NCBI GenBank assembly: GCA_029250945.1
Contig: JAQXEG010000030.1
Span: 1 to 64,000 of the forward strand
DNA length: 64,000 nucleotides
Direction of reading: 5' to 3'
DNA from: Yoonia sp.
Lineage (GTDB): Bacteria > Pseudomonadota > Alphaproteobacteria > Rhodobacterales > Rhodobacteraceae
Both the position numbers and the translations under genes were made by a program. This document shows, piece by piece, positions 1 to 64,000 of the stretch (the first letter of the stretch is position 1; each line of letters opens with the position of its first letter). The notes below the pieces were generated by a model. The model was not told where the DNA came from. It searched no databases and worked only from the letters and a program-made list of their open reading frames with translations.

Positions 1-247
1 AGGTCAGCCAGCCCAACAGCGGAATGCCCACCGCGATCAGCAAATACGCCCGCTGCCACAGGTTATCCTTGGACGGGATCATCGCCATCACATTGGCCGC
101 CACCAACCAAAGGGCTGCAAACAGCAGTGAAGGTGTCGTCGGTGCGTTTTTTTCAGACGCCCTCCCTAAAAGAAACTTAATCGTAAATGGCGAAACGCGA
201 GTGGCAGATCTAGAGGCAATCCAAAGTGCCGTTCGCAAGCGTGGCAT
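1..247 (-). CDS. DUF2484 family membrane protein (partial, runs off the left edge)
   Basis: The reverse strand reads a hydrophobic segment (LLFAALWLVAANVMAMIPS) followed by DNLWQRAYLLIAVGIPLLGW. This matches the small two-to-three-helix DUF2484 protein that sits between murC and murB in Rhodobacterales. The C-terminus lies beyond base 1. The start is uncertain: the only in-frame ATG is at 247, which adds about 40 residues that do not look like the family. A better Shine-Dalgarno (GGGAGG near 170) has no standard start codon in this frame after it, only a run of seven A. It follows murC by about 70 nt on the same strand and is probably the next gene of the dcw operon. Function unknown. Confidence 0.6.
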   Translation of the reverse strand, partial: MPRLRTALWIASRSATRVSPFTIKFLLGRASEKNAPTTPSLLFAALWLVAANVMAMIPSKDNLWQRAYLLIAVGIPLLGWLT

Positions 248-314
248 TTTTGGTAGCGTACCCAAATGCGCCTTCAAACTCTCCCGATCTACAACCTCCG
301 CAACTTCCACGGAT

Positions 315-1715
315 TTACCCTTTCAACTGCTCCGGCAGGCCGTTGGCCCATGCGGAAATCGTACCAGCCCCCAAGCAAACGACCATATCGCCCGGTTTGG
401 CTTGTTCGCGCACGAGGCGTTCCAGATCATCTTCGGACCCTACTGCCCGCGCGTGGCGGTGGCCGTGGCGGATGAGGCCGGCGACGAGGTCGTCGCGGGT
501 GGCGCCTTCGATCACGTCTTCGCCAGCGGAATAGACATCTGCGATACCAACCACATCGGCGTCGTTAAAGCAGGCGCAGAATTCTTCGAAATGGTGGTGC
601 AAACGAGTGTAACGGTGCGGTTGGTGCACGGCGATCACACGGCCTGTCGTGGCTTGGCGCGCGGCCTTGAGGACGGCTGTGATCTCAACGGGGTGGTGGC
701 CGTAGTCATCGATAATCGTAACGCCGCCCACTTCGCCAACTTTGGTGAAGCGGCGGTTGACCCCGCCGAACCCCTTAAGCGCTGCGCGGATTGCATCCTT
801 GGACATACCCAGATGGCGGGCCACGGCCACGGCGGACAGTGCGTTGGATACGTTGTGATCACCGGGCATGGGGAGTTCGCAGCCTTCTATCATATCGTCC
901 TCGGCCTGTAGCGCGATGTCGAAATGCGCGACGCCTGCCTTATAATGCAGGTTCAGCACACGCACGTCGGCTTGGGCGTTGAATCCGTATGTGGTGACGC
1001 GACGGTCGGTCAGACGACCCACCAGTGATTGCACCTCGGCATTATCGGTGCAGCAAACTGCGAGGCCGTAGAACGGAATGCCAGACACAAAGTCATAGAA
1101 CCCTTGGCGCAGGTTTTCGATAGTGCCCCAGTGTTCCATATGTTCGGGATCGATGTTGGTCACGATGGCGATTGTGGCGGGCAAGCGGTTGAAGGTGCCG
1201 TCGCTTTCATCCGCCTCAACGACCATCCATTCGCCCTGCCCCATACGCGCGTTCGAGCCGTAGGCGTGGATGATGCCACCATTCACAACAGTCGGATCAA
1301 TCCCGCCCTCGTCCAGCAAGGCCGCGACCATTGTCGTGGTGGTCGTTTTGCCGTGGGTGCCTGCGACGGCGACGTTTGATTTCAGGCGCATCAGTTCGGC
1401 CAGCATCTCGGCACGGCGCACGATGGGCAGACCCTTGGCGCGGGCTTCGTCCAATTCGGGATTGCCCGGTTTGATCGCGGACGAGATGACGATGACTTGT
1501 GCATCGGCCAGATTATCGGCGCTTTGACCTTCAAACACGGTCGCGCCCAGTTTGACCAAACGCTGCGTGATAGGCGTGGCCTTCAGGTCGGACCCCTGCA
1601 CGGTATAGCCGTGTTCAAGCAGCACCTCGGCGATACCCGACATACCAATCCCCCCGATGCCGACAAAGTGGATGGGACCAACATCAAGCGGCAGTTTGGT
1701 GGCAGTGGCGTTCAT
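315..1715 (-). CDS. murC: UDP-N-acetylmuramate--L-alanine ligase MurC
   Basis: Cytoplasmic ATP-dependent ligase that adds L-alanine to UDP-MurNAc, the first amino acid of the peptidoglycan stem peptide. The 466 residues are full family length. A Rossmann-like motif GIGGIGMSG lies at about residue 19-27, the Mur ligase P-loop GTHGKTTTT at about 119-127, EADESDGTF at about 167, TNIDPEHME just after, and [10 protein letters not shown] in the C-terminal domain. It lies 12 nt downstream of murG in the same minus-strand dcw operon and is followed by a DUF2484 gene, the usual order in Rhodobacterales. All expected motifs are present, so it should be active. Confidence 0.97.
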
Positions 1716-1727
1716 CGGTAAATCTTT

Positions 1728-2816
1728 CTACGGGGTTTGGGTCAGGTCTTCGACCAGCGCAACGAGGCGGTCGGTTGCGTCAGGTTTGCCACAGGACAAG
1801 GCCGCGTTGGCCATCTGGATTGCGGCGCGTTCTTGGGTCAGAACGGCGTTGATTTGGGCAGCCAGCGCATCTGATGTGAATTGGCTTTCGGGCATCAAAA
1901 TAGCCGCACCTGCGTCGACCATCCCGCGTGCATTGGCGGTTTGATGGTCGCCCGTGGCGGCGGCAAAGGGGACCAGAATGGCAGGGCGGCCAATCACGGT
2001 CAGATCAGCGACGGACGACGCGCCAGAGCGGCTGATAACCAGCTGCGCCTCTGACATGCGGTTGGGCACATCGTTGAAAAACGGCTGCACGTCGGCGTCG
2101 ATACCGGCCTCGGCGTAGAATGTCGCGACGCGCATCCCATCTTCGTCGCGGGCCTGTTGGGCGACGCGGATATTGTGGCGCAGATCATCCGGAAGGCTTG
2201 CAATCGCGGCAGGCACGACATCCGACAAGATGCGCGCACCTTGGGACCCGCCCATAACAAGGATCGACATCGAATAATCGCCCGGCGGAATGTAACCCGC
2301 ACCGGCACGCTCCAAGATCGCACCGCGCACAGGGTTGCCAACATCCACACCCTCAACACCGTCGGGCAAGGTTGTGGGCCACGTCCCGCAGGCCACCCGA
2401 TCAACGCGTTTGGCAAACACTTGGTTCACACGGCCCAGCACACCGTTTTGTTCGTGGATCATGCGCGGGATACGCAGCGCCCACGCCGCCGTCATTGCGG
2501 GGATGGCGGGGTAGCCGCCAAAGCCTACGACAATGTCGGGCTTATCCTTAAACATCCGCCACTTTGCGCCGCCGATACCCGCCAGAATACGAAAAGGCAC
2601 GGCCAGTTTGGCAAAGATACCGCCGCGTGAAAAGGTTGCGGATTTGACCACGTTAATCTCGACCGCGTCGGGGAAGCCACCCGCGTATCGCGCACCGCGA
2701 TCATCCGTCGACAATTTGACCCGCCAGCCGCGTGCCGACATCGTCTCGGCCAGTGCTTGGGCCGGAAACATATGCCCGCCCGTGCCGCCTGCCGCAATTA
2801 CAAGTAGCTTTGTCAC
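1728..2816 (-). CDS. murG: MurG, lipid II synthase (GlcNAc transferase)
   Basis: Transfers GlcNAc from UDP-GlcNAc to lipid I on the inner face of the cytoplasmic membrane, giving lipid II. The 362 residues begin with the family signature [12 protein letters not shown] (residues 8-19). [11 protein letters not shown] follows in the N-domain, and the C-domain donor-site region [11 protein letters not shown] with [16 protein letters not shown] lies at about 265-300. The start overlaps the ftsW stop by 4 nt (ATGA type), suggesting translational coupling between the flippase/polymerase-type protein and this enzyme. Downstream murC follows after 12 nt. Confidence 0.97.
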
Positions 2817-3979
2817 CGTCCGCGCCTCATGAGAATATCACCGATTTCGCCCTGTGGGCGGGTGCGGGTAAACGCCAAAAGCATCCCCATGGCAATACCG
2901 CCCGCGATGATGGATGACCCACCATAGCTGATAAACGGCAGGGTCATGCCCTTGGCGGGCAACAGACGCGCAGCGACGCCCATGTTGATCATTGCTTGCA
3001 CGCCAAACGCACAGGCCAGACCGGTGCCCGCAAAGCGGATGAACGGATCACGCTCCTTCAGCAGACGCAGCAGGCTCCGAACGACAATCACGCCATAAAG
3101 CGAGATAATCGCAAGCACGCAGATCAGGCCATATTCCTCGGCTGCTACGGCAATGATGAAATCGGTATGCGCATCAGGCAATGACCATTTCACCTGCCCC
3201 TCACCCACGCCAACACCAAAGAACCCGCCCTCGCGGATCGCATTGGTGGCATAGCCAAGCTGGGTCGTCGGGTCCAAGTCGGGGCTCATAAAGCCATCAA
3301 TCCGGCGGGCAAAGTGTTCGGAGTTTGCGTAAGAAAACATGCCCATGGCAACAACAGCGGCGCAAATCCCCGCCAGCAACAGCATCGGCGCACCGGCCAC
3401 AAAATACATCACACCCCATGAAAACAGCACGAGGCACGCCTGACCAAAATCAGGTTGCAGCGCGAGAAACGTACAAATCACGATTGTCAGGATAAACGAA
3501 TACATACGCCCTGGCGGGCCACCAATCTCCAACCCTGCGGCCATCAGCCATGCGGCCATCACGACAAATCCGGGCTTTAGGAATTCAGACGGTTGCACCG
3601 ACGCAAAGCCGAGTGAATACCAACGCACCGCCCCTTTGCCAAAGTCGGTGCCGAAGAACGGTAGCCCCATCAGGGCGACAAATGCCAGGAGGAACCCAAC
3701 AACAGCCAAACGGCGCACCATTTTGGGTGACATCATCGACGTCAGCAGCATCGCGATCATCGCAAGCCCGCCGAAAAACGCCTGACGACTAACGTAATGA
3801 AACGGCTCAAGCCCGTTCTTGCTGGCCAACGGCGGCGAGGACGCAAGCCCCAGCAGCAAGCCGATGCCAAACAACATCAGGACACAGCCCATCGTCCATT
3901 TATCAATCGTCCGCCACCAGCGTGGAAGAATAGGATCACCCTGATATATAGGATGCGTTCCATAGACCATTTCCGTCAT
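2813..3979 (-). CDS. ftsW: FtsW, SEDS-family septal peptidoglycan glycosyltransferase
   Basis: Polytopic SEDS protein that polymerises lipid II at the division septum with the FtsI transpeptidase. The 388 residues show about ten hydrophobic segments. Diagnostic elements are [21 protein letters not shown] (about residue 120-140) and the C-terminal [18 protein letters not shown] (about 335-352). It overlaps murG by 4 nt. Upstream, on the opposite strand, lies a YhiN-like oxidoreductase. ftsW, murG and murC therefore need either a promoter in the 171-nt gap 3980-4150 or readthrough from murD across the antisense gene. Confidence 0.96.
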
Positions 3980-4150
3980 GGGAATACCGCCAATACTGCC
4001 TCAACTGCCCGATTTTTCGGGTCTCACAACATCCATAGCGAGTTTGCCCCTTCGATTCTACCAATAATTGCGCCCTTTGGCGGTGCTTTCCCCATGGCTG
4101 CGACGCTCGCAGCCCTTGCAATGGCGCCCGTTTCGCGGCACCTGAGGCTC

Positions 4151-5317
4151 ATGCAAGTTCAAACCCTTATCATTGGTGCCGGTGCCGCTGGCATGATGTG
4201 CGCGGCCCACGCAGGCCCCGGCGTGCTGATCATCGACCACGCGAAGTCCGCAGGCGAAAAGATCCGCATCTCGGGTGGTGGGCGCTGCAATTTCACGAAT
4301 ATGGGCACGACGGCGGCGAATTTTCTGTCGGAAAACCCGCATTTTGCCAAATCCGCATTGAAACGGTACACCCAATGGGATTTCATCAGCCTCGTGGCGT
4401 CGCACGGCATCGCCTATCACGAAAAAACGCTGGGGCAGTTATTTTGCGATAATTCAGCCAAGGACATCATCGCGATGCTGCACGCGGAGATGGCGGGGGC
4501 GCAGCTAATGTTGCAAACATCCATCAGCGACATTGCCCACAACGGGACCCACTTCACCGCCACCCTTATCCGTGACGAGAAAACTCAGCCCGTGACGGCC
4601 ACCAATCTTGTCGTCGCATCGGGTGGCAAATCCATCCCAAAAATGGGTGCCACAGGACTGGGATATCAAATCGCCGAACAGTTTGGTCTGCGTATGATCA
4701 CCCCGCGCCCCGGCCTTGTCCCGCTGACCTTCGATGATCGGTTCAGGCCGCTGGCCGGCACCGCCCTGCCCGCACGGATCAGCGCGAATGGCACCAGCTT
4801 TGACGAGGCGTTGCTGTTTACCCACCGCGGCCTGTCCGGTCCTGCGATCCTGCAAGCGTCATCCTACTGGCACGAGGGCGAGGCGATCAGCACTAATCTG
4901 GTCCCGCAAATCAACCTTTATACCGCGCTGCGCGACACGCGTGGCACCGCAGGCCGCAAGGACCTGACCACCGTCCTGTCAACCCACCTGCCCGCGCGAC
5001 TTGTCAGCTATCTGGCTGATATCATAGACCTTGGGGGCAACCTCGCCGATTGGTCCGATAAACGGCTTCAGGCGCTCTGCGATGATCTGGCCGACTGGCA
5101 ACTGACGCCCACAGGGTCCGAAGGATACCGCACCGCCGAGGTCACGCTGGGCGGCGTCAGTACCGACGACCTGAATTCAAAAACCATGGCGGCAAAATCA
5201 ATGCCGAACCTCTATTTCATAGGTGAATGCGTGGATGTGACCGGCTGGCTCGGCGGCTACAACTTCCAATGGGCATGGTCATCGGGGTGGGCTGCCGGTC
5301 AGGCGATTGCTGCGTAG
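4151..5317 (+). CDS. NAD(P)/FAD-dependent oxidoreductase, HI0933/YhiN family
   Basis: Flavoprotein of 388 residues. The N-terminal dinucleotide fold is LIIGAGAAGMMCAAHAG, followed by the family signature SGGGRCNFTN (about residue 45) and a C-terminal FAD-contacting GGYNFQWAWSSG. I chose the ATG at 4151 because the Rossmann motif starts four residues later; a longer in-frame opening back to 3797 only reads antisense ftsW sequence. It is the one plus-strand gene inside the minus-strand dcw cluster, facing murD with an 8-nt gap. The substrate of this family is poorly defined, so only the flavoprotein class is firm. Confidence 0.9.
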   Translation: MQVQTLIIGAGAAGMMCAAHAGPGVLIIDHAKSAGEKIRISGGGRCNFTNMGTTAANFLSENPHFAKSALKRYTQWDFISLVASHGIAYHEKTLGQLFCDNSAKDIIAMLHAEMAGAQLMLQTSISDIAHNGTHFTATLIRDEKTQPVTATNLVVASGGKSIPKMGATGLGYQIAEQFGLRMITPRPGLVPLTFDDRFRPLAGTALPARISANGTSFDEALLFTHRGLSGPAILQASSYWHEGEAISTNLVPQINLYTALRDTRGTAGRKDLTTVLSTHLPARLVSYLADIIDLGGNLADWSDKRLQALCDDLADWQLTPTGSEGYRTAEVTLGGVSTDDLNSKTMAAKSMPNLYFIGECVDVTGWLGGYNFQWAWSSGWAAGQAIAA

Positions 5318-5335
5318 GATGGGTTTTAACCCATC
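5318..5335. terminator. Small hairpin between convergent yhiN-like gene and murD
   Basis: GATGGGT and ACCCATC (7-bp arms, 4-nt loop) span the stop codon of murD and the gap to the oxidoreductase. T-tracts are short on both sides, so it is at best a weak bidirectional terminator. Confidence 0.35.
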
Positions 5336-6717
5336 ACCTGTGCAATAAAATCATCGCCGCGCTTCTCAAAACTGTCGTATTGATCAAAACTGGCACAGGC
5401 TGGGGCCAACAACACAACCTCGCCCGCCATTGCATCCGCCGTGGCCGCCGCAACAGCGGCCGCCATTGTGGTACAGACCTGCGTCTCTAACCCAGCAAGT
5501 TGCCTCGCGAAATCCTCGGCCTCGCGCCCGATGACATAGGCTTTGACCACGCCGCCCACATGAGGCAACAGCGCGTCCAGACCGCCCTCTTTTTGCAAAC
5601 CTCCGCAAATCCAGCGGATCTTTGGAAAAGCTTGCAGCGCCTTAGCAGCACTATCCACATTCGTGGCTTTGCTATCGTTCACAAACCACACGCCATCGCG
5701 CTCAGCAACCAATTGCGAGCGGTGCGGCAACCCGCCAAAGCTTTGCATAGCGGCCTCGATCCCCTTGGGGCTGAACCCAAGCGTGCGGCACGAGGCATAA
5801 GCAGCACAGGCGTTTTGGTGATTATGCGCCCCCGGCAATCCGGCGATATTGCGCAGATCAACAGATGCGACCTGACGGCCCTTGCGATATTCTGACAAGA
5901 ACCCCTTGCGCGCAAAAACGGACCAAGCGGCGCCTTCCAGCTTTTGCCCCGACGAGACTTGAATAACGCGGTCATCGGTGGCACCCATCGCCATCTGATT
6001 GGCCAAAAACTGCCCCTCGATATCATCCATACCGATGATACAACGATCCGGCCCGCCCTCGGCAAACAGCCGTCGCTTGGCCGCAACATAGCCGCCCAAA
6101 CCCGCATGGCGGTCCAGATGATCGGGCGAGATATTGGTCAGCACAGCCACATCAGGCGTCAGCGCGCGCGCCAGTTCGGTCTGATAGGACGACAGTTCCA
6201 GCACCACGACCTCACCATCATGGGGCGGCTCGATATCCAGCACACCACGGCCAATGTTACCCGCCAACTGCGTCGGACGACCGTTTTCCTCAACGATATG
6301 GTGGATCAGGGCGCTCGTTGTGGATTTGCCGTTTGATCCCGTCACCGCGATCACCCGCGGGCTTGTAGAAAACCGCGCCCAATCCGCGCTGGCAAACGAT
6401 TGAAAAAACAACCCGATGTCATTGTCGACAGGCACGCCTGCCGCCCAGGCCGCCGCAATCACGGGGTTCGGCGCAGGATACAGATGCGGGATGCCCGGAC
6501 TGACGATCAAACGTGCGATCCCGTCAAACCCACCCGCTTTTGTCAAATCGCGTAGGGTAAACCCATCGGCCTCGGCCGCAGCACGCGCCGCGGCTCCATC
6601 GTCCCAGACAACAGCAACAGCGCCACCAGCCTCTAGCGCGACCGCAGCGGCACGCCCAGAGCGCCCCAGCCCCAAGACTGCGACAGTTTGCCCGCTCAAT
6701 CCTTGCACTGGTATCAT
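5326..6717 (-). CDS. murD: UDP-N-acetylmuramoyl-L-alanine--D-glutamate ligase MurD
   Basis: Cytoplasmic ligase adding D-glutamate to UDP-MurNAc-L-Ala. The 463 residues start [21 protein letters not shown] with the N-terminal uridine-binding fold. The P-loop is [14 protein letters not shown] at about residue 126. [11 protein letters not shown] is present at about 195, and [15 protein letters not shown] with [10 protein letters not shown] in the C-terminal domain. It lies 42 nt downstream of mraY. It ends next to the convergent YhiN-like gene, so the main dcw transcript is interrupted here by an opposite-strand gene. Confidence 0.97.
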
Positions 6718-6759
6718 CGGCGCACCTCTGCTTCGCTTTTTCTTAAATACGCGAAAATC

Positions 6760-7842
6760 CTACCGGACTTTCAGCGTCGCCAGACCTATCATCGCAAGGA
6801 TCAGCGAAATGATCCAGAACCGGATCACAATCTGCGGTTCGGCCCAGCCCTTTTTCTCGTAATGGTGGTGGATTGGGGCCATCAGGAACACGCGCTTACC
6901 TGTGCGTTTGTAATACAGAACCTGAATGATGACCGACAACGCCTCAACCACGAACACGCCGCCGACGATAGCCAGCACAATTTCGTGCTTGGTTACGACC
7001 GCGATGACCCCCAAAGCACCACCCAAGGCCAGCGATCCGGTATCGCCCATGAACACAGCAGCCGGGGGCGCGTTATACCACAGGAACCCAAGGCCCCCGC
7101 CAATCAGCGCCATACAAAAGATCAAAATTTCGCCGGTGTCAGGCACATAATGCAGATCAAGGTAGTCCGTAAAATCGGTCCGCCCCACGGCATAGGCAAT
7201 GATCCCGAATGTACCTGCCGCGATCATCACTGGCATAATCGCCAGCCCGTCCAGACCATCCGTCAGGTTCACCGCATTGGCGGACCCCACGATCACAATA
7301 ATCGCAAATGGCACGAACAAGAACCCAAGGTTGACCAGCGTATTCTTCAATACAGGCACGGCCAGTTGATTGGTCAAATCCGCAGGGTGGTATTGCGCGG
7401 CCCAAAATCCGGCGATGCCCGCGATCAAAAGGCCCAACAAAATCCGCACCTTACCGGACACACCTGCTGTGGTTTGCTTGGATACTTTGGCATAATCATC
7501 AGCGAACCCGATCGCGGCAAAGGCCAGCGTCACGAACAAAACAAGCCAGACAAACGGGTTGTCCCAACGCGCCCATAGCAGTGTTGAAAACGTCAACGCA
7601 CCCACGATCAGCAGGCCACCCATGGTGGGTGTTCCCGCCTTTGCAAAATGCCCTTCGGGACCGTCGTTGCGGATCGGTTGGCCCCTGCCCTGCTTGCGGC
7701 GCAGGACGTTGATCAGCGGCAATCCAAAGATAAATCCGAACAACAGCGCTGTGATAAACGCCCCGCCCGCCCGAAACGAGATGTACCGAAATAGGTTAAA
7801 GAAATCTCCACCGTCCGACAATGCGGTCAACCAATAAAGCAT
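6760..7842 (-). CDS. mraY: Phospho-N-acetylmuramoyl-pentapeptide transferase MraY
   Basis: Integral membrane enzyme that makes lipid I from UDP-MurNAc-pentapeptide and undecaprenyl phosphate. The 360 residues show about ten membrane segments. Signature acidic and histidine motifs are present: [13 protein letters not shown] at about residue 120, [10 protein letters not shown] at about 190, and [13 protein letters not shown] near the C-terminus. It sits 32 nt after murF and 42 nt before murD in the dcw operon. Length and motifs are normal. Confidence 0.97.
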
Positions 7843-7874
7843 GTTCTCATAACCCTTTTATTCTTCGCAAGCGC

Positions 7875-9299
7875 CTAGGCTCTGCGATGCCCCAATTTGC
7901 GGATGGCGTCAACGACGCGGGACACTTTGCTGCCTTTGGATCCCTTGACCAAAACCACATCACCCGCATCAATCAACCGACCGATCTGTGCCATCATAGC
8001 GTCCGCGTCATCTGTGTGTTCACCGCGCTGCCCCTCGGGCAAGGCCGCGTACAAGTGGGCCATACTCGGCCCGACACAATGCACGATATCAAGGCTTTGC
8101 AGAAACGTGTCGTGGGCGATCGCACGGTGCATTTCGCGTCCCGACGGCCCCAGTTCCAGCATATCGCCAAGGATCGCAATCCGGCGCCCTTTCACAATGC
8201 AACCAACGTTATCGCGGGGCGTCGCAGCGGCCAAAATCTCCAAGCTTGCGGTCATGGATGTCGGGTTTGCGTTGAACGCATCGTCGATCAGATCAAGCGT
8301 ATCGTCTGGTTGGGTCGCATCCAGCACAATCACCTCACGTGTGCCACGCCCACCAGGCGGCGCCCACGCGGCGATATCACGTGCGGCTTGCCCCGCATCC
8401 GCGCCAATGGCGTCCACTACTGCAAGACAGCCCACCGCGTTCATTGCAAAATGACGTCCCGGCAGGCCGAGTTTGAACAGATATTCAACGCCCTGATGCG
8501 TCGCACACACAACCGTTGCATCATCGGCCAGCCGCACATCAGTCGCCTGCCAGTCATCTGCATGCGCACCAAACCCGATGATTTTAGCGCCGACGGCTTG
8601 CGCCTTTTCAGTTAAAATTCCCGCGGTGGGGATATCAGCGTTCAGTACAGCAGCCCCGCCAGCAATCAACCCGTCCATGATCGCCGATTTTTCAACCGCG
8701 ATACCGGATACGTCTTTGAACGCCTCAAGATGGGCGGCGGCGACGGTGGTGATCATCACGACATGGGGTTGGGCCATCTGCGCGAGCGGCGCGATTTCGC
8801 CCGGATTGCTCATGCCGATTTCGATGACGGCGTAGTCCGTATCCACGGGCATCCGCGCCAGCGTCAGCGGCACACCCCAATGGTTGTTATACGACGCCTC
8901 GGCGACGTGGGTTTTGCCTTGCGGGGTCAATACGGTGCGTAGCATTTCCTTGGTCGATGTTTTGCCGACCGATCCGGTCACGCCAATGACCTTGGCATCT
9001 GTGCGGGCGCGCGCGGCGCGGCCCATCGCCTCCAATGCGGTCAGCACGTCATCCACAACCAACAGCGGCGCGTCATCGGCTACACCGTCAGGGCGGTGTG
9101 TGACCAAGGCGGCAGCGGCCCCTTTGTCCAGCGCCATGGCCACAAAATCATGACCGTCACGCACGTCCTTCAGTGCGACAAACAAATCGCCCGCTTGGAT
9201 CGTACGGGTGTCGATTGACACACCATTCGCCACCCAATCCCCATGCGCCTTGCCACCTGTTGCGACGGCGGCATCCTGTACGGTCCATAAAGTGGTCAT
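7875..9299 (-). CDS. murF: UDP-N-acetylmuramoyl-tripeptide--D-alanyl-D-alanine ligase MurF
   Basis: Adds D-Ala-D-Ala to the UDP-MurNAc tripeptide in the cytoplasm. The 474 residues carry the MurF-type P-loop TGSVGKTSTKEML at about residue 108 and VIEIGMSNPGEIAPL at about 160. DDAFNANPTSM lies at about 335, and LGDMLELG at about 370 is typical of MurF rather than MurE. The start overlaps the murE stop by 4 nt, so murE and murF are probably translationally coupled. Confidence 0.97.
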   Translation of the reverse strand: MTTLWTVQDAAVATGGKAHGDWVANGVSIDTRTIQAGDLFVALKDVRDGHDFVAMALDKGAAAALVTHRPDGVADDAPLLVVDDVLTALEAMGRAARARTDAKVIGVTGSVGKTSTKEMLRTVLTPQGKTHVAEASYNNHWGVPLTLARMPVDTDYAVIEIGMSNPGEIAPLAQMAQPHVVMITTVAAAHLEAFKDVSGIAVEKSAIMDGLIAGGAAVLNADIPTAGILTEKAQAVGAKIIGFGAHADDWQATDVRLADDATVVCATHQGVEYLFKLGLPGRHFAMNAVGCLAVVDAIGADAGQAARDIAAWAPPGGRGTREVIVLDATQPDDTLDLIDDAFNANPTSMTASLEILAAATPRDNVGCIVKGRRIAILGDMLELGPSGREMHRAIAHDTFLQSLDIVHCVGPSMAHLYAALPEGQRGEHTDDADAMMAQIGRLIDAGDVVLVKGSKGSKVSRVVDAIRKLGHRRA

Positions 9300-10804
9300 A
9301 TCCGGCCCTCCAGCGCGGCGACAGCGACGCTTGCTTGTTCGACATCATCAAATGGGTGCACAACATCACCAACGGTCTGGCCCGTCTCGTGCCCCTTGCC
9401 CGCAATCAACAACGCATCCCCGGGGGCAAGCGCATCCACACCGCGCAAAATCGCCTCGGCGCGATCACCTACCTCGATCACGCTTGGCGTGCCGGTGCCG
9501 TTCAACGCGCCCGCAAGCACCGCCTCACGGATGAGCGTGGGGTCCTCGGACCGTGGGTTGTCATCGGTCACGATGACCACATCGGCATGTTCAACAGCGG
9601 CGGCCCCCATCAACGGGCGTTTGGTCGCGTCGCGATCCCCGCCTGCCCCCACAATGGCGACGATCCGGCCCATGACATGCGGGCGCATCGCCTTAAGCGC
9701 GGTGGCCACAGCGTCAGGCGTATGGGCGTAATCAACGAACACAGCCGCGCCATTATCACGGGTCGCAGCCAGCTCCATCCGGCCGCGCACGGTCGTTAGA
9801 TGCGGCAAGGTTTCGAACACAGCATCCGCATCAGCACCCGCCGCGATCACAAGTGCGGCGGCTAGCAACACGTTGTCGGCCTGAAACCCACCGATCAGGT
9901 TCAGCCGCGTCTGATGGGCCTTGCCCTGCCACGTGAAAAGCAAGTCCTGCCCCGTTGCATCATAGCGTTGCCCTGTTAGCTGCAGACGCGCATCAGGGTG
10001 ACGGCCCACGCCGATAATTTCCTGCCCGCGCGCGATGCAGCGGCTGGCGACCTCTGGCCCCTTGGGAGCGTCTAGGTTTACGACAGCCACACCATCATCG
10101 GCCAGGACGCGGGTGAACAACCCCATTTTGGCGTCAAAATAGGCGTCGAATGTTTCGTGATAATCCAAGTGATCTTGGGTAAAATTCGTAAACGCCGCAG
10201 CGGCCAACACGACACCGTCCAGACGACGCTGGTCAAGCCCGTGGGATGATGCCTCCATCGCGACATGGGTGATGCCGTTCACCGTGGCCTCGGCCATGAC
10301 GCGGTGCAATGTAATCGGCTCAGGCGTTGTATGTTTGAGCGGATGTGTCCACGCACCCTCGACACCCGTCGTGCCAAGGTTCACACCGGCGATCCCCATC
10401 TCTTCCCAAATCTGGCGCGCAAATGTGCTGACGGATGTTTTGCCATTGGTGCCGGTCACCGCAACGACGGTAGCGGGATGCGCGCCAAACCACAGCGATG
10501 CGGTTTGCGCCAATGTCTGACGCGGGTCTTGGGCAACAATCACGGCGGCATCTGATGCGGCCAGCTCAGTTGCTGCAATCTGCGCGCCCTTGGCATCGGT
10601 CAAAATTGCCGCCGCTCCCATGCGCAGCGCATATTGAATAAACTCACCGCCGTGGACGGTGGCGCCGGGCAATGCGGCAAACAGCATCCTGTCTTTTACC
10701 TCACGGCTGTCGACGGTGATTCCCGTAATCTGTGGATCGCGTCCAGATGCAGCGGCTAAGCCCAATCCAGTCAAAGATGTTGTTTGTTGCCCCATGACAG
10801 CCAC
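9296..10804 (-). CDS. murE: UDP-N-acetylmuramoyl-L-alanyl-D-glutamate--2,6-diaminopimelate ligase MurE
   Basis: Ligase adding the third stem-peptide residue. The P-loop TGTNGKTSVSTF (about residue 117) and the DNPR motif in VTDDNPRSEDPTLI (about 410) indicate meso-diaminopimelate as the added amino acid, as expected in Gram-negatives. The 502 residues are full length. YAHTPDAVATALKAMRPH is present at about 350. It lies 5 nt downstream of ftsI and overlaps murF by 4 nt. Confidence 0.97.
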   Translation of the reverse strand: MAVMGQQTTSLTGLGLAAASGRDPQITGITVDSREVKDRMLFAALPGATVHGGEFIQYALRMGAAAILTDAKGAQIAATELAASDAAVIVAQDPRQTLAQTASLWFGAHPATVVAVTGTNGKTSVSTFARQIWEEMGIAGVNLGTTGVEGAWTHPLKHTTPEPITLHRVMAEATVNGITHVAMEASSHGLDQRRLDGVVLAAAAFTNFTQDHLDYHETFDAYFDAKMGLFTRVLADDGVAVVNLDAPKGPEVASRCIARGQEIIGVGRHPDARLQLTGQRYDATGQDLLFTWQGKAHQTRLNLIGGFQADNVLLAAALVIAAGADADAVFETLPHLTTVRGRMELAATRDNGAAVFVDYAHTPDAVATALKAMRPHVMGRIVAIVGAGGDRDATKRPLMGAAAVEHADVVIVTDDNPRSEDPTLIREAVLAGALNGTGTPSVIEVGDRAEAILRGVDALAPGDALLIAGKGHETGQTVGDVVHPFDDVEQASVAVAALEGRI

Positions 10805-10809
10805 TCAAT

Positions 10810-12594
10810 CTAGTTTGAGGTGAGTGTTACACCGATCGGCTGGGAACTGTCCACTTGTGGTCGCAACCCAAGCAGCGGCGCGGTGCGGCGGATCATTTCA
10901 GCGGCCACAGGCACGGCTGTCCAACCAGCGGTGCGGCGGGGTTTATCGCCGGTATTCTCGGACGGTTCATCAAAGGTGACGATCAGCACATATTTGGGGT
11001 CATTGGCGGGGAAAACAGACGCAAAGGTCGAAATCGTTTTGTCATCATAATAGCCGCCCCCGCGTTCCTTGGGCTTATCAGCGGTGCCGGTTTTGCCGCC
11101 AACCTCATAGCCCGCGACCTCACCAAAGGATGCGGTGCCGCGCACAACAACTTGGCGCAGCATTTCGCGGGCGTGGGTGCTAATGTCTTCGCGGACAACG
11201 CGTGGGCCGGATTGGGCCGCGTCACGGCGGATCAATGTGGGTTCAACCCGCTTGCCACCGTTCAATAGCGACGCATAGCCCGTGGCCAAATGCAACGGAG
11301 AGGACGATAGCCCATGCCCGTAAGAGATTGTCATCGTTGAGATTTCCGACCACTGGCGCGGCAAGAGAGGTGCACCTGATGGGGCCTCTGACATCTCGAC
11401 AGGGGTGGGTTCAAAGAAGCCGAGGGATTTGAGAAAATCCTGCTGGCGCTCACCACCGATCTGCATCGCAATCCGTGCGGTCCCGATGTTAGATGATTTC
11501 ACAATCACGTCTGTGGCCGACAATTGCGCGCCATAATCATGGAAGTCACGGATTTTAAAGCGACCCCACTGCAAAGGCCCTTTGGTGTCGATCATCGTGT
11601 TCTGATTGATCAGCCCCAGTTCCATCGCCTGCGCCACGGTAAAGATTTTGAAGACCGATCCCAATTCATACACACCCTGCACGGCGCGGTTGAACAACGG
11701 GCTGTCAGATTGATCGCCGGTGGTCAAAACTTGCGGACGGTTATTGGGGTCAAAATCGGGCAAAGACACCATCGAGATGACCTCGCCCGTGTGAATATCC
11801 ATCAGAACAGAGGCGGCCCCTTTGGCGTTCATGATCGACATGCCACCAGCCAGTACCTCTTCGGCGGCGGCCTGTACTGTTAGGTCGATGGACAGCGCCA
11901 GCGGCTCTCCACCACGGGCGGGATCACGCAGACGTTCGTCAAATTTGCGTTCCACACCTGCAACGCCAATCACCTCGGCGCTAGCCACTCCCTCACGTCC
12001 ATAGGACGCACCACCAAGGATGTGGGACGCAATCGCGCCGTTCGGATACAGCCGCATTTCGCGTGGGCCAAACAACAGGCCGGGGCTGCCGATGTCATGC
12101 ACGGCCTGCATCTGTTCGGGCGAAATTTGGCGTCTGATCCAAAGGAATTTGCGGTCACCAGTGAAATCCGCCAACAGCTTTTCTTGCTTTAATTCAGGGA
12201 AGATGCGCGCCAGTTCCGTAGCCGCATGGGTTGGGTCAACCATGTCGCGGGGATGCGCATAAAGGGAATGCGTTTCCAGATTGGTCGCCAAAATACGACC
12301 GTTGCGGTCGATGATATCGCCGCGCTGTCCGATAATCGGATTGCCACGTGCGGCGGCTTGTGGTTCTTCAATCGTGGCACCGGCCAGCGCGCCCATGCGC
12401 ATCCCGATTGTGCCAAAAGCAATTGCAAACATCGCACCCAGCACCAGCAAACGCCCCTCCGCCCGCAGGCGCGCATGGTCGCGCATCGCCTCATGGCGCA
12501 GACGCAGGTTTTCAGCCTCAATCGCTTGGGTATCCTCACCGTGTTCGCGGGCTTTTAGAATGCGGGCTAGTGGGCGAAGCGGCGTGCGGATCAT
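10810..12594 (-). CDS. ftsI: FtsI/PBP3, division-specific D,D-transpeptidase
   Basis: Membrane-anchored penicillin-binding protein that crosslinks septal peptidoglycan with FtsW. The 594 residues have a basic cytoplasmic N-terminus, one membrane anchor at about residue 48-70 (LVLGAMFAIAFGTIGMRMGAL), a PBP dimerisation domain and a transpeptidase domain. Catalytic motifs are visible: SxxK in ELGSVFKIFTVA (about 315), SxN in VKSSNIGTARIAM (about 365) and KTGT in GGKTGTADKPKERGG (about 505). It overlaps ftsL by 4 nt upstream and precedes murE by 5 nt. Confidence 0.96.
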   Translation of the reverse strand: MIRTPLRPLARILKAREHGEDTQAIEAENLRLRHEAMRDHARLRAEGRLLVLGAMFAIAFGTIGMRMGALAGATIEEPQAAARGNPIIGQRGDIIDRNGRILATNLETHSLYAHPRDMVDPTHAATELARIFPELKQEKLLADFTGDRKFLWIRRQISPEQMQAVHDIGSPGLLFGPREMRLYPNGAIASHILGGASYGREGVASAEVIGVAGVERKFDERLRDPARGGEPLALSIDLTVQAAAEEVLAGGMSIMNAKGAASVLMDIHTGEVISMVSLPDFDPNNRPQVLTTGDQSDSPLFNRAVQGVYELGSVFKIFTVAQAMELGLINQNTMIDTKGPLQWGRFKIRDFHDYGAQLSATDVIVKSSNIGTARIAMQIGGERQQDFLKSLGFFEPTPVEMSEAPSGAPLLPRQWSEISTMTISYGHGLSSSPLHLATGYASLLNGGKRVEPTLIRRDAAQSGPRVVREDISTHAREMLRQVVVRGTASFGEVAGYEVGGKTGTADKPKERGGGYYDDKTISTFASVFPANDPKYVLIVTFDEPSENTGDKPRRTAGWTAVPVAAEMIRRTAPLLGLRPQVDSSQPIGVTLTSN

Positions 12595-12947
12595 AGGTCA
12601 TTCTCCGACGTGGTTGGGGCGCTATCGACTTCGATCGGCACGATGATCGGCAAAACGTCGGGCAGTGGATAAATGATCTGATCCACGCGGCCAAAGGCAT
12701 CGGGCATCAGCGGCAACAGCCCCAAACGATCAAAATTAATCTCGGCCAGATCAGACAGCCGGTCAGGCCGGTTCAGATAGGCCCATTCAGCCCGCAAACG
12801 GTTCAGACGTTCATGCTTGGCGCCGATCTGCGCGTGTAGGCTGCGCACCTCGCCCAAGGCATCGCGGGTTTGATAGTTTTCCTGATACGACCAGAACGCC
12901 AGCCCCATCACGGCCACGGCCGCCAGCAAATACAAGACAGCGCGCAT
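12591..12947 (-). CDS. ftsL: FtsL-type cell division protein
   Basis: Small bitopic protein of 118 residues with an N-terminal membrane helix (LYLLAAVAVMGLAFWSY, about residue 5-21). A short periplasmic coiled-coil-like segment follows, rich in Leu, Arg and Glu (about 30-65). FtsL links FtsQ/FtsB to FtsWI activation at the septum. Sequence conservation in this family is low, so the call rests on length, topology and its position between rsmH (0-nt gap) and ftsI (4-nt overlap). The C-terminal tail after about residue 85 is unstructured-looking and acidic. Confidence 0.85.
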   Translation of the reverse strand: MRAVLYLLAAVAVMGLAFWSYQENYQTRDALGEVRSLHAQIGAKHERLNRLRAEWAYLNRPDRLSDLAEINFDRLGLLPLMPDAFGRVDQIIYPLPDVLPIIVPIEVDSAPTTSENDL

Positions 12948-13928
12948 CTATTTGCCCCCTTTTTTCATCATCGGCATGCCTAGCTTGGCGGGATCAATGT
13001 CCGCCGCGGGCGCGTCAGTGCGTGTCGCGACCCGCAACTTGGCCGAACGCGAGCGTGGGTTTTCTGCCAATTCTTGTTCGTCCGGCCCGATAGCCTTGCG
13101 TTTCTTGACCGTGAATGCGGCGACGTCCTGAACCACCTCTGGCGCGTAACGGTTGGCGTTTGCCATGCCGCCAGACCGCGCCTGCAGGAACCGTTTGACC
13201 ATGCGATCCTCGACCGAATGAAAGGTCACAACGGCTAATTGTCCGCCGGGTTTCAGCGCGCGCTCTGCTGCCATCAGGCCCATGGCCAATTCGCCGTATT
13301 CGTTGTTCACCGCGATGCGCAGCGCCTGAAACGTGCGGGTTGCGGGATGCGATTGGCCGGGCTTTGACCGAGGCAAACAGCCCTCGACGATCTTGGCCAG
13401 CTGTAATGTGGTCGTCAGCGGACGGGCGGCGACAATCGCGCGCGCAATCCGCCGCGATGCCCGTTCTTCGCCGTAAAGATAGATGATAGATGCAATCTCG
13501 GCCTCATCCGCCGTGTTGCAAATATCCGCCGCCGATTGGCCAGACTGCGACATGCGCATATCCAGCGGCCCGTCGCGCATGAACGAAAATCCACGCTCTG
13601 CGATATCCAGCTGCATTGACGATACGCCAAGATCAAGCACAACGCCGTCCAGATCGGACGCATATTCATCAAGCTTGGAAAACGTGCCTTCGACGCATTC
13701 AATGCGGTCGCCAATATCAGCAATCCATTCGGACGCCATTTCAAACGCCAGCGGGTCACGGTCCACGCCGATCACCTTATCCGCACCGGCAGTCAACAAC
13801 TCGCGCGTATAGCCGCCGTTGCCAAATGTGCCGTCCAGCCAGACCCCTCCCACGGGGGCCACAGCCGCAATAATAGGGCGGATTAGAACGGGAATGTGGG
13901 GGGATGCTTCAGTGGCAGCTGACATCAA
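12948..13928 (-). CDS. rsmH: 16S rRNA (cytosine(1402)-N(4))-methyltransferase RsmH
   Basis: SAM-dependent methyltransferase (formerly MraW) that modifies C1402 in the ribosomal decoding centre. The 326 residues include [31 protein letters not shown]-type SAM-binding fold ([12 protein letters not shown], about residue 33). They also include [10 protein letters not shown] (about 98), [14 protein letters not shown] (about 112) and [11 protein letters not shown] (about 240), all typical of RsmH. It lies 6 nt downstream of mraZ and abuts ftsL, the standard start of a dcw cluster. Confidence 0.97.
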
Positions 13929-13934
13929 ATCGCC

Positions 13935-14432
13935 CTACCCTACATCCAAAAGGGAAAGCGGATCGAAGTCATCAGGCATCTCGTCCAACCATGATGTCAT
14001 GTCCTCGGCCACGGTATCGTTAAAGGTCTCGGCCTTCCAAATCTCAAAGTGATCACCGACGCCACGGAAATACAGCTCACCGTCTTTAAGGCCCAGCTTT
14101 TCGCGCTGCCGGATCGGCATGACCGTGCGGCCGTCTTTGTCGATCTCCATTTTCATGGATTGACCGATATAAAGGTGGGATAGCTTTTTCTTGGCGGGCG
14201 ACCCTTTTGGCATGGCGTTGATGCTGTCGACCAAATCGGCGAACTGCGACACGGTATAAACGTGGAGCTCTTTCTTCAGATGATCACCATACAACAAATA
14301 CATGCGGGGGTTCAGGCCATCGGTCCAATCAGGGTCTTGGGATTCGAGCACGCGACGAAAATCGGCAGGGATCGACATGCGCCCCTTACCATCCACCTTT
14401 TGAGTGTGTTCGCCTGTAAAACTCAGAACCAC
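13935..14432 (-). CDS. mraZ: MraZ, transcriptional regulator of the dcw cluster
   Basis: DNA-binding protein of 165 residues with two SpoVT/AbrB-like half domains (about 7-55 and 90-135). Conserved elements are DGKGRMSIPADFR in the first and DKDGRTVMPIRQREKLGL in the second. In other bacteria MraZ binds the region upstream of its own operon and controls it. The start codon is GTG at 14432 (GTG-GTT-CTG-AGT), preceded by an A/G-rich GGGA stretch. About 45 nt upstream is a strong hairpin with a T-run, so expression is probably set by leader termination as well as by the promoter. Confidence 0.95.
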   Translation of the reverse strand: MVLSFTGEHTQKVDGKGRMSIPADFRRVLESQDPDWTDGLNPRMYLLYGDHLKKELHVYTVSQFADLVDSINAMPKGSPAKKKLSHLYIGQSMKMEIDKDGRTVMPIRQREKLGLKDGELYFRGVGDHFEIWKAETFNDTVAEDMTSWLDEMPDDFDPLSLLDVG

Positions 14433-14474
14433 TGTCCCTTTGGCCTTTCTGCCTTATGCCGTTCGTTTCAAACG

Positions 14475-14515
14475 AAAAACGGCGGATTGAGCTAGCTGCC
14501 ACTACTCAATCCGCC
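14475..14515 (-). terminator. Leader terminator/attenuator upstream of mraZ
   Basis: On the minus strand GGCGGATTGAG (14515-14505) pairs perfectly with CTCAATCCGCC (14491-14481) around a 13-nt loop. GTTTTTCG follows. It lies between the presumed promoter and mraZ, so full termination would silence the operon; partial termination would release the leader RNA. A 15-nt palindrome (14462-14476, TTCGTTT-C-AAACGAA) directly follows the T-run. Confidence 0.7.
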
Positions 14516-14700
14516 GCCCTCGTCCCGCTGTGCGGGTTATGTCCAACTGCGCGCGTCACCTGGGGGATGTCTGCTCGCTTGCGCGCCGGATCTCTTCGTT
14601 CGGTAACGACAAGGCCTGTATGAAACCTGCTTTTTGCCGTGGGGTTCTTTGTCGCCCCTTGTTGTCATGTTCTCGTCGTTACCGTGCATCCTTAGTGACC
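14477..14700 (-). ncRNA. Structured dcw leader, UpsM-like sRNA candidate
   Basis: The region upstream of mraZ has no open frame but clear RNA structure on the minus strand. Perfect 10-nt arms at 14675-14684 and 14601-14610 would close a long stem-loop. Inside it GGGG and CCCC (14641-14658) form a smaller hairpin, and an 11-bp terminator-like stem lies at 14481-14515. In Rhodobacter sphaeroides the dcw 5' UTR yields the abundant sRNA UpsM by partial termination and RNase E processing. Position, size of roughly 220 nt and the 3' hairpin match that arrangement. The 5' end is inferred, because no convincing promoter could be placed. Confidence 0.6.
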
Positions 14701-15021
14701 TAATTGGCGGCACCGATCAACAGTTATTTGGGAATTCATGGAACTTGGCGGGCAATGATGGGCTTACCCGCAGCCCAACATGATTTGAGCACTCGGCAAT
14801 TTGCCGCACATACTGTACCACATCACGAAACAACCACTATATCTTGCGGTTATGGTAAGGATGACACGATATTCCAGATAATCCCAAAAAACTTATCCAC
14901 AAGGACAGTTTTTCGACCCAATTCGGGAATTTCCAGCCAATCTGAATGAATTTTCCATAATTTTGGAAAAAACCAAACCATTGATTTCAGTGAATTCAAA
15001 TTGATTCCAGAAATTCCCAGA
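14701..15021. other. AT-rich intergenic stretch upstream of the dcw leader
   Basis: No convincing gene is present. The right half (about 14860-15015) is much more AT-rich than its surroundings and contains TTTTCC/GGAAAA arms (14951-14970). It should hold the dcw promoter on the minus strand. On the plus strand TGGAA, CGGGC and TGGGC recur every 10 nt (14739-14763), a degenerate form of the TGGGN-N5 repeats bound by MraZ elsewhere. The downstream end of the GNAT transcript also lies here. Confidence 0.4.
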
Positions 15022-15504
15022 TCAGTCCGTCAGGGATTTGTGCATCACAAACGCATCGACCAGCCCAAGGGTCGGATGATCAAACGCCTCCGGTATGGTT
15101 CCGACAGTCGCAAAGCCAAGCCGACCCCAGAGCCGGACCGCACCAGTGTTGGACGCTAGCACCAGATTGAACTGCATCGCGGAATAGCCAAGATCACGCG
15201 CCGCATCCTGACTATGGTCGCACATCTGCGCCGCAACGCCCCGCCCGCGTGCCGCATCCCCCACAACATAGCCACAGTTGCACACATGCGCCCCACCGCC
15301 CTGTTGGTTCGTCTTTATATAGTAGGTACCAATGATGCCTTGGTCACAGGCGACATAGCAGGCCGCCTGCCCCATCCAGAACGCTAGCGCATCATCACGA
15401 CTGATGTCTGGATCAATGGCATAGGTGTCGCCCGCGCGAAAAACCGGCTGCAACAGCGCCCAGATGCCACCTGCATCATCAGGCGTTGCCAGCCGGATAT
15501 CCAT
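15022..15504 (-). CDS. GNAT family N-acetyltransferase
   Basis: A 160-residue single-domain acetyltransferase. The start MDIRLATPDDAGGIWALLQPV is the usual first strand and helix. The acetyl-CoA binding segment is CGYVVGDAARGRGVAAQMCDHSQ (about residue 78-100), with the Q/RxxGxG/A signature as RGRGVA. FNLVLASNTGAVRLWGRLGF follows (about 116-135), the conserved Asn region. The acceptor is unknown. It begins 2 nt after the stop of the upstream mrp gene, so the two are very likely co-transcribed. Confidence 0.9.
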   Translation of the reverse strand: MDIRLATPDDAGGIWALLQPVFRAGDTYAIDPDISRDDALAFWMGQAACYVACDQGIIGTYYIKTNQQGGGAHVCNCGYVVGDAARGRGVAAQMCDHSQDAARDLGYSAMQFNLVLASNTGAVRLWGRLGFATVGTIPEAFDHPTLGLVDAFVMHKSLTD

Positions 15505-15506
15505 GA

Positions 15507-16580
15507 TCAGGCCATGCCGCCGTCAATGAAACGGCGCGCCAGCGTGCGGTACGCATCGGCCATTGGACCGTCGCCCGCCGCAATCGGCGTGCCTGCATCA
15601 CCAGCCAGACGTGTATCAAGGTCAATCGGCAACGCCCCAAGGAACGGCACACCGATCTTATCCGCCTCGGCGGCGACACCGCCGTGGCCAAAGATATGCG
15701 CCTCATGCCCGCAAGACGGACAGACATATGTCGACATGTTTTCGATCAGACCCAGCACGGGGGTGCGCAAGCTGCTGAACATATCAAGCGCCTTGCGGGC
15801 ATCCAGCAACGCCACATCCTGCGGTGTCGATACAACCACGGCGCCGGTCAGCTCGGTTTTTTGGCAAAGCGTCAGCTGCACGTCACCAGTGCCTGGCGGC
15901 AGATCAACGATCAGCACGTCCAGTTCGCCCCATTCAACCTGTCCCAGCATCTGCTGCAACGCGCCCATCAACATCGGCCCACGCCAGACAACCGCCTTGT
16001 CAGGATCAACCATCAGGCCAATCGACATCATCGTAACGCCATGGGCCTGCAACGGGATGATCGTTTTGCCATCGGGGGAACCGGGGCGTTTGTTCACGCC
16101 CATCATGCGCGGCTGGCTGGGGCCATAAATATCGGCATCCAGCAGACCAACGCGCCGCCCCTCGCGGGCCAAGGCCACGGCAAGGTTGGATGACACGGTC
16201 GACTTGCCCACACCACCCTTACCCGACCCGATCGCCAGAATGCGGTCAACACCAGCAACCTTGGCAGGACCCGCCTGCGGCGTCGGGTGGCGCCCAACCT
16301 TCAGCGATGGCGGCTCTGGTGCCTTTGCGGCGGGACCGTGAGCCGTCAAGACGACAAACACTGATGTGACACCAGGCAATGCGGCAACCGCGGCCTCTGC
16401 TGCGGCGCGTTGCGGGTCCATCTTGGCGGCAAGCCCTGCATCGGGCGCCTCAATCACGAAACGGACCGATCCACCATCGACACCGACCGCACGGATCATA
16501 TCGCGGCTGACCAAATCGCCACCATCGGGCAACTGCAATTTTGCCAGCGCGGCCATGATGTCGTCTTTTGTAATTGCCAT
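15507..16580 (-). CDS. apbC: Mrp/ApbC/NBP35 family iron-sulfur cluster carrier ATPase
   Basis: P-loop ATPase that carries and delivers Fe-S clusters in the cytoplasm. There is an N-terminal DUF59/MIP18-like domain (about residue 1-75). The deviant Walker [18 protein letters not shown] lies at about 118 and [12 protein letters not shown] at about 150. The cluster-ligand CPSCGHE (CxxC) lies at about 270, in [20 protein letters not shown] use the ATG at 16580 ([12 protein letters not shown]), where homology begins; eight further residues are possible to 16604. The protein has 357 residues. It is followed after 2 nt by a GNAT gene. Confidence 0.93.
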
Positions 16581-16745
16581 GATGTTGGGCCCCGTTCGCT
16601 TCACGCCTTATCTATGCGCTACATGTCGCAGGTTTTGCAAAATCGCAAGGTGACAAAATGTGCGGGTTTGTTAACCAACAATCACATGACCTTAGGTCAA
16701 TTACACCCATGCAATTGCTGCATAGCGGCATTGAGGAATTGTGAA

Positions 16746-16773
16746 TTGTGCAGATGCAGCATTCGCCTACATA
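16746..16773 (+). promoter_or_regulatory. Candidate promoter of the DUF1127-hairpin transcript
   Basis: TTGTGC (16746-16751) and TACATA (16768-16773) are separated by 16 nt and end 53 nt before the DUF1127 start. In R. sphaeroides the homologous CcsR locus is driven by alternative heat-shock sigma factors (RpoHI/RpoHII). I cannot assign the sigma factor from this sequence alone. Confidence 0.4.
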
Positions 16774-16826
16774 AGGGTCACAACAAAGCGGAATACGCCG
16801 CAGGCGCAAAATGAAAGAGATACACA

Positions 16827-17042
16827 ATGGCTTATATCACAGACACAAACACTTCCGGCATCACATTCGGTCAGCGCCTGACAACACTGCGCGAAAAATT
16901 CGCAACAGCTCGCACACAGCGCAAAGTGTACACCACAACGCTGAACGAACTGGAAAACCTGTCCAACCGTGATCTGGCTGATCTTGGCCTCGCACGGTCC
17001 GGCATCAAAGCCGTCGCACTGCAAGCAGCTTACGGCAACTAA
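16827..17042 (+). CDS. DUF1127 protein, CcaF1-like
   Basis: A 71-residue basic protein. Its C-terminal half TLNELENLSNRDLADLGLARSGI (about residue 38-60) is the arginine- and leucine-rich DUF1127 core; the N-terminus is polar and unlike it. In R. sphaeroides the homologous 71-residue protein CcaF1 (RSP_6037) is encoded directly upstream of the CcsR sRNAs and acts in RNA metabolism. Here too the stop codon is followed after 8 nt by the first CCTCC hairpin. The likely role is a small RNA-binding stress factor. The family call is firm; the function is by analogy. Confidence 0.88.
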   Translation: MAYITDTNTSGITFGQRLTTLREKFATARTQRKVYTTTLNELENLSNRDLADLGLARSGIKAVALQAAYGN

Positions 17043-17050
17043 TTCACTGA

Positions 17051-17086
17051 TTTGATGCGTACTCCTCCCTGTTTAATCGCATCAAA
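17051..17086 (+). ncRNA. CCUCC hairpin 1
   Basis: TTTGATGCG (17051-17059) pairs perfectly with CGCATCAAA (17078-17086); the loop holds CTCCTCCC. Confidence 0.82.
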
Positions 17087-17089
17087 CCC

Positions 17090-17127
17090 GGTCTGGCCCA
17101 TCCTCCTCCCTGTAGATGGATCGGACC
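17090..17127 (+). ncRNA. CCUCC hairpin 2
   Basis: GGTCTGGCCCATC pairs with GATGGATCGGACC using a few G-U pairs; the loop holds CTCCTCCC. Confidence 0.82.
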
Positions 17128-17135
17128 ACTGGAAA

Positions 17136-17166
17136 GGCGGCACCCACCTCCTCCCCGGGTGTCGCC
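17136..17166 (+). ncRNA. CCUCC hairpin 3
   Basis: GGCGGCACCC (17136-17145) pairs with GGGTGTCGCC (17157-17166); the loop is ACCTCCTCCCC. Outer CTGG/CCAG may extend the stem. Confidence 0.82.
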
Positions 17167-17183
17167 ACCACCAGATACCAGTT

Positions 17184-17216
17184 TCGGCCCTGCCACCTCC
17201 TCCCCGGTAGGTCCGA
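17184..17216 (+). ncRNA. CCUCC hairpin 4
   Basis: TCGGCCCTGCC pairs with GGTAGGTCCGA, with G-U and mismatch tolerance; the loop is ACCTCCTCCCC. Confidence 0.8.
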
Positions 17217-17226
17217 GAATACCGCA

Positions 17227-17259
17227 GCGATCGGCTCACCTCCTCCCCGAGCAGATCGC
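17227..17259 (+). ncRNA. CCUCC hairpin 5
   Basis: GCGATCGGCTC pairs with GAGCAGATCGC around ACCTCCTCCCC; ten of eleven positions pair. Confidence 0.82.
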
Positions 17260-17270
17260 AACGCGATGAC

Positions 17271-17310
17271 GCGGCGCATGTGTTTTCTCCTCCCGAGACG
17301 CAGGTGACGC
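17271..17310 (+). ncRNA. CCUCC hairpin 6 (weaker stem)
   Basis: TGTGT pairs with ACGCA next to the CTCCTCCC loop, and GCG/CGC further out. The middle of the stem is poorly paired, so this copy may be decaying or fold differently. Confidence 0.6.
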
Positions 17311-17321
17311 GGAAAATATAC

Positions 17322-17359
17322 GGTCATGCCCACCTCCTCCCGGGCATGGCCGTTTTTTT
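17322..17359 (+). terminator. CCUCC hairpin 7, also the terminator of the array
   Basis: GGTCATGCCC (17322-17331) and GGGCATGGCC (17342-17351) form a stem with an ACCTCCTCCC loop. Seven T follow (17353-17359). The last sRNA copy thus doubles as a rho-independent terminator for the whole transcript. Confidence 0.9.
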
Positions 17360-17430
17360 ATGTTCTATTACGACAGAAAATGCGGCGGCACGCGTTCAAT
17401 GATCAACGATGGATCAAAAGGACCACGATC

Positions 17431-17514
17431 ATGCGGCTTCTTCCCCATATATTTCTGGCACTTGCGGGTGGGCTGTCGTTGGCGAGCTTTCTGACGTCCC
17501 AAACCCTAATTTAG
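17431..17514 (+). CDS. Possible 27-residue membrane peptide
   Basis: An ATG at 17431 opens MRLLPHIFLALAGGLSLASF and six further residues, one hydrophobic helix with a basic start. A GGA lies about 9 nt upstream. It is downstream of the hairpin array terminator and its stop overlaps the stop of the convergent Lrp gene. No family is recognised. It could be chance, although the clean helix is suggestive. Confidence 0.25.
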   Translation: MRLLPHIFLALAGGLSLASFLTSQTLI

Positions 17515-17963
17515 GCGCGGGTATCTTTGGGTGACCCCATGACCATGTAGCTGGTGATCGACCGCACATGGGGGACCGTACCCAAGACGTCCATGTGAAA
17601 TGCCTTGTAGGACGGCAAATCTGCCGCCTCCACCCGCAGCATATATTCAAATGCACCAGCAACATTATGGCATTCCGCGACCTCCGGGGCGGCTTGCATC
17701 GCGTGCTCAAATCCCTCTTGTGCGGCTTTCGTATGCTCGGCCAACCCCACGGTAACATAGACAACATAGGCCCGCCCCGTCTGTTCGGGATCCAGCCGCG
17801 CGCGATAGCCCTTAATCACCCCCGCACGTTCCAGTTCCTGCACACGCCGCAAACAGGCAGAGGGTGACAATCCCACCGCCCCAGCGAGCATCAAGTTACT
17901 GATCCGGCCATCGCGGGACAGAACGCGCAATATACGTTGTGATATTTGACCAATCTTGGTCAT
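17511..17963 (-). CDS. Lrp/AsnC family transcriptional regulator
   Basis: The 150 residues have an N-terminal helix-turn-helix (ISQRILRVLSRDGRISNLMLAGAVGLSPSACLRRV, residue 6-40), with the AsnC signature in AVGLSPSACLRRVQELERAGVIKGY. A C-terminal ligand-binding RAM domain follows (VTVGLAEHTKAAQEGFEHAM to SITSYMVMG). The start at 17963 (MTKIGQISQ) fits the family; longer in-frame openings read intergenic sequence. It is divergent from a LysE-type exporter with 72 nt between them. This is the common arrangement in which the Lrp regulator controls amino-acid export in response to its ligand. Confidence 0.92.
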   Translation of the reverse strand: MTKIGQISQRILRVLSRDGRISNLMLAGAVGLSPSACLRRVQELERAGVIKGYRARLDPEQTGRAYVVYVTVGLAEHTKAAQEGFEHAMQAAPEVAECHNVAGAFEYMLRVEAADLPSYKAFHMDVLGTVPHVRSITSYMVMGSPKDTRA

Positions 17964-18035
17964 GGATTGCACAAATACTGTGAATTCACGCAACAACGCA
18001 AACACATTGCGCCCAATGCCGCCTAATGTTGCGGC

Positions 18036-18635
18036 ATGACATATACAATCTTCATCTCGCTCGTGGGATTCGCATTTGCGTCCTCCATCACACCTGGCCC
18101 CAACAACCTGATGCTGATGGCGTCGGGCGCCAACTATGGGCTGCGGCGCACAGTGCCGCATATGCTGGGGATCAGCCTAGGCCACGCGTTCATGGTGTTC
18201 ATGGTCGGAGTTTTACTGCTGCAAATCTTCGAAAGCTATCCGATCCTCAAAACGTTGATGAAAACCGCCAGCGCCGCCTATATGCTTTGGCTGGCATGGA
18301 AAATCGCCAACGCGCTCCCGCCAGAGGCCGCCAAGGTCGAAGGCAAACCCTTTACCTTCCTGCAAGCCGCCGCATTCCAGTGGGTCAATCCAAAGGCGTG
18401 GTTCATGGCCATCACCGCGATCAGCGCCTATGCGCCACAATCGCTGGGCGTGGCTGGCGGTGCCGCGCTCGTCGCAGTGATCTTTGCCTCCGTCAATCTA
18501 CCATCGGTGACCGTTTGGGCATGGCTCGGCGTGCAGGTCCGCCGTTTCCTTGGCACCGCGAACCGCCTGCGCACATTCAACATCACAATGGCTGTCCTGC
18601 TAATCGCATCTCTTTACCCGATGCTAACCCACTGA
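18036..18635 (+). CDS. LysE/RhtB family amino-acid exporter
   Basis: Inner-membrane translocator of 199 residues with about six helices. The family signature ASSITPGPNNLMLMASGANYGLRR lies at about residue 15-38 (GPN motif). GxxxG-like segments and WVNPKAWFMAITAISAY follow at about 115-131. LysE/RhtB proteins export amino acids such as lysine, arginine, threonine or homoserine; the substrate cannot be told from the sequence. The adjacent divergent Lrp/AsnC gene is the probable regulator. Confidence 0.9.
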   Translation: MTYTIFISLVGFAFASSITPGPNNLMLMASGANYGLRRTVPHMLGISLGHAFMVFMVGVLLLQIFESYPILKTLMKTASAAYMLWLAWKIANALPPEAAKVEGKPFTFLQAAAFQWVNPKAWFMAITAISAYAPQSLGVAGGAALVAVIFASVNLPSVTVWAWLGVQVRRFLGTANRLRTFNITMAVLLIASLYPMLTH

Positions 18636-18652
18636 CCGATCTCGCTTTTTGT

Positions 18653-18675
18653 CAAATACTCCCGCCGGAGGCATA
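18653..18675. repeat. Rhodobacterales-type intergenic palindrome
   Basis: CAAATACTCCCGCCGGAGGC contains the imperfect palindrome GCCTCCGGCGGGAG. It lies between the ends of lysE and the uvrD-type gene. I recall this sequence type as frequent behind genes in Rhodobacteraceae; it may act as a weak terminator. Confidence 0.45.
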
Positions 18676-18679
18676 AAAC

Positions 18680-21070
18680 CTAGAACGGCACATCATCCGC
18701 CTGATCGGCCGCCACGATAAAGCGGCCAACGACGTGCTTGGACCCTGCCTTATCAAATTCAATCACCAGCTTATCGCCCTCAATCCCCATCACTTCGCCA
18801 TAGCCGAATTTCTGGTGGAACACGCGGCCCCCTTCGGTAAACGCACTGACGGCTGTGGAATCAATGGTCATATTGCGCGCCTCGGTGGGCTGCGAAATAC
18901 CGCGCGCCTGACTGCGGCTTTGCAGGCGCCGCCAACCGGGTGAATTATAGACATCCGCGCTCGCCGCTTTGTCGTGCAGGTTCGACCCGAACGCTTCTTG
19001 CATCGCGGGGGACGCATTGGCCGACATGCCCGCCGCGCCATACCCACCGCCATAAAGACCCGGCGGCGTCAGCACATCCACATGATTCTCGGGCAATTCA
19101 TCAATGAACCGCGACGGCATGGATGACTGCCATTGCCCGTAAACACGGCGGTTGGCGGCGAATGAAATCGTGCAAATCTGCTCGGCCCGCGTGATGCCGA
19201 CATAGGCCAAGCGGCGTTCTTCCTCGAGGCCCTTAACCCCGCTTTCGTCCATCGACCGCTGCGACGGAAACAATCCGTCCTCCCAACCGGGAAGGAACAC
19301 GGCAGGGAATTCCAGACCCTTGGCGGCGTGCAGCGTCATGATGCTGACCTTCTCGCCCTGCTCTTCGGTCTCATTGTCCATGATCAGGCTGACGTGTTCG
19401 AGGAACCCTTGCAGGTTCTCGAAATTTTCCAACGCCTTGACCAGTTCCTTGAGGTTCTCCAACCGCCCCGGCGCCTCGGGCGTTTTGTCGTTTTGCCAGA
19501 AACCGGTATAACCGCTTTCATCCAAAATCATCTCGGCCAGTTCCATATGCGTGTCAGCCTCTGACAACATCTGGGAATGCCAACGGTCCAGCCCCTGCAC
19601 AAGCTCGCGCAGGGCGCCCCCGCCCTTGCCCTTGATCGCACCACCTTGGACACAGATGCGCGCGCCCTCGATCAGGTTCACGCCGTTTTCGCGTGCCGTG
19701 CGCTGGATCGTCTGAACGGCCTTGTCGCCAAGGCCGCGTTTGGGGGTGTTCACGATCCGCTCGAACGCCAGATCATCGTCTTGGGATACGGCCAGTCGGA
19801 AATAAGCCATGGCATCGCGGATTTCCATGCGTTCATAAAAACGCGGGCCGCCGATCACGCGGTATGGTAGGCCGATGGTCAGAAATCGGTCCTCGAACGC
19901 GCGCATCTGGTGGGATGCACGGACCAAAATCGCCATGCTATCAAGGCCGTATTGCGCCAGACCACGGGTGCCACGTTGCAGCGCCTCAACCTCTTCACCG
20001 ATCCAGCGGGCCTCTTCCTCGCCGTCCCAATGGCCGATCAGCCGGACCTTTTCACCGTCCTCTTCAGCCGTGAACAGCGTCTTGCCCAACCGCCCCTTGT
20101 TGCCCGCAATCACGCCGGATGCGGCCGCAAGAATATGCGGGGTCGAGCGGTAGTTCTGTTCCAATCGGACCACGACAGCGCCCGGAAAGTCCTTTTCAAA
20201 CTTAAGGATATTGCCAACCTCGGCCCCGCGCCAACCATAGATCGACTGGTCGTCATCGCCCACGCAGCAGATATTCTTATGCCCCGCCGCCAGCAAACGG
20301 AGCCACAGGTATTGGGCCACGTTCGTATCCTGATACTCATCGACCATGATGAATTTGAACCAGTTTTGATACTGGCGTAGTACATCATCATGCTTTTGAA
20401 AGATGGTGACAATGTGCAACAGAATGTCGCCGAAATCGACGGCATTCAGATCACGCAAGCGGGCCTGATAGGCGGCATAAAGCTCCACACCCTTGTGATC
20501 AAACGCGCCGCTATCCGCAGCGGGCACATTGTCCGGCGTCAGCGCACGGTTTTTCCACCCGTCAATGATCCCTGACAGCATCCGCGGCGGCCAGCGCTTT
20601 TCGTCAATCTCTGAGGCGATGATCAACTGCTTCATCAGCCGCAACTGATCGTCGGTGTCCAGAATGGTAAAACTGGATTTTAGCCCGACCAGTTCCGCGT
20701 GTTTGCGCAGCAGTTTTGCACAGACCGAGTGGAAGGTGCCAAGCCATGGCATCCCCTCAACCGCTTGACCCATCATCGCACCCACGCGGTTTTTCATTTC
20801 ACGCGCGGCTTTGTTGGTGAATGTGACGGCCAGAATTTCGTGCGGGCGCGCGGTGCCGGTCATCAGCAAATGCCCGATGCGGGTCGTCAGCGCCTTGGTC
20901 TTGCCCGTGCCAGCCCCTGCAAGCATCAACACAGGGCCATGCAATGCCTCGACCGCTTCACGCTGGGCGGGGTTCAGCCCGTCAAGATAGGGCGCCGCCC
21001 GCCCCATCATGGCGCGTTGAGACAGTGGCACAGCCGCCTGCATGGCGTCGTCTTCGCTAAAATCATTCAT
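18680..21070 (-). CDS. uvrD: UvrD/PcrA-type ATP-dependent DNA helicase
   Basis: Superfamily 1 3'-5' helicase for nucleotide excision and mismatch repair and clearing of RecA filaments. The 796 residues begin at ATG 21070 (MNDFSEDDAMQ). Motif Q/Ia LNPAQREAV is at about residue 32, Walker A AGAGTGKTKALTTRIGHL at about 52, Walker B DEYQDTNVAQYLWL at about 245, and GDDDQSIYGWRGAEVGNI at about 275. Further motifs are VRLEQNYRST, TLHAAKGLEFPAVFLPG (about 575) and YVGITRAEQ (about 620). A C-terminal KVGDKVxH-like Tudor segment (FHQKFGYGEVMGIEGDKL) is typical of PcrA/UvrD. An in-frame opening to 21640 only reads antisense sequence of the divergent dehydrogenase gene. Confidence 0.95.
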   Translation of the reverse strand: MNDFSEDDAMQAAVPLSQRAMMGRAAPYLDGLNPAQREAVEALHGPVLMLAGAGTGKTKALTTRIGHLLMTGTARPHEILAVTFTNKAAREMKNRVGAMMGQAVEGMPWLGTFHSVCAKLLRKHAELVGLKSSFTILDTDDQLRLMKQLIIASEIDEKRWPPRMLSGIIDGWKNRALTPDNVPAADSGAFDHKGVELYAAYQARLRDLNAVDFGDILLHIVTIFQKHDDVLRQYQNWFKFIMVDEYQDTNVAQYLWLRLLAAGHKNICCVGDDDQSIYGWRGAEVGNILKFEKDFPGAVVVRLEQNYRSTPHILAAASGVIAGNKGRLGKTLFTAEEDGEKVRLIGHWDGEEEARWIGEEVEALQRGTRGLAQYGLDSMAILVRASHQMRAFEDRFLTIGLPYRVIGGPRFYERMEIRDAMAYFRLAVSQDDDLAFERIVNTPKRGLGDKAVQTIQRTARENGVNLIEGARICVQGGAIKGKGGGALRELVQGLDRWHSQMLSEADTHMELAEMILDESGYTGFWQNDKTPEAPGRLENLKELVKALENFENLQGFLEHVSLIMDNETEEQGEKVSIMTLHAAKGLEFPAVFLPGWEDGLFPSQRSMDESGVKGLEEERRLAYVGITRAEQICTISFAANRRVYGQWQSSMPSRFIDELPENHVDVLTPPGLYGGGYGAAGMSANASPAMQEAFGSNLHDKAASADVYNSPGWRRLQSRSQARGISQPTEARNMTIDSTAVSAFTEGGRVFHQKFGYGEVMGIEGDKLVIEFDKAGSKHVVGRFIVAADQADDVPF

Positions 21071-21178
21071 GCCGCACAGCATAGCGATATCAATCGCGGT
21101 GTAAAACCCTTGTTCACACTCTGTTCCGCCAATCAACCGACTTGCACGCAACACCGCCCCGCGCCTATCAAAGCGGGC

Positions 21179-22318
21179 ATGAGCCTGCACAATAGATACC
21201 CCGCCATCGCTGACCTGAAATCCCGTGCCGCCAAGCGTATTCCGCATTTTGTATGGGAGTATCTGGATAGCGCAACAGGGGTTGAGGCCACGCAAGCCCG
21301 CAATCGCGCGGCCCTTGATCAGGTGTTGTTCAACCCGTCGATTTTGCATGGTGAATTTACGCCAGATCTGTCCACGGCGCTGATGGGGCGCGAATATCCG
21401 CTGCCGATCGGGATCGCGCCCGTGGGTATGTCGGGTTTGATTTGGCCCAACGCCGAACAGCTTTTGGCGCGAACGGCGGCAAGGGCTGGCATTCCTTACA
21501 CAATATCCACGGTCGCCACCCAAACACCCAAGGACGTCGCGACACATATCGGGGATCAGGGCTGGTTCCAGATCTATCCGCCGCGTGATGCGGGGATCAG
21601 GGCCGATATGCTCAAACAGGCGCGGGATGCAGGATTTCATACGCTTGTGATGACGGTTGATGTGCCTGTCGCGTCACGGCGTGAACGCCAGACCCGTGGC
21701 GGACTGCAACAACCACCGCGGCTGACACCGCGCTTGGCCTTGCAGGCGGCGCGTTGCCCCGCGTGGCTGATGGGTATTCGCAAGACGGGGATGCCGCGCA
21801 TGAAGCTGATGGACAGCTACGCCAGCCAGCAAACCGCCCTGCCCTCAACCCAGCATGTCGGATATTTGCTGCGCACCTCGCCCGATTGGGATTATGTCAG
21901 CAAGCTGCGTGATGCATGGGACGGCGATCTGGTGATTAAGGGCGTGAGCCTGCCCGATGACGCGGCCCGCCTGCAAACCCTTGGCGCAGATGCCCTCTGG
22001 GTGTCCAACCATGCTGGCCGTCAATTCGACGGCGGCCCCGCCACGATTAAGACCCTACCGGCCGTGCGCGCCGCCACCTCCCTGCCCTTGATCATGGACA
22101 GCGGGATCGAAGGTGGGCTGGACGTGATCCGCGCGCTGGCCCTTGGGGCCGATTTTGTGATGCTTGGACGCGCGTTCCACTATGGCCTTGGCGCGTTGGG
22201 GGCTGATGGGGCAACCCATGTGATCGACATCCTGCGCGCAGATTTGATCGCCAACATGGGACAGTTAGGGGCGCGCAACCTTGCCGACCTTCCGCAGCGT
22301 CTGCGCCCCACCGCTTAG
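21179..22318 (+). CDS. FMN-dependent alpha-hydroxy-acid dehydrogenase (L-lactate dehydrogenase-like)
   Basis: Flavoenzyme of 379 residues oxidising a 2-hydroxy acid, probably L-lactate, to the keto acid. The ATG at 21179 gives MSLHNRYPAIADLKSRAAKR, the family N-terminus; the long upstream opening is antisense to uvrD. PLPIGIAPVGMSGLIWP lies at about residue 73. The active-site block SNHAGRQFDGGPATI, with catalytic His and Arg, is at about 277. The FMN phosphate region MDSGIEGGLDVIRALALGADFVMLGR is at about 305-330. It is divergent from uvrD with a 108-nt gap and precedes pyc, which could use the pyruvate produced. Confidence 0.9.
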   Translation: MSLHNRYPAIADLKSRAAKRIPHFVWEYLDSATGVEATQARNRAALDQVLFNPSILHGEFTPDLSTALMGREYPLPIGIAPVGMSGLIWPNAEQLLARTAARAGIPYTISTVATQTPKDVATHIGDQGWFQIYPPRDAGIRADMLKQARDAGFHTLVMTVDVPVASRRERQTRGGLQQPPRLTPRLALQAARCPAWLMGIRKTGMPRMKLMDSYASQQTALPSTQHVGYLLRTSPDWDYVSKLRDAWDGDLVIKGVSLPDDAARLQTLGADALWVSNHAGRQFDGGPATIKTLPAVRAATSLPLIMDSGIEGGLDVIRALALGADFVMLGRAFHYGLGALGADGATHVIDILRADLIANMGQLGARNLADLPQRLRPTA

Positions 22319-22349
22319 GTGATTCCCTGACAATTCCGTCCCTGCCGAA

Positions 22350-22395
22350 TGTTAGCGCCAAAGATTTCTGGCCGACCCGACTGTTAGCGATAACA
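22350..22395. promoter_or_regulatory. Two LacI-type operator-like sites upstream of pyc
   Basis: TGTTAGCGATAACA (22382-22395) is a near-perfect palindrome of the TGTTAnCGnTAACA type bound by LacI-family regulators. A half-conserved copy TGTTAGCGCCAAAG starts at 22350, 32 nt earlier, so both lie on one DNA face. A further palindrome CTACGT-GTTT-ACGTAG lies at 22407-22422. No regulator gene is in the window. Confidence 0.5.
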
Positions 22396-22473
22396 AATAC
22401 CCAACACTACGTGTTTACGTAGCCCCATTTTTGTGCAGAAATGCTGCAACTGCAAAATAAGGGACCCTGACCC

Positions 22474-25400
22474 ATGGCCGACTTCCAGAAAATCTTGATC
22501 GCCAACCGCGGCGAAATTGCCATCCGCATCATGCGGGCCTGTAACGAAATGGGCAAAAAGACGGTGGGGGTGTTCGCAGAAGAGGACAAGCTTGGCCTGC
22601 ATCGTTTTAAGGCCGATGAGGCCTACCGCATTGGTGAGGGCATGGGTCCCGTCGCCGCATATCTGTCGATCGACGAGATTATCCGCGTCGCCAAAATGTC
22701 AGGCGCCGACGCGATCCACCCCGGCTATGGCCTGTTGTCCGAGAACCCCGATTTTGTTGATGCCTGCCACGACAATGGCATCACCTTTATCGGCCCCAAG
22801 GCCGCGACAATGCGCAAACTGGGTGACAAGGCATCGGCCCGCCGCGTCGCGATGGAGGCCGACGTGCCCGTGATCCCCGCCACCGAGGTGCTGGGCGACG
22901 ACATGGCCGCGATCAAGAAAGAAGCGGCCGAGGTCGGCTATCCCTTGATGCTCAAGGCGTCATGGGGCGGCGGCGGTCGCGGGATGCGCCCGATCATGTC
23001 TGAAGACGAGCTAGAGGAAAAAGTCCTTGAAGGCCGCCGCGAGGCCGAAGCCGCATTCGGCAACGGTGAGGGTTATCTGGAAAAGATGATCATGAAAGCC
23101 CGCCACGTCGAAGTGCAAATTTTGGGCGACAGCCACGGTGCCATCTACCACCTGTGGGAACGTGACTGTTCGGTCCAGCGCCGCAACCAAAAGGTCGTGG
23201 AACGCGCGCCTGCCCCGTATCTGTCCGCCGCCCAGCGCGAACAGCTGTGCCAATTGGGCAAGAAAATCTGCAAGCATGTGAATTACGAATGTGCGGGCAC
23301 CGTTGAATTCCTGATGGATATGGACAGCGGTAAATTCTACTTCATCGAAGTGAACCCACGCGTCCAAGTCGAACACACCGTGACAGAAGAGGTCACAGGC
23401 ATCGACATCGTGCGCGCCCAAATCCTGATCGCCGAGGGTAAATCACTGGTCGAGGCGACTGGCTGTGCATCGCAATACGACGTGCAACTGGATGGCCACG
23501 CCTTGCAGTGCCGTGTGACGACCGAAGACCCGCAAAACAACTTTATCCCTGACTATGGCCGTATCCAGATGTACCGCAGCGCCACGGGTCCTGGCATCCG
23601 CCTTGATGGCGGCACCGCCTATTCGGGCGCTGTGATCACGCGGTTCTACGATTCATTGCTGACCAAGGTGACAGCCCGCGCACCCACGCCCGAAATGGCG
23701 ATTGCGCGGATGGACCGCGCCCTGCGCGAATTCCGGATCCGTGGCGTATCGACCAACATCGCGTTTGTGGAAAACCTGCTAAAGCATCCCACGTTCCTGA
23801 ACAATGAATACCACACCAAATTTATTGATGAGACGCCCAGCCTGTTTGATTTCAAAAAGCGCCGCGACCGTGCGACGAAAATCCTGACCTATATCGCGGA
23901 TATCACCGTGAACGGGCATCCTGAAACCGCAGGCCGCGCCAAACCCGCCGCCGATATCAAGGCACCGCGCCCACCAGTCAAACCCACCACGGACGTACCA
24001 GACGGCACCCGCACCCTGCTGGATGCCAAGGGACCAGAGGCCGTGGCCGATTGGATGCGGGATCAATCCCAACTGCTTATCACCGACACCACGATGCGCG
24101 ACGGGCACCAGTCCCTGCTCGCCACGCGGATGCGGTCAATCGACATGATCAACGTCGCCCCTGCCTATGCGACCAAGATGAACACTCTGTTTTCCGTGGA
24201 ATGCTGGGGCGGTGCGACATTCGACGTGGCCTACCGGTTCTTGCAGGAATGCCCGTGGCAGCGTCTGCGCGACATTCGTGCGCAGATGCCAAACATCATG
24301 ACCCAGATGCTTTTGCGGGCGTCAAACGGCGTTGGCTACACCAACTACCCCGACAATGTCGTGCGATCGTTTGTGGCCCAAGCAGCTGCATCTGGCGTTG
24401 ACGTGTTTCGCGTATTCGACAGCCTCAACTGGGTGGAAAACATGCGCGTCGCGATGGACGCCGTGGGCACATCGGGCAAGGTGATCGAAGGCACGATTTG
24501 CTACACTGGTGACCTGCTTGACCCCGCACGTGCCAAATACGACCTGAAATATTACGTTGGCATGGCCAAGGAGCTAGAGGCAGCAGGCGCGCATGTGCTT
24601 GGCCTCAAAGACATGGCAGGTCTGCTCAAACCCGCTGCTGGCCGCGCTTTGGTCAAAGCGTTGAAAGAAGAAACATCCCTGCCGATCCATTTCCACACCC
24701 ATGACACATCAGGGGCTGCCATTGCCACCGTGCTGGCGTTGTCTGACGCGGGCGTTGATGTCGTTGATGCGGCGATGGATGCGTTTTCGGGCAACACGAG
24801 CCAACCCACGCTTGGGTCCATCGTTGAGGCGCTCAAAGGCAGCGACCGCGATACTGGGCTGGACGTCACGGCGATCCGAGAAATCAGCAACTATTTCGAA
24901 CAGGTGCGCGGTCACTACGCTGCGTTTGAGTCTGGCCTACAGGCCCCCGCATCCGAGGTTTACCTGCACGAAATGCCTGGCGGTCAGTTCACCAACCTTA
25001 AGGCGCAAGCGCGGTCATTGGGCCTTGAGGAACGCTGGCACGAGGTCGCGCAGACCTATGCCGACGTGAACCAAATGTTCGGTGATATTGTTAAGGTCAC
25101 CCCGTCGTCCAAGGTTGTGGGCGACATGGCCCTGATGATGGTCAGCCAGAACCTAACCCGCGCACAGGTCGAAGACCCCGCCACCGATGTCGTCTTTCCC
25201 GACAGCGTGGTCGAGATGATGGACGGTGCCTTGGGCCAACCGCCCGGTGGCTGGCCCGCCGCGATCCAAGCGAAAATCTTGAAGGGCGAAAAACCCAACA
25301 CGGACCGACCTGGTGCGCACCTCAAACCCGTCGATCTGGACGCGACACGCGTCGATCTGTCGGACCAGCTGGATGGCCGCAATGTCGACGATGAGGATCT

Positions 25401-25917
25401 GAATGGCTACCTGATGTACCCCAAGGTGTTCCTTGATTACATGGGCCGTCACCGGACCTATGGCCCTGTGCGGACCCTGCCGACATCCACTTTCTTTTAC
25501 GGCATGCAGCCGGGCGATGAGATTTCGGCCGAAATCGACCCAGGCAAGACCCTAGAAATCCGTATGCAAGCCGTGTCCGAGGTATCCGAGGACGGCGAGG
25601 TTAAGGTGTTCTTTGAATTGAACGGTCAACCGCGCACGATCCGCGTCATGAACCGCGCCGCCGCATCCGAAAAGGTCAGCCGTCCCAAGGCAGAGGCCGG
25701 AAATGCCAACCACATAGGCGCACCGATGCCCGGTGTTGTGGCAACTGTCGCAGCCCAAACGGGGGTCGAGGTCAAAGAAGGTGACCTGTTGCTGACAATC
25801 GAGGCGATGAAAATGGAAACCGGCATCCACGCGGAACGCGACGCGGTCGTAAAGGCCGTGCATGTGAATGCGGGTGGCCAAATTGACGCCAAGGACCTGC
25901 TGATCGAACTGGAGTAA
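22474..25917 (+). CDS. pyc: Pyruvate carboxylase
   Basis: Biotin-dependent enzyme making oxaloacetate from pyruvate and bicarbonate, an anaplerotic and gluconeogenic step. The single 1147-residue chain has three parts. The biotin carboxylase domain is residue 1-455 (KILIANRGEIAIRI, KASWGGGGRGMRP at about 160, FIEVNPRVQVEHTVTEE at about 290). The carboxyltransferase domain starts with DTTMRDGHQSLLATRMR at about 533 and includes LKDMAGLLKP and HFHTHDTSG. The C-terminal biotinyl domain has the lysine in EAMKMETGI at about 1113. A full-length, intact gene, 4 nt before a MAPEG gene and preceded by operator-like palindromes. Confidence 0.98.
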   Translation: MADFQKILIANRGEIAIRIMRACNEMGKKTVGVFAEEDKLGLHRFKADEAYRIGEGMGPVAAYLSIDEIIRVAKMSGADAIHPGYGLLSENPDFVDACHDNGITFIGPKAATMRKLGDKASARRVAMEADVPVIPATEVLGDDMAAIKKEAAEVGYPLMLKASWGGGGRGMRPIMSEDELEEKVLEGRREAEAAFGNGEGYLEKMIMKARHVEVQILGDSHGAIYHLWERDCSVQRRNQKVVERAPAPYLSAAQREQLCQLGKKICKHVNYECAGTVEFLMDMDSGKFYFIEVNPRVQVEHTVTEEVTGIDIVRAQILIAEGKSLVEATGCASQYDVQLDGHALQCRVTTEDPQNNFIPDYGRIQMYRSATGPGIRLDGGTAYSGAVITRFYDSLLTKVTARAPTPEMAIARMDRALREFRIRGVSTNIAFVENLLKHPTFLNNEYHTKFIDETPSLFDFKKRRDRATKILTYIADITVNGHPETAGRAKPAADIKAPRPPVKPTTDVPDGTRTLLDAKGPEAVADWMRDQSQLLITDTTMRDGHQSLLATRMRSIDMINVAPAYATKMNTLFSVECWGGATFDVAYRFLQECPWQRLRDIRAQMPNIMTQMLLRASNGVGYTNYPDNVVRSFVAQAAASGVDVFRVFDSLNWVENMRVAMDAVGTSGKVIEGTICYTGDLLDPARAKYDLKYYVGMAKELEAAGAHVLGLKDMAGLLKPAAGRALVKALKEETSLPIHFHTHDTSGAAIATVLALSDAGVDVVDAAMDAFSGNTSQPTLGSIVEALKGSDRDTGLDVTAIREISNYFEQVRGHYAAFESGLQAPASEVYLHEMPGGQFTNLKAQARSLGLEERWHEVAQTYADVNQMFGDIVKVTPSSKVVGDMALMMVSQNLTRAQVEDPATDVVFPDSVVEMMDGALGQPPGGWPAAIQAKILKGEKPNTDRPGAHLKPVDLDATRVDLSDQLDGRNVDDEDLNGYLMYPKVFLDYMGRHRTYGPVRTLPTSTFFYGMQPGDEISAEIDPGKTLEIRMQAVSEVSEDGEVKVFFELNGQPRTIRVMNRAAASEKVSRPKAEAGNANHIGAPMPGVVATVAAQTGVEVKEGDLLLTIEAMKMETGIHAERDAVVKAVHVNAGGQIDAKDLLIELE

Positions 25918-25920
25918 CCC

Positions 25921-26304
25921 ATGGTCGCCATCACGTCGTTCTATGCAGGTGTGCTGACGATCCTGTTCATCGGCCTATCGGCGCAGGTGATCCTATACCG
26001 GCGCAAGCATCGCATTGCCTATGGCGATGCGGACACGCCGCGGTTCACGGCAATGGTGCGGGCGCAGGGCAATTTTGCCGAATACGCGCCACTGGGTCTG
26101 ATCCTGCTTGGTCTGGCTGAGCTGAATGGCGCGGGGGCGATCCTGCTGCACATGATCGGGCTGCCGCTTTTGGCGGGGCGCGTTATGCATGGGCTGGGGC
26201 TGGCGTTTGTGCCGCGCCAGATGCGCTGGCGGGTCTGGGGAATGATGGCAACGGCAATTTCGCTTGCGATTGGGGCCTGCGCTGCATTGCTCTTGGCGCT
26301 ATGA
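25921..26304 (+). CDS. MAPEG family membrane protein
   Basis: The 127 residues form four hydrophobic helices with the MAPEG-typical RAQGNFAEYAPLGLILLGLAELNGA (about residue 42-66). The conserved charged ARxNxxE element is seen here as VRAQGNFAEY. Eukaryotic relatives are glutathione transferases and leukotriene enzymes; bacterial members are largely uncharacterised. It starts 4 nt after pyc and overlaps the next gene by 4 nt (ATGA), so it is probably part of the same transcript. Confidence 0.85.
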   Translation: MVAITSFYAGVLTILFIGLSAQVILYRRKHRIAYGDADTPRFTAMVRAQGNFAEYAPLGLILLGLAELNGAGAILLHMIGLPLLAGRVMHGLGLAFVPRQMRWRVWGMMATAISLAIGACAALLLAL

Positions 26305-27119
26305 CCAAAATCATCGTCATAACCGATATCCACATCACCAGCAAAGGTGAGCGGATCATCGGGCTTGATCCGCTGGAAAGGTTCAAAACGGTCCTGCACG
26401 CGGCCCTAGCCGACCATCAAGATGCGGCGATGCTGATCCTGATGGGGGATTTGACCCACCACGGACGCCCCACCCAATATGAATGGCTGTGGAATGCGTT
26501 GGCCGACTGTCCGATCCCCGTGATCCCGATGGTCGGCAATCACGACCGCCGTGATGCGTTCTACGCCAGCCACGCGGACGCCCCCAAGGACGGGGGCGGC
26601 TTCGCGCAACGCAGTATCACACTGCAACAGCACAAGATCATCACATTGGACACGCTTAATGGCCCGCCCTACCCCACAGGGCACCACGGAGGGCAATTAT
26701 GTGCCGCGCGAATGGATTGGCTACGGGCCGAGCTTGAGGGTGCGGAAGGGCGCATCCCGCTTGTCTTTGCCCATCACCCCCCGTTTGACACCGGCATCGT
26801 AGGCATGGATGCGATCAAACTGGCGAATGGGGATCAATTGCTTGATCTGCTGGCACAATATCCAAACACCCACCTGTTTTGCGGCCATATCCACCGGACA
26901 ATATCAGGCAGCCTGCGCGGCGTGCCATGGACCATGTTCAAAAGCCCATGCCACCAAGGCGTATTGGACCTGAACGACCCTGACAGCTCACTTTCATTGG
27001 ATGAGGCGGGCGCATACGGGTTGTTGATCCTGACCGCCGACGGCGTGATCGCCCATTCCCAAGACGTGGGCCAACCCGCGCCAATCCACCGCGATCCGAC
27101 CTCTGGCACGACCGCATGA
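26301..27119 (+). CDS. Metallophosphoesterase, CpdA-like class III phosphodiesterase
   Basis: Calcineurin-like dinuclear metal hydrolase of 272 residues. The metal ligand motifs appear in order: DIHITSKG (D-x-H, about residue 8), GDLTHHG (about 50), GNHDRR (about 82), FAHHPP (about 155) and CGHIHRT (about 195). This pattern matches 3',5'-cAMP phosphodiesterase CpdA and related glycerophosphodiesterases; the exact substrate is not fixed by sequence. It overlaps the MAPEG gene by 4 nt. Confidence 0.88.
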   Translation: MTKIIVITDIHITSKGERIIGLDPLERFKTVLHAALADHQDAAMLILMGDLTHHGRPTQYEWLWNALADCPIPVIPMVGNHDRRDAFYASHADAPKDGGGFAQRSITLQQHKIITLDTLNGPPYPTGHHGGQLCAARMDWLRAELEGAEGRIPLVFAHHPPFDTGIVGMDAIKLANGDQLLDLLAQYPNTHLFCGHIHRTISGSLRGVPWTMFKSPCHQGVLDLNDPDSSLSLDEAGAYGLLILTADGVIAHSQDVGQPAPIHRDPTSGTTA

Positions 27120-27149
27120 AAAAAAATTCACCAATCGTATCTTTTGGCC

Positions 27150-27178
27150 TTGCGGCCCCGCGCAACTCTTTCTAAGTA
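27150..27178 (+). promoter_or_regulatory. Promoter candidate for tRNA-Gly
   Basis: TTGCGG (27150-27155), 17-nt spacer, TAAGTA (27173-27178), ending 17 nt before the mature 5' end of the tRNA. Confidence 0.55.
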
Positions 27179-27195
27179 CGCTCTACCAAACGGAT

Positions 27196-27270
<75 letters not shown>

Positions 27271-27300
27271 ATTGGCCCACTTCACCCAAAGTGGCATACG

Positions 27301-27329
27301 AAAAGGTCGCCTTCGGGCGGCCTTTTCGC
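27301..27329 (+). terminator. Terminator after tRNA-Gly
   Basis: AAAAGGTCGCC (27301-27311), loop TTCG, GGCGGCCTTTT (27316-27326): an 11-bp stem with one G-U pair and a T-run inside the 3' arm. Confidence 0.85.
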
Positions 27330-27489
27330 GTTTCAGGGGCTGGTCAAGCGGCCTACGCCGCAGTCCATAAATCCAGATCATCAGGATTGACGCGCCGGCT
27401 TGTTCACGGCACGACCAAGCGTATTGTTGCACGTACATCGGGGTATGCGTAACCTAGACACGCGAACTGTCTCCAAGGAAAGCCGCAGC

Positions 27490-27906
27490 ATGATTTCTTA
27501 CGTCACCATCGGCGCCGAAGATTTGGACGCGGCCAAGCGGTTCTATAATGCTGTCCTGCCCGCGCTAGGCTATATGCAGACCGAGGGACCAGAGGGGTTA
27601 AGTTATGCGCTGCCAATGCCAGACGGCATCCAGCGAGTTCTGCCCGATTTTTACGTCAAACCGACATTTAACGGCGCCGCCGCAACCGCGGGCAATGGTG
27701 CAATGGTCGCGTTTGAAGCCCACGATCAAAAACAGGTCAGCGCCCTGCATGCGGCCGCACTAAACGCGGGCGGCACGGACGAAGGCGCACCCGGATTTCG
27801 GCCCAATTACAGCCCAAGGTTTTACGTCGGATATCTGCGCGACCCGCAAGGGAACAAGATCGCGCTCTATTCCAGCCACCCCGATGATCCGACACGCGAC
27901 GGATAG
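27490..27906 (+). CDS. VOC family (glyoxalase/dioxygenase fold) protein
   Basis: The 138 residues begin [28 protein letters not shown], the first beta-alpha-beta-beta module with the D-x-A-x-x-F-Y signature of VOC proteins. The second half ends [21 protein letters not shown], where DPxGN precedes the last strand and the metal-ligand glutamate is absent or replaced. The start at ATG 27490 is chosen over the earlier 27400 because the fold begins there. Substrate unknown. It is the first gene before hisB, separated by 61 nt. Confidence 0.85.
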
Positions 27907-27967
27907 CGGCTTGGCTGTCTCGTACGCTTTGCCTATAACACGGACAAATGATAGCCGGAGCTACCCC

Positions 27968-28555
27968 ATGCGCACAGCCACGATCACACGAAAAACCGCC
28001 GAAACCGATATTTCTGTTGAACTGAACCTCGACGGGACAGGCGTTTACGACAACCAGACAGGTGTCGGCTTTTTTGATCACATGCTGGATCAGCTGTCAC
28101 GCCATGCGTTGATCGACATGACAGTGCGTGCGACGGGTGATTTGCACATCGACGACCACCACACGGTCGAGGACGTGGGCATTGCCATCGGCCAAGCCTT
28201 GACGGCCGCAATGGGCGACAAGAAAGGCATCGTGCGTTACGGATCATGCCACCTTGCGATGGATGATGCACAAGTGCGCTGTGCGCTTGATCTGTCTGCG
28301 CGGCCCTATCTGATTTGCAATCTTGATCTACCCTTTGGCAAAATCGGCACGTTTGACACCGAACTTGTCCGCGAATTTTTCCAAGCTTTGTCCACCCACG
28401 GGGGAATCACGCTGCATATTGACCGACTGCACGGGTTCAACGCGCACCACATTGTTGAGGCCGCGTTCAAATCCGTGGCGCGGGCGCTGCGCGACGCGCT
28501 GGCAACCGATCCGCGCAAGGCAGACGCCATTCCATCGACCAAAGGCGCACTATGA
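27968..28555 (+). CDS. hisB: Imidazoleglycerol-phosphate dehydratase HisB
   Basis: Catalyses the sixth step of histidine synthesis, dehydration of IGP to imidazole acetol-phosphate. The 195 residues have the duplicated metal-binding motifs [15 protein letters not shown] and [14 protein letters not shown] in the first half, and [28 protein letters not shown] in the second. ATG 27968, preceded by GGAG, gives the standard [13 protein letters not shown] start. It is the monofunctional form, without a phosphatase domain. hisH follows after 40 nt. Confidence 0.97.
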
Positions 28556-28595
28556 GTATTTGGAAAAATGCGAGTGCATATTTGCGGGCTGAACC

Positions 28596-29228
28596 ATGAC
28601 CACGGTTTTGATTGACTACGACAGCGGTAATTTGCATTCGGCGCAAAAGGCGTTTGAGCGTATGACGGTCGAGTTCGGCGGCGGGGATGTGGTCGTGACA
28701 TCCGACCCTGACGTGGTGGCGCGTGCGGACCGTGTTGTTTTGCCCGGCGACGGCGCGTTTCCCCATTGCCGTGGTGAGTTATTTGGCAGGACCGCCCTGG
28801 CCGAGGCGATTGCAGATGCCGTCACCACCCGTGCAGTCCCCTTTCTGGGAATTTGCGTCGGTATGCAGATGTTGGCCACAACAGGCCATGAATATGCGCC
28901 CACCCCCGGTTTTGATTGGATCAGCGGTGATATCCGCCCCATCAATGCGCCCGGTCAGAAAATCCCGCATATGGGCTGGAACGATCTGGTGATTGAAACA
29001 CCCCATCCGGTTCTGGATGGCATCAAGACAGGCGATCACGCCTATTTTGTGCATTCCTATGCGATGGATGTTGCCAATCCGGACGAGCGTTTGGCCCATG
29101 TTGATTACGCCGGCGACATCACCGCTATTGTAGGCCGCGACAACATCCTCGGGATGCAATTCCATCCTGAAAAAAGCCAAAATACCGGCCTGCGCATGAT
29201 CGGGAATTTTCTGCGCTGGCGGCCCTAA
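28596..29228 (+). CDS. hisH: Imidazole glycerol phosphate synthase glutaminase subunit HisH
   Basis: Class I glutamine amidotransferase of 210 residues that feeds ammonia to HisF. The oxyanion and catalytic cysteine segment FLGICVGMQMLATTGHE is at about residue 83-99. PHMGWNDL is at about 127, the YFVHSYAMD region at about 150, and the catalytic His/Glu pair in MQFHPEKSQ at about 187. It lies 40 nt after hisB. Its partner hisF is 3 kb downstream on the same strand, with three opposite-strand genes between. Its end overlaps the convergent pabC-like gene by 4 nt. Confidence 0.97.
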   Translation: MTTVLIDYDSGNLHSAQKAFERMTVEFGGGDVVVTSDPDVVARADRVVLPGDGAFPHCRGELFGRTALAEAIADAVTTRAVPFLGICVGMQMLATTGHEYAPTPGFDWISGDIRPINAPGQKIPHMGWNDLVIETPHPVLDGIKTGDHAYFVHSYAMDVANPDERLAHVDYAGDITAIVGRDNILGMQFHPEKSQNTGLRMIGNFLRWRP

Positions 29229-29857
29229 ATCACACGTGCGGGGATCAAGCCCCGCAAGGAATTGCCAACGTATATCCGCGGTGACTGGACAAGATCATCC
29301 CATGTCAGATAACCAGCTTCGGCCCGGTTATCTGCGATCATTTTCGCCCGCAATATACCCGGTAATGCGCCGTCACTGACGGGCGGTGTGCGCAGGATGC
29401 CATCGACCTCAACAAAGACATTGGTGATTGTGCCCTCGGCTAAATGACCGTTTCCATTGATGAATATCAGCTCATCCACGCCAGCGGGCAGTGCTGCGCG
29501 TGCGTCATCATAGATTGCCCTATGTGTGGTTTTGACCTGTCGCCACGGGTTTGTGGCATCCAGCACCACGGGGGCTTTTGCAATGATCCAGCTACCGGGA
29601 TTGGCGGCCATCGGGGCCGACGTTATTGCCACCTGCCCCGTCTGATCAATAGTCAGGCGGACGCGGGATGGGCCGTCAAACCGCAATGAAGGGATAGCAT
29701 CCAAGGCAGCCAAATCCGGATCAATGCCTAAGCGCTGACACGTCACCAAAAGCCGTGCGTGATGCGGAGGCCAGCCGGCAGGGCCGTCGGACCCCGCACC
29801 AAAGGTTTCAATGACTTTTAGGTCTGGGAGGCAAGTTTCGCGAAACGCGCTTTCCAT
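29225..29857 (-). CDS. pabC: Aminotransferase class IV (4-amino-4-deoxychorismate lyase-like)
   Basis: PLP fold-type IV protein of 210 residues, probably releasing pyruvate from aminodeoxychorismate to give p-aminobenzoate for folate synthesis. Features are IETFGAG near the start, an HHARL segment (about residue 31-35), the lysine in VKTTHRAIYDDARAAL (about 105) and LIFINGNGHLAEGTITNVFVE (about 128-148), with the family's E-G-x-x-x-N element. It overlaps the end of pabB by 40 nt, so the two are coupled. Function is assigned from the pabB context. Confidence 0.85.
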   Translation of the reverse strand: MESAFRETCLPDLKVIETFGAGSDGPAGWPPHHARLLVTCQRLGIDPDLAALDAIPSLRFDGPSRVRLTIDQTGQVAITSAPMAANPGSWIIAKAPVVLDATNPWRQVKTTHRAIYDDARAALPAGVDELIFINGNGHLAEGTITNVFVEVDGILRTPPVSDGALPGILRAKMIADNRAEAGYLTWDDLVQSPRIYVGNSLRGLIPARVI

Positions 29858-30942
29858 AAGGCTTCCTCATATTCGGCCTCTGCTGTGCTGTCATGCACGA
29901 TACCACCGCCGACGTTCAGGCGCACGTCACCACCTTGATCCACCATCAGCGTGCGGATCGCCACGTTGAAGCCCATCGGACCAGCGGGATCAATCCAGCC
30001 AATCGCACCGCAATAGGCATCGCGCGGCGCGCCCTCTAGCTCTGCGATGATCTGCATGGCCCGGATTTTGGGCGCGCCCGTAATGGACCCAGATGGGAAA
30101 AGTGCAGCAAACAAATCGGGCAGCGAAACATCGGGCCGTAGTTGGGCCTGCACCTCTGACGTCATTTGGTGCACGGTTTCATAGGTTTCGATCGAAAAGA
30201 GCTTTGGCACCTTCACCGACCCGATTTCAGCAAGCCTGCCGACATCATTGCGCAGCAAATCGACGATCATCAGATTCTCAGCCCGGTTCTTTTCTGACAT
30301 CATCAGCCAGTTTTTATTGGCATGATCCATCTGCGGCGACGCGCCACGCGGCATTGTCCCCTTCATCGGGCGGGTCTTGATTAGCCCTGTATCATCGACC
30401 TTGAAAAACAGCTCTGGCGAGCGGGACAGCAGCACCGTATCACCCAAATCGACATAGGCCCCAAAGCCAACCGGCTGGCGCGATTTTAGCGCCGCATATA
30501 GATCGGCGGGATGCCCCGTCATCTTGGCTGTCATCGGAAAAGTGAAATTCGCCTGATAAATATCACCGGCGGCGATATAATCCTTCAACGTGGCCATCGC
30601 GGCGGCGTAGCGGTCAAAATCCCAGTCAGGCATAGGTGCGGACAAGGTCGGAACAGTTCCCATGGACGCGGGCCCATCAGACGACACGGGCGTATCGAAC
30701 ACCCCGAATTGCAGCAAAGGCAAGCGCCGCCCGTCCGGCATTAGATCACGCAGCTTGCCCGAGAATGCGTAACCCAATTCATAGCTGGCAACACCCGCCA
30801 ACCAATGCCCCGCATAACGCGCCGCTTGCATGGCGGCCAAAACATCAGGCACCTCGGACATATCATGCGCAACCAGCACGTCATGCGCATCGGTAAATGC
30901 GGTGCCGGTGTCCAGCGGACCCTTGTCAAAAATGATATCCAT
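29818..30942 (-). CDS. pabB: Aminodeoxychorismate synthase component I PabB
   Basis: Chorismate-binding enzyme converting chorismate to 4-amino-4-deoxychorismate for folate. The 374 residues show GDIYQANFTFPM (about residue 132), RPMKGTMPRGASP (about 195), ENLMIVDLLRNDVGR (about 220) and the family signature SGSITGAPKIRAMQII (about 290). ATG 30942 is preferred to the GTG one codon earlier. It is co-oriented with pabC, its end overlapping that gene's start. The pair sits between hisH and hisA on the opposite strand. Confidence 0.93.
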   Translation of the reverse strand: MDIIFDKGPLDTGTAFTDAHDVLVAHDMSEVPDVLAAMQAARYAGHWLAGVASYELGYAFSGKLRDLMPDGRRLPLLQFGVFDTPVSSDGPASMGTVPTLSAPMPDWDFDRYAAAMATLKDYIAAGDIYQANFTFPMTAKMTGHPADLYAALKSRQPVGFGAYVDLGDTVLLSRSPELFFKVDDTGLIKTRPMKGTMPRGASPQMDHANKNWLMMSEKNRAENLMIVDLLRNDVGRLAEIGSVKVPKLFSIETYETVHQMTSEVQAQLRPDVSLPDLFAALFPSGSITGAPKIRAMQIIAELEGAPRDAYCGAIGWIDPAGPMGFNVAIRTLMVDQGGDVRLNVGGGIVHDSTAEAEYEEALWKARFAKLASQT

Positions 30943-31023
30943 CACGCGGTGCGTCCCAAGTTTGCGGCCTTTCTATACCTCGCGATGTAAACTGCCAACG
31001 CAGCTTTGCGACACTTGGCGCAC

Positions 31024-31059
31024 AAAAAAGGCCCCCACCCCATTCAAAGGGCGAAGGCC
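31024..31059 (-). terminator. Terminator of the DUF2147 gene
   Basis: On the minus strand GGCCTTCGCCC, a short loop and GGGGTGGGGGCC form a stem with a few mismatches. Six T follow (A-run at 31024-31029 on the plus strand). Confidence 0.75.
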
Positions 31060-31079
31060 AATGCTGAAATCAACCGGAT

Positions 31080-31469
31080 TTAGTTGACGCGAGCCCAACC
31101 TTGGGCTGCACAGATCAAGCCGCCAGCGATGCAACCCTTCAGGGTCAATGCGTTGCCGGACACGGACATTTTGCCCACATAGATCTTGTTGTTAGATGGA
31201 CGCCACACCTGACCGGCATAGGATCCATCACCGTTTGGCACCATGTCGATCACGATCTTTTTGCCTTTGTTTTCAGAGTTATACTCTGTCCCGCCGTTTT
31301 GGAACGTGCGTGTAATGGTGCCGCAATATGCGCCGCCACATGGGGCGATTGTCACATAGGCAAATGCGCCGTCATCAACTTCGGTCTGCCACACACCTTC
31401 GGCTGGATCAGCCAGTGCAGGTGTTGCAAGGGCGACAAGCGCCGCGGCTGTTTTCAAAATACGTTTCAT
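31080..31469 (-). CDS. DUF2147 secreted protein
   Basis: The 129 residues start with a Sec signal peptide (MKRILKTAAALVALATPALA, cleavage about residue 20). GVWQTEVDDGAFAYVTIAPCGGAYCGTI follows, with two cysteines positioned for a disulfide, then a beta-rich domain ending LKGCIAGGLICAAQGWARV with two more cysteines. This is the DUF2147 pattern. It is exported to the periplasm; function unknown. It has its own terminator and faces away from hisA, so promoters of both lie in 31470-31600. Confidence 0.88.
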   Translation of the reverse strand: MKRILKTAAALVALATPALADPAEGVWQTEVDDGAFAYVTIAPCGGAYCGTITRTFQNGGTEYNSENKGKKIVIDMVPNGDGSYAGQVWRPSNNKIYVGKMSVSGNALTLKGCIAGGLICAAQGWARVN

Positions 31470-31600
31470 TGGTCTTCTCCCTGTTATTGCGGATATCTTG
31501 GGGGCAAGTTACAGATTCACGCAAGACTAACGTTGGGTCCCGTTGCATTCCGTGCACCCCCATGCATAACGGGGGCAACAGCTGAAAAGGACGCAAATCC

Positions 31601-32317
31601 ATGATCCTCTACCCCGCAATCGACCTCAAAGACGGGAACGCCGTGCGCCTTGTGCACGGGGATATGGACCAGACCACCGTATTTAACGATGACCCCGCAG
31701 CACAGGCCAAGGAATTTGTGGCCGCAGGCTGCGAATGGCTGCACCTTGTTGACCTAAACGGCGCCTTCGCGGGCGAGCCGGTGAACGCCGCCCCTGTGGA
31801 GGCGATCCTAGCCGCCTGCCCCGTCCCCGCCCAGCTTGGCGGCGGTATCCGCGATATGAAAACGATTGAGCGGTGGATCGATCGTGGCCTCGCCCGCGTC
31901 ATCCTTGGCACCGTGGCGGTTGAGAACCCCGATCTGGTGCGCGAAGCCGCCGCCGCATTCCCCGGCAAGGTTGCCGTGGGCCTGGATGCGCGCAACGGTT
32001 TTGTCGCCACACGTGGCTGGGCCGAAGAAACCGACATCCAAGTTGTGGACCTCGCCAAACAGTTCGAGGACGCAGGCATTGCCGCTATCATCTACACCGA
32101 CATCTTGCGCGATGGCGCGATGAAAGGGCCCAACATCGACGCCACCGCCGCCCTCGCGCGCGCCGTCGACATTCCCGTAGTCGCATCGGGTGGCGTGTCG
32201 TCGATGGACGATCTGACCGCGATCAAGGACACTGGCGTCATCTCTGGCGCCATCTCGGGACGCGCGCTATATGACGGGGCGATTGATCTGTCTGCCGCAC
32301 TCACGTTACTGACATAA
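31601..32317 (+). CDS. hisA: HisA, ProFAR isomerase
   Basis: TIM-barrel isomerase for the fourth histidine step, converting ProFAR to PRFAR. The 238 residues begin [21 protein letters not shown], with the catalytic Asp in [25 protein letters not shown] lies at about residue 78, [13 protein letters not shown] at about 163 and [11 protein letters not shown] at about 190, the two phosphate-binding ends of the barrel. hisF follows after 1 nt and hisE overlaps hisF, so hisA-hisF-hisE form a tight operon. Confidence 0.97.
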
Positions 32318-32318
32318 C

Positions 32319-33080
32319 ATGCTAAAAACCCGTATCATCCCCTGCCTTGATGTCGCCGAAGGGCGCACCGTCAAAGGCGTGAACTTCGTTGATCTGATCG
32401 ACGCAGGCGATCCCGTCGAACAGGCCATCGCCTATAACGCCGCGGGCGCGGATGAGCTATGTTTCCTCGACATCAAGGCCACTGTTGAAAACCGCGGCAC
32501 AATGTTTGATCTGGCAACCCGCACGGCCGAACAGTGTTTTATGCCTCTCACGATCGGTGGTGGCGTGCGCACCCACCATGACGTGCGCGATCTGCTGCTG
32601 GCTGGGGCTGATAAGGTCAGCTTCAACTCCGCCGCCGTGGCAGACCCCAATGTGATTGAGGACGCGGCCATGCGGTTCGGTAGCCAATGCATCGTTTGCG
32701 CGATTGACGCCAAAACGGTGGCCCCCGGAAAATGGGAAATCTTCACCCACGGCGGGCGCAAGGCCACAGGCATCGACGCCGTGGCGTTCGCCAAAACTGT
32801 TGTCGCCAAAGGGGCTGGTGAAATCCTGCTCACGTCCATGGACCGTGACGGCACCAAATCAGGCTTCAACTTGCCACTGACCCGCGCGATCAGCGACGCG
32901 GTCAACGTGCCCGTCATCGCATCTGGCGGCGTGGGCACATTGGACCACTTGGTCGAAGGCGTGACCGAAGGCGGCGCATCAGCCGTCCTCGCCGCCTCTA
33001 TCTTCCACTTTGGCACCTACACCATCGCAGAGGCAAAGGCCCATATGCAGGCCGCCGGCATCGACATGAGGCTGACATGA
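32319..33080 (+). CDS. hisF: Imidazole glycerol phosphate synthase cyclase subunit HisF
   Basis: TIM-barrel cyclase that uses ammonia from HisH to make IGP and AICAR. The 253 residues start [20 protein letters not shown], with the catalytic Asp in [22 protein letters not shown] lies at about residue 78 and [18 protein letters not shown] at about 170 (second catalytic Asp). [18 protein letters not shown] follows at about 195. The start is 1 nt from the hisA stop and the end overlaps hisE by 4 nt. Confidence 0.98.
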
Positions 33081-33394
33081 CACTCGACGATCTATTCGCT
33101 ACAATCTCGGCCCGCAAAACCGCTGACCCCGACAGCAGCTGGACCGCCAAACTTTTGTCTAAGGGTCCTGAAAAATGCGCCGAAAAGTTCGGCGAAGAGG
33201 CGATCGAGGCGATCATCGAAGCCGCAAAAGGCAACCGCGATGGCCTGACGTCAGAGGCCGCGGACGTGCTCTATCACTTGCTCGTCATGCTCGCCGCAAG
33301 CAATGTCAGCCTTGATGAAGTTATGACCGAGCTTGCAAACCGCCAAGGCACATCCGGCATCGCCGAAAAAGCGGCCCGCCATTCTTCCGAGTAA
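33077..33394 (+). CDS. hisE: Phosphoribosyl-ATP diphosphatase HisE
   Basis: Second enzyme of histidine synthesis, hydrolysing PR-ATP to PR-AMP. The 105 residues are the stand-alone HisE form, an all-alpha MazG-like fold. Metal-binding acidic residues appear in [14 protein letters not shown] (about residue 38-51) and [19 protein letters not shown] (about 56-74). It overlaps hisF by ATGA. A GC-rich REP-like inverted repeat follows its stop codon directly. Confidence 0.96.
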
Positions 33395-33428
33395 AAATAT
33401 GCCGGGGGTTTGGGGGCAGGCCCCCAAG
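33393..33428 (+). repeat. REP-like inverted repeat, copy 1 (after hisE)
   Basis: AAATATGCCGGGGGTTTGGG continues into TTGGGGGC-AG-GCCCCCAA (arms 33410-33417 and 33420-33427). A homologous element lies on the minus strand at 41876-41912, also directly behind a stop codon. Possibly a terminator-like repeat of this lineage. Confidence 0.65.
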
Positions 33429-33456
33429 GATGTCATGTTCGGGGGCCAACCCCAAA

Positions 33457-33930
33457 TTACGATGGCAATTTGGACGAAATAACGCCCGTATTGAACCCGC
33501 CCATGCGCAACTCCCCGAACAGGCGCTGATACTCAATCTTTGGACAGCGGTTTTGCACTACATCCACACTGCGCGCTTGGGCAATGGCGGCCGCATCTTC
33601 GTTTTCCACACCAATCTGCATCCAGACTGTTTGCAAATTGGGCCACCGCGCAAGGGCTTCATCAACAATCGGTCCTACAGCATCTGATCTGCGAAAGATA
33701 TCAACCATATCAACATCATCAGGAATGCACTTTAGATCAGCATAGACTGTCTCACCGAATAGTTTTTGCCCCGCCAATCCCGGATTCACACCAATCACCC
33801 GCATACCTCTTAGCTGGAGGTAGCGCGCCACAAAATACGACGGGCGCACCGGATTGGCGGACAGGCCGACAACAGCAACAACACGCGTCCGCTTTAAAAT
33901 CTTGCCCAAGAATGCATCTGAATAAGTCAT
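33457..33930 (-). CDS. CoA-binding domain protein (YccU-like)
   Basis: The 157 residues form one CoA_binding Rossmann-like domain. RTRVVAVVGLSANPVRPSYFVARYLQ (about residue 14-40) holds the nucleotide-binding loop and the conserved R-P-S-Y. MRVIGVNPGLAGQKLFGETVYADLKCIP follows (about 43-70), then VDIFRRSDAVGPIVDEAL. Members resemble the CoA ligase alpha domain without a catalytic part. Biochemical role unknown. A terminator-flanked possible RNA lies upstream of the start. Confidence 0.88.
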   Translation of the reverse strand: MTYSDAFLGKILKRTRVVAVVGLSANPVRPSYFVARYLQLRGMRVIGVNPGLAGQKLFGETVYADLKCIPDDVDMVDIFRRSDAVGPIVDEALARWPNLQTVWMQIGVENEDAAAIAQARSVDVVQNRCPKIEYQRLFGELRMGGFNTGVISSKLPS

Positions 33931-33965
33931 GGCATCTGCCTACACGACAAGCCGCGGATTGACCC

Positions 33966-34001
33966 CATAAAAAATGCGCCCGGATCTTCATCCGGACGCA
34001 A
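33966..34001 (-). terminator. Strong rho-independent terminator
   Basis: On the minus strand TGCGTCCGGAT (34000-33990), loop GAAG, ATCCGGGCGCA (33985-33975), then TTTTTT: 11 bp with one G-U pair. It lies 118 nt beyond the YHS gene stop and before the CoA-binding gene. Confidence 0.88.
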
Positions 34002-34110
34002 GGTATGGAACGAGGGACAGAAATTTGTGAGGCGTGTTCCAGCACCTCTACCATCCGAAATGGGACCAGTTCCCTCAGATACCAGAGGCGCCCAGACAAC
34101 TGTGATCACG
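33968..34110 (-). ncRNA. Candidate structured RNA (YHS gene 3' region)
   Basis: The 120 nt between the YHS gene stop and the terminator have no credible open frame but several nested stems on the minus strand. These are GCGCCTCT with AGAGGTGC enclosing GGGA-ACTGG-TCCC, then TGGAAC with GTTCCA, then the terminator hairpin. It could be an independent sRNA or a 3'-UTR-derived one. It lacks the SRP RNA motif. No family is recognised and no clear promoter is seen. Confidence 0.4.
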
Positions 34111-34118
34111 CGTGACCC

Positions 34119-34565
34119 TTAGGCCAACGCGCTTGGCCAATTTGCATCCGCCAAAGCAATGTTGCCCGGAATATCCTGGCTCCAGATTTTGCGCGCGTTG
34201 ACTGAATAGTTCAGGTAAAGCTTGCCATCATGAATGGTCCAAGCCTCTGGATCGGACGTGGCAATAGCCCCCTTCGACATCGCATAGGCACAGTAGCCAC
34301 CATATTGCGGCGCAAACGCCTCTGGGTTGGCTTCAAACTTGGCCATATTCTCGGCCGAGGCAAACAACCAATGCGCGCCATTCCACATTAGCGCATGATC
34401 AGCTTTACCCGCGACGGGCATCATCTGGTCAAAATAGGTAACGGGGTCGGTCCCGCGAATTGCAACGCCATCTACAGCAAACACTTGCGGGGACGCGGCA
34501 AACGCAGGGCGGGCCAAAAGCGGGGTTGCTGCCAAAAGGCCAAGCACATGACGACGATTCAACAT
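34119..34565 (-). CDS. YHS domain protein with twin-arginine-like signal
   Basis: The 148 residues start at ATG 34565 behind a good AAGGAGT site; a longer reading adds only poor sequence. The leader MLNRRHVLGLLAATPLLARP has RR plus a hydrophobic stretch and an AFA-A cleavage site, so export is likely, possibly by Tat. The YHS-type domain includes VAIRGTDPVTYFDQMMPVAGK, HWLFASAENMAKFEANPEAFAPQYGGYCAYAM (about 70-100) and KLYLNYSVNARKIW. YHS domains are thought to bind metal. No catalytic role is known. Confidence 0.85.
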   Translation of the reverse strand: MLNRRHVLGLLAATPLLARPAFAASPQVFAVDGVAIRGTDPVTYFDQMMPVAGKADHALMWNGAHWLFASAENMAKFEANPEAFAPQYGGYCAYAMSKGAIATSDPEAWTIHDGKLYLNYSVNARKIWSQDIPGNIALADANWPSALA

Positions 34566-34678
34566 CTGAATACTCCTTGGGGTCGGGAAAACGATTAGTT
34601 GCATCCTAGATGCGCAACATTGGCCGCAAAACAAAGCCCCCTCGCCAAGGCGTGACAATCACGCGGCAAATGTTTCAA

Positions 34679-34987
34679 TCAAAGATTGTCTTCGATCTCG
34701 TCCCAAATCTCCTCAAACACTTTGCGACCTAAGCGTCTGAGATAGCTATCTTTCTTGGAGCGATTGCGTTTGCGATCCAGCTTGGATTTTTTACGCTTTG
34801 CCTTGGTTGGGCGGGTGGGTGCCGCCGCAGGCGCAGTCACCGGCACGGGCTGCTTTGGTAACATTTTCAAACGCCGCAACAGCGCACCATAGGTCCGGCA
34901 CGCCAGTTCGTACCGCACATCACCTGTCAGAACCAACGCGGCCTTCGTGCCACAATAACAACAGGTCGCAACTTTGGTCGCGGGCAT
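34679..34987 (-). CDS. Small basic protein with degenerate zinc ribbon
   Basis: The 102 residues have an N-terminal CCYCGTKAALVL (Cys at 9, 10 and 12) and a second knuckle ELACRTYGALL (about 28-38). A CxxCG pair would be expected in the second knuckle, but it reads CRTYG, as if Cys had become Tyr. The middle is Pro/Ala-rich, then comes a strongly basic stretch (KAKRKKSKLDRKRNRSKKD, about 65-84) and an acidic C-terminus. Nucleic-acid binding is plausible but inferred. It lies 13 nt downstream of rlmB on the same strand. Confidence 0.75.
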   Translation of the reverse strand: MPATKVATCCYCGTKAALVLTGDVRYELACRTYGALLRRLKMLPKQPVPVTAPAAAPTRPTKAKRKKSKLDRKRNRSKKDSYLRRLGRKVFEEIWDEIEDNL

Positions 34988-35000
34988 AGCTCGTGCTGTC

Positions 35001-35786
35001 CTATGTACCTTTCACAGCATATAGGGCAACCGCCGCCGCATTCGAGACGTTGAGCGACCCAAACCCGCCTGCTGCATCAATACGCACAAGCGCGTCGCAT
35101 GTCTCAAGCGTCTTTTCACGCAATCCCGGCCCTTCGGCCCCCATGACCAATGCAATTGCACGGTCGCGCTTACCTTCCACCGCGGCGTCGATTGTCTGTT
35201 CAGCAGTACCGTCCAGACCGATCACAAAGTACCCCATTTCCTTGAGGGCATTCATCGTATCCGCCAGATTGCGGACCCTCAGATAGGGTTGGCGTTCCAA
35301 CGCGCCACTAGCCGTTTTCGCCAATGCGCCTGTTTCGGGTGCTGCATGACGCTGCATCGCGACGACAGCGCGCGCGCCAAATACTTCGGCCGATCGTAGA
35401 ATCGCACCAACGTTATGCGGATCGGTAACCCTGTCTAACAGCACGATGCGCGGTGGACCGATATCTTGCGCGCCGCCCAGCGCCACGTCCTGAAGTGACC
35501 CCCAATCCAGAGGCTTGACCTCAAGCGCGGCCCCCTGATGCACAGATTGCGGATCAAGCGGTGCTGCAAATTTGCGCGGATCAGAAATCTCTGGTTCAAC
35601 CCCAGCCTGCCCCACCGCGTCGCCCAAACGATCAAGCGCATTGCGGGTCACCACAAGCCGCAGCTTTACCCGTGCAGGGTTCATCAACGCATCACGCACC
35701 GCATGCAGCCCGAACAGCCATACAGTTTCATTCGCAGCCTGCCGTTTGGCCTGTTCTTTCGCGATGACCCACTTGGGTTTTTGCAT
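35001..35786 (-). CDS. rlmB: TrmH/RlmB family 23S rRNA 2'-O-methyltransferase
   Basis: SPOUT methyltransferase of 261 residues, probably modifying G2251 of 23S rRNA. The N-terminal substrate-binding domain begins WLFGLHAVRDALMNP at about residue 24. The SPOUT knot has LLDRVTDPHNVGAILRSAEVFGA (motif 1, about 137-160), VMGAEGPGLREKTLETCD (motif 2, about 212) and GSLNVSNAAAVALY (motif 3, about 243). Its promoter region faces tRNA-Tyr. Confidence 0.92.
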   Translation of the reverse strand: MQKPKWVIAKEQAKRQAANETVWLFGLHAVRDALMNPARVKLRLVVTRNALDRLGDAVGQAGVEPEISDPRKFAAPLDPQSVHQGAALEVKPLDWGSLQDVALGGAQDIGPPRIVLLDRVTDPHNVGAILRSAEVFGARAVVAMQRHAAPETGALAKTASGALERQPYLRVRNLADTMNALKEMGYFVIGLDGTAEQTIDAAVEGKRDRAIALVMGAEGPGLREKTLETCDALVRIDAAGGFGSLNVSNAAAVALYAVKGT

Positions 35787-35891
35787 GATCTTGCTCCTCT
35801 TGGGGCTGCGCGTTGGCGCATCAAATTTCGCCCCGACCTAGCCTAGTTTCCGGCCTCTGTGAACCCGCCTGCAAAAAAGACCATTTTGCAG

Positions 35892-35920
35892 TTGACCCTA
35901 TCAGATGTGACGTTTAATCA
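35892..35920 (+). promoter_or_regulatory. Promoter candidate for tRNA-Tyr
   Basis: TTGACC (35892-35897), 17-nt spacer, TAATCA (35915-35920), 10 nt before the mature tRNA. The rest of the 35787-36133 gap holds the tRNA, the rlmB promoter region and no further gene. Confidence 0.6.
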
Positions 35921-35930
35921 GCGCCGTAGT

Positions 35931-36014
35931 GGGCGACAGGCCGCAAGGTGTGGCAGGGGACTGTAACTCCCTCGCGGAGACGCACGCCTGGTTCGATTCC
36001 AGGGTCGCCCACCA
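35931..36014 (+). tRNA. tRNA-Tyr (anticodon GTA)
   Basis: Class II tRNA of 84 nt. Acceptor GGGCGAC pairs with GTCGCCC. The anticodon stem GGGGA/TCCCT has loop CTGTAAC (GTA). A long variable arm follows, then T-arm CCTGG/CCAGG with TTCGATT. CCA is encoded. Confidence 0.97.
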
Positions 36015-36133
36015 CTTTCACACATGATTGTAGTCTCGCCAATTGGGCGTGACGGGCACCCCTTGTTTAAAATCACTTCTCAGATCAAATAGGCTGTGGC
36101 AGGGTTTCCCCAGATATCTAGGGAAGGATCACC

Positions 36134-37120
36134 ATGGCCGACGCACCGCTCAAAGGTTGGAACCACACGCCGGACGTTCCGTTACAGGTTTCCCCTTTTT
36201 TCAGCTGGCCGCCCCGCCCGCTGGCCATGATCAGTTGGCTCTGGGGATCGTGGTTTTTCATCACTGAGCGGCTGATCATCGTGGCAATTGCCTGCATCTC
36301 GTTCTACTGGTTCCAACCGCCACTTGCGGAAACCCGCACCCTCGCCTTTGGGTGGATCGCCGAGATGTTCATTCGCAACGTCGCGCTGATGACCCTCGTG
36401 GCGGGGGGATTGCACCTGTATTTCTACACCTTCACTAAGCAGGGGCAGGAGTTGAAATACGATCCACGACCACTGATGAAAAACGGGCGGCAGTTCACGC
36501 TGGGTGGGCAAATCCGGGACAATATGTTTTGGACCATCGCCAGCGGCGTCACGGTTTGGACCGCCTATGAAGTGCTGATGTTTTGGGCGATAGCCAACGG
36601 CCTCGCGCCGATGCTGACATGGGCGGCGAATCCCATTTGGTTCATCGCGCTATTCCTACTGATTCCGGTTTGGGAGAGCTTTTATTTCTACTGGATACAC
36701 CGGTTCCTACACATCCCGTTTTTCTACAAACATGTGCACGCGCTGCATCACCGCAATATCAACGTGGGTCCGTGGTCGGGCATGGCGATGCATCCAGTTG
36801 AACACCTGATCTTTCTGGGGTCCGTGCTAATCCACTTTGTCGTCGCCGCGCACCCCGTACATATCCTGTTCCATCTGCAATACTACGCGCTGACGGCGGC
36901 CACGACGCACACAGGGTTCGAGGGGATGGTGGTCAAAGACAAAAACCGCCTCAAGCTCGGCACGTTCCACCACCAAATGCACCACCGCTATTTTGAATGT
37001 AACTATGGCTCGCTCGAATTGCCGTGGGACAAATGGTTCGGCTCATTCCACGATGGCACCGCCGCGTCTGATGCGAAAATCCGCGAACGTGGCAACACAT
37101 TTACGAACGGGACGCGCTAA
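36134..37120 (+). CDS. Sterol desaturase/fatty acid hydroxylase family protein
   Basis: Polytopic di-iron membrane protein of 328 residues. The N-terminus has several hydrophobic helices. The histidine clusters are HRFLHIPFFYKHVHALHHRN (about residue 192-211; HxxxH and HxxHH) and HHQMHHRYFECNYG (about 277-290; HxxHH). WSGMAMHPVEH lies between them. Such enzymes hydroxylate or desaturate lipids; the substrate (fatty acyl, carotenoid or sterol-like) cannot be deduced. It follows tRNA-Tyr by 119 nt and converges with the ABC permease gene, 10 nt apart. Confidence 0.88.
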   Translation: MADAPLKGWNHTPDVPLQVSPFFSWPPRPLAMISWLWGSWFFITERLIIVAIACISFYWFQPPLAETRTLAFGWIAEMFIRNVALMTLVAGGLHLYFYTFTKQGQELKYDPRPLMKNGRQFTLGGQIRDNMFWTIASGVTVWTAYEVLMFWAIANGLAPMLTWAANPIWFIALFLLIPVWESFYFYWIHRFLHIPFFYKHVHALHHRNINVGPWSGMAMHPVEHLIFLGSVLIHFVVAAHPVHILFHLQYYALTAATTHTGFEGMVVKDKNRLKLGTFHHQMHHRYFECNYGSLELPWDKWFGSFHDGTAASDAKIRERGNTFTNGTR

Positions 37121-37130
37121 GTTGCTCTTC

Positions 37131-38180
37131 TTAGGCTAGCCGCCGCCGCAGCAACCAGACAAAGAATATCCCGCCGATCAAACCGGTCACGATCCCGATG
37201 GGCATGTCGTCGGGCGCCATGATCGTGCGCGCGATGATATCTGCCCAAACCAGAAATACCGCGCCGCATAGGGCCGAAACAGGCAAAAGCCGCCGGTAAT
37301 CGCCACCGACCATCAACCGCACGATATGCGGGATCATCAAACCGACAAAGCCGATGATGCCCGAAAATGCGACCATAACGCCAGTGATCAACGCCCCGAT
37401 GACAAAGATCGTCAGCCGAAAACGCGCCACCGGGATACCCAATGTGGTTGCCGTTTCGTCCCCGATGGTCATCGCGTTCAACGTGCCGGACTTGAACCAC
37501 AGATAGCCACCGCACAGCACCAAGATCACCGCTGGATAGATCAGCTGGTCCCACTGCGCGAGGCCAAGCCCCCCTAGCATCCAGAACACAACCGTATGTG
37601 CCGCCTTGGGATCGCCTAGAAAAATCAGTACGTTGGCGGCCGACATCACGATGAACGATACAGCGACCCCTGCCAGCACAAGCCGGTCGGCACTTGTCGC
37701 CGCTGCAAATTGTGACACGCCCAGCACGATTAACGTCGCCCCAAGCGCACCCGCGAATGCCATCAAGGGGACGGTCAGTAGCCCAAGGAAAAGGCTCGTG
37801 TGCAACAACGCCAGAATCGCGCCAAACGCGCCCCCTGCCGATATCCCCAGCAGATGCGGGTCGGCCAGCGGGTTCCGCGTGACGGCCTGCAAACTGGCCC
37901 CTACCATCGCAAGACCCGCCCCCACAAGACACGCAAGGATCGCCCGTGGAAACCGGATATCCCAGACGATTGCGGCGCGCCCGTGGGACCAATCCTGTTC
38001 AATCGTGCCGGGGGCAATTTTATTGATCAAAATGCCCCAGACGGTATCCAGCGGCACCGCAATCGCACCGACACTGACAGCAACCGACAACGACGCCACA
38101 AGGGCGACGCACCCCAAAACACCCACAGCCCAAAGGCCACGGGATATCAGGGGACGTTGTCGTGTCGCTTGCTGTGTCAT
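37131..38180 (-). CDS. btuC: FecCD/BtuC-family ABC transporter permease
   Basis: Inner-membrane permease of 349 residues with about ten helices. Family motifs are PRAILACLVGAGLAMVGASLQAVTRNPLADPHLLGIS (about residue 55-92) and the ATPase-coupling loop GIIGFVGLMIPHIVRLMVGGDYRRLLP (about 262-288). It is the last gene of the operon that begins behind the cobalamin riboswitch, 9 nt after the binding-protein gene. That context argues for corrinoid (B12) import rather than siderophore import, although FecCD permeases serve both. Confidence 0.85.
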   Translation of the reverse strand: MTQQATRQRPLISRGLWAVGVLGCVALVASLSVAVSVGAIAVPLDTVWGILINKIAPGTIEQDWSHGRAAIVWDIRFPRAILACLVGAGLAMVGASLQAVTRNPLADPHLLGISAGGAFGAILALLHTSLFLGLLTVPLMAFAGALGATLIVLGVSQFAAATSADRLVLAGVAVSFIVMSAANVLIFLGDPKAAHTVVFWMLGGLGLAQWDQLIYPAVILVLCGGYLWFKSGTLNAMTIGDETATTLGIPVARFRLTIFVIGALITGVMVAFSGIIGFVGLMIPHIVRLMVGGDYRRLLPVSALCGAVFLVWADIIARTIMAPDDMPIGIVTGLIGGIFFVWLLRRRLA

Positions 38181-38189
38181 GTCAGCGAT

Positions 38190-39125
38190 CTACTGCGCCC
38201 GAAACGCCGCAGCGAGGGTTTTGACAGCTGCGATGTTGCGCGGCCCCGGCGTCGCCTCCACGTATTCCAGCACGACAAAGCGGTTGTTGCGCACGGCGTC
38301 GATTTCAGCGAATGCGGGGTTCGACGTTAGGAATGCGATCTTTTGATCCGCTGTCACCTCGCCATAGTTCACGATGACGATGACCTCTGGGTTACGCTCG
38401 ACCACGGCCTCCCATCCAACGGTTGCCCAGCTTTTTTCAAAATCATCCATGATGTTGGTGCCACCTGCGGCCGCGATCAGGGCATTGGGCATCGAATAAC
38501 GACCGGCGGTGAACGGCACGTCCTCGCCGCTATCATAGACGAACACACGCGGGGTCGCGTCCAACGCGGGCAGATCAGCAAGGTAGCCGGACAAATCCGC
38601 CTGATACTCGGCGATCAACGCCTCGGCACGGTCAGAGACATCAAAAATCGCGCCAAGGTTGCGGATGTCGACATACATGTCGTCCATGGACGCAGCATCT
38701 TTTTCGCCGATGTGGATGCAGCTTTCGGTCAGCTCATAAACCTGAATGCCGAACGGCTCCAACGTCTCTGGTGTGACCTCTCCGCCGACCTTCATGCCGT
38801 AGTTCCAACCGGCAAAGAAAAAGTCGGCATCAGCACCAACCAGCACCTCTTTGGTCGGGTATTTCGCGGACAGCTCTGGCAGCTCGGAAACGCCAGACCG
38901 CATCTCTTCGTCCAGTGTTTTCCAGCCTGAAATGCCTGTATAGCCCACCATGCGGTCCGCAAGGCCCAGCACCAGCATCATTTCGGTCAGGTTCACGTCG
39001 TTGGAGATCGCGGCCTGTGGCGGCGCATCAAAGCTGACCGTGCGGTCGCAGCTTTGCACGGTGGTTTGGGCCATTGCCGCGCTCGCACATGTCAGGGCGG
39101 CCAGTGTTGTGAATAGTATCTTCAT
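38190..39125 (-). CDS. btuF: Periplasmic substrate-binding protein, BtuF/FhuD type
   Basis: The 311 residues start at ATG 39125 with signal peptide MKILFTTLAALTCASAAMAQ. A class III binding protein follows: VSFDAPPQAAISNDVNLTEMMLVLGLADRMVG (first lobe), a long helical backbone around residue 155-185, and YDSGEDVPFTAGRYSMPNALIAAAGG (second lobe). It captures a metal chelate, here probably cobalamin or another corrinoid judging from the riboswitch. It lies between the ATPase gene (14-nt gap) and the permease gene (9-nt gap). Confidence 0.85.
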   Translation of the reverse strand: MKILFTTLAALTCASAAMAQTTVQSCDRTVSFDAPPQAAISNDVNLTEMMLVLGLADRMVGYTGISGWKTLDEEMRSGVSELPELSAKYPTKEVLVGADADFFFAGWNYGMKVGGEVTPETLEPFGIQVYELTESCIHIGEKDAASMDDMYVDIRNLGAIFDVSDRAEALIAEYQADLSGYLADLPALDATPRVFVYDSGEDVPFTAGRYSMPNALIAAAGGTNIMDDFEKSWATVGWEAVVERNPEVIVIVNYGEVTADQKIAFLTSNPAFAEIDAVRNNRFVVLEYVEATPGPRNIAAVKTLAAAFRAQ

Positions 39126-39139
39126 GTCGTGCGTCCGTA

Positions 39140-39922
39140 TCAATTTGGAAGTGTGAAAGAGAAATGTGATGCCCCGCTAAGAGCCAATTGTTCGCGCCGC
39201 GCATCCACGCGAAACGTGTCAGACACCAGCGTGTCGGACAAAAGCATATCTGGCGGGCCAAACCCCTGTGGGCGCCCGTCGTTCAAGACCAGAACATCAT
39301 CGCAAACACCCGCGGCCATGTTCAGATCGTGCAGCGAGACGACAATCGTCATCCCAAGGCTGCGGATCAGTGACACAACCTCCAACTGGTGGCGCACGTC
39401 AAGGTGGTTAGTCGGCTCGTCCAGGATCAGGACCTGGGGCTGCTGCGCAAGCGCGCGGGCCACCATTACCCGTTGCCTTTCCCCACCCGAAAGCGATCCA
39501 AAATCGCGATCAGCAAAGGGCGTGAGGCTCAACTGGTCCAGCACATCATCAACGATCTGCGCCCCGTTCGCCCCCGCACGGGCAAAAGCGGTTTGGTGCG
39601 GTGTGCGGCCCAGCCGGACAATTTCTCGCACAGTCAGGCCAAAGGCAGACGCCTGTTCCTGCAAAACCGCCGCGATCCGTTTGGCGCTGTCACGCGCTGG
39701 CATCGCCCAGATATCTTGTCCGTCAATACGCACATGGCCGGTGGCAGGTTTTTGAAACCGGTACAACAGCCGTAGCAACGTGGATTTGCCTGCCCCGTTG
39801 GGGCCAACAACGCCCAGAACACGGCCCGCCGCGACATGAAATGAAGTTGGGTGAAGGACCGGTTGGATTGCCGCAGGTGGCGCCCAGCTGACGCCTTCGA
39901 CCTCAAGGCTTGCGGCGGTCAT
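39140..39922 (-). CDS. btuD: ABC transporter ATP-binding protein, BtuD/FepC type
   Basis: Cytoplasmic ATPase of 260 residues. Walker A is GPNGAGKSTLLRLLYRF (about residue 42-58), Q-loop in VLQEQASAFG, ABC signature LSGGERQRVMVARAL (about 140-154), and Walker B with D-loop LILDEPTNHLD (about 160-170). ATG 39922 is used; upstream codons overlap DUF1636. The start overlaps the DUF1636 stop by 4 nt, tying both to the riboswitch transcript. Confidence 0.9.
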   Translation of the reverse strand: MTAASLEVEGVSWAPPAAIQPVLHPTSFHVAAGRVLGVVGPNGAGKSTLLRLLYRFQKPATGHVRIDGQDIWAMPARDSAKRIAAVLQEQASAFGLTVREIVRLGRTPHQTAFARAGANGAQIVDDVLDQLSLTPFADRDFGSLSGGERQRVMVARALAQQPQVLILDEPTNHLDVRHQLEVVSLIRSLGMTIVVSLHDLNMAAGVCDDVLVLNDGRPQGFGPPDMLLSDTLVSDTFRVDARREQLALSGASHFSFTLPN

Positions 39923-40326
39923 GATGCGCGCGCCGCGGTTGGAAGGGTTGCGACGACAAGCGATGGCACCCGCGCTAGCGTTGATGTGCGCAACTTGCCC
40001 GGACGGTCCAGCGATGAACACCACCCGTCATCTAACGCGGCATAGTGATGCGCAAAGGTAAGCAAATCACCCACGTCCTCCGCCGGGTCCATATCGCCAA
40101 ACAGATAGGTCGCCTTGCCCGTGCCGTGATAGGCGACGGCACAGGGGCGCTCACAGCCCGCCATGCAGGCCACGCCCGCGACGTCAAAATCGTTGGTTGC
40201 CGCGTCATCTGCCGCACGGATCGCACCGCGCAGCTTTTCAATCAGCTCATAGCCCGGGCGCTGTTGCGTGCCCTTACGCTTGCACGATGTGCAAACTGTA
40301 ATTTTGTGGTCTTGATGTGTGTCCAT
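39919..40326 (-). CDS. DUF1636 predicted metal-binding protein
   Basis: The 135 residues start at ATG 40326 behind GCGGAGG. The sequence ITVCTSCKRKGTQQRPGYEL has a CxxC pair and VAGVACMAGCERPCAVAYHG (about 48-67) has three further cysteines. This resembles a thioredoxin-like ferredoxin with four or more metal ligands, the DUF1636 pattern. It is the first full gene after the cobalamin riboswitch and overlaps the ABC ATPase gene by 4 nt. Its role in corrinoid or cobalt handling is inferred from that context only. Confidence 0.82.
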   Translation of the reverse strand: MDTHQDHKITVCTSCKRKGTQQRPGYELIEKLRGAIRAADDAATNDFDVAGVACMAGCERPCAVAYHGTGKATYLFGDMDPAEDVGDLLTFAHHYAALDDGWCSSLDRPGKLRTSTLARVPSLVVATLPTAARAS

Positions 40327-40399
40327 TTCGCCCTCCGCGAATAGCGGGGCGCAGGGCGGATATGTCATTGCAGACGCGGGATAACCGGGTTGCCATCAT
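40274..40399 (-). CDS. Possible leader ORF between riboswitch and DUF1636 (41 residues)
   Basis: AGGAG followed by ATC-ATG-ATG (ATG at 40399 or 40396) opens MMATRLSRVCNDISALRPAI and ends TAA at 40274, out of frame with and overlapping the DUF1636 start at 40326. The site directly follows a hairpin (CCAGAC/GTCTGG, 40410-40426). It could be a translated leader or only the sequestered ribosome site of the riboswitch platform. No homology recognised. Confidence 0.3.
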   Translation of the reverse strand: MMATRLSRVCNDISALRPAIRGGRNGHTSRPQNYSLHIVQA

Positions 40400-40459
40400 G
40401 ATCTCCTAGCCAGACTCCCCGTCTGGATTGGGTTGCATTTACGACGCTTACGCGCCGTT

Positions 40460-40640
40460 GATGGCAGGTCTCCTGACTTGCGGATCAGCGTTTGCCCGAA
40501 CCTTCCCAAACCCGATCGGGTTCAGTGGTACGCATCGGGGTCACTCACCGCCTACAGTTGCGGGGGCAGTTACGGAATTGGCGCGTGTTCGCTCTTCCTT
40601 ACCGTATTCCCTTTTCATCCCAGCCGCATATTCGACGACT
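40460..40640 (-). promoter_or_regulatory. Cobalamin (B12) riboswitch
   Basis: The minus strand contains the hallmark blocks of the adenosylcobalamin aptamer in order. They are a GGGAA/GGTAAGG region, TGCCCCCGCAACTGTA (the B12 box core), CCACTGAACC, GGGAAGG and the 3' AGTCAGGAGACCTGCC. It precedes DUF1636 and the ABC importer by about 135 nt, so B12 should repress their expression. A hairpin plus AGGAG at 40400-40426 is the likely expression platform. Confidence 0.92.
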
Positions 40641-40865
40641 GGAAACCATCCCCCACACTGTGAAATATACGCGTGAAATCGTCAAGAAAAGATCGCGACA
40701 GATCAGGCCCGTTCTGCGGCAAAACGGGCCATGCGTTGTCTGGCCACCGATAGTAGACACCTTTTTACAACAACCGCCAGCAGATCACGGGCGCAGGTGA
40801 TGTCTGCTTTTGTTATCATGCACCCCGTTCTATCGCGCAGCAACAAAGCGATAGGGCCGGATAAA

Positions 40866-41867
40866 ATGGCGCCAAAAAAGGCAAAGCAGCAGCCGTTCAA
40901 CATCATGATCGTCGGTCAAGCCGGACGGTTGCAGTATGAGGCCCTCTTGTTCATGGCCAGCCTGCGCGCGATGACCCCTGACTTTGCGGGCCGCGTAATT
41001 GTGGCAGAACCCCAGCCCGGCCCCAAATGGGACAAAGACCCACGCATGTCCGCCGATATCCGCGAGGTGTTGTTGGGCCTTGGCGCGGAAATTGCCCCGT
41101 TCGAGTCCGCGCATTTCGGCCAGTCCTAATCCCTATAGCAAAAAGATCGAAGGCTTCGCAGCGATGCCCGCGGGCGAGCCGTTTGTCTTTTTCGATACCG
41201 ATACGTTGATCACCGGCGATTTGATGATAGTGGGTTTGATTTCACCAAACCCGCCGCATCCATGAAACGCGAAGGCACGTGGCCCGAAGAAGAGCTATAC
41301 TTGCCCAGCTACTCCGCCATCTGGAAATCGCTTTATGACAAATTCGGGTTAGAATTTGAAAGCACGCGCGAACTGTCGCAGCCCGATGAATATTGGGAGC
41401 GCTACATGTATTTTAATGCGGGCTGGTTTTACGGCGCAGACCCAAAGGCATTTGGCGAACGGTTCCTTGAATATGCGCTGGCCGTACGCAACGATCGGCC
41501 TGATGCGCTGGTGATCCAATCCCTAGACCCGTGGCTGGACCAAGTGGTGCTGCCGCTGGTGATCCACAGCTTTGGCGGCGGGCGCCCTGCCCCAGCGCTG
41601 GACGGGTTGGATGGCGATGTGACCTGCCACTACCGCCTGCTGCCGCTGCTTTACGTCCGAGAAAGCGACCATGCCGTCGAGGTCATGGAAGACGTGGCCG
41701 CGCCAAACAAGATTAAGAAATGGCTCAAGCAATATGATGCGTTCAAGCGCATGATCTATCAGGGCCGCGGCCAAAAGGTGCGCGCCATGTTTGACCGCAG
41801 CGATCTGCCGCCGCGCGAAAAGCAGATCCGCAACCGGGTCAAATCAGCCGATTTTTGGGTCCACTAG
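40866..41867 (+). pseudogene. Glycosyltransferase-like gene with two compensating frameshifts
   Basis: Three overlapping reading frames form one protein of about 330 residues. MAPKKAKQQPFNIMIVGQAG to SAHFGQS runs up to the stop at 41127. The middle part PYSKKIEGFAAMPAGEPF and FFDTDTLITGDL is in the next frame. FDFTKPAASMKREGTWPEEE to the end at 41867 is back in the first frame. One extra base at about 41125-41130 (TCCTAATCCC; without an A it reads Q-S-Y-P-Y-S) and one missing base at about 41228-41238 explain it. FFDTDTL resembles a GT-A DxD site. Sequencing error or recent pseudogene. The 40400-40865 gap upstream holds the riboswitch and two hairpins. Confidence 0.75.
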
Positions 41868-41869
41868 CA

Positions 41870-41912
41870 GCCTTGAGGGCCAGCCCCCAAACCTCCGACA
41901 TATTTACGCTTG
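41870..41912 (-). repeat. REP-like inverted repeat, copy 2 (after the VOC gene)
   Basis: Read on the minus strand, AAATATGTCGGAGGTTTGGG continues into GGGCTGGCCCTCAAGG. It matches the element behind hisE at 33393-33428 with a few substitutions, and again starts at a stop codon. Confidence 0.65.
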
Positions 41913-42317
41913 GAAAATGCCATCGGTGTCGGCGAAACCTTTGACCTCGATCGGATTGCCGGATGGGTCACGAAAGAACATGGTCCATTGTTCGCCAGCC
42001 TCGCCCTTGAACCGCACCGACGGGGAGATGATGAAATCGGTTTGGCGATCTTCCAACTGTCCGGCCAAAGCGGTCCAATCATCCAGCGGCAATACGATCC
42101 CGAAGTGGGGCATCGGCACCATATGTTCGCCGACCTTGCCCGTTGGCGCATTGGCAAACGGCGTGCCCAGATGCAGGCTAAGCTGGTGACCGAAGAAATC
42201 GAAATCCACCCACGTATCGGTTGATCGCCCTTCGGTCGCGCCAAGTGCACCGGAATAAAATTCCCGTGCCTCGTCTAAATCGAGAACATGAAACGCGAGA
42301 TGGAATGGTGGGAGCAT
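41904..42317 (-). CDS. VOC family protein (glyoxalase/bleomycin-resistance fold)
   Basis: The 137 residues have two beta-alpha-beta-beta-beta modules. PFHLAFHVLDLDEAREFYSGALGA (residue 4-27) carries the first metal-ligand His and the D-x-x-x-x-F-Y signature. HMVPMPHFGIVLPLDDWTALAGQL supplies the second His (about 71). FFRDPSGNPIEVKGF ends with the Glu ligand (about 123). With H, H and E present a metal-dependent activity such as dioxygenase or lyase is plausible. It is divergent from metY with 90 nt between. Confidence 0.88.
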   Translation of the reverse strand: MLPPFHLAFHVLDLDEAREFYSGALGATEGRSTDTWVDFDFFGHQLSLHLGTPFANAPTGKVGEHMVPMPHFGIVLPLDDWTALAGQLEDRQTDFIISPSVRFKGEAGEQWTMFFRDPSGNPIEVKGFADTDGIFQA

Positions 42318-42407
42318 AGCTTGATCCTTTTGACAGATGCCCGTTGCGGGCAGGTTTCATTTACCATTACTGTGCAACAACGCAATTTTTTAACGGAGAC
42401 AGCCCCG

Positions 42408-43700
42408 ATGTCTAATGAAGCAACCTATGGTTTCGACACGCTGCAAATTCACGCAGGCGCCCGCCCCGACCCCGCGACAGGATCACGTCAGGTCCCGATT
42501 TACCAAACGACAGCCTATGTGTTTCGCGATGCCGATCACGCCGCCGCACTCTTTAACCTGCAAGAAGTCGGCTATATCTATTCGCGCCTGACCAACCCAA
42601 CCGTCGCCGCATTGCAAGAACGCGTTGCCACGCTCGAGGGCGGCGCGGGCGCTGTTTGCTGTTCATCGGGTCACGCGGCGCAATTGATGGCGCTGTTCCC
42701 GCTAATGACACCGGGCAAGAACATCGTTGTGTCCACGCGCCTTTATGGCGGCACGGTCACGCAGTTTAGCCAGACAATCAAACGCTTTGGCTGGTCCGCG
42801 AAATTTGTCGATTTTGACGATGCAGACGCGGTCGCCGCAGCCATCGATGACGACACCCGCGCGGTATTCTGCGAGGCGGTCGCCAACCCCGGCGGTCACA
42901 TCACCGATCTGGACGCAATCTCGGCCGTATCCGACGCCGCTGGCATTCCGCTGATCGTGGATAACACGACCGCCACACCATACCTGTGCCGCCCGATTGA
43001 GCATGGCGCCACATTGGTTGTGCATTCGACCACGAAATATCTGACCGGCAACGGCACCGTCATGGGTGGCTGCGTTGTCGACAGTGGCAAATTCGACTGG
43101 ACCGCGAACGACAAATTCCCATCCCTGTCAGAGCCAGAGCCCGCGTACCACGGCCTCAAGTTCGCCGAAACATTCGGGCCATTAGCGTTCACATTCCACG
43201 GTATCGCCATTGGTCTGCGTGATCTGGGCATGACGATGAACCCGCAAGCCGCGCACTACACGCTGATGGGGATTGAAACCCTGTCGCTGCGTATGGAACG
43301 CCACGTGGAAAACGCGGTGAAAATCGCCACTTGGTTGGAAAACGACCCGCGCGTTGATTACGTGACCTACGCCGGTCTGCCATCATCGCCTTATAACAAG
43401 CTGGTGCCAAAAATCTGCCCCAAGGGCGCGGGTGCGCTGTTCACCGTCGCCGTGAAAGGTGGCTATGACGCCTGCATCAAACTTGTTGATAACCTTGAGA
43501 TTTTCAGCCACGTCGCCAACCTTGGCGATGCACGTAGCTTGATCATTCACTCGGCCAGCACGACCCACCGCCAGCTAACTGCAGAACAGCAAGAGGCCGC
43601 GGGCGCAGGTCCGGGCATCGTGCGCCTGTCTATCGGGATCGAGGATGCGGATGACCTGATCGCTGATCTGGATCAGGCCCTGTCCAAGGCCGCCAGCTAA
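42408..43700 (+). CDS. metY: O-acetylhomoserine sulfhydrylase MetY
   Basis: PLP enzyme of the Cys/Met metabolism family, 430 residues, making homocysteine from O-acetylhomoserine and sulfide. ATG 42408 follows CGGAGA. Markers are YGFDTLQIHAGARPDPATGSRQVPIYQTTAY at the start, LEGGAGAVCCSSGHAAQ (about residue 83) and DNTTATPYLCRPIEHGATLVVHSTTKYLTGNG (about 184-215), where the Lys in STTKYL binds PLP. RLSIGIEDADDLIADL closes the protein. The 47-residue longer reading covers the divergent promoter region. No SAM riboswitch was recognised upstream. Confidence 0.93.
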   Translation: MSNEATYGFDTLQIHAGARPDPATGSRQVPIYQTTAYVFRDADHAAALFNLQEVGYIYSRLTNPTVAALQERVATLEGGAGAVCCSSGHAAQLMALFPLMTPGKNIVVSTRLYGGTVTQFSQTIKRFGWSAKFVDFDDADAVAAAIDDDTRAVFCEAVANPGGHITDLDAISAVSDAAGIPLIVDNTTATPYLCRPIEHGATLVVHSTTKYLTGNGTVMGGCVVDSGKFDWTANDKFPSLSEPEPAYHGLKFAETFGPLAFTFHGIAIGLRDLGMTMNPQAAHYTLMGIETLSLRMERHVENAVKIATWLENDPRVDYVTYAGLPSSPYNKLVPKICPKGAGALFTVAVKGGYDACIKLVDNLEIFSHVANLGDARSLIIHSASTTHRQLTAEQQEAAGAGPGIVRLSIGIEDADDLIADLDQALSKAAS

Positions 43701-43711
43701 ACCAACCTTAG

Positions 43712-43739
43712 GCGGCCCGTGCCAGATGCGGGCCGCTTA
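43712..43739 (+). terminator. Hairpin after metY
   Basis: GCGGCCCG (43712-43719) and CGGGCCGC (43729-43736) pair perfectly around a 9-nt loop; only TTAT follows. It lies between convergent metY and the SIMPL gene. Confidence 0.55.
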
Positions 43740-44438
43740 TTCAGCTAGACCCCAAGTGATTGCCACGATCGCGTTGATCGTCAGCTCACCCGCCGCGATG
43801 GGGACAGAACGGCTCATGCTGTCAAATGCGGCTTCGGCCATCATTGGCATCGGCCTGTGAGAAGCGCCCCCTTCTGATATCGACATGATCTGCCCCACGG
43901 ATACGCCAGCGGCATCCGTAAACACTTGCGCCTTTTGCAATGCATCAGCAACCGCGGCGCGGCGGGCGGCATCCAGATGCGGCGCCTTATCGGCCACATC
44001 GAACCGCAGGCCATTCATCTGGCTGGCCCCGTCGCGCACAACAGCGTCGAGCACTTGGCCCAGATCATCCAGCGCATAAACCTGCACCTGCACATCTGCA
44101 TAGATTGCGTAACCCACGACCTTGCGCGGGGCGTCATTGTCACGGCTGAACCGCTGATCAAGCCGAAGCGATCCAGTTTGCATATGCTCCTCTGCGATAC
44201 CCGCTTGCATTAGCCGGTCCATGACGGCGGCCATTGCCACGCTTATCATCTCCATGGCGTCAGCGGCTGTTTTCGCCTCTTGGGCCATACCGATAATGAT
44301 ATGTGCCATGTCGGGGGCAACTGCAATTTGCCCTGTGCCTGTCAGACTGATGTGCGGCGTAGCACTTTCGGCCAGCGCCGTCGTCGCCCCCATGCCAGAT
44401 GCGCAGATTGCCGCCGCCAAAACCATTCTTCGCCACAT
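43737..44438 (-). CDS. SIMPL domain (DUF541) periplasmic protein
   Basis: The 233 residues start at ATG 44438 (MWRRMVLAAAICASGMGATT), a signal peptide cleaved near ALA-E. The SIMPL domain begins HISLTGTGQIAVAPDMAHIIIGMAQEAKTAADAMEMIS, continues IAEEHMQTGSLRLDQRFSRD and VGYAIYADVQVQVYALDDLGQVLDAVVRDGASQMNGLRFDV, and ends ELTINAIVAITWGL. All are typical of DUF541 (family of mouse SIMPL and bacterial BP26). Probably oligomeric and periplasmic; role unknown. Confidence 0.88.
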   Translation of the reverse strand: MWRRMVLAAAICASGMGATTALAESATPHISLTGTGQIAVAPDMAHIIIGMAQEAKTAADAMEMISVAMAAVMDRLMQAGIAEEHMQTGSLRLDQRFSRDNDAPRKVVGYAIYADVQVQVYALDDLGQVLDAVVRDGASQMNGLRFDVADKAPHLDAARRAAVADALQKAQVFTDAAGVSVGQIMSISEGGASHRPMPMMAEAAFDSMSRSVPIAAGELTINAIVAITWGLAE

Positions 44439-44603
44439 ATCGCTGATCCTTTTGATCCATAACGTTCCAATTGCGCCAAGAATGCACGCCATTCAGGCCC
44501 CATGCACCTGCAAATACTTGGATGTGGCATAATCTTGCTATAGGTATCATTGCGCGTGATGCGCCGATTTCGTCGGATGGCTTCAATGTGTTAGAGCGTA
44601 GAT

Positions 44604-46823
44604 ATGACAACGAATTTTGCCCTGTCCCTTTCATCTGATAGTATCCGCCTTTTGCACCGCGTGGCAGACGGCTGGCATTTGGTGTCGGAAACCGAACTGG
44701 ACGTGCCCGACCTTGGCGGGGCGCTGACCCAAATGCGCGAGGATGCGCTGGCGTTGGAACCGGGCGGGCTTCGGACGAAGGTGTTGATCCCAACGTCACA
44801 GATCAAATTCGTCACACTCGAAACCGCCCAGACCAGCCTTGACGATGTCATGGCCGCACTTGAGGGCGCGACCCCCTATGCGACCAGCGATCTGGTGGTT
44901 GATTTCGATCGCAACGGCGGGCGCACCTTCATCGCTGCCGTCGCCAGAGAGACGCTGGACGAGGCAGAAGGTTTCGCCAAACAATACGACTTTGCCCCGG
45001 TCAGTTTTGCCGCTGTGCCGAACCCAATGACATTCGGGTCAGAGGTGTTCTTTGGCCCCACCAGTATCGCCGCAACGTTGACCGACACGCCTATCACGCG
45101 TGATGCACAGCCCGTCGTCGTCACAGGCACCGCCACAATGCCCGCCGCACCGCTCGCGCCAGAGGACGTGCCTGTCTTTGCGCCGCGCCCAAGCGAAACG
45201 CCAGCGGTCACCCCCAAAATTAGCAGGACACCAACGCCGGAAGTGGCCCCGCCCGTCGTCGCAGCGCCCCAGGTCACGGCACCAGTAGCGCCGGAGGATC
45301 AACCCGCCGCCGAAATCGCCGCCTTTGCATCCACAAGGTCCGCAGGTGCGGCCCCGCCAAAAGAACCAGCCGCGAAAAAGCCAAGCCGCGCAGACCGCAA
45401 AGCTGAAAAAGCAGCCGCATTTGCGACCAAACAGGCCCAGCCCGTGCGCGGCAAGCCTAAATTCCTAGGGCTGATCTTGACCGCGATCCTGATCCTGCTC
45501 ATGGCGCTGGTCGCACTTTGGGCATCAACGCTGTCCGAGGAAGACGTCGCCAACTGGTTCGGATTTGGCACAGGCGGGATCGTTGAAACCGCAGAAATAC
45601 CGCCCCCCGACATTGTCCCTGCCACAGCGCCTATCGACACTGCGACAGTCACCCCCGAAGTGGCCGAAGAATCCGCGCTCCCGCAATTGCGCGAAACCGT
45701 GCTTGGCCGTGTGCTAAGCCCTGCTGAGGCCGCGCGCATCTACGCCGCGACAGGTGTCTGGCAACGCGCACCGCGCCTGCCGCTGAAACCCACGACCAGC
45801 GCACTGACCGTCAACCGACCCAGATTTGCCCGTTCTGCGGCGTCTGCTCCGCAACCTGCCCTGCCGCAGGTTGTCGACCAGCTGCCCGATCTGACGTTTC
45901 TGGCCCCAATCAATCCACCCGCCTTTGGGTCTGACTTTGCCCGCGACACGAACGGCTTTATCCTTGCCACGCCAGAAGGGACCATGACGCCGCAAGGCGC
46001 ATTTGTGATCGCGGGTGCACCGCCACGCAAACCGCCCCTGCGCAAACCAATTATCGCCGAACCCGTCGTGCCAGAAGCCCTGCCCGACGCGCCCGACGGT
46101 GTTGTGGTTATCGCGGGTCGTCCAACGAAAACCCCGCCAGTGCGGCCCGCATTCGCCCCGCGGGAACCAGCCGTAGAAACACCTGCACCTCTGCCAGAAA
46201 TCGCAGGTTTCCGACCCAAATTGCGACCAGCAAGCCTTGCGCCCGTTGCGCCAATTGCACCAGAGCTGACCGTGGCCGAGGCAGGTAAACGCCCCAAATC
46301 GCGCCCCGCTGGCCTTGCGCCCGCACCCGTACCCGAGGCACCAACGCCCGATATCACAGATGTGGTCGCCGCCATCGCCGCCGCCGTCCCCGAAAGCCCG
46401 TTTGTCACACCAACAGCCCGCGCTGTCGCGGCATCATCACGGCCCGACACCCGCCCGCGCAACTTTGCCAGTGTCGTGTCCCGCGCCCGTGACCAAGCAG
46501 CCCAGCAAGCCGCCCGCGCCGCAAGCGCCCAACCGGCCGTCCGCGCATCTAGCCAACCCGCCCGCCCGTCCGGCAACACACCCGGCAGCGTCGCCAAGGC
46601 CGCGACCCTCGACAACGCGATCCGCCTGCGTGACGTCAACCTGATCGGTGTGTACGGGCGGCCCAATAACCGTCGCGCCCTCGTTCGGTTGGGCAATGGG
46701 CGCTACTTAAAGGTCGAGATCGGCAGCCGCCTCGACGGAGGGCGTGTCACCGCGATTGGTGACAGCGCGCTCAACTACGTCAAACGGGGCAAAACCATCG
46801 CCCTGCAACTGCCTTCGGGATAA
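44604..46823 (+). CDS. Large Pro/Ala-rich single-pass membrane protein with GspL-like and GspC/PilP-like ends
   Basis: The 739 residues have three parts. The N-terminal domain (1-165: FALSLSSDSIRLLHRVADGW, KVLIPTSQIKFVTLET, AALEGATPYATSDLVVDF) resembles the cytoplasmic half of GspL/PilM-type secretion ATPase-like folds. One membrane helix lies at about 287-309 (FLGLILTAILILLMALVALWAS). A very Pro/Ala-rich periplasmic stretch with repeated KRPKSRP/FRPKLRP-like units follows. The compact C-terminus (675-739: LIGVYGRPNNRRALVRLGNG, KVEIGSRLDGGRVTAIGDSAL) resembles the HR domain of GspC/PilP. The fold calls are inference by eye. No pilin or secretin genes are nearby. It precedes a Kef antiporter by 17 nt. 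Confidence 0.7.
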   Translation: MTTNFALSLSSDSIRLLHRVADGWHLVSETELDVPDLGGALTQMREDALALEPGGLRTKVLIPTSQIKFVTLETAQTSLDDVMAALEGATPYATSDLVVDFDRNGGRTFIAAVARETLDEAEGFAKQYDFAPVSFAAVPNPMTFGSEVFFGPTSIAATLTDTPITRDAQPVVVTGTATMPAAPLAPEDVPVFAPRPSETPAVTPKISRTPTPEVAPPVVAAPQVTAPVAPEDQPAAEIAAFASTRSAGAAPPKEPAAKKPSRADRKAEKAAAFATKQAQPVRGKPKFLGLILTAILILLMALVALWASTLSEEDVANWFGFGTGGIVETAEIPPPDIVPATAPIDTATVTPEVAEESALPQLRETVLGRVLSPAEAARIYAATGVWQRAPRLPLKPTTSALTVNRPRFARSAASAPQPALPQVVDQLPDLTFLAPINPPAFGSDFARDTNGFILATPEGTMTPQGAFVIAGAPPRKPPLRKPIIAEPVVPEALPDAPDGVVVIAGRPTKTPPVRPAFAPREPAVETPAPLPEIAGFRPKLRPASLAPVAPIAPELTVAEAGKRPKSRPAGLAPAPVPEAPTPDITDVVAAIAAAVPESPFVTPTARAVAASSRPDTRPRNFASVVSRARDQAAQQAARAASAQPAVRASSQPARPSGNTPGSVAKAATLDNAIRLRDVNLIGVYGRPNNRRALVRLGNGRYLKVEIGSRLDGGRVTAIGDSALNYVKRGKTIALQLPSG

Positions 46824-46840
46824 GCCAGCAATAGGGCGTC

Positions 46841-48703
46841 ATGGAAAACTTTCTTTTCCAAGCAACGATTTACCTTGGTGCCGCAGTTATTGCGGTGCCG
46901 CTAGCAGCGCGGCTCGGCCTTGGGTCTGTGCTGGGTTATCTTGGTGCGGGTATCATTATCGGCCCAGTTTTTGGCCTTGTCGGAACAGAGGCGAAAGACA
47001 TCCAGCATTTCGCCGAATTTGGCGTTGTGATGATGCTGTTCCTGATCGGGTTAGAGTTAGAGCCGCGCGCGCTTTGGGCCATGCGGCGCAAGCTGGTTGG
47101 CTTGGGTGGGCTACAAATTCTGGTGACGTTTGCGGCCATTATGGTTGCGGCACTTTTGCTCGGGTTTGACGCGCAAACGGGTGCTGCCATAGGCATGATT
47201 TTCGCCCTGTCATCCACCGCGATTGTCCTGCAAACCCTGCATGAAAAGGGGTTGATGGGCACACAAGGCGGGCGCTCTGTGTTTTCGGTTCTGCTAACCC
47301 AAGACATCGCGGTGATCCCGATGCTGGCCCTGTTGCCGTTGCTGGTCGTCGCGGCCCCCATGACCCTGTCACCTGACGGATCGCTGATGCGGTTGGCCGA
47401 GGCCGAGGATGCCCATCATAGCCTCAGCCTTGTGGACGGGTTGCCCGGTTGGGGCGTGACCCTTGTGACATTGGGTGCGGTCGCCGCGATCATCCTCGTC
47501 GGCGTGTTCCTGACACGTCCGGTTTTCCGCTATATCCACCACGCCAATTTGCGTGAAATGTACACCGCCCTCGCCCTGCTTATGGTGGTGTCGATCTCCG
47601 TGCTGATGTCGATGGTCGGTATATCGCCTGCGCTTGGCACCTTTTTGGCGGGTGTTGTGCTGGCCAACTCTGAATTTCGCCACGAACTCGAAAGCGACCT
47701 TGAACCGTTCAAGGGGCTGCTGCTGGGGCTGTTTTTTATCACGGTCGGGGCCGGCATTGATTTCGCACTGCTCGCAGAACAACCGATGTTCATCGTCGGG
47801 GCGACACTCGCCGTCATCTTGATCAAGGGCGTGATCCTGTTCGGCCTGTCGGTCGTTTTCGCGATGGGGGGCAAGGATCGCTGGCTCTTTGTCCTAAGCC
47901 TCGCGCAAGCGGGCGAATTCGGCTTCGTGCTGTTGTCATTCTCAGTTCAACAAGGGATTGTGGGGAACGCGCTGTCATCCACTCTTTTGCTTATCATCGC
48001 CCTGTCGATGCTGGTCACCCCACTCTTGTTCATCATTTATGACCAATTGGGAAAACGCCTGTCTGACACCGATCATGAGGCCGCCGATGACGTCGACACG
48101 CAAGGCACCGTGATCATCGCAGGCATCGGGCGCTTTGGGCAGATTGTGAACCGTTTGGTGCAATCGGCGGGGTTTTCGACCGTGGCCATCGACAACGATC
48201 TGCGCACTGTGCAGATGATGCGCAAATTAGGGTTTCGCGGCTTCTTTGGTGATCCAACGCGGCCCGACCTGCTGAACGCGGCGGGGCTGGATGAGGCGAG
48301 AATTCTGGTCACCGCGATTGATGATCGGGCATCCGCCGTCAAGCTTGTGACCTTTGTGCGCAAGGCGCGTCCTGATATCCATATCATTGCCCGCGCCCGC
48401 GACCGTGTGCATGTCTATGAACTCTATGCCGCAGGTGCCAACGATATTATCCGAGAGACTTTTGACGGGTCATTACGGGCCGGACGCTACGCGCTTGAAA
48501 ACCTTGGCCTATCGGAATTCGAGGCCGCAGAAGCCACGCAAATGTTCTATGATCACGACCGCGCCACAGTGCGCGAGCTGGCGGAACTGTGGAAGCCGGG
48601 TGTCGCGCTGGCCGATAATCCGACCTATGTGGCGCGCGCAAAAGAGCTGAACAATGACCCTGAAACAGCCCTTGCCGCGCGCACCCCAAAAGGTGACAGT
48701 TAG
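46841..48703 (+). CDS. Kef-type K+/H+ antiporter (CPA2) with RCK/TrkA-N domain
   Basis: The 620 residues consist of an N-terminal CPA2 exchanger of about 12 helices (residue 1-400) and a TrkA-N nucleotide-binding domain (about 415-545). Markers are [16 protein letters not shown] (about 28), [20 protein letters not shown] (about 57), [20 protein letters not shown] (about 115), and [17 protein letters not shown] with the distal Asp in FSTVAIDND (about 425-455). It resembles glutathione-gated KefB/KefC, so it probably releases potassium under electrophile stress; no KefG/KefF partner is beside it. Confidence 0.9.
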
Positions 48704-49713
48704 GCGTCGCTGACGCCTGCCTCGGCGAATGTTGCCATGCCGGAATGACAGGCCACCGCCGCCTTCAGGATACCTATCGCCAACGCGCCGCCGGACCCTT
48801 CACCAAGCCGCAGGCCAAGCGCCAAAAGCGGCTCTTTCCCGATGCCATCAAGTAGACGGCGATGCGCGCCCTCTGCGCTCAGATGCCCGGCAACCGTGTG
48901 ATCCAGCGCGCCATCGTGGGCCTTGTGTAAGGCCGCCGCAGCCGCCGAACAAATGAACCCGTCCAAGATGACAGGAATGCGGTGCGCCCGCGCCGCCGCA
49001 ATCGCACCAGCCATCGCGGCCAGTTCGCGCCCGCCCAAACAACGCAACGCGTTCAGCGGATCGGTCGTATCGTGCAACGCCAAACCGCGTGCGACGACGT
49101 CTGTTTTGCGGGCCAGACCCGCATCATCAACGCCAGTCCCGCGCCCTGTCCAATCCGCCGGATCACCGCCCAGAACGGCCGCAGCCACAGCGGCGGCAGA
49201 GGTCGTGTTGCCGATCCCCATCTCGCCAGTCACCAGCAGATCCGACGCCGGATCAACCGCGTTCCAGCCAGTTTGTAAGGCGTCCACAAAAGCGGCCTCA
49301 GTCATTGCAGGGGCAGTCGTAAAATCAGCAGTGGGTGTTTCAAGATCCAGCGCGTGTACATCCATCTTGGCCCCAAACGCCTTGGATAGTTGGTTGATCG
49401 CCGCACCACCATGTTCAAAATTTGCGACCATCTGCACCGTTACTTCGGGCGGGAACGCAGACACGCCTTGGGCGCAAACGCCGTGGTTGCCCGCGAAAAT
49501 GATCACCTGCGGCGCGTTGATTGTAGGCCGCGCATCGCCGCGCCAACCCGCATACCAGATCGCAATATTCTCTAGCCGACCCAAGGCACCTGGTGGCTTG
49601 GTCAATTGGCTGTTGCGGTCTGTGGCGCCCGCATGGGCATCCGCATCTACCGCAGGGGCCGCAGCCAAAACGTCACGAAATTCTTGAACTGTGGAAAATG
49701 GCGCTGACATCAT
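48700..49713 (-). CDS. cobT: Nicotinate-nucleotide--dimethylbenzimidazole phosphoribosyltransferase CobT
   Basis: Makes alpha-ribazole phosphate for the lower ligand of cobalamin. The 337 residues start at ATG 49713 ([18 protein letters not shown]). Markers are [18 protein letters not shown] (about residue 38-55), [29 protein letters not shown] (about 72-100), [18 protein letters not shown] (about 165), and the catalytic Glu region [14 protein letters not shown] near the end. The extra 64 residues of the longer reading are the divergent cobS promoter. cobS starts 73 nt away on the other strand. Confidence 0.95.
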
Positions 49714-49786
49714 GTCCTCATTGCGATTAGGGTCAGCCCTGTCTAACGCAGACTGACCAGATGAAAAGACCACAAGGGGCAAGATA

Positions 49787-50563
49787 GTGACCGATTCCGA
49801 CACAAACCCGACCTTGGCCGCCAGTGACGTTGGTGCAGCCATTGGCCTGCTGACCCGTATCCCCGTGCGCGTTGACATGGACCGTGCGACCGCGCGCGGT
49901 GCCAAGGCCGCGTGGGCCTACCCCATCGCGGGTCTGACCGTAGGGTTCTTAGTCGGGATCGTTGGGATTGGTGCTTCCTTGCTTGGCGTCCCTGCCCCGC
50001 TTGCGGCTGCCCTTGGGCTTGCCGTCGGGATCATCGTGACGGGTGCCATGCACGAAGACGGGCTGGCCGATACCGCCGATGGACTTTGGGGTGGGTGGGA
50101 CCCCGAAGGGCGGCTCAAGATCATGAAGGACAGCTATATCGGGGCCTATGGGGTCATTGCGATTGTGCTGTCGCTGCTGATCCGCTGGATGATCCTGACC
50201 ACCCTAATTGATGCGGACGGTGGCCTGTGGATGATCATCGCTATCGCAGCCCTTAGCCGGACCGCGATGGTGGTACTGATGACGTGGCTACCAAATGCGC
50301 GGACCGGCGGGCTAAGCCGTGCGGTTGGGCGGCCTGACAAAATGACAGCCGTGATCGCAGCAGCGATTGGCGGCGGTTTCGCAATCATCAGCTTGGGTGG
50401 CACGATCATCATCGCCGCAGGCATCACCGTGCTGGCGACACTTGGCTGTGGGATTATCGCGCGGGCCAAGATCGGCGGGCAAACCGGCGATATCCTTGGC
50501 GCGACGCAACAGATTTGCGAAATGGGGTTGGGGATCGGGCTGATCTGCGCCCTAGCACTGTAA
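49787..50563 (+). CDS. cobS: Adenosylcobinamide-GDP ribazoletransferase CobS
   Basis: Membrane enzyme joining alpha-ribazole (phosphate) to adenosylcobinamide-GDP, the last step of cobalamin assembly. The 258 residues start with GTG at 49787 behind AAGGGGC. Markers are [13 protein letters not shown] (about residue 18), [37 protein letters not shown] (about 85-121, the acidic Mg site) and [23 protein letters not shown] (about 225-247). Six to seven helices. It is divergent from cobT and its 3' end overlaps the VCBS gene by 12 nt. Confidence 0.95.
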
Positions 50564-51273
50564 CGCGGCAGATAGCGACGCGCGGCCCGTGTACGGACCG
50601 ACATCGCGCGACACCAGCATGCCATCCACAAGGCGTGTGGCGATCACGCGGGACCAATCCGCGCTTGCCGTGATCACCTCGACCGCGTCAGGACAAACGC
50701 GCATACCGCCACCGATGTCACGCTCACCAATGCGGTGGTTCGTGACATTGGGCGCCTCGGCGACCAGCTCCAACCGGACGGCACCTGTGTCCAAAGGCAC
50801 ATAGCGGAACACCCGCAAGGTCTTGGCCAGATACGGGCGATCGACATAGGCGATTTCCACAAACCCGTCGCCATCCATATCCGCAGCACTCGCGACAGAC
50901 AGCCAACAAAATGGGCGGCCGATAAATTCGTTTGCGGCGCGTTGCACAAGACGGTCATCGTCATCCATCTCCCAAACAGCCAGCCGTGCGCCGACAAGTT
51001 CATGGGATTCGACCACAATCACCTCTGGCGCGCCATCGCCATCCAAATCAACCACACGGGGTGCGGTGTCCTAAAACACGACCAATTCGGACCAAACGGC
51101 AATGCGTTCCGCCCCATTGGCAAGGGTCACGCAAAGCCCCGCATGTTCAATATTATCCCCTAGGATGGCATGGGCATAACGCGTCGTCGGTTCGACGTAA
51201 TCGGCGGCAATAATCGTTTCGGCCTGCACCGTGCTGGCAGAGGCCAAGACCATGAATGCTGCCGCCAACCGCA

Positions 51274-51274
<1 letters not shown>
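50552..51274 (-). pseudogene. VCBS/FG-GAP repeat exported protein with an in-frame stop
   Basis: The reading frame starts at ATG 51274 (MRLAAAFMVLASASTVQA, a signal peptide). It runs through ERIAVWSELVVF, meets TAG at 51071-51073, and continues in the same frame as DTAPRVVDLDGDGAPEVIVVESHEL to the stop at 50552. Without the stop it would be a 240-residue protein with VCBS/FG-GAP-like DxDGDG calcium loops (VDLDGDG, ADMDGDGF). GAG to TAG is one base change. ATG overlaps the ferredoxin stop (TAATG), so translation would be coupled. Sequencing error, pseudogene or suppression cannot be separated here. Confidence 0.72.
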
Positions 51275-51684
<410 letters not shown>

Positions 51685-51793
51685 TTACTGTGCTTTGCGC
51701 GACAACGTGATGGGAAATTTCAAAGACTTCTTTTGCAACAGCGCCATGATGCGGGTAACGAGAGTCAGAATTGCCAGCAAATAGGCAGAGCAG

Positions 51794-52300
51794 ATGAGAA
51801 TTCTAGTTCCCTTTCTGGCGTTTGCCGCCTGCGTGGCCGCCCCAGTGGCGCCTGACAATGTGTTGATCGATATGGGTCAGATTGAAACGGCGACCGACGG
51901 GCGCTGTTTTGCAAATGATGTGGCCTCCGCTGTGATTGAAACGGTCACGATCCAAGAGGTGGACCAGCCAGAGCTGCGTGATGCAGACGGCACCATCACC
52001 CGCCCTGCATCCTTTCGCACGATCACACGCGAACAGATCGTGCGCGAACGGACCGATATCCGGTTCGAGACGATTTGCCCGCAAAACTACACCGCTGAAT
52101 TTGTCACGACCTTGCAGTGGGCACTTAAGGCGCGGGGCATCTATGCCGGCGCAATCAATGGAACCTTGGATGCCCAAACCGGTGCCGCGATCCAAAGATT
52201 CCAGCGGCGCTCTGGCCCCGATACACAGCTTTTGCCGATTGAAACAGCGCGGACCCTTGGGATTGCCGCGCTATCCCGCGCCCAGCTGAACGCCGGATAG
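51794..52300 (+). CDS. Peptidoglycan-binding domain protein, possible lipoprotein
   Basis: The 168 residues begin MRILVPFLAFAACVAAPVAP, a signal sequence with a lipobox-like FAAC at residue 10-13. The middle part (VIETVTIQEVDQPELRDADG, FRTITREQIVRERTDIRFETICPQ) is of unknown fold with two cysteines. The C-terminal PG_binding_1 repeat is [37 protein letters not shown] (about 108-144). It is probably anchored to a membrane and bound to the wall. It converges with degP; a shared hairpin separates them. Confidence 0.82.
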   Translation: MRILVPFLAFAACVAAPVAPDNVLIDMGQIETATDGRCFANDVASAVIETVTIQEVDQPELRDADGTITRPASFRTITREQIVRERTDIRFETICPQNYTAEFVTTLQWALKARGIYAGAINGTLDAQTGAAIQRFQRRSGPDTQLLPIETARTLGIAALSRAQLNAG

Positions 52301-52301
52301 C

Positions 52302-52330
52302 AAAAAGGCCACGCAAATGCGCAGCCCTTT
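52302..52330. terminator. Bidirectional hairpin between PG-binding gene and degP
   Basis: AAAAAGGC, CGC-AAAT-GCG and GCCCTTT form a stem with a small symmetric internal loop (52302-52330). It has an A-run on one side and a short T-run on the other. It suits termination of both convergent genes. Confidence 0.6.
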
Positions 52331-52351
52331 CATCATTATTTTGAGGTCGGT

Positions 52352-53830
52352 TTAGTCGTCGCCAAGCAGCAGCGCCTCGAACCGTGGATCGCCACCGCGC
52401 CGCAGCAGCAACAGAACCGACGTACGGCCCGCCTCGCGGGCGGCGTCGATCTGCGCCTCAAATTCAGCCACTGTTGTGACATCCTCGCGGTTGGCTTTTT
52501 CGATCAGATCACCGGGGACAAAGCCCTTGGTTGCCGCGTCGCTATCGGGATCAATCGCCGTGATCACAAGGCCCGTCGCGTCAGACAATGAAAACTGCTC
52601 GGTCAGCTCTGGTGTGATTTCCGACAATATCATGCCAAGCACCGATGCGGGGGCTTCGGGTTCTTGTGCGGCGGCGGGGAATGCGGCAGCCTCGGATGTT
52701 TCACGACGGCCCAGAACCACGGTCAGGTTTTCCAAATCACCGTTACGCAGCACAACAACGGGCACCTTTTTGCCAACGGGAGAGTTGCCGACAATACGCA
52801 CCAATTCGCGCGTGTCTTCGATTGCGATACCGTCAAAGTTGGTGATCAAATCGCCAGCCAACATGCCCGCGTCTTCCGCAGGACCGGCAGGTACGGAGGT
52901 GACAAGCGCACCAGCGGTGGTTTCCAAACCGTCAATCGCGTCGATCATATCGGGGGTCACGTCCTGAATACGCACGCCCAACCAGCCGCGGCGGGTTTCG
53001 CCAAAATCGATCAGCTGGTCGACCACATTGGTCACAACAGCGGATGACATCGCAAAGCCAATCCCAATAGACCCACCATTGGGGGACAAGATCGCGGTGT
53101 TCACGCCGATGACTTCGGCATTCATATTAAACAACGGACCGCCAGAGTTACCGCGGTTGATCGCAGCATCGGTCTGGATGTAATCATCATATGTTCCCGA
53201 AAGCGCGCGGTTGCGGGCGGATACGATACCAGCCGAAACAGAGAACCCCTGCCCCAGCGGGTTACCCATCGCCATGACCCAGTCGCCAACCCGGGCGCCG
53301 ACATCGTTGCTGTCGCCGAATTCCACGAATTCAAGACCATCCAGATCAACCTTCAACACCGCGATGTCGGTATTTGGGTCAGTGCCAACCAATTCAGCTG
53401 GCACGCCTTCCTCGCCACCGGGGAAGAATTCGATCAGGATCTCATCTGCACCTTCGATCACGTGGTTGTTCGTGACGATATAACCGTCGGACGAGATTAC
53501 AAAACCGGAACCAAGCGCGGATGAACGACGCGGCGCACCGCGTTCACCGTTTTCCAGATCGTTGAAGAAATCCTCGAACGGGGACCCTTCTGGCACAACG
53601 CCTTGGGGGCCGGTGCGACCGGCGATCGTGGTCGAGGTGGTGATGTTGACCACGGACGGGCTCACCTCTTCGGCCAGTTCGGCGAATGTCACGGGACGGG
53701 TTTGGGCCTCCGACGGGACAGCTTGGGCGAACACCAGCGCAAAACTGACGGCGGCCCCTGTCAACAGCACACGCAACGCGTTCTGCCGGTCGGCATGTAG
53801 ATGATGAATAGCGATAGCCTTCGATGTCAC
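52352..53830 (-). CDS. degP: DegP/DegQ-type periplasmic serine protease (HtrA)
   Basis: Periplasmic quality-control protease of 492 residues. The start is GTG at 53830, behind AAAGGAG; the earlier ATG-based reading has no ribosome site. A signal region around residue 20-43 ends SEA-Q. The trypsin fold has the catalytic triad: His in SDGYIVTNNHVIEGADE, Asp in DPNTDIAVLKVDLD, Ser in INRGNSGGPLFNMN. Two PDZ domains follow (GWLGVRIQDVTPDMIDAI and SVLGMILSEITPELTEQF). It lies downstream of hflC but behind a terminator, so it probably has its own promoter. Confidence 0.94.
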   Translation of the reverse strand: MTSKAIAIHHLHADRQNALRVLLTGAAVSFALVFAQAVPSEAQTRPVTFAELAEEVSPSVVNITTSTTIAGRTGPQGVVPEGSPFEDFFNDLENGERGAPRRSSALGSGFVISSDGYIVTNNHVIEGADEILIEFFPGGEEGVPAELVGTDPNTDIAVLKVDLDGLEFVEFGDSNDVGARVGDWVMAMGNPLGQGFSVSAGIVSARNRALSGTYDDYIQTDAAINRGNSGGPLFNMNAEVIGVNTAILSPNGGSIGIGFAMSSAVVTNVVDQLIDFGETRRGWLGVRIQDVTPDMIDAIDGLETTAGALVTSVPAGPAEDAGMLAGDLITNFDGIAIEDTRELVRIVGNSPVGKKVPVVVLRNGDLENLTVVLGRRETSEAAAFPAAAQEPEAPASVLGMILSEITPELTEQFSLSDATGLVITAIDPDSDAATKGFVPGDLIEKANREDVTTVAEFEAQIDAAREAGRTSVLLLLRRGGDPRFEALLLGDD

Positions 53831-53954
53831 GAGATAAACTCCTTTACACAGACATGGGCGAACGGGGCGAACCCCGCCTCCCTTGATACTGTGCATGTAG
53901 GTCGCGTGGTCTGCAACGCAAACGTTGCTCACGCGGGGGTGAAAGAATTGCCCA

Positions 53955-53967
53955 AATTGTAACAATT
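53955..53967. promoter_or_regulatory. 13-bp palindrome upstream of degP
   Basis: AATTGT-A-ACAATT lies 125 nt before the degP start in the 242-nt hflC-degP gap. It could be an operator; no matching regulator is known from this window. Confidence 0.25.
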
Positions 53968-54016
53968 CATTCTGGCACCCTGAAGGCGATAAATGCCAAC
54001 ATTATCAGCCACATAG

Positions 54017-54045
54017 AAAAGGGCCGCCCAAGAAATTGGGCGACC
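54017..54045 (-). terminator. Terminator after hflC
   Basis: CGCCCAA and TTGGGCG (54025-54042) form a stem with a 4-nt loop. On the minus strand the hairpin runs into GCCCTTTTCT. Confidence 0.7.
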
Positions 54046-54072
54046 CCATCAAGATGATTGGCAAGATTTCTC

Positions 54073-54951
54073 TTACTCAGATGACGCGCCGGTATCGGAT
54101 TTGAGATAATTAAAGAACTCATTATCCGGCGACAGCACCATCGTGGAATTCCCGGGGCGCAGCGCACGGGCATAGGCTGTCATAGAGCGGTAGAATTCAA
54201 AGAATTCAGGGTCCGCGCCAAAGCTTTCGGCAAAGATCGCGTTGCGTTCGGCATCCGCCTCACCGCGCGTAATCTCGGCCTGACGCTGGCTTTCGGATAC
54301 CAGTTCAACCACAGTACGGTCGGCTTGGGCGCGAACACGCAGCGCCGCCTCGTTACCGCGGGCGATTTCATCGGCGGCTTCGCGTTCCCGCTCTGCCTTC
54401 ATCCGCTCATAGGTCGCGTTCAAGTTTTCGGGCGGCAAATCGGTGCGCTTCAAACGCACGTCAACCACCTGAAGCCCAAGGCCGCGGGCTTCTGCGATGG
54501 CTCCGTTCCGAATGCGCAGCATCAATGCGGCACGGTCGGTGGACAGGATATCGTTGGATGATACAGACCCCAAAACCTCACGGGTTTCGGCCCGCAAAAT
54601 ACTGTCGAGACGGCGCGCAGCGGTGTCTTCACCACCGCCACCAACGGCCTGACGGAACTGTTCCACATCTGCGATGCGGTAGCGGGCGAACGCATCAACG
54701 ACCAAACGACGGTCATCAGACGGCGTGATTTCCAGTGGCTCCAGATCGCGGCTCAGGATGCGGTCGTCGTAGCGGACCACTTCTTGCAGGAACGGCAGTT
54801 TGAAGCCCAAACCGGGATCTTCTTGGACCTTTACGATCTGACCAAATTGCAGAACAAGCGCTTTTTGACGTTCGTCCACGATGAATACCGACGACGCGGC
54901 CGCAACAACGGCAACAACAACGGCGGGCAATAGAAAAGCTGAAGCGCGCAT
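54073..54951 (-). CDS. hflC: HflC, SPFH-domain modulator of FtsH
   Basis: The 292 residues have an N-terminal membrane anchor (about 5-23: FLLPAVVVAVVAAASSVFIV) and then the SPFH/band-7 domain. This starts DERQKALVLQFGQIVKVQEDPGLGFKLPF, contains LDSILRAETREVLGSVSSNDIL, and has the helical stretch EREREAADEIARGNEAALRVRAQADRTVVEL (about 190-225). With HflK it forms the large periplasm-facing assembly around FtsH that tunes membrane-protein proteolysis. Its ATG overlaps the hflK stop by 1 nt (TAATG). Confidence 0.95.
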   Translation of the reverse strand: MRASAFLLPAVVVAVVAAASSVFIVDERQKALVLQFGQIVKVQEDPGLGFKLPFLQEVVRYDDRILSRDLEPLEITPSDDRRLVVDAFARYRIADVEQFRQAVGGGGEDTAARRLDSILRAETREVLGSVSSNDILSTDRAALMLRIRNGAIAEARGLGLQVVDVRLKRTDLPPENLNATYERMKAEREREAADEIARGNEAALRVRAQADRTVVELVSESQRQAEITRGEADAERNAIFAESFGADPEFFEFYRSMTAYARALRPGNSTMVLSPDNEFFNYLKSDTGASSE

Positions 54952-56096
54952 TAGTTGGACCCTCCTTCGTTGGTATTTCGACGCAGATCATTCAGGGGCA
55001 GATACGGCACAACACCTTGACCGCCGCCTTCGCCTTCATCCAGCAGGATGATATCGACTCCACCCAGCACATTTTCCATCGTTTCCAGATACAAACGCTT
55101 GCGGGTCACATCGGGGGCTTTTTCATACTCGGACAAAACAGCGGTAAAGCGGCTCGCCTCACCCACAGCTTCGTTCACAACTTGGGCGCGGTACGCCTCT
55201 GACTGTTCCAAAAGCTGCGCGGCAGAACCACGGGCCTCGGCCAGCACACGGTTGGCATAGGCATCCGCCACGTTTTGCAGACGGTCACGTTCCTGCTCGG
55301 CATCTTGCACCTTGCGGAAGGACGCGATCACCGGCTCGGGCGGATCGGCCTTGTCAAAGTTGACACGCACGATGTTCACGCCGCTGTCGTAACTATCCAG
55401 CGTTGTTTGAATTTCGTCGCGCAGACGGTCGGCAATCGCACCACGATCACGGTTCAAAATCGGTGCCAGTTCGGACTGTGCAATAATTTCGCGCATAGCG
55501 GATTCCGCAACAGCGGCAATCGTCAGGGGCGGATCGGCAAGGTTGAACAGATACATCTGCGGATCGGTGATGTTCCAGACGACCTGGAAATCAATGTCGA
55601 CGATGTTCTCATCACCAGTCAGCATCAAACCAGCCTCAAGACCGGACCGGCTTGTGCCGATGTCGATGTTGTTTTCCGACGTAACGGCCAAGACTTCGCG
55701 CGTCACGATCGGCCACGGCGCAAAGTTCAGGCCCGGACCGCCGGTTGAGCTGTAACGACCAAGCATCAGCTCGACCGACTGTTCTTCGGGCTTCACGGTA
55801 TAGAACGACGCCATCCCCCAAAGCACGACAGCGCCCAAAATCCCAAGGCCAATCGTTCCACGTGTCAGCAACGGACCACCGCCACCACCGCCCGGACCAC
55901 CACGGCCGGCGTTCCCGCCATTGCCGCCGCCGCCCATCAGAACGCGCAGTTGTTCGCGGCCCTTGTTGACCAGTTCATCAATCTCCGGGATGCCCTGCGG
56001 TTCGTTGGGTCGTTGTGGCCGGCGTGGGGGCTCATCGCCGCCATCGTCGCCTTTGTTACCACCGCCGCCCCATGGGCCACCGTTATTTCCTGCCAT
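54951..56096 (-). CDS. hflK: HflK, SPFH-domain modulator of FtsH
   Basis: The 381 residues begin with a Gly/Asn-rich cytoplasmic tail (MAGNNGGPWGGGGNKGDDGG) and a second Gly-rich run (about 58-75). A membrane helix lies at about 80-100 (TIGLGILGAVVLWGMASFY). The SPFH domain follows (VKPEEQSVELMLGRYSSTGGPGLNFAPWP, MREIIAQSELAPILNRDR). A helical tail rich in Glu and Arg (DAEQERDRLQNVADAYANRVLAEARGSAAQLLEQ) completes it. Partner of HflC with 1-nt gene overlap. The preceding gor gene is 70 nt upstream on the same strand. Confidence 0.95.
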   Translation of the reverse strand: MAGNNGGPWGGGGNKGDDGGDEPPRRPQRPNEPQGIPEIDELVNKGREQLRVLMGGGGNGGNAGRGGPGGGGGGPLLTRGTIGLGILGAVVLWGMASFYTVKPEEQSVELMLGRYSSTGGPGLNFAPWPIVTREVLAVTSENNIDIGTSRSGLEAGLMLTGDENIVDIDFQVVWNITDPQMYLFNLADPPLTIAAVAESAMREIIAQSELAPILNRDRGAIADRLRDEIQTTLDSYDSGVNIVRVNFDKADPPEPVIASFRKVQDAEQERDRLQNVADAYANRVLAEARGSAAQLLEQSEAYRAQVVNEAVGEASRFTAVLSEYEKAPDVTRKRLYLETMENVLGGVDIILLDEGEGGGQGVVPYLPLNDLRRNTNEGGSN

Positions 56097-56166
56097 TGTG
56101 CAAAAATTCCCTTAATCCACCCGTTATCGGGCCTTCCATTCTAATGTGTGTTAGGCGCCGCCAAAA

Positions 56167-57627
56167 TCAAGCGGTGCGCACAGGTTCCTTCATCGTCACC
56201 AGCTCTTCCGACATTGTCGGGTGAACGGCCACAGTGCGGTCAAAGTCTTCTTTTGTAGCGCCCATTTTGATAGCAATCGCGGCCAGTTGGATCATCTCGC
56301 CTGCGCCATCCGCGACAATGTGACAGCCCAACACGGTGCGGTTGGCCTTGGACACAACCAACTTCATCAAAACGCGGTCGGGGCGTTCGGCAAATGCGCT
56401 TTGCATCGGACGAAAAGAGGTGCAGTAGATCTCGACTTCTTCTTGCTCAGAGGCTTGTTCCTCGGTCAGGCCTACGGTGCCCATTTCAGGCTGGGTAAAC
56501 ACAGCGGACGGGATCAGATCGTGATCAACCTTTGTGGGTTTGCCGTTAAACACCGTATCCACAAACGCCATCGCCTCGCGGATCGCGACAGGGGTCAACT
56601 GCACGCGGTCCGTCACATCACCAATCGCAAAGATCGACGGAACAGCGGTCTGGCTGTATTCATCAACATCAATCGCACCGCCGCGTCCCAATTTAACGCC
56701 CGCGGCCTCAAGCCCCAAACCATCAGTGTTGGCCGCACGCCCCGTCGCAAAGATGACGTGTTGGAATACCTGTTCGGTGCCATTGCTGCCCTTGACCCAG
56801 ATCGGGCCAGCCGCCTCGGGGTCGGTATCGCTTTTGGGGTTTTCAGCCAAATCACGGGCCACATCAACGGGGGCGCCCATCGTGGTCTTGCTATCAGATG
56901 CAATGTCAATGTCCGCAGCCGGGGCCATTTCAACAATGGTGGTGCCAGTATGAATGTTGATCCCGCGCGATTGCATTGCTTCTGAAATCAGGCCGCAAGC
57001 CTCTTCGTCGAAACCGCGCAACAGCCCGGCACCGCGCACATACATTGACACGTTGACGCCAAGACCGTGCAAGATGCAGGCGAATTCACAGGCAATATAC
57101 CCGCCACCCACGATCAGCACATCCTTGGGCAGTTCTTCCATCAAGAATATATCGTTGGACACCAACCCAAGGTCGGCATTGGCCAAAGATGGGCGCACCG
57201 GATGGCCGCCCGTGGCAACCAGAATATGCTTGGCCGTAATCTTGGTGCCATCGGCTAATTTGACGGTATGAGGGTCGTCCAGCACGGCGCGGCTATCATA
57301 AATCATGACATCCGATCCATCCAATAGCTTGCGGTAAATTCCTTCAAGGCGGTCCAGTTCGGTATGCATTTTCTTGCGAAAGCCGCTCCACTCAAACTTG
57401 CCGATTTTCACATCCCAGCCATAGCTGGCCGCATCGTGCATCTGTTCTTCATAGCTGGATGCAAAAACCATTAGTTTCTTGGGAACACAGCCACGGATCA
57501 CGCATGTGCCGCCCATGCGGTATTCTTCGGCCAGCGCGACCTTGGCGCCCGTTGCAGACGCCACACGGGCCGCGCGCACACCGCCCGAACCGCCACCGAT
57601 TACGAAAAGATCATAGTCAAAACTCAT
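56167..57627 (-). CDS. gor: Glutathione-disulfide reductase
   Basis: FAD-dependent pyridine nucleotide-disulfide oxidoreductase of 486 residues that regenerates glutathione with NADPH. FAD fold FVIGGGSGGVRAARVA at residue 8. The redox-active cysteines are in GGTCVIRGCVPKKLMVFAS (about 40-58), the variant typical of glutathione reductase. ILVATGGHP is at about 137, NADPH fold VLIVGGGYIACEFACIL at about 168 and FAIGDVTDRVQLTPVAIRE at about 320. The C-terminal HxxxxEE is in AVHPTMSEELVTM, with catalytic His. A 30-residue insertion at about 245-275 is hydrophilic. It lies between rpiA and hflK on one strand. Confidence 0.95.
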   Translation of the reverse strand: MSFDYDLFVIGGGSGGVRAARVASATGAKVALAEEYRMGGTCVIRGCVPKKLMVFASSYEEQMHDAASYGWDVKIGKFEWSGFRKKMHTELDRLEGIYRKLLDGSDVMIYDSRAVLDDPHTVKLADGTKITAKHILVATGGHPVRPSLANADLGLVSNDIFLMEELPKDVLIVGGGYIACEFACILHGLGVNVSMYVRGAGLLRGFDEEACGLISEAMQSRGINIHTGTTIVEMAPAADIDIASDSKTTMGAPVDVARDLAENPKSDTDPEAAGPIWVKGSNGTEQVFQHVIFATGRAANTDGLGLEAAGVKLGRGGAIDVDEYSQTAVPSIFAIGDVTDRVQLTPVAIREAMAFVDTVFNGKPTKVDHDLIPSAVFTQPEMGTVGLTEEQASEQEEVEIYCTSFRPMQSAFAERPDRVLMKLVVSKANRTVLGCHIVADGAGEMIQLAAIAIKMGATKEDFDRTVAVHPTMSEELVTMKEPVRTA

Positions 57628-57726
57628 GGTGGCCGTCCTATTGCTGGATATTCATTTCACCTGCAACTTATGGACCCCACCCGCCAACTACAACGGGTTT
57701 CGCGAACCTGTGACCAAGAACGGTGT

Positions 57727-58512
57727 CTAGTCCGCGATTTCCGCGAACAGATTACCGTCGTCAAAGAAATCAAACTTGTTATCCGACACAACGCCATCAG
57801 TGATATCGCCGACCTCAACCCGCCCGTCGCCATAGCCGACGATTACCGTGTCACAAATGTCGATAAACAGCCCATTTTCCACAACGCCCGGGATTTGGTT
57901 CAACACAAGCGAGACCTGCTTAGCATTACTGATACGGATCAGGTTCAGATCGAGGATATAATTTCCCTCATCTGTGATAAAAGGCGCGTCCCCGTTCATA
58001 CGCAGCTGCGTGTTTTGCCCCAACACATCCAAACCGATCAACGTCTCTTCGATCAGTGTCTTTGTCGTCTGCAAACCAAAGGGGATCACCTCAACCGGCA
58101 GCGGGAATGATCCCAGCGTTTCCACCTTTTTGGACACATCCGCGATAATGATGACCTGATCGGACGCGGTCGCCACGATCTTTTCTTGCAGCAATGCGCC
58201 GCCGCCTTTGATCAGATTAAAATCGCCGTCATATTCATCTGCACCGTCGATCGTCAGATCAAGCCACTTTGCCTCATCGAGTGAAATAACCTCAATCCCG
58301 ACCTCACGGGCCAGTTGCGCGGTGCGTGTGGATGTTGGCACCCCTTGGATGCGCAGCCCCTCATCACGGACCTTTTCACCCAGACATTGCACCAGCCATG
58401 CAGCTGTCGATCCGGTGCCAAGCCCCACCTTCATACCCGATTTGACATAGTGACACGCCGTTTTTGCGGCAACAAACTTGGCTTTGTCAATGGGGGACAG
58501 ATCTTGTGGCAT
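57727..58512 (-). CDS. rpiA: Ribose-5-phosphate isomerase A
   Basis: Interconverts ribose 5-phosphate and ribulose 5-phosphate in the pentose phosphate pathway. The 261 residues start at ATG 58512 (MPQDLSPIDKAKFVAAKTA). Motifs are KVGLGTGSTAAWLV (about residue 28-41), IDLAIDGADE-type LDLTIDGADEYDGDFNLIKGGGALLQEKIVA (about 85-115) and GVVENGLFIDICDTVIVGYGDG (about 212-233). The Asp, Glu and Lys of the active site are present. Upstream of gor by 99 nt on the same strand. Confidence 0.96.
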   Translation of the reverse strand: MPQDLSPIDKAKFVAAKTACHYVKSGMKVGLGTGSTAAWLVQCLGEKVRDEGLRIQGVPTSTRTAQLAREVGIEVISLDEAKWLDLTIDGADEYDGDFNLIKGGGALLQEKIVATASDQVIIIADVSKKVETLGSFPLPVEVIPFGLQTTKTLIEETLIGLDVLGQNTQLRMNGDAPFITDEGNYILDLNLIRISNAKQVSLVLNQIPGVVENGLFIDICDTVIVGYGDGRVEVGDITDGVVSDNKFDFFDDGNLFAEIAD

Positions 58513-58670
58513 AAGCTGCGGCTCCAAAGGGGTAAGACAACTGCGTTAAACAACTGATAGGTTGGAACCGCCTGTGGGGCGAGGGGGAAACGTGATGGCC
58601 TGCGCAGGATTATTGGCCGAAACGTCGTTTTTACCCCTCATTGGTAGCAGGGATTGGTTATTAATTCGTT

Positions 58671-59345
58671 ATGACTGGGCCACTCACACTTTATTACGCA
58701 CCTAATAATGCCTCGCTTTGCGTGCGGCTGGCGTTGTTGGAAATGGGTATCCCGTTCGACACGGTGCTGGTTGATCGGTCCAAGGCTGGTCAGCACGATC
58801 CGGCTTATCTGGCGCTGAACCCCAATGGATTGATCCCGACGCTGGTCACGCCCCATGGCCCCATTTATGAAACCGCCGCAATCCTGCTGTGGCTGTCAGA
58901 GCAACACGGCGATGCATTAATGCCCAGCGCCCGCGCTGATGCGCTGCGCTGGCTATTCTGGCTGTCCAACACACTGCATCCCGCCATACGCATGAACTTT
59001 TACCCTGACAAGTATATAGACAGCGATCATATCCCTGCCCTTGTCCACGCCGTGCGGCACCAACTGATCGCACATTTCGCCCATTTGGACACCCATGCAG
59101 ATTGGTTGGAAAGTCGTGACGCAAGCCTACTGTCGGTCTATCTGCCCCCCATGATCCGCTGGGCCGCGCTGTATGGCGATGGCCCCCGTTGGTTCGAAAT
59201 AGACAAATCCCCACGTCTCGCCGCATTTGCGCGGTGGGCCGAACAGACGCCCGCTGCACATGAAGCAAGCCTTGCAGAGGGGCTTGGGCCCACGATATTC
59301 TCAGCCCCGCAACATCCAAACCCGCCAGAAGGAAGTGCCACCTGA
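58671..59345 (+). CDS. Glutathione S-transferase family protein
   Basis: The 224 residues have an N-terminal thioredoxin-like domain. TLYYAPNNASLCVRLALLEMGIPFDTVLVDR starts it, with N-x-S near the helix start as the likely GSH-activating region. GLIPTLVTPHGPIYETAAILLWLSEQHG (about 53-80) includes the cis-Pro IPTL and the E-T/S GSH gamma-glutamyl site. An all-helical C-domain follows. Class and substrate unclear. Its TGA overlaps the sdaA ATG (TGATG), so the two are coupled. Confidence 0.88.
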   Translation: MTGPLTLYYAPNNASLCVRLALLEMGIPFDTVLVDRSKAGQHDPAYLALNPNGLIPTLVTPHGPIYETAAILLWLSEQHGDALMPSARADALRWLFWLSNTLHPAIRMNFYPDKYIDSDHIPALVHAVRHQLIAHFAHLDTHADWLESRDASLLSVYLPPMIRWAALYGDGPRWFEIDKSPRLAAFARWAEQTPAAHEASLAEGLGPTIFSAPQHPNPPEGSAT

Positions 59346-60721
59346 TGTTTCTGTCCGTATTCGATATGTTCAAGGTGGGGATCGGCCCGTCATCATCCCA
59401 CACCATCGGCCCGATGGTCGCGGCAGCGCGGTTCCTTGACCATTTGCGCGCACAGCCCTTTGCCGTGGCAGGGGTTAAGGCATCACTGCACGGCTCACTT
59501 GCGTTTACTGGCGTCGGACATGCCACCGACAGGGCGACAATCCTGGGGTTGGCCGGTTTTCGCGCCGATGATTACGACGCGGACAAGGCCGAGGCTGAAA
59601 TGACCCGCATCGCGGATGAAAAAACCGTGCATCCCGCCGACCTGCCCGACCTGCGTTTTGATCCCAGATCTGATCTGGAATTCGACTATGGCCCCGCCTT
59701 GCCTGGTCACGCCAATGGCATGATCCTGAAGGGCACCGATGCCCAAGGCGACGTAATCACCCAAGTCACCTATTATTCCATCGGTGGCGGCTTTGTGCTG
59801 ACGGCGGATGAGCTGGCAGCAGGCAAGGACGCGAATGATGATCTGCCACCTGCGCCCTTTCCGTTCACCTCCGCCGCTGAAATGCTGGATATGGCCGCGC
59901 AATCGGGCAAATCCATCGCCGATATGAAACGCGCCAATGAACGGGCCTGCCAACCCGGTGTCGACATGGACAAAGGGATCGACCGTCTGTGGCAGGTTAT
60001 GACCGATTGCATTGATCGCGGCCTGCGGACCGAGGGCATCTTGCCCGGTGGCCTGTTTGTCAAACGCCGCGCCAAGGGGATCTATGACGCGCTGATGGCC
60101 GAGCGGGGCATGAACCTGTCCGCGCCCCATACGATCAACGACTGGATGTCGACCTATGCCATGGCCGTGAACGAAGAAAACGCCGCCGGTGGCCAAGTTG
60201 TGACCGCGCCCACCAACGGCGCGGCGGGCGTTCTGCCTGCCACGATCCGCTACTGGCTGGACCATGTGCCGGGCGCGACAATCGCCAAAGTGCCTGATTT
60301 TCTGCTAACCGCGGCAGCCATCGGGGGCCTTGTGAAGTTCAATGCCTCGATCTCTGGCGCCGAAGCGGGCTGTCAGGCCGAGGTGGGATCAGCCGCCGCT
60401 ATGTCCGCCGCTGGGCTATGCGCCGTCATGGGCGGCACCCCCGAACAGATCGAAAACGCAGCTGAAATTGCGCTGGAACATCACCTTGGCATGACCTGCG
60501 ATCCGGTGCGCGGACTGGTGCAGGTGCCGTGTATCGAACGCAACGGCCTTGGCGCGATCAAGGCGGTGTCTGCCGCGTCGCTCGCCCTGCGCGGGGACGG
60601 CACGCACCTTGTCCCGCTGGACGCCGCAATCGAGACGATGCGCCAAACAGGCGAGGATATGTCCGAGAAGTATAAAGAAACCGCCTTGGGTGGCTTGGCC
60701 GTTAACGTCCCGAACTGCTGA
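59345..60721 (+). CDS. sdaA: L-serine ammonia-lyase, iron-sulfur dependent
   Basis: Deaminates L-serine to pyruvate using a [4Fe-4S] cluster. The single-chain form of 458 residues starts [25 protein letters not shown] (residue 6-30, beta domain with the SSSHT substrate loop). The alpha domain has [22 protein letters not shown] (Cys about 345), [29 protein letters not shown] (Cys about 387 and 398) and the C-terminal Cys in NVPNC. It overlaps GST by 1 nt. Its 3' end overlaps the convergent thiamine kinase gene by 20 nt. Confidence 0.95.
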
Positions 60722-61370
60722 TTGCGCCCGCCAGATTTGCCAATCGGCCCCTTGGCAGGATCAGCAAGACGGGCGCGTCTGCGTCAACCCTGACCTGCGT
60801 CGCCGCCGCCGCATTGGACGGGCTGGCAAAGCCAAGCGGCGCCATGGCCGTGTGATCCACCGGCCAGCGCAGGCCCGTCGCAGTAACCTGCGCAGTGGCC
60901 AGCGGCAGGATCGACACCCGATCCCCGACTGATAGCGATAGGGTCACGCCCCCCCGCGGCACCACCGCTGTCACATCATCCGGCCCGATCAGGATCACAG
61001 GGCGATCCGCGTGGCGGCCCATCACGTCCAGCACAGCCAATGTATGATCCAACCGGCCGCCCGCGAATCCCACCGCATAAATCAACGGGGCCTGCACGCG
61101 GGTCAGCGCCTTTTCGAAATCGACGGTGTCCTGTTCGGCCACTTGGGTCGTGATATCTGCATAGCGTTGTCTGGCAGCAACCGACAGGCTGTCCAAATCC
61201 CCGATAACTGCAATCGGCGTTAACCCTGCGGCAAGAATATGGTCAGCCCCGCGATCCACCCCAACAAGATTTGGCGCAGGCGTTGGGAAAGTGTTAAGGT
61301 CCTTTGGTCCAAGGTCTGCACCACCCACCAGGACGATCGGATCAAATGTGTGAACAATCAAAGCTGCCAC
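60702..61370 (-). CDS. Thiamine pyrophosphokinase
   Basis: The 222 residues transfer pyrophosphate from ATP to thiamine. Motifs are LVGGADLGPKDL (about 15), VGVDRGADHILAAGLTPIAVIGDLDSL (about 37-63; the DxGxD-type ATP/Mg site) and EQDTVDFEKALTRV (about 79-92; the DKDxTDxxKAL-like site). AVGFAGGRLDHTLAVLDVM (about 99-117) carries the G-x-x-D-H signature. The C-domain is the beta-rich thiamine-binding part. The N-terminal extension before residue 10 is short. It is convergent with sdaA. Confidence 0.88.
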   Translation of the reverse strand: MAALIVHTFDPIVLVGGADLGPKDLNTFPTPAPNLVGVDRGADHILAAGLTPIAVIGDLDSLSVAARQRYADITTQVAEQDTVDFEKALTRVQAPLIYAVGFAGGRLDHTLAVLDVMGRHADRPVILIGPDDVTAVVPRGGVTLSLSVGDRVSILPLATAQVTATGLRWPVDHTAMAPLGFASPSNAAAATQVRVDADAPVLLILPRGRLANLAGAISSSGR

Positions 61371-61510
61371 CTTTCATTACGCGCCAAACCGGAAACATCC
61401 CTCAAAAGCGCCTTGAATTAATACCGAGTTTAACCCCGTGTTGTGCCGGATTGCGAACCAATTGATGGAAAACACACTCTCACTGGAATTGGGAGAAAGC
61501 GAGCAAAACA

Positions 61511-63489
61511 ATGGTTGAGTCGAGTAAGATTCTGACCGTTTCACACGGCACCTTTTCGTGCAAACTTGAGGGATTCGATGATTCCTTCGGCACGATGAAA
61601 GCAATTGCGGAATATTTCCGCGATCTGACTGCTGATGATCAGTATTTCGGGGCGGAACCACCGGCCCCTGACGCAAATATGTTGGCAAAAATCGCCGAGC
61701 GTGAAATTACGCGCCGCGTAGATGCCAGCACCGAAGACGGTAGCTGCGTGCGCAAGAGCGCCCGGCCCCTGCCATACCGCCACAGGTCGCGCAACCTGAT
61801 CCTGTGCAGGTGGCCGCTGCCGCCGTTGTCCCGCAACCCGCGGATGACACGGCGCAAGATGCAACTTTGCATGAACAATTCGAAACAGCCCACCCGGTCG
61901 CGACGCCGCCCGTGGCGGAGCCTGTCGCAGGGCCGGAGGCCGAAGATACTGTATCTTCACAGCTCGTGGTCTCCGGTCAGGTGGCATCCCCTGTGGATAC
62001 CCCTGATACGCCGCAGACGGATGATACCGACTATGGTGATCATCCCGACGCAGAGAGCGTAGCTGCCAAACTTCAGCGTATCCGCGCCGTCGTTGGCCAA
62101 GCACCTGCCGCGACAGATGGGGAATATGCCGAGGACCAGCACGCCCCCGCTATGCCCGCCATCAGTAATGCCGCAATTGCGGACATCGCCGACGACATGC
62201 CAGAAACGGACGCACCATCAGAGCCAGCGCAATCGGAAATCACATTTGACGCCCCGCAGACCGATGAGGATGACACATCCGAACCGGAATACGAGGCCGA
62301 GCCTGCGACAGATGACGACGCTATGCTGAATTCCTTGGCCGCCAAGATGGCCGCACAGGATGATGACATCGCCGACGCACCAGCCGCAACCGCACCAGAG
62401 GAATACAACGCCTCTGATCTGGCCGCCCTTGTGGCGCAGCAAGTCGCCGAAGACCCCGCACCCGCTGAGGCAAAACCCGCCCTACGTGCTCAGGTCCTGC
62501 GTCTGCGCAAACAGCCGATTGAAGCGCCTGAAGAGGCTCTGCAAGAGACTGCTACCGCTGACAACTTCGACTTTGTCGCCGATGATCTGGACGACGACGC
62601 CGACTATGCCGATGAAGAAGACATCATGGGTGTCGCGACGTTGGACGGGTTGGACGATCTGGATGCAAGCACCGCCGGAGCGGCAACTACCCTCTCTGCC
62701 GAGGATGAAGCCAACCTGATGGAGGAACTGGCCGAGGTTGAACGCGACTTTGCGGATGCCGATGACGTACCCATGGTCGCTGAGGCTGAGGCTGAGGCTG
62801 AGGCTGAGGCTGAGGCTGAGGCTGAGATCGAAGTCGATGCGCCAAAGCCGCGCAACAGCTTGCCGGACACGGATGACGCCATGATGTCAAATATCATGGA
62901 TCAAACCGATCAGCAGCTAAAGGCCGCCGTGGCCGCGACCGAAGCCGCCCATCAATTGGGCGACGAGACCGCAACAGCCGCAGAAGCCGAAGAGGCGTTT
63001 CGCGGTGATTTGAACGACGCGGTACGTCCGGGCAAACCAGTGCGTGTAGCCAAACCAACCAGCCGTTCAGCGCGTCCGCGCCCTGCGCCGCTGAAATTGG
63101 TGGCATCACAACAGATCGACACGCCGGATGCGGCATTTGCAGATGAAGGCCCCGTTGCCCCGCGTCGCGTCGCGGCACCCGTGGCCGAGGTCAGCGCAGA
63201 CACCGCCAGCAACTTTGCAGAGTTCGCCGAAAACATGAGCGCAACCGCGCTACCCGATTTGTTAGAAGCAGCCGCAACCTACACCGCCTTCGTCGAAGGG
63301 TCCGAGGATTTCTCGCGCCCGCAGATCAAGAAGAAGGTGCAGTTGGGGACCGGTGTGGAATTCAGCCGCAAAGATGGCCTGCGAGCCTTTGACACACTCC
63401 TGCGCCAAGGCCGGATCAGCAAGGTCCGAAGCGGCCGGTTCCAAATGTCAGACGAAACACGGTTTCACCCCGACACGATGGCCAGCTAA
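61511..63489 (+). pseudogene. Large acidic protein, conserved N-terminus, frameshifted at about 61740
   Basis: The N-terminal part ([49 protein letters not shown]) is read from 61511. At about 61736-61745 (GGTAGCTGCGTG) the sensible frame shifts to the one reading [15 protein letters not shown], which then runs to 63489. One missing base explains it. The joined protein is about 660 residues and very acidic. It contains (AE)8 and has a basic, conserved-looking C-terminus (SRKDGLRAFDTLLRQGRISK). No known domain is recognised. A canonical slippery heptamer is absent, so programmed frameshifting is unlikely. An internal ATG at 61804 could still give the 561-residue C-terminal part. Confidence 0.7.
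62779..62826 (+). repeat. Eight tandem GCTGAG hexamers encoding (Ala-Glu)8
   Basis: GCTGAG is repeated eight times without a single change, inside the acidic protein gene. Perfect copies imply recent slippage and possible length variation between strains. Confidence 0.95.
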
Positions 63490-63505
63490 TAATTTGAATT
63501 AAAAT

Positions 63506-63536
63506 AAAAAAGGCGGGGTTCATCCTCGCCTTTTTT
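63506..63536. terminator. Bidirectional rho-independent terminator
   Basis: AAAAAAGGCGGGG (63506-63518) and CCTCGCCTTTTTT (63524-63536) pair over 13 bp with one G-U, loop TTCAT. An A-run and a T-run flank the GC stem, so it serves both the acidic-protein gene and the convergent DUF2842 gene. Confidence 0.93.
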
Positions 63537-63541
63537 GCTTA

Positions 63542-63769
63542 CTAATTCTCTTCCGGTGCATCCGGGTCGGCCTGTCCGATACCCATGAACACCCTTTTGA
63601 ACGGGAACACCCATGCGATGCCAAGGAACACGTAGATCGCGAATTCGACGATCAGGGGGGCGCGGATTGCGATGCTCATGATCAGCACGGCGACCAGAAT
63701 GTAGATCGGCAGGAATACCAGCAGGAGGAGAAGCGACCAGCGCCGCCGTTGTTTGTATGTCAGGGCCAT
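63542..63769 (-). CDS. DUF2842 membrane protein
   Basis: The 75 residues start at ATG 63769 (MALTYKQRRRWSLLLLLVF) and form two membrane helices (about 11-32 and 41-57) with a basic N-terminus. The conserved tail reads GIAWVFPFKRVFMGIGQADPD, the DUF2842 signature. Function unknown. It begins 1 nt after the purA stop, so it is co-transcribed with purA, and ends at a bidirectional terminator. Confidence 0.9.
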   Translation of the reverse strand: MALTYKQRRRWSLLLLLVFLPIYILVAVLIMSIAIRAPLIVEFAIYVFLGIAWVFPFKRVFMGIGQADPDAPEEN

Positions 63770-63770
63770 A

Positions 63771-64000
63771 TCAGTCCGCAAATGGATCGGTTACAAGAAT
63801 TGTGTCTTCCCTTTCGGGTGATGTGGAAACTAGGGCCACAGGACAATCAATCAACTCTTCGATCCGGCGCACGTATTTGATGGCCTGCGCAGGTAGATCC
63901 GCCCAAGACTGCGCACCCTCGGTGCTTTCGGACCAACCGGGCATTTCTTCATAGACGGGGACGCACCGCGCCTGATCCTCGGCGGCAGTGGGCAGATAAT
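63771..64000 (-). CDS. purA: Adenylosuccinate synthetase PurA (3' part only)
   Basis: The reverse strand reads [39 protein letters not shown] and [20 protein letters not shown] to the terminal [15 protein letters not shown]. This is the C-terminal segment of adenylosuccinate synthetase, which converts IMP and aspartate to adenylosuccinate with GTP. The IGTGPxR-type region is replaced here by STSPERED, normal for the lineage. About 76 codons are inside the window; the rest lies beyond base 64000. Confidence 0.93.

Follow-up and report, generated by a model that had tools for sequence, protein, structure and literature searches.

The array described here lies in a window of 64,000 nucleotides (the whole stretch of DNA analysed) from a Yoonia genome, and has the layout of a short operon. 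On the plus strand, a promoter block conserved in an alignment of the genus (16709-16733) carries a TGCA-N6-GCAT sequence at 16710-16723 (‘box 1’, similar to LysR-type boxes of the LsrB/VtlR kind); a second copy (‘box 2’, 16749-16762) follows 39 bp downstream and overlaps the -35 region of a putative core promoter at 16745-16772 (TTGTG at 16746-16750, about 16 nt, then CTACAT at 16767-16772). The gene for a 71-residue, CcaF1-like DUF1127 protein comes next (16827-17042; PF06568, 29.9 bits against a cut-off of 23.3); its stop codon ends 19 nt ahead of the first motif of a run of seven predicted stem-loops (17051-17359), the last of which is backed by seven consecutive thymines (17353-17359). 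The neighbours assigned by Pfam are an Mrp/NUBPL-type ATPase (15507-16604, minus strand), an Lrp/AsnC regulator (17511-18161, minus strand) and a LysE-type exporter (18036-18635, plus strand). Elsewhere in the window, open reading frames at 12948-14432 resemble mraW and mraZ by eye only, and a cobalamin riboswitch is found at 40446-40665 on the minus strand (127.7 bits).

Seven copies of CTCCTCCC are present on the plus strand of the array, starting at 17062, 17103, 17148, 17197, 17240, 17287 and 17334 (start-to-start spacings of 41, 45, 49, 43, 47 and 47 nt), out of 20 copies in the whole genome (2.53 Mb in 48 contigs). Every copy forms the loop of a predicted hairpin, with folding energies between -10.8 and -24.8 kcal/mol, so that CUCCUCCC is displayed in all seven loops. 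The predicted hairpins extend over 17051-17086 (motif 17062-17069), 17090-17127 (motif 17102-17110, with one extra lone pair within the loop of the fold), 17136-17166 (motif 17147-17155), 17182-17218 (motif 17196-17204), 17227-17259 (motif 17239-17247), 17270-17311 (motif 17287-17294) and 17320-17353 (motif 17333-17341), and the first-pass annotation had placed them correctly. The same annotation had described the loops as identical, which is true of CTCCTCCC in all seven copies and untrue of the first C, replaced by A or T in copies 1 and 6. The cuckoo motif CCUCCUCCC is likewise found within the predicted loops, as the full 9-mer in five copies and as CTCCTCCC in seven; by chance, the full CCTCCTCCC would be expected 0.27 times in the window, and 100 shuffles never produced as many as five. 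As had also been proposed, the last copy has the form of a terminator stem, hairpin 7 running directly into the T7 run, and the final hairpin of an array is followed by a T-run at 29 of 30 loci from the genus and 26 of 30 from the family.

The stems of these hairpins are unrelated between copies and yet paired within each of them. When arms were exchanged in silico among the copies of the window, the 5' arm paired best with its own 3' arm in six of seven cases (mean -20.3 for own arms versus -9.3 after swapping); only in copy 2 does another arm, the 3' arm from copy 7, pair slightly more strongly with the 5' arm, leaving the copy's own arm second of seven. Across the genus set, which includes the window, the own arm was the best partner in 169 of 187 copies, where 29 would be expected. 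Covariation was examined in an alignment of 28 genus arrays (the window's included), at 38 pairs from hairpins 3, 4, 5 and 7 that appear in the consensus RNAalifold gave for that alignment; hairpins 1, 2 and 6 were excluded because the alignment is out of register there, and their support consists of the fold and the arm swap only. Standard pairs occupied 97.0% of cells, which are not independent since several of the genomes are close relatives, and sliding the register reduced the paired fraction to 25-43%. Changes on both sides were seen in 24 of the 38 pairs (9 of 12 in hairpin 3, 3 of 7 in helices 2 and 3 of hairpin 4, 6 of 7 in helices 4 and 5 of hairpin 5, and 6 of 12 in hairpin 7, where 99.7% of cells are paired), and the observed values were reached by none of 500 shuffles. 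Stems that fail to covary in relatives had been named beforehand as the result to watch for; in the four hairpins tested, the stems do covary. Variable but base-paired stems are thus found in the arm swap for all seven hairpins and in the covariation for hairpins 3, 4, 5 and 7, and the selection for RNA structure that the first-pass annotation had read from the stems is supported (by covariation for four of the seven). The compensatory changes, the loss of pairing in slid registers, the specificity of the arms and the T-run behind the last copy together speak against a repeat acting at the level of DNA (iterons or protein-binding sites, with no role as RNA), for which the regular direct spacing of 41-49 nt can be cited; we regard the probability of such a repeat as negligible.

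A short DUF1127 gene directly upstream on the same strand, a feature of the CIN1 systems and part of the original description of the locus, is found in the window and, within 130 nt of the array, in 27 of 30 genus loci and 27 of 30 family loci; the distance from the gene to the first exact motif is 19-26 nt in 21 of 27 genus loci and 19 of 27 family loci. A different arrangement was met in Yoonia litorea (L160, 1256-1500, and L096, 5280-5560, which agree in sequence), where the boxes, the promoter with its -10 region and the seven hairpins are all kept and the intervening DUF1127 gene is missing. In L160, hairpin 1 starts about 40 nt past the -10 region, and an Mrp-type reading frame adjoins the array as it does in the window. 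No DUF1127-type reading frame was found between promoter and hairpin 1 in either locus (the locus only being considered), and tblastn with the DUF1127 protein of the window returned no match in the L160 or L096 locus. The profile used for DUF1127 was made from stop-to-stop stretches and weakly matches translated promoter DNA (in L160, E = 4e-4 with filters off), and therefore only strong matches were counted. Since the array persists in L160 and L096 without an adjacent DUF1127 gene, the hairpins seem to be kept for their own sake, and the locus indicates that an array can exist as a unit of promoter plus hairpins, like NfeR1.

These loci bear on the idea that the hairpins are a cis element only, a structured 3' untranslated region that terminates and stabilises the DUF1127 mRNA. 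The position of the copies behind the gene and the last hairpin with its T7 would suit such an element; the boxed promoters with seven hairpins and no intervening gene (L160/L096), the small loci (two or three copies) that lack a DUF1127 match on their strand (L193, L166 and L168) and the constancy of an anti-Shine-Dalgarno (anti-SD) loop, which a mere stabiliser would not need, make it very improbable. The two- and three-copy loci just mentioned lie near 1500-1590 of their stretches (L193, G006:C13; L166, G401:C1; L168, G403:C2), and a further one is found at G403:C10:129341-129434; G403:C10 and G006:C13, from different genera, hold near-identical copies of the TTGGATCAACG type. A three-copy array on the minus strand of L020 (1500-1585) has a DUF1127 match (41% identity, tblastn) behind it. 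The genome of the window itself holds a second DUF1127 gene (C25:23137-23226, L219), in whose 3.1-kb locus there is no CTCCTCC.

Comparison with known RNA families gave scores below the thresholds of the models. The ar14 model of Rfam (RF02344) matched the window at 47.8 bits (E = 1.5e-7; cut-off 58.8) and the CcsR1 model (RF02791) at 27.5, 17.8 and 17.0 bits (cut-off 65.3). Among ten loci searched, the ar14 cut-off was passed by four rhizobial loci (six matches, 99.9-121.7 bits) and by L203, L097, L160 and L057 (59.2-74.4 bits, L160 of the same genus reaching 59.4), and was missed by L207 and L212; an ar15 search of the window's own genome gave no match, a negative that carries no information since no control genome matched either. 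Because the scores lie below cut-off, the array was filed with the cuckoo/CIN1 kind on its loop, its stems and its DUF1127 gene, and with neither Rfam family. The kinship with cuckoo and CcsR RNAs first proposed for it accordingly holds for those three features and falls short in the covariance-model search, with ar14 and with CcsR1 alike. Judged by its sequence features, the locus is a CIN1/cuckoo-type anti-SD hairpin array.

Several described systems share parts of this arrangement, as far as the cited texts describe them. The CcaF1-CcsR1-4 locus of Rhodobacter sphaeroides (CIN1), compared here through published descriptions rather than locus sequence, likewise has a 71-residue DUF1127 protein, CcsR RNAs in the 3' untranslated region and a terminator (PMC10253847); it is described with an RpoHI/RpoHII promoter (PMC10253847), whereas LysR-type boxes are seen in the window. 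NfeR1 of Sinorhizobium (ar14) has the same loop motif, hypervariable stems and an upstream TGCA-N6-GCAT, but is described with three hairpins and a sigma-70 promoter, compared with seven hairpins here (PMC10746234). The cuckoo RNA family (Reinkensmeier and Giegerich 2015) shows the same combination of free stem sequence and fixed loop, in RNAs described as having 2-4 hairpins (PMC4504443) as opposed to seven in one run. AbcR1 and AbcR2 (ar15) also have anti-SD motifs and transporter targets, with LsrB control of AbcR1 (PMC8844928), but constitute a different RNA family from the array in the window. Neither an array of this length nor tandem boxes at a DUF1127 array turned up in our literature searches; part of this may already be described in the papers on cuckoo, CcsR and CcaF1.

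The first-pass annotation had called seven hairpins an expanded version of the four CcsR RNAs, a claim that does not survive a count of relatives. Allowing one mismatch, seven copies are present in 25 of the 29 genus arrays that were read, the remaining four holding 6, 6, 5 and 4 copies (the last read over a shortened stretch), and six motif pairs on one strand (equivalent to seven exact copies) were counted from the table in 33 of 56 genus genomes; the main array of G403 has nine motif pairs, these places being among the matches listed, as far as G421. Individual copies also keep their positions: among 16 genus arrays with seven exact copies, the best match lay at the same position in 1286 of 1680 comparisons, with a mean identity of 0.76 at the same position versus 0.56 at others, although copy 2 of the window found its best match at the same position in none of the 15 other arrays. 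The four R. sphaeroides RNAs have about two hairpins each, as opposed to the seven hairpins of the window; because a CcsR-type RNA is itself two hairpins, CcsR1-4 amounts to about eight, and seven is no expansion. An ‘expansion from four’ compares hairpins with RNAs, and was rejected on the copy counts and the two-hairpin structure of CcsR.

Of the 394 genomes of the family, 171 hold one or more runs of three spaced copies, and 223 hold none when the exact motif is required. At least five motif triples (equivalent to seven unbroken copies) occur in 46 of the 394 genomes, and 38 exceed the window, in a count that sums arrays and strands, includes one genome whose control value is high (G311) and misses widely spaced arrays. 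Seven hairpins are therefore the norm of the genus and common in the family, an ordinary size among relatives. The copy numbers are given for one locus per genome (216 arrays were listed, duplicates included), and matches outside the alphaproteobacteria (for example in Streptomyces and Clostridia), which resemble short-period repeats, were excluded from them. The longest arrays read are those of G165, with 26 copies, and then G300, with 20; in G165, which shows a three-unit period, an identity of 90% or more is reached by 50 of the 325 copy pairs, and several arrays of 11-16 copies contain no pair that similar. On this internal repetition, some of the long arrays are recent tandem amplifications. 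Arrays of 15-26 hairpins occur in G165 (L189), G300 (L196), G366 (L190) and G050 (L207), and in several of them groups of two or three hairpins are themselves repeated in tandem, which points to recent amplification.

The promoter region is conserved as well. Throughout the genus a block of the form ATGCA-N5-TGCAT-(A/G)GC.GCATTG stands upstream of DUF1127, followed by ATTGTGCA and a TaCAT-like -10 sequence, and the TTGTG-about 16-CTACAT of the putative core promoter is conserved in the window's genus. At least one TGCA-N6-GCAT was found upstream of 26 of 27 genus DUF1127 loci, 26 of 27 family DUF1127 loci (taken from the first 30 family loci listed rather than by random draw) and five of nine large arrays, where base shuffles would give 0.02-0.07 boxed loci per set; the four large arrays without any such box include the array of 26 copies. 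Among the 27 DUF1127 loci of each set, a match of the box 1 type is present in 26 from the genus and 23 from the family, and a pair of boxes separated by 39-40 bp in 22 and 17, respectively. In 120 named stretches, the box accompanies 19 of 32 with a DUF1127 match and 10 of 88 without one (some of the non-alphaproteobacterial matches being among these 88), and a similar GCAT/TGCA block can be seen by eye upstream of L193, L166 and L168, which have no DUF1127 match. The 14-mer as such is not rare in the window (nine found, 6.2 expected), and three of the nine lie at the array promoter.

The same TGCA-N6-GCAT is described as the LsrB site of NfeR1, at about -72 to -57 (PMC10746234; the box is also given as -72 to -60). 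Box 1 of the window falls at about -70 to -57, assuming a start near 16780, which is an estimate. The strict VtlR box (GCAT-N3-TG-N3-T) was matched exactly in only three of 27 genus, one of 27 family and none of nine large-array loci; in the window it is missed by one mismatch, the sequence reading GCATAGCGGCATT. The upstream TGCA-N6-GCAT of the LsrB/VtlR regulon is present in the window, and the boxes resemble LsrB sites by motif only. The occurrence of a putative regulatory box shared with the NfeR1 promoter at DUF1127 arrays is new here, as is the relative in which boxes and array persist after loss of the DUF1127 gene.

It had further been suggested that the seven RNAs are released one by one, which is doubtful. 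The R. sphaeroides RNA is described with two stem-loops and the motif in each (PMC3927594), and the Rfam consensus of CcsR1 shows two hairpins. In 43 arrays of at least five copies (from the family set, the large arrays and the named relatives, with the window's genus absent and duplicate records possible), the spacing alternates in 252 of 299 places, whereas 2000 shuffles averaged 197 such places and never exceeded 230, as if the units were pairs of hairpins. In the window, the CcsR1 model touches three two-hairpin pieces, all below cut-off (hairpins 6-7 at 27.5 bits, 2-3 at 17.8 bits with E = 0.13, and 4-5 at 17.0 bits with E = 0.21), and leaves hairpin 1 alone; the spacings of the genus (e.g. 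43, 44, 50, 42, 41, 51) could also suggest a grouping of 3+3+1. A linker motif, present in no more than 43 of the 385 linkers and never in two adjacent ones (5.0 such cases expected, some shuffles also giving 0), was not used as evidence for cleavage sites.

The loop sequence UCCUCCC is complementary to GGGAGGA, and this complementarity extends to the ribosome-binding sites of a particular class of genes. In the genome of the window, GGGAGGA-N3..14-ATG occurs at 25 places, against four for the reversed pattern; five were dropped (two antisense within the array, one duplicate, one without a reading frame and one with a reading frame of 6 residues). Ten of the 20 genes that were then scanned encode solute-binding proteins (four DctP, three SBP_bac_1, and one each of Peripla_BP_6, Peripla_BP_4 and TctC), and the others include one DctQ and one PufQ. 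The control pattern AAGGAGG-N3..12-ATG occurs at 18 places, of which eight were dropped (a reading frame of 64 residues unscanned, the rest below 50 residues, two being one site), and none of the 10 scanned genes encodes a solute-binding protein. All six DctP matches of the genome have GGGAG before the start codon judged likely, and four of them GGGAGGA; in the window, two of 52 crudely called genes are preceded by GGGAG. In the larger-array genome G165, solute-binding proteins account for seven of 28 scanned GGGAGGA genes (30 loci sampled from 121 places, two short reading frames dropped, with no control set). In the window's own genome, pufQ (L232, C22) carries the site GGGAGGAGCCAAATG, which makes a gene of photosynthesis eligible as well; CcaF1 affects puf mRNA in R. 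sphaeroides.

Because the 16S rRNA tail was not found in the genome, predicted duplexes with the loop were compared with those of an assumed 16S tail sequence. On the six DctP sites, the predicted pairing ranges from -9.5 to -17.1 for the loop and from -7.4 to -11.8 for the assumed tail; the loop is the stronger partner on all six, and by at least 2 kcal/mol on five, as opposed to four of 50 window genes. These numbers also bear on an alternative in which the loops imitate the 3' end of 16S rRNA, compete for all strong Shine-Dalgarno sites and damp translation broadly under stress, in place of silencing a defined regulon. The anti-SD core within the loop, the abundance of GGGAGGA in all 394 family genomes and the 13 of 50 window genes whose predicted duplex with the loop is at -9 or below are in keeping with such mimicry, but the bias of GGGAGGA genes to solute-binding proteins, the advantage of the loop over the tail at DctP sites and the silencing of defined targets in rhizobial relatives (PMC10746234) render it unlikely. 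The density of GGGAGGA sites did not differ with detection of an array (44 versus 56 genomes, p = 0.24, in 100 of the 394 genomes; medians of 18.0 and 17.3 per Mb with and without a detected three-copy array), and its rank correlation with copy number in those 100 genomes was 0.17 (p = 0.10). With sites equally dense in genomes lacking a detected array, the target signal is independent of the array: GGGAGGA is a family-wide feature that makes genes eligible as targets, without showing that the array acts on them.

The published relatives provide the precedents for what the array may do, as far as the cited texts go. CcsR1-4 are described as being cut from the ccaF1 3' untranslated region by RNase E with CcaF1 (PMC10253847, PMC8625941, PMC7866481), and the published CcsR target is flhR (C1 metabolism) rather than a transporter (PMC8307010), which counts against the explanation preferred below. 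For NfeR1, redundant motifs are described that silence mRNAs by covering the ribosome-binding site, and the two transporter targets confirmed with reporters both encode periplasmic components (PMC10746234). A sponge role, already raised by the first-pass annotation, would have the array mainly titrate a protein (DUF1127/CcaF1 or Hfq) or rival another anti-SD RNA, with little direct silencing. Many equal loops would suit titration, CcaF1 affects CcsR maturation (PMC10253847), and CcsR RNAs interact with Hfq (PMC8307010, PMC7866481). Yet the constant part of each hairpin is the loop, which is complementary to mRNA sites, the loops of NfeR1 act directly (PMC10746234), and L160 keeps its array without a neighbouring DUF1127 gene; a decoy is quite unlikely on these grounds, and the rhizobial precedent favours direct silencing of mRNAs.

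The explanation we prefer, and hold with moderate confidence, is that the locus is a stress-regulated operon of a DUF1127 gene and small RNAs, of the CIN1/cuckoo kind, whose loops would silence the mRNAs of solute-binding proteins; silencing of transporter translation under stress is the likely function of the array. From its relatives we infer transcription, an activator, processing and silencing, as follows. A single transcript would begin upstream of the 71-residue DUF1127 gene and end at hairpin 7, probably under an activator of the LsrB/VtlR LysR type acting at one or both TGCA-N6-GCAT boxes. With help from the DUF1127 protein, RNase E would release small RNAs, each with one to three hairpins, from the 3' untranslated region, and their CUCCUCCC loops would cover ribosome-binding sites resembling GGGAGGA and block translation. 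The targets would chiefly be genes for the solute-binding proteins of TRAP, ABC and tricarboxylate transporters, and redundant loops would raise the dose.

The LysR-type boxes, the relative without DUF1127 and the range of hairpin numbers are the more interesting observations to come from this locus. They allow a broader proposal, which we put forward only tentatively: that the anti-SD arrays of the Rhodobacteraceae and the rhizobial NfeR1/AbcR RNAs may belong to one LsrB/VtlR-type regulon, in which tandem LysR boxes 39-40 bp apart would drive arrays with a DUF1127 gene, arrays that lack it and stand-alone arrays, and in which copy number (from 3 to 26) would be an evolvable dose of a single silencing loop aimed at the ribosome-binding sites of solute-binding proteins. 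The shared promoter box links the CcsR system of purple bacteria with the LsrB-NfeR1 system of rhizobia, and Yoonia litorea, whose hairpins adjoin the promoter directly for want of a DUF1127 gene, provides a natural intermediate. Hairpin number, steady in the genus and reaching 26 in the family, makes dosage by copy number testable, and the solute-binding proteins of TRAP and ABC transporters become a concrete proposed class of targets for the marine relatives.
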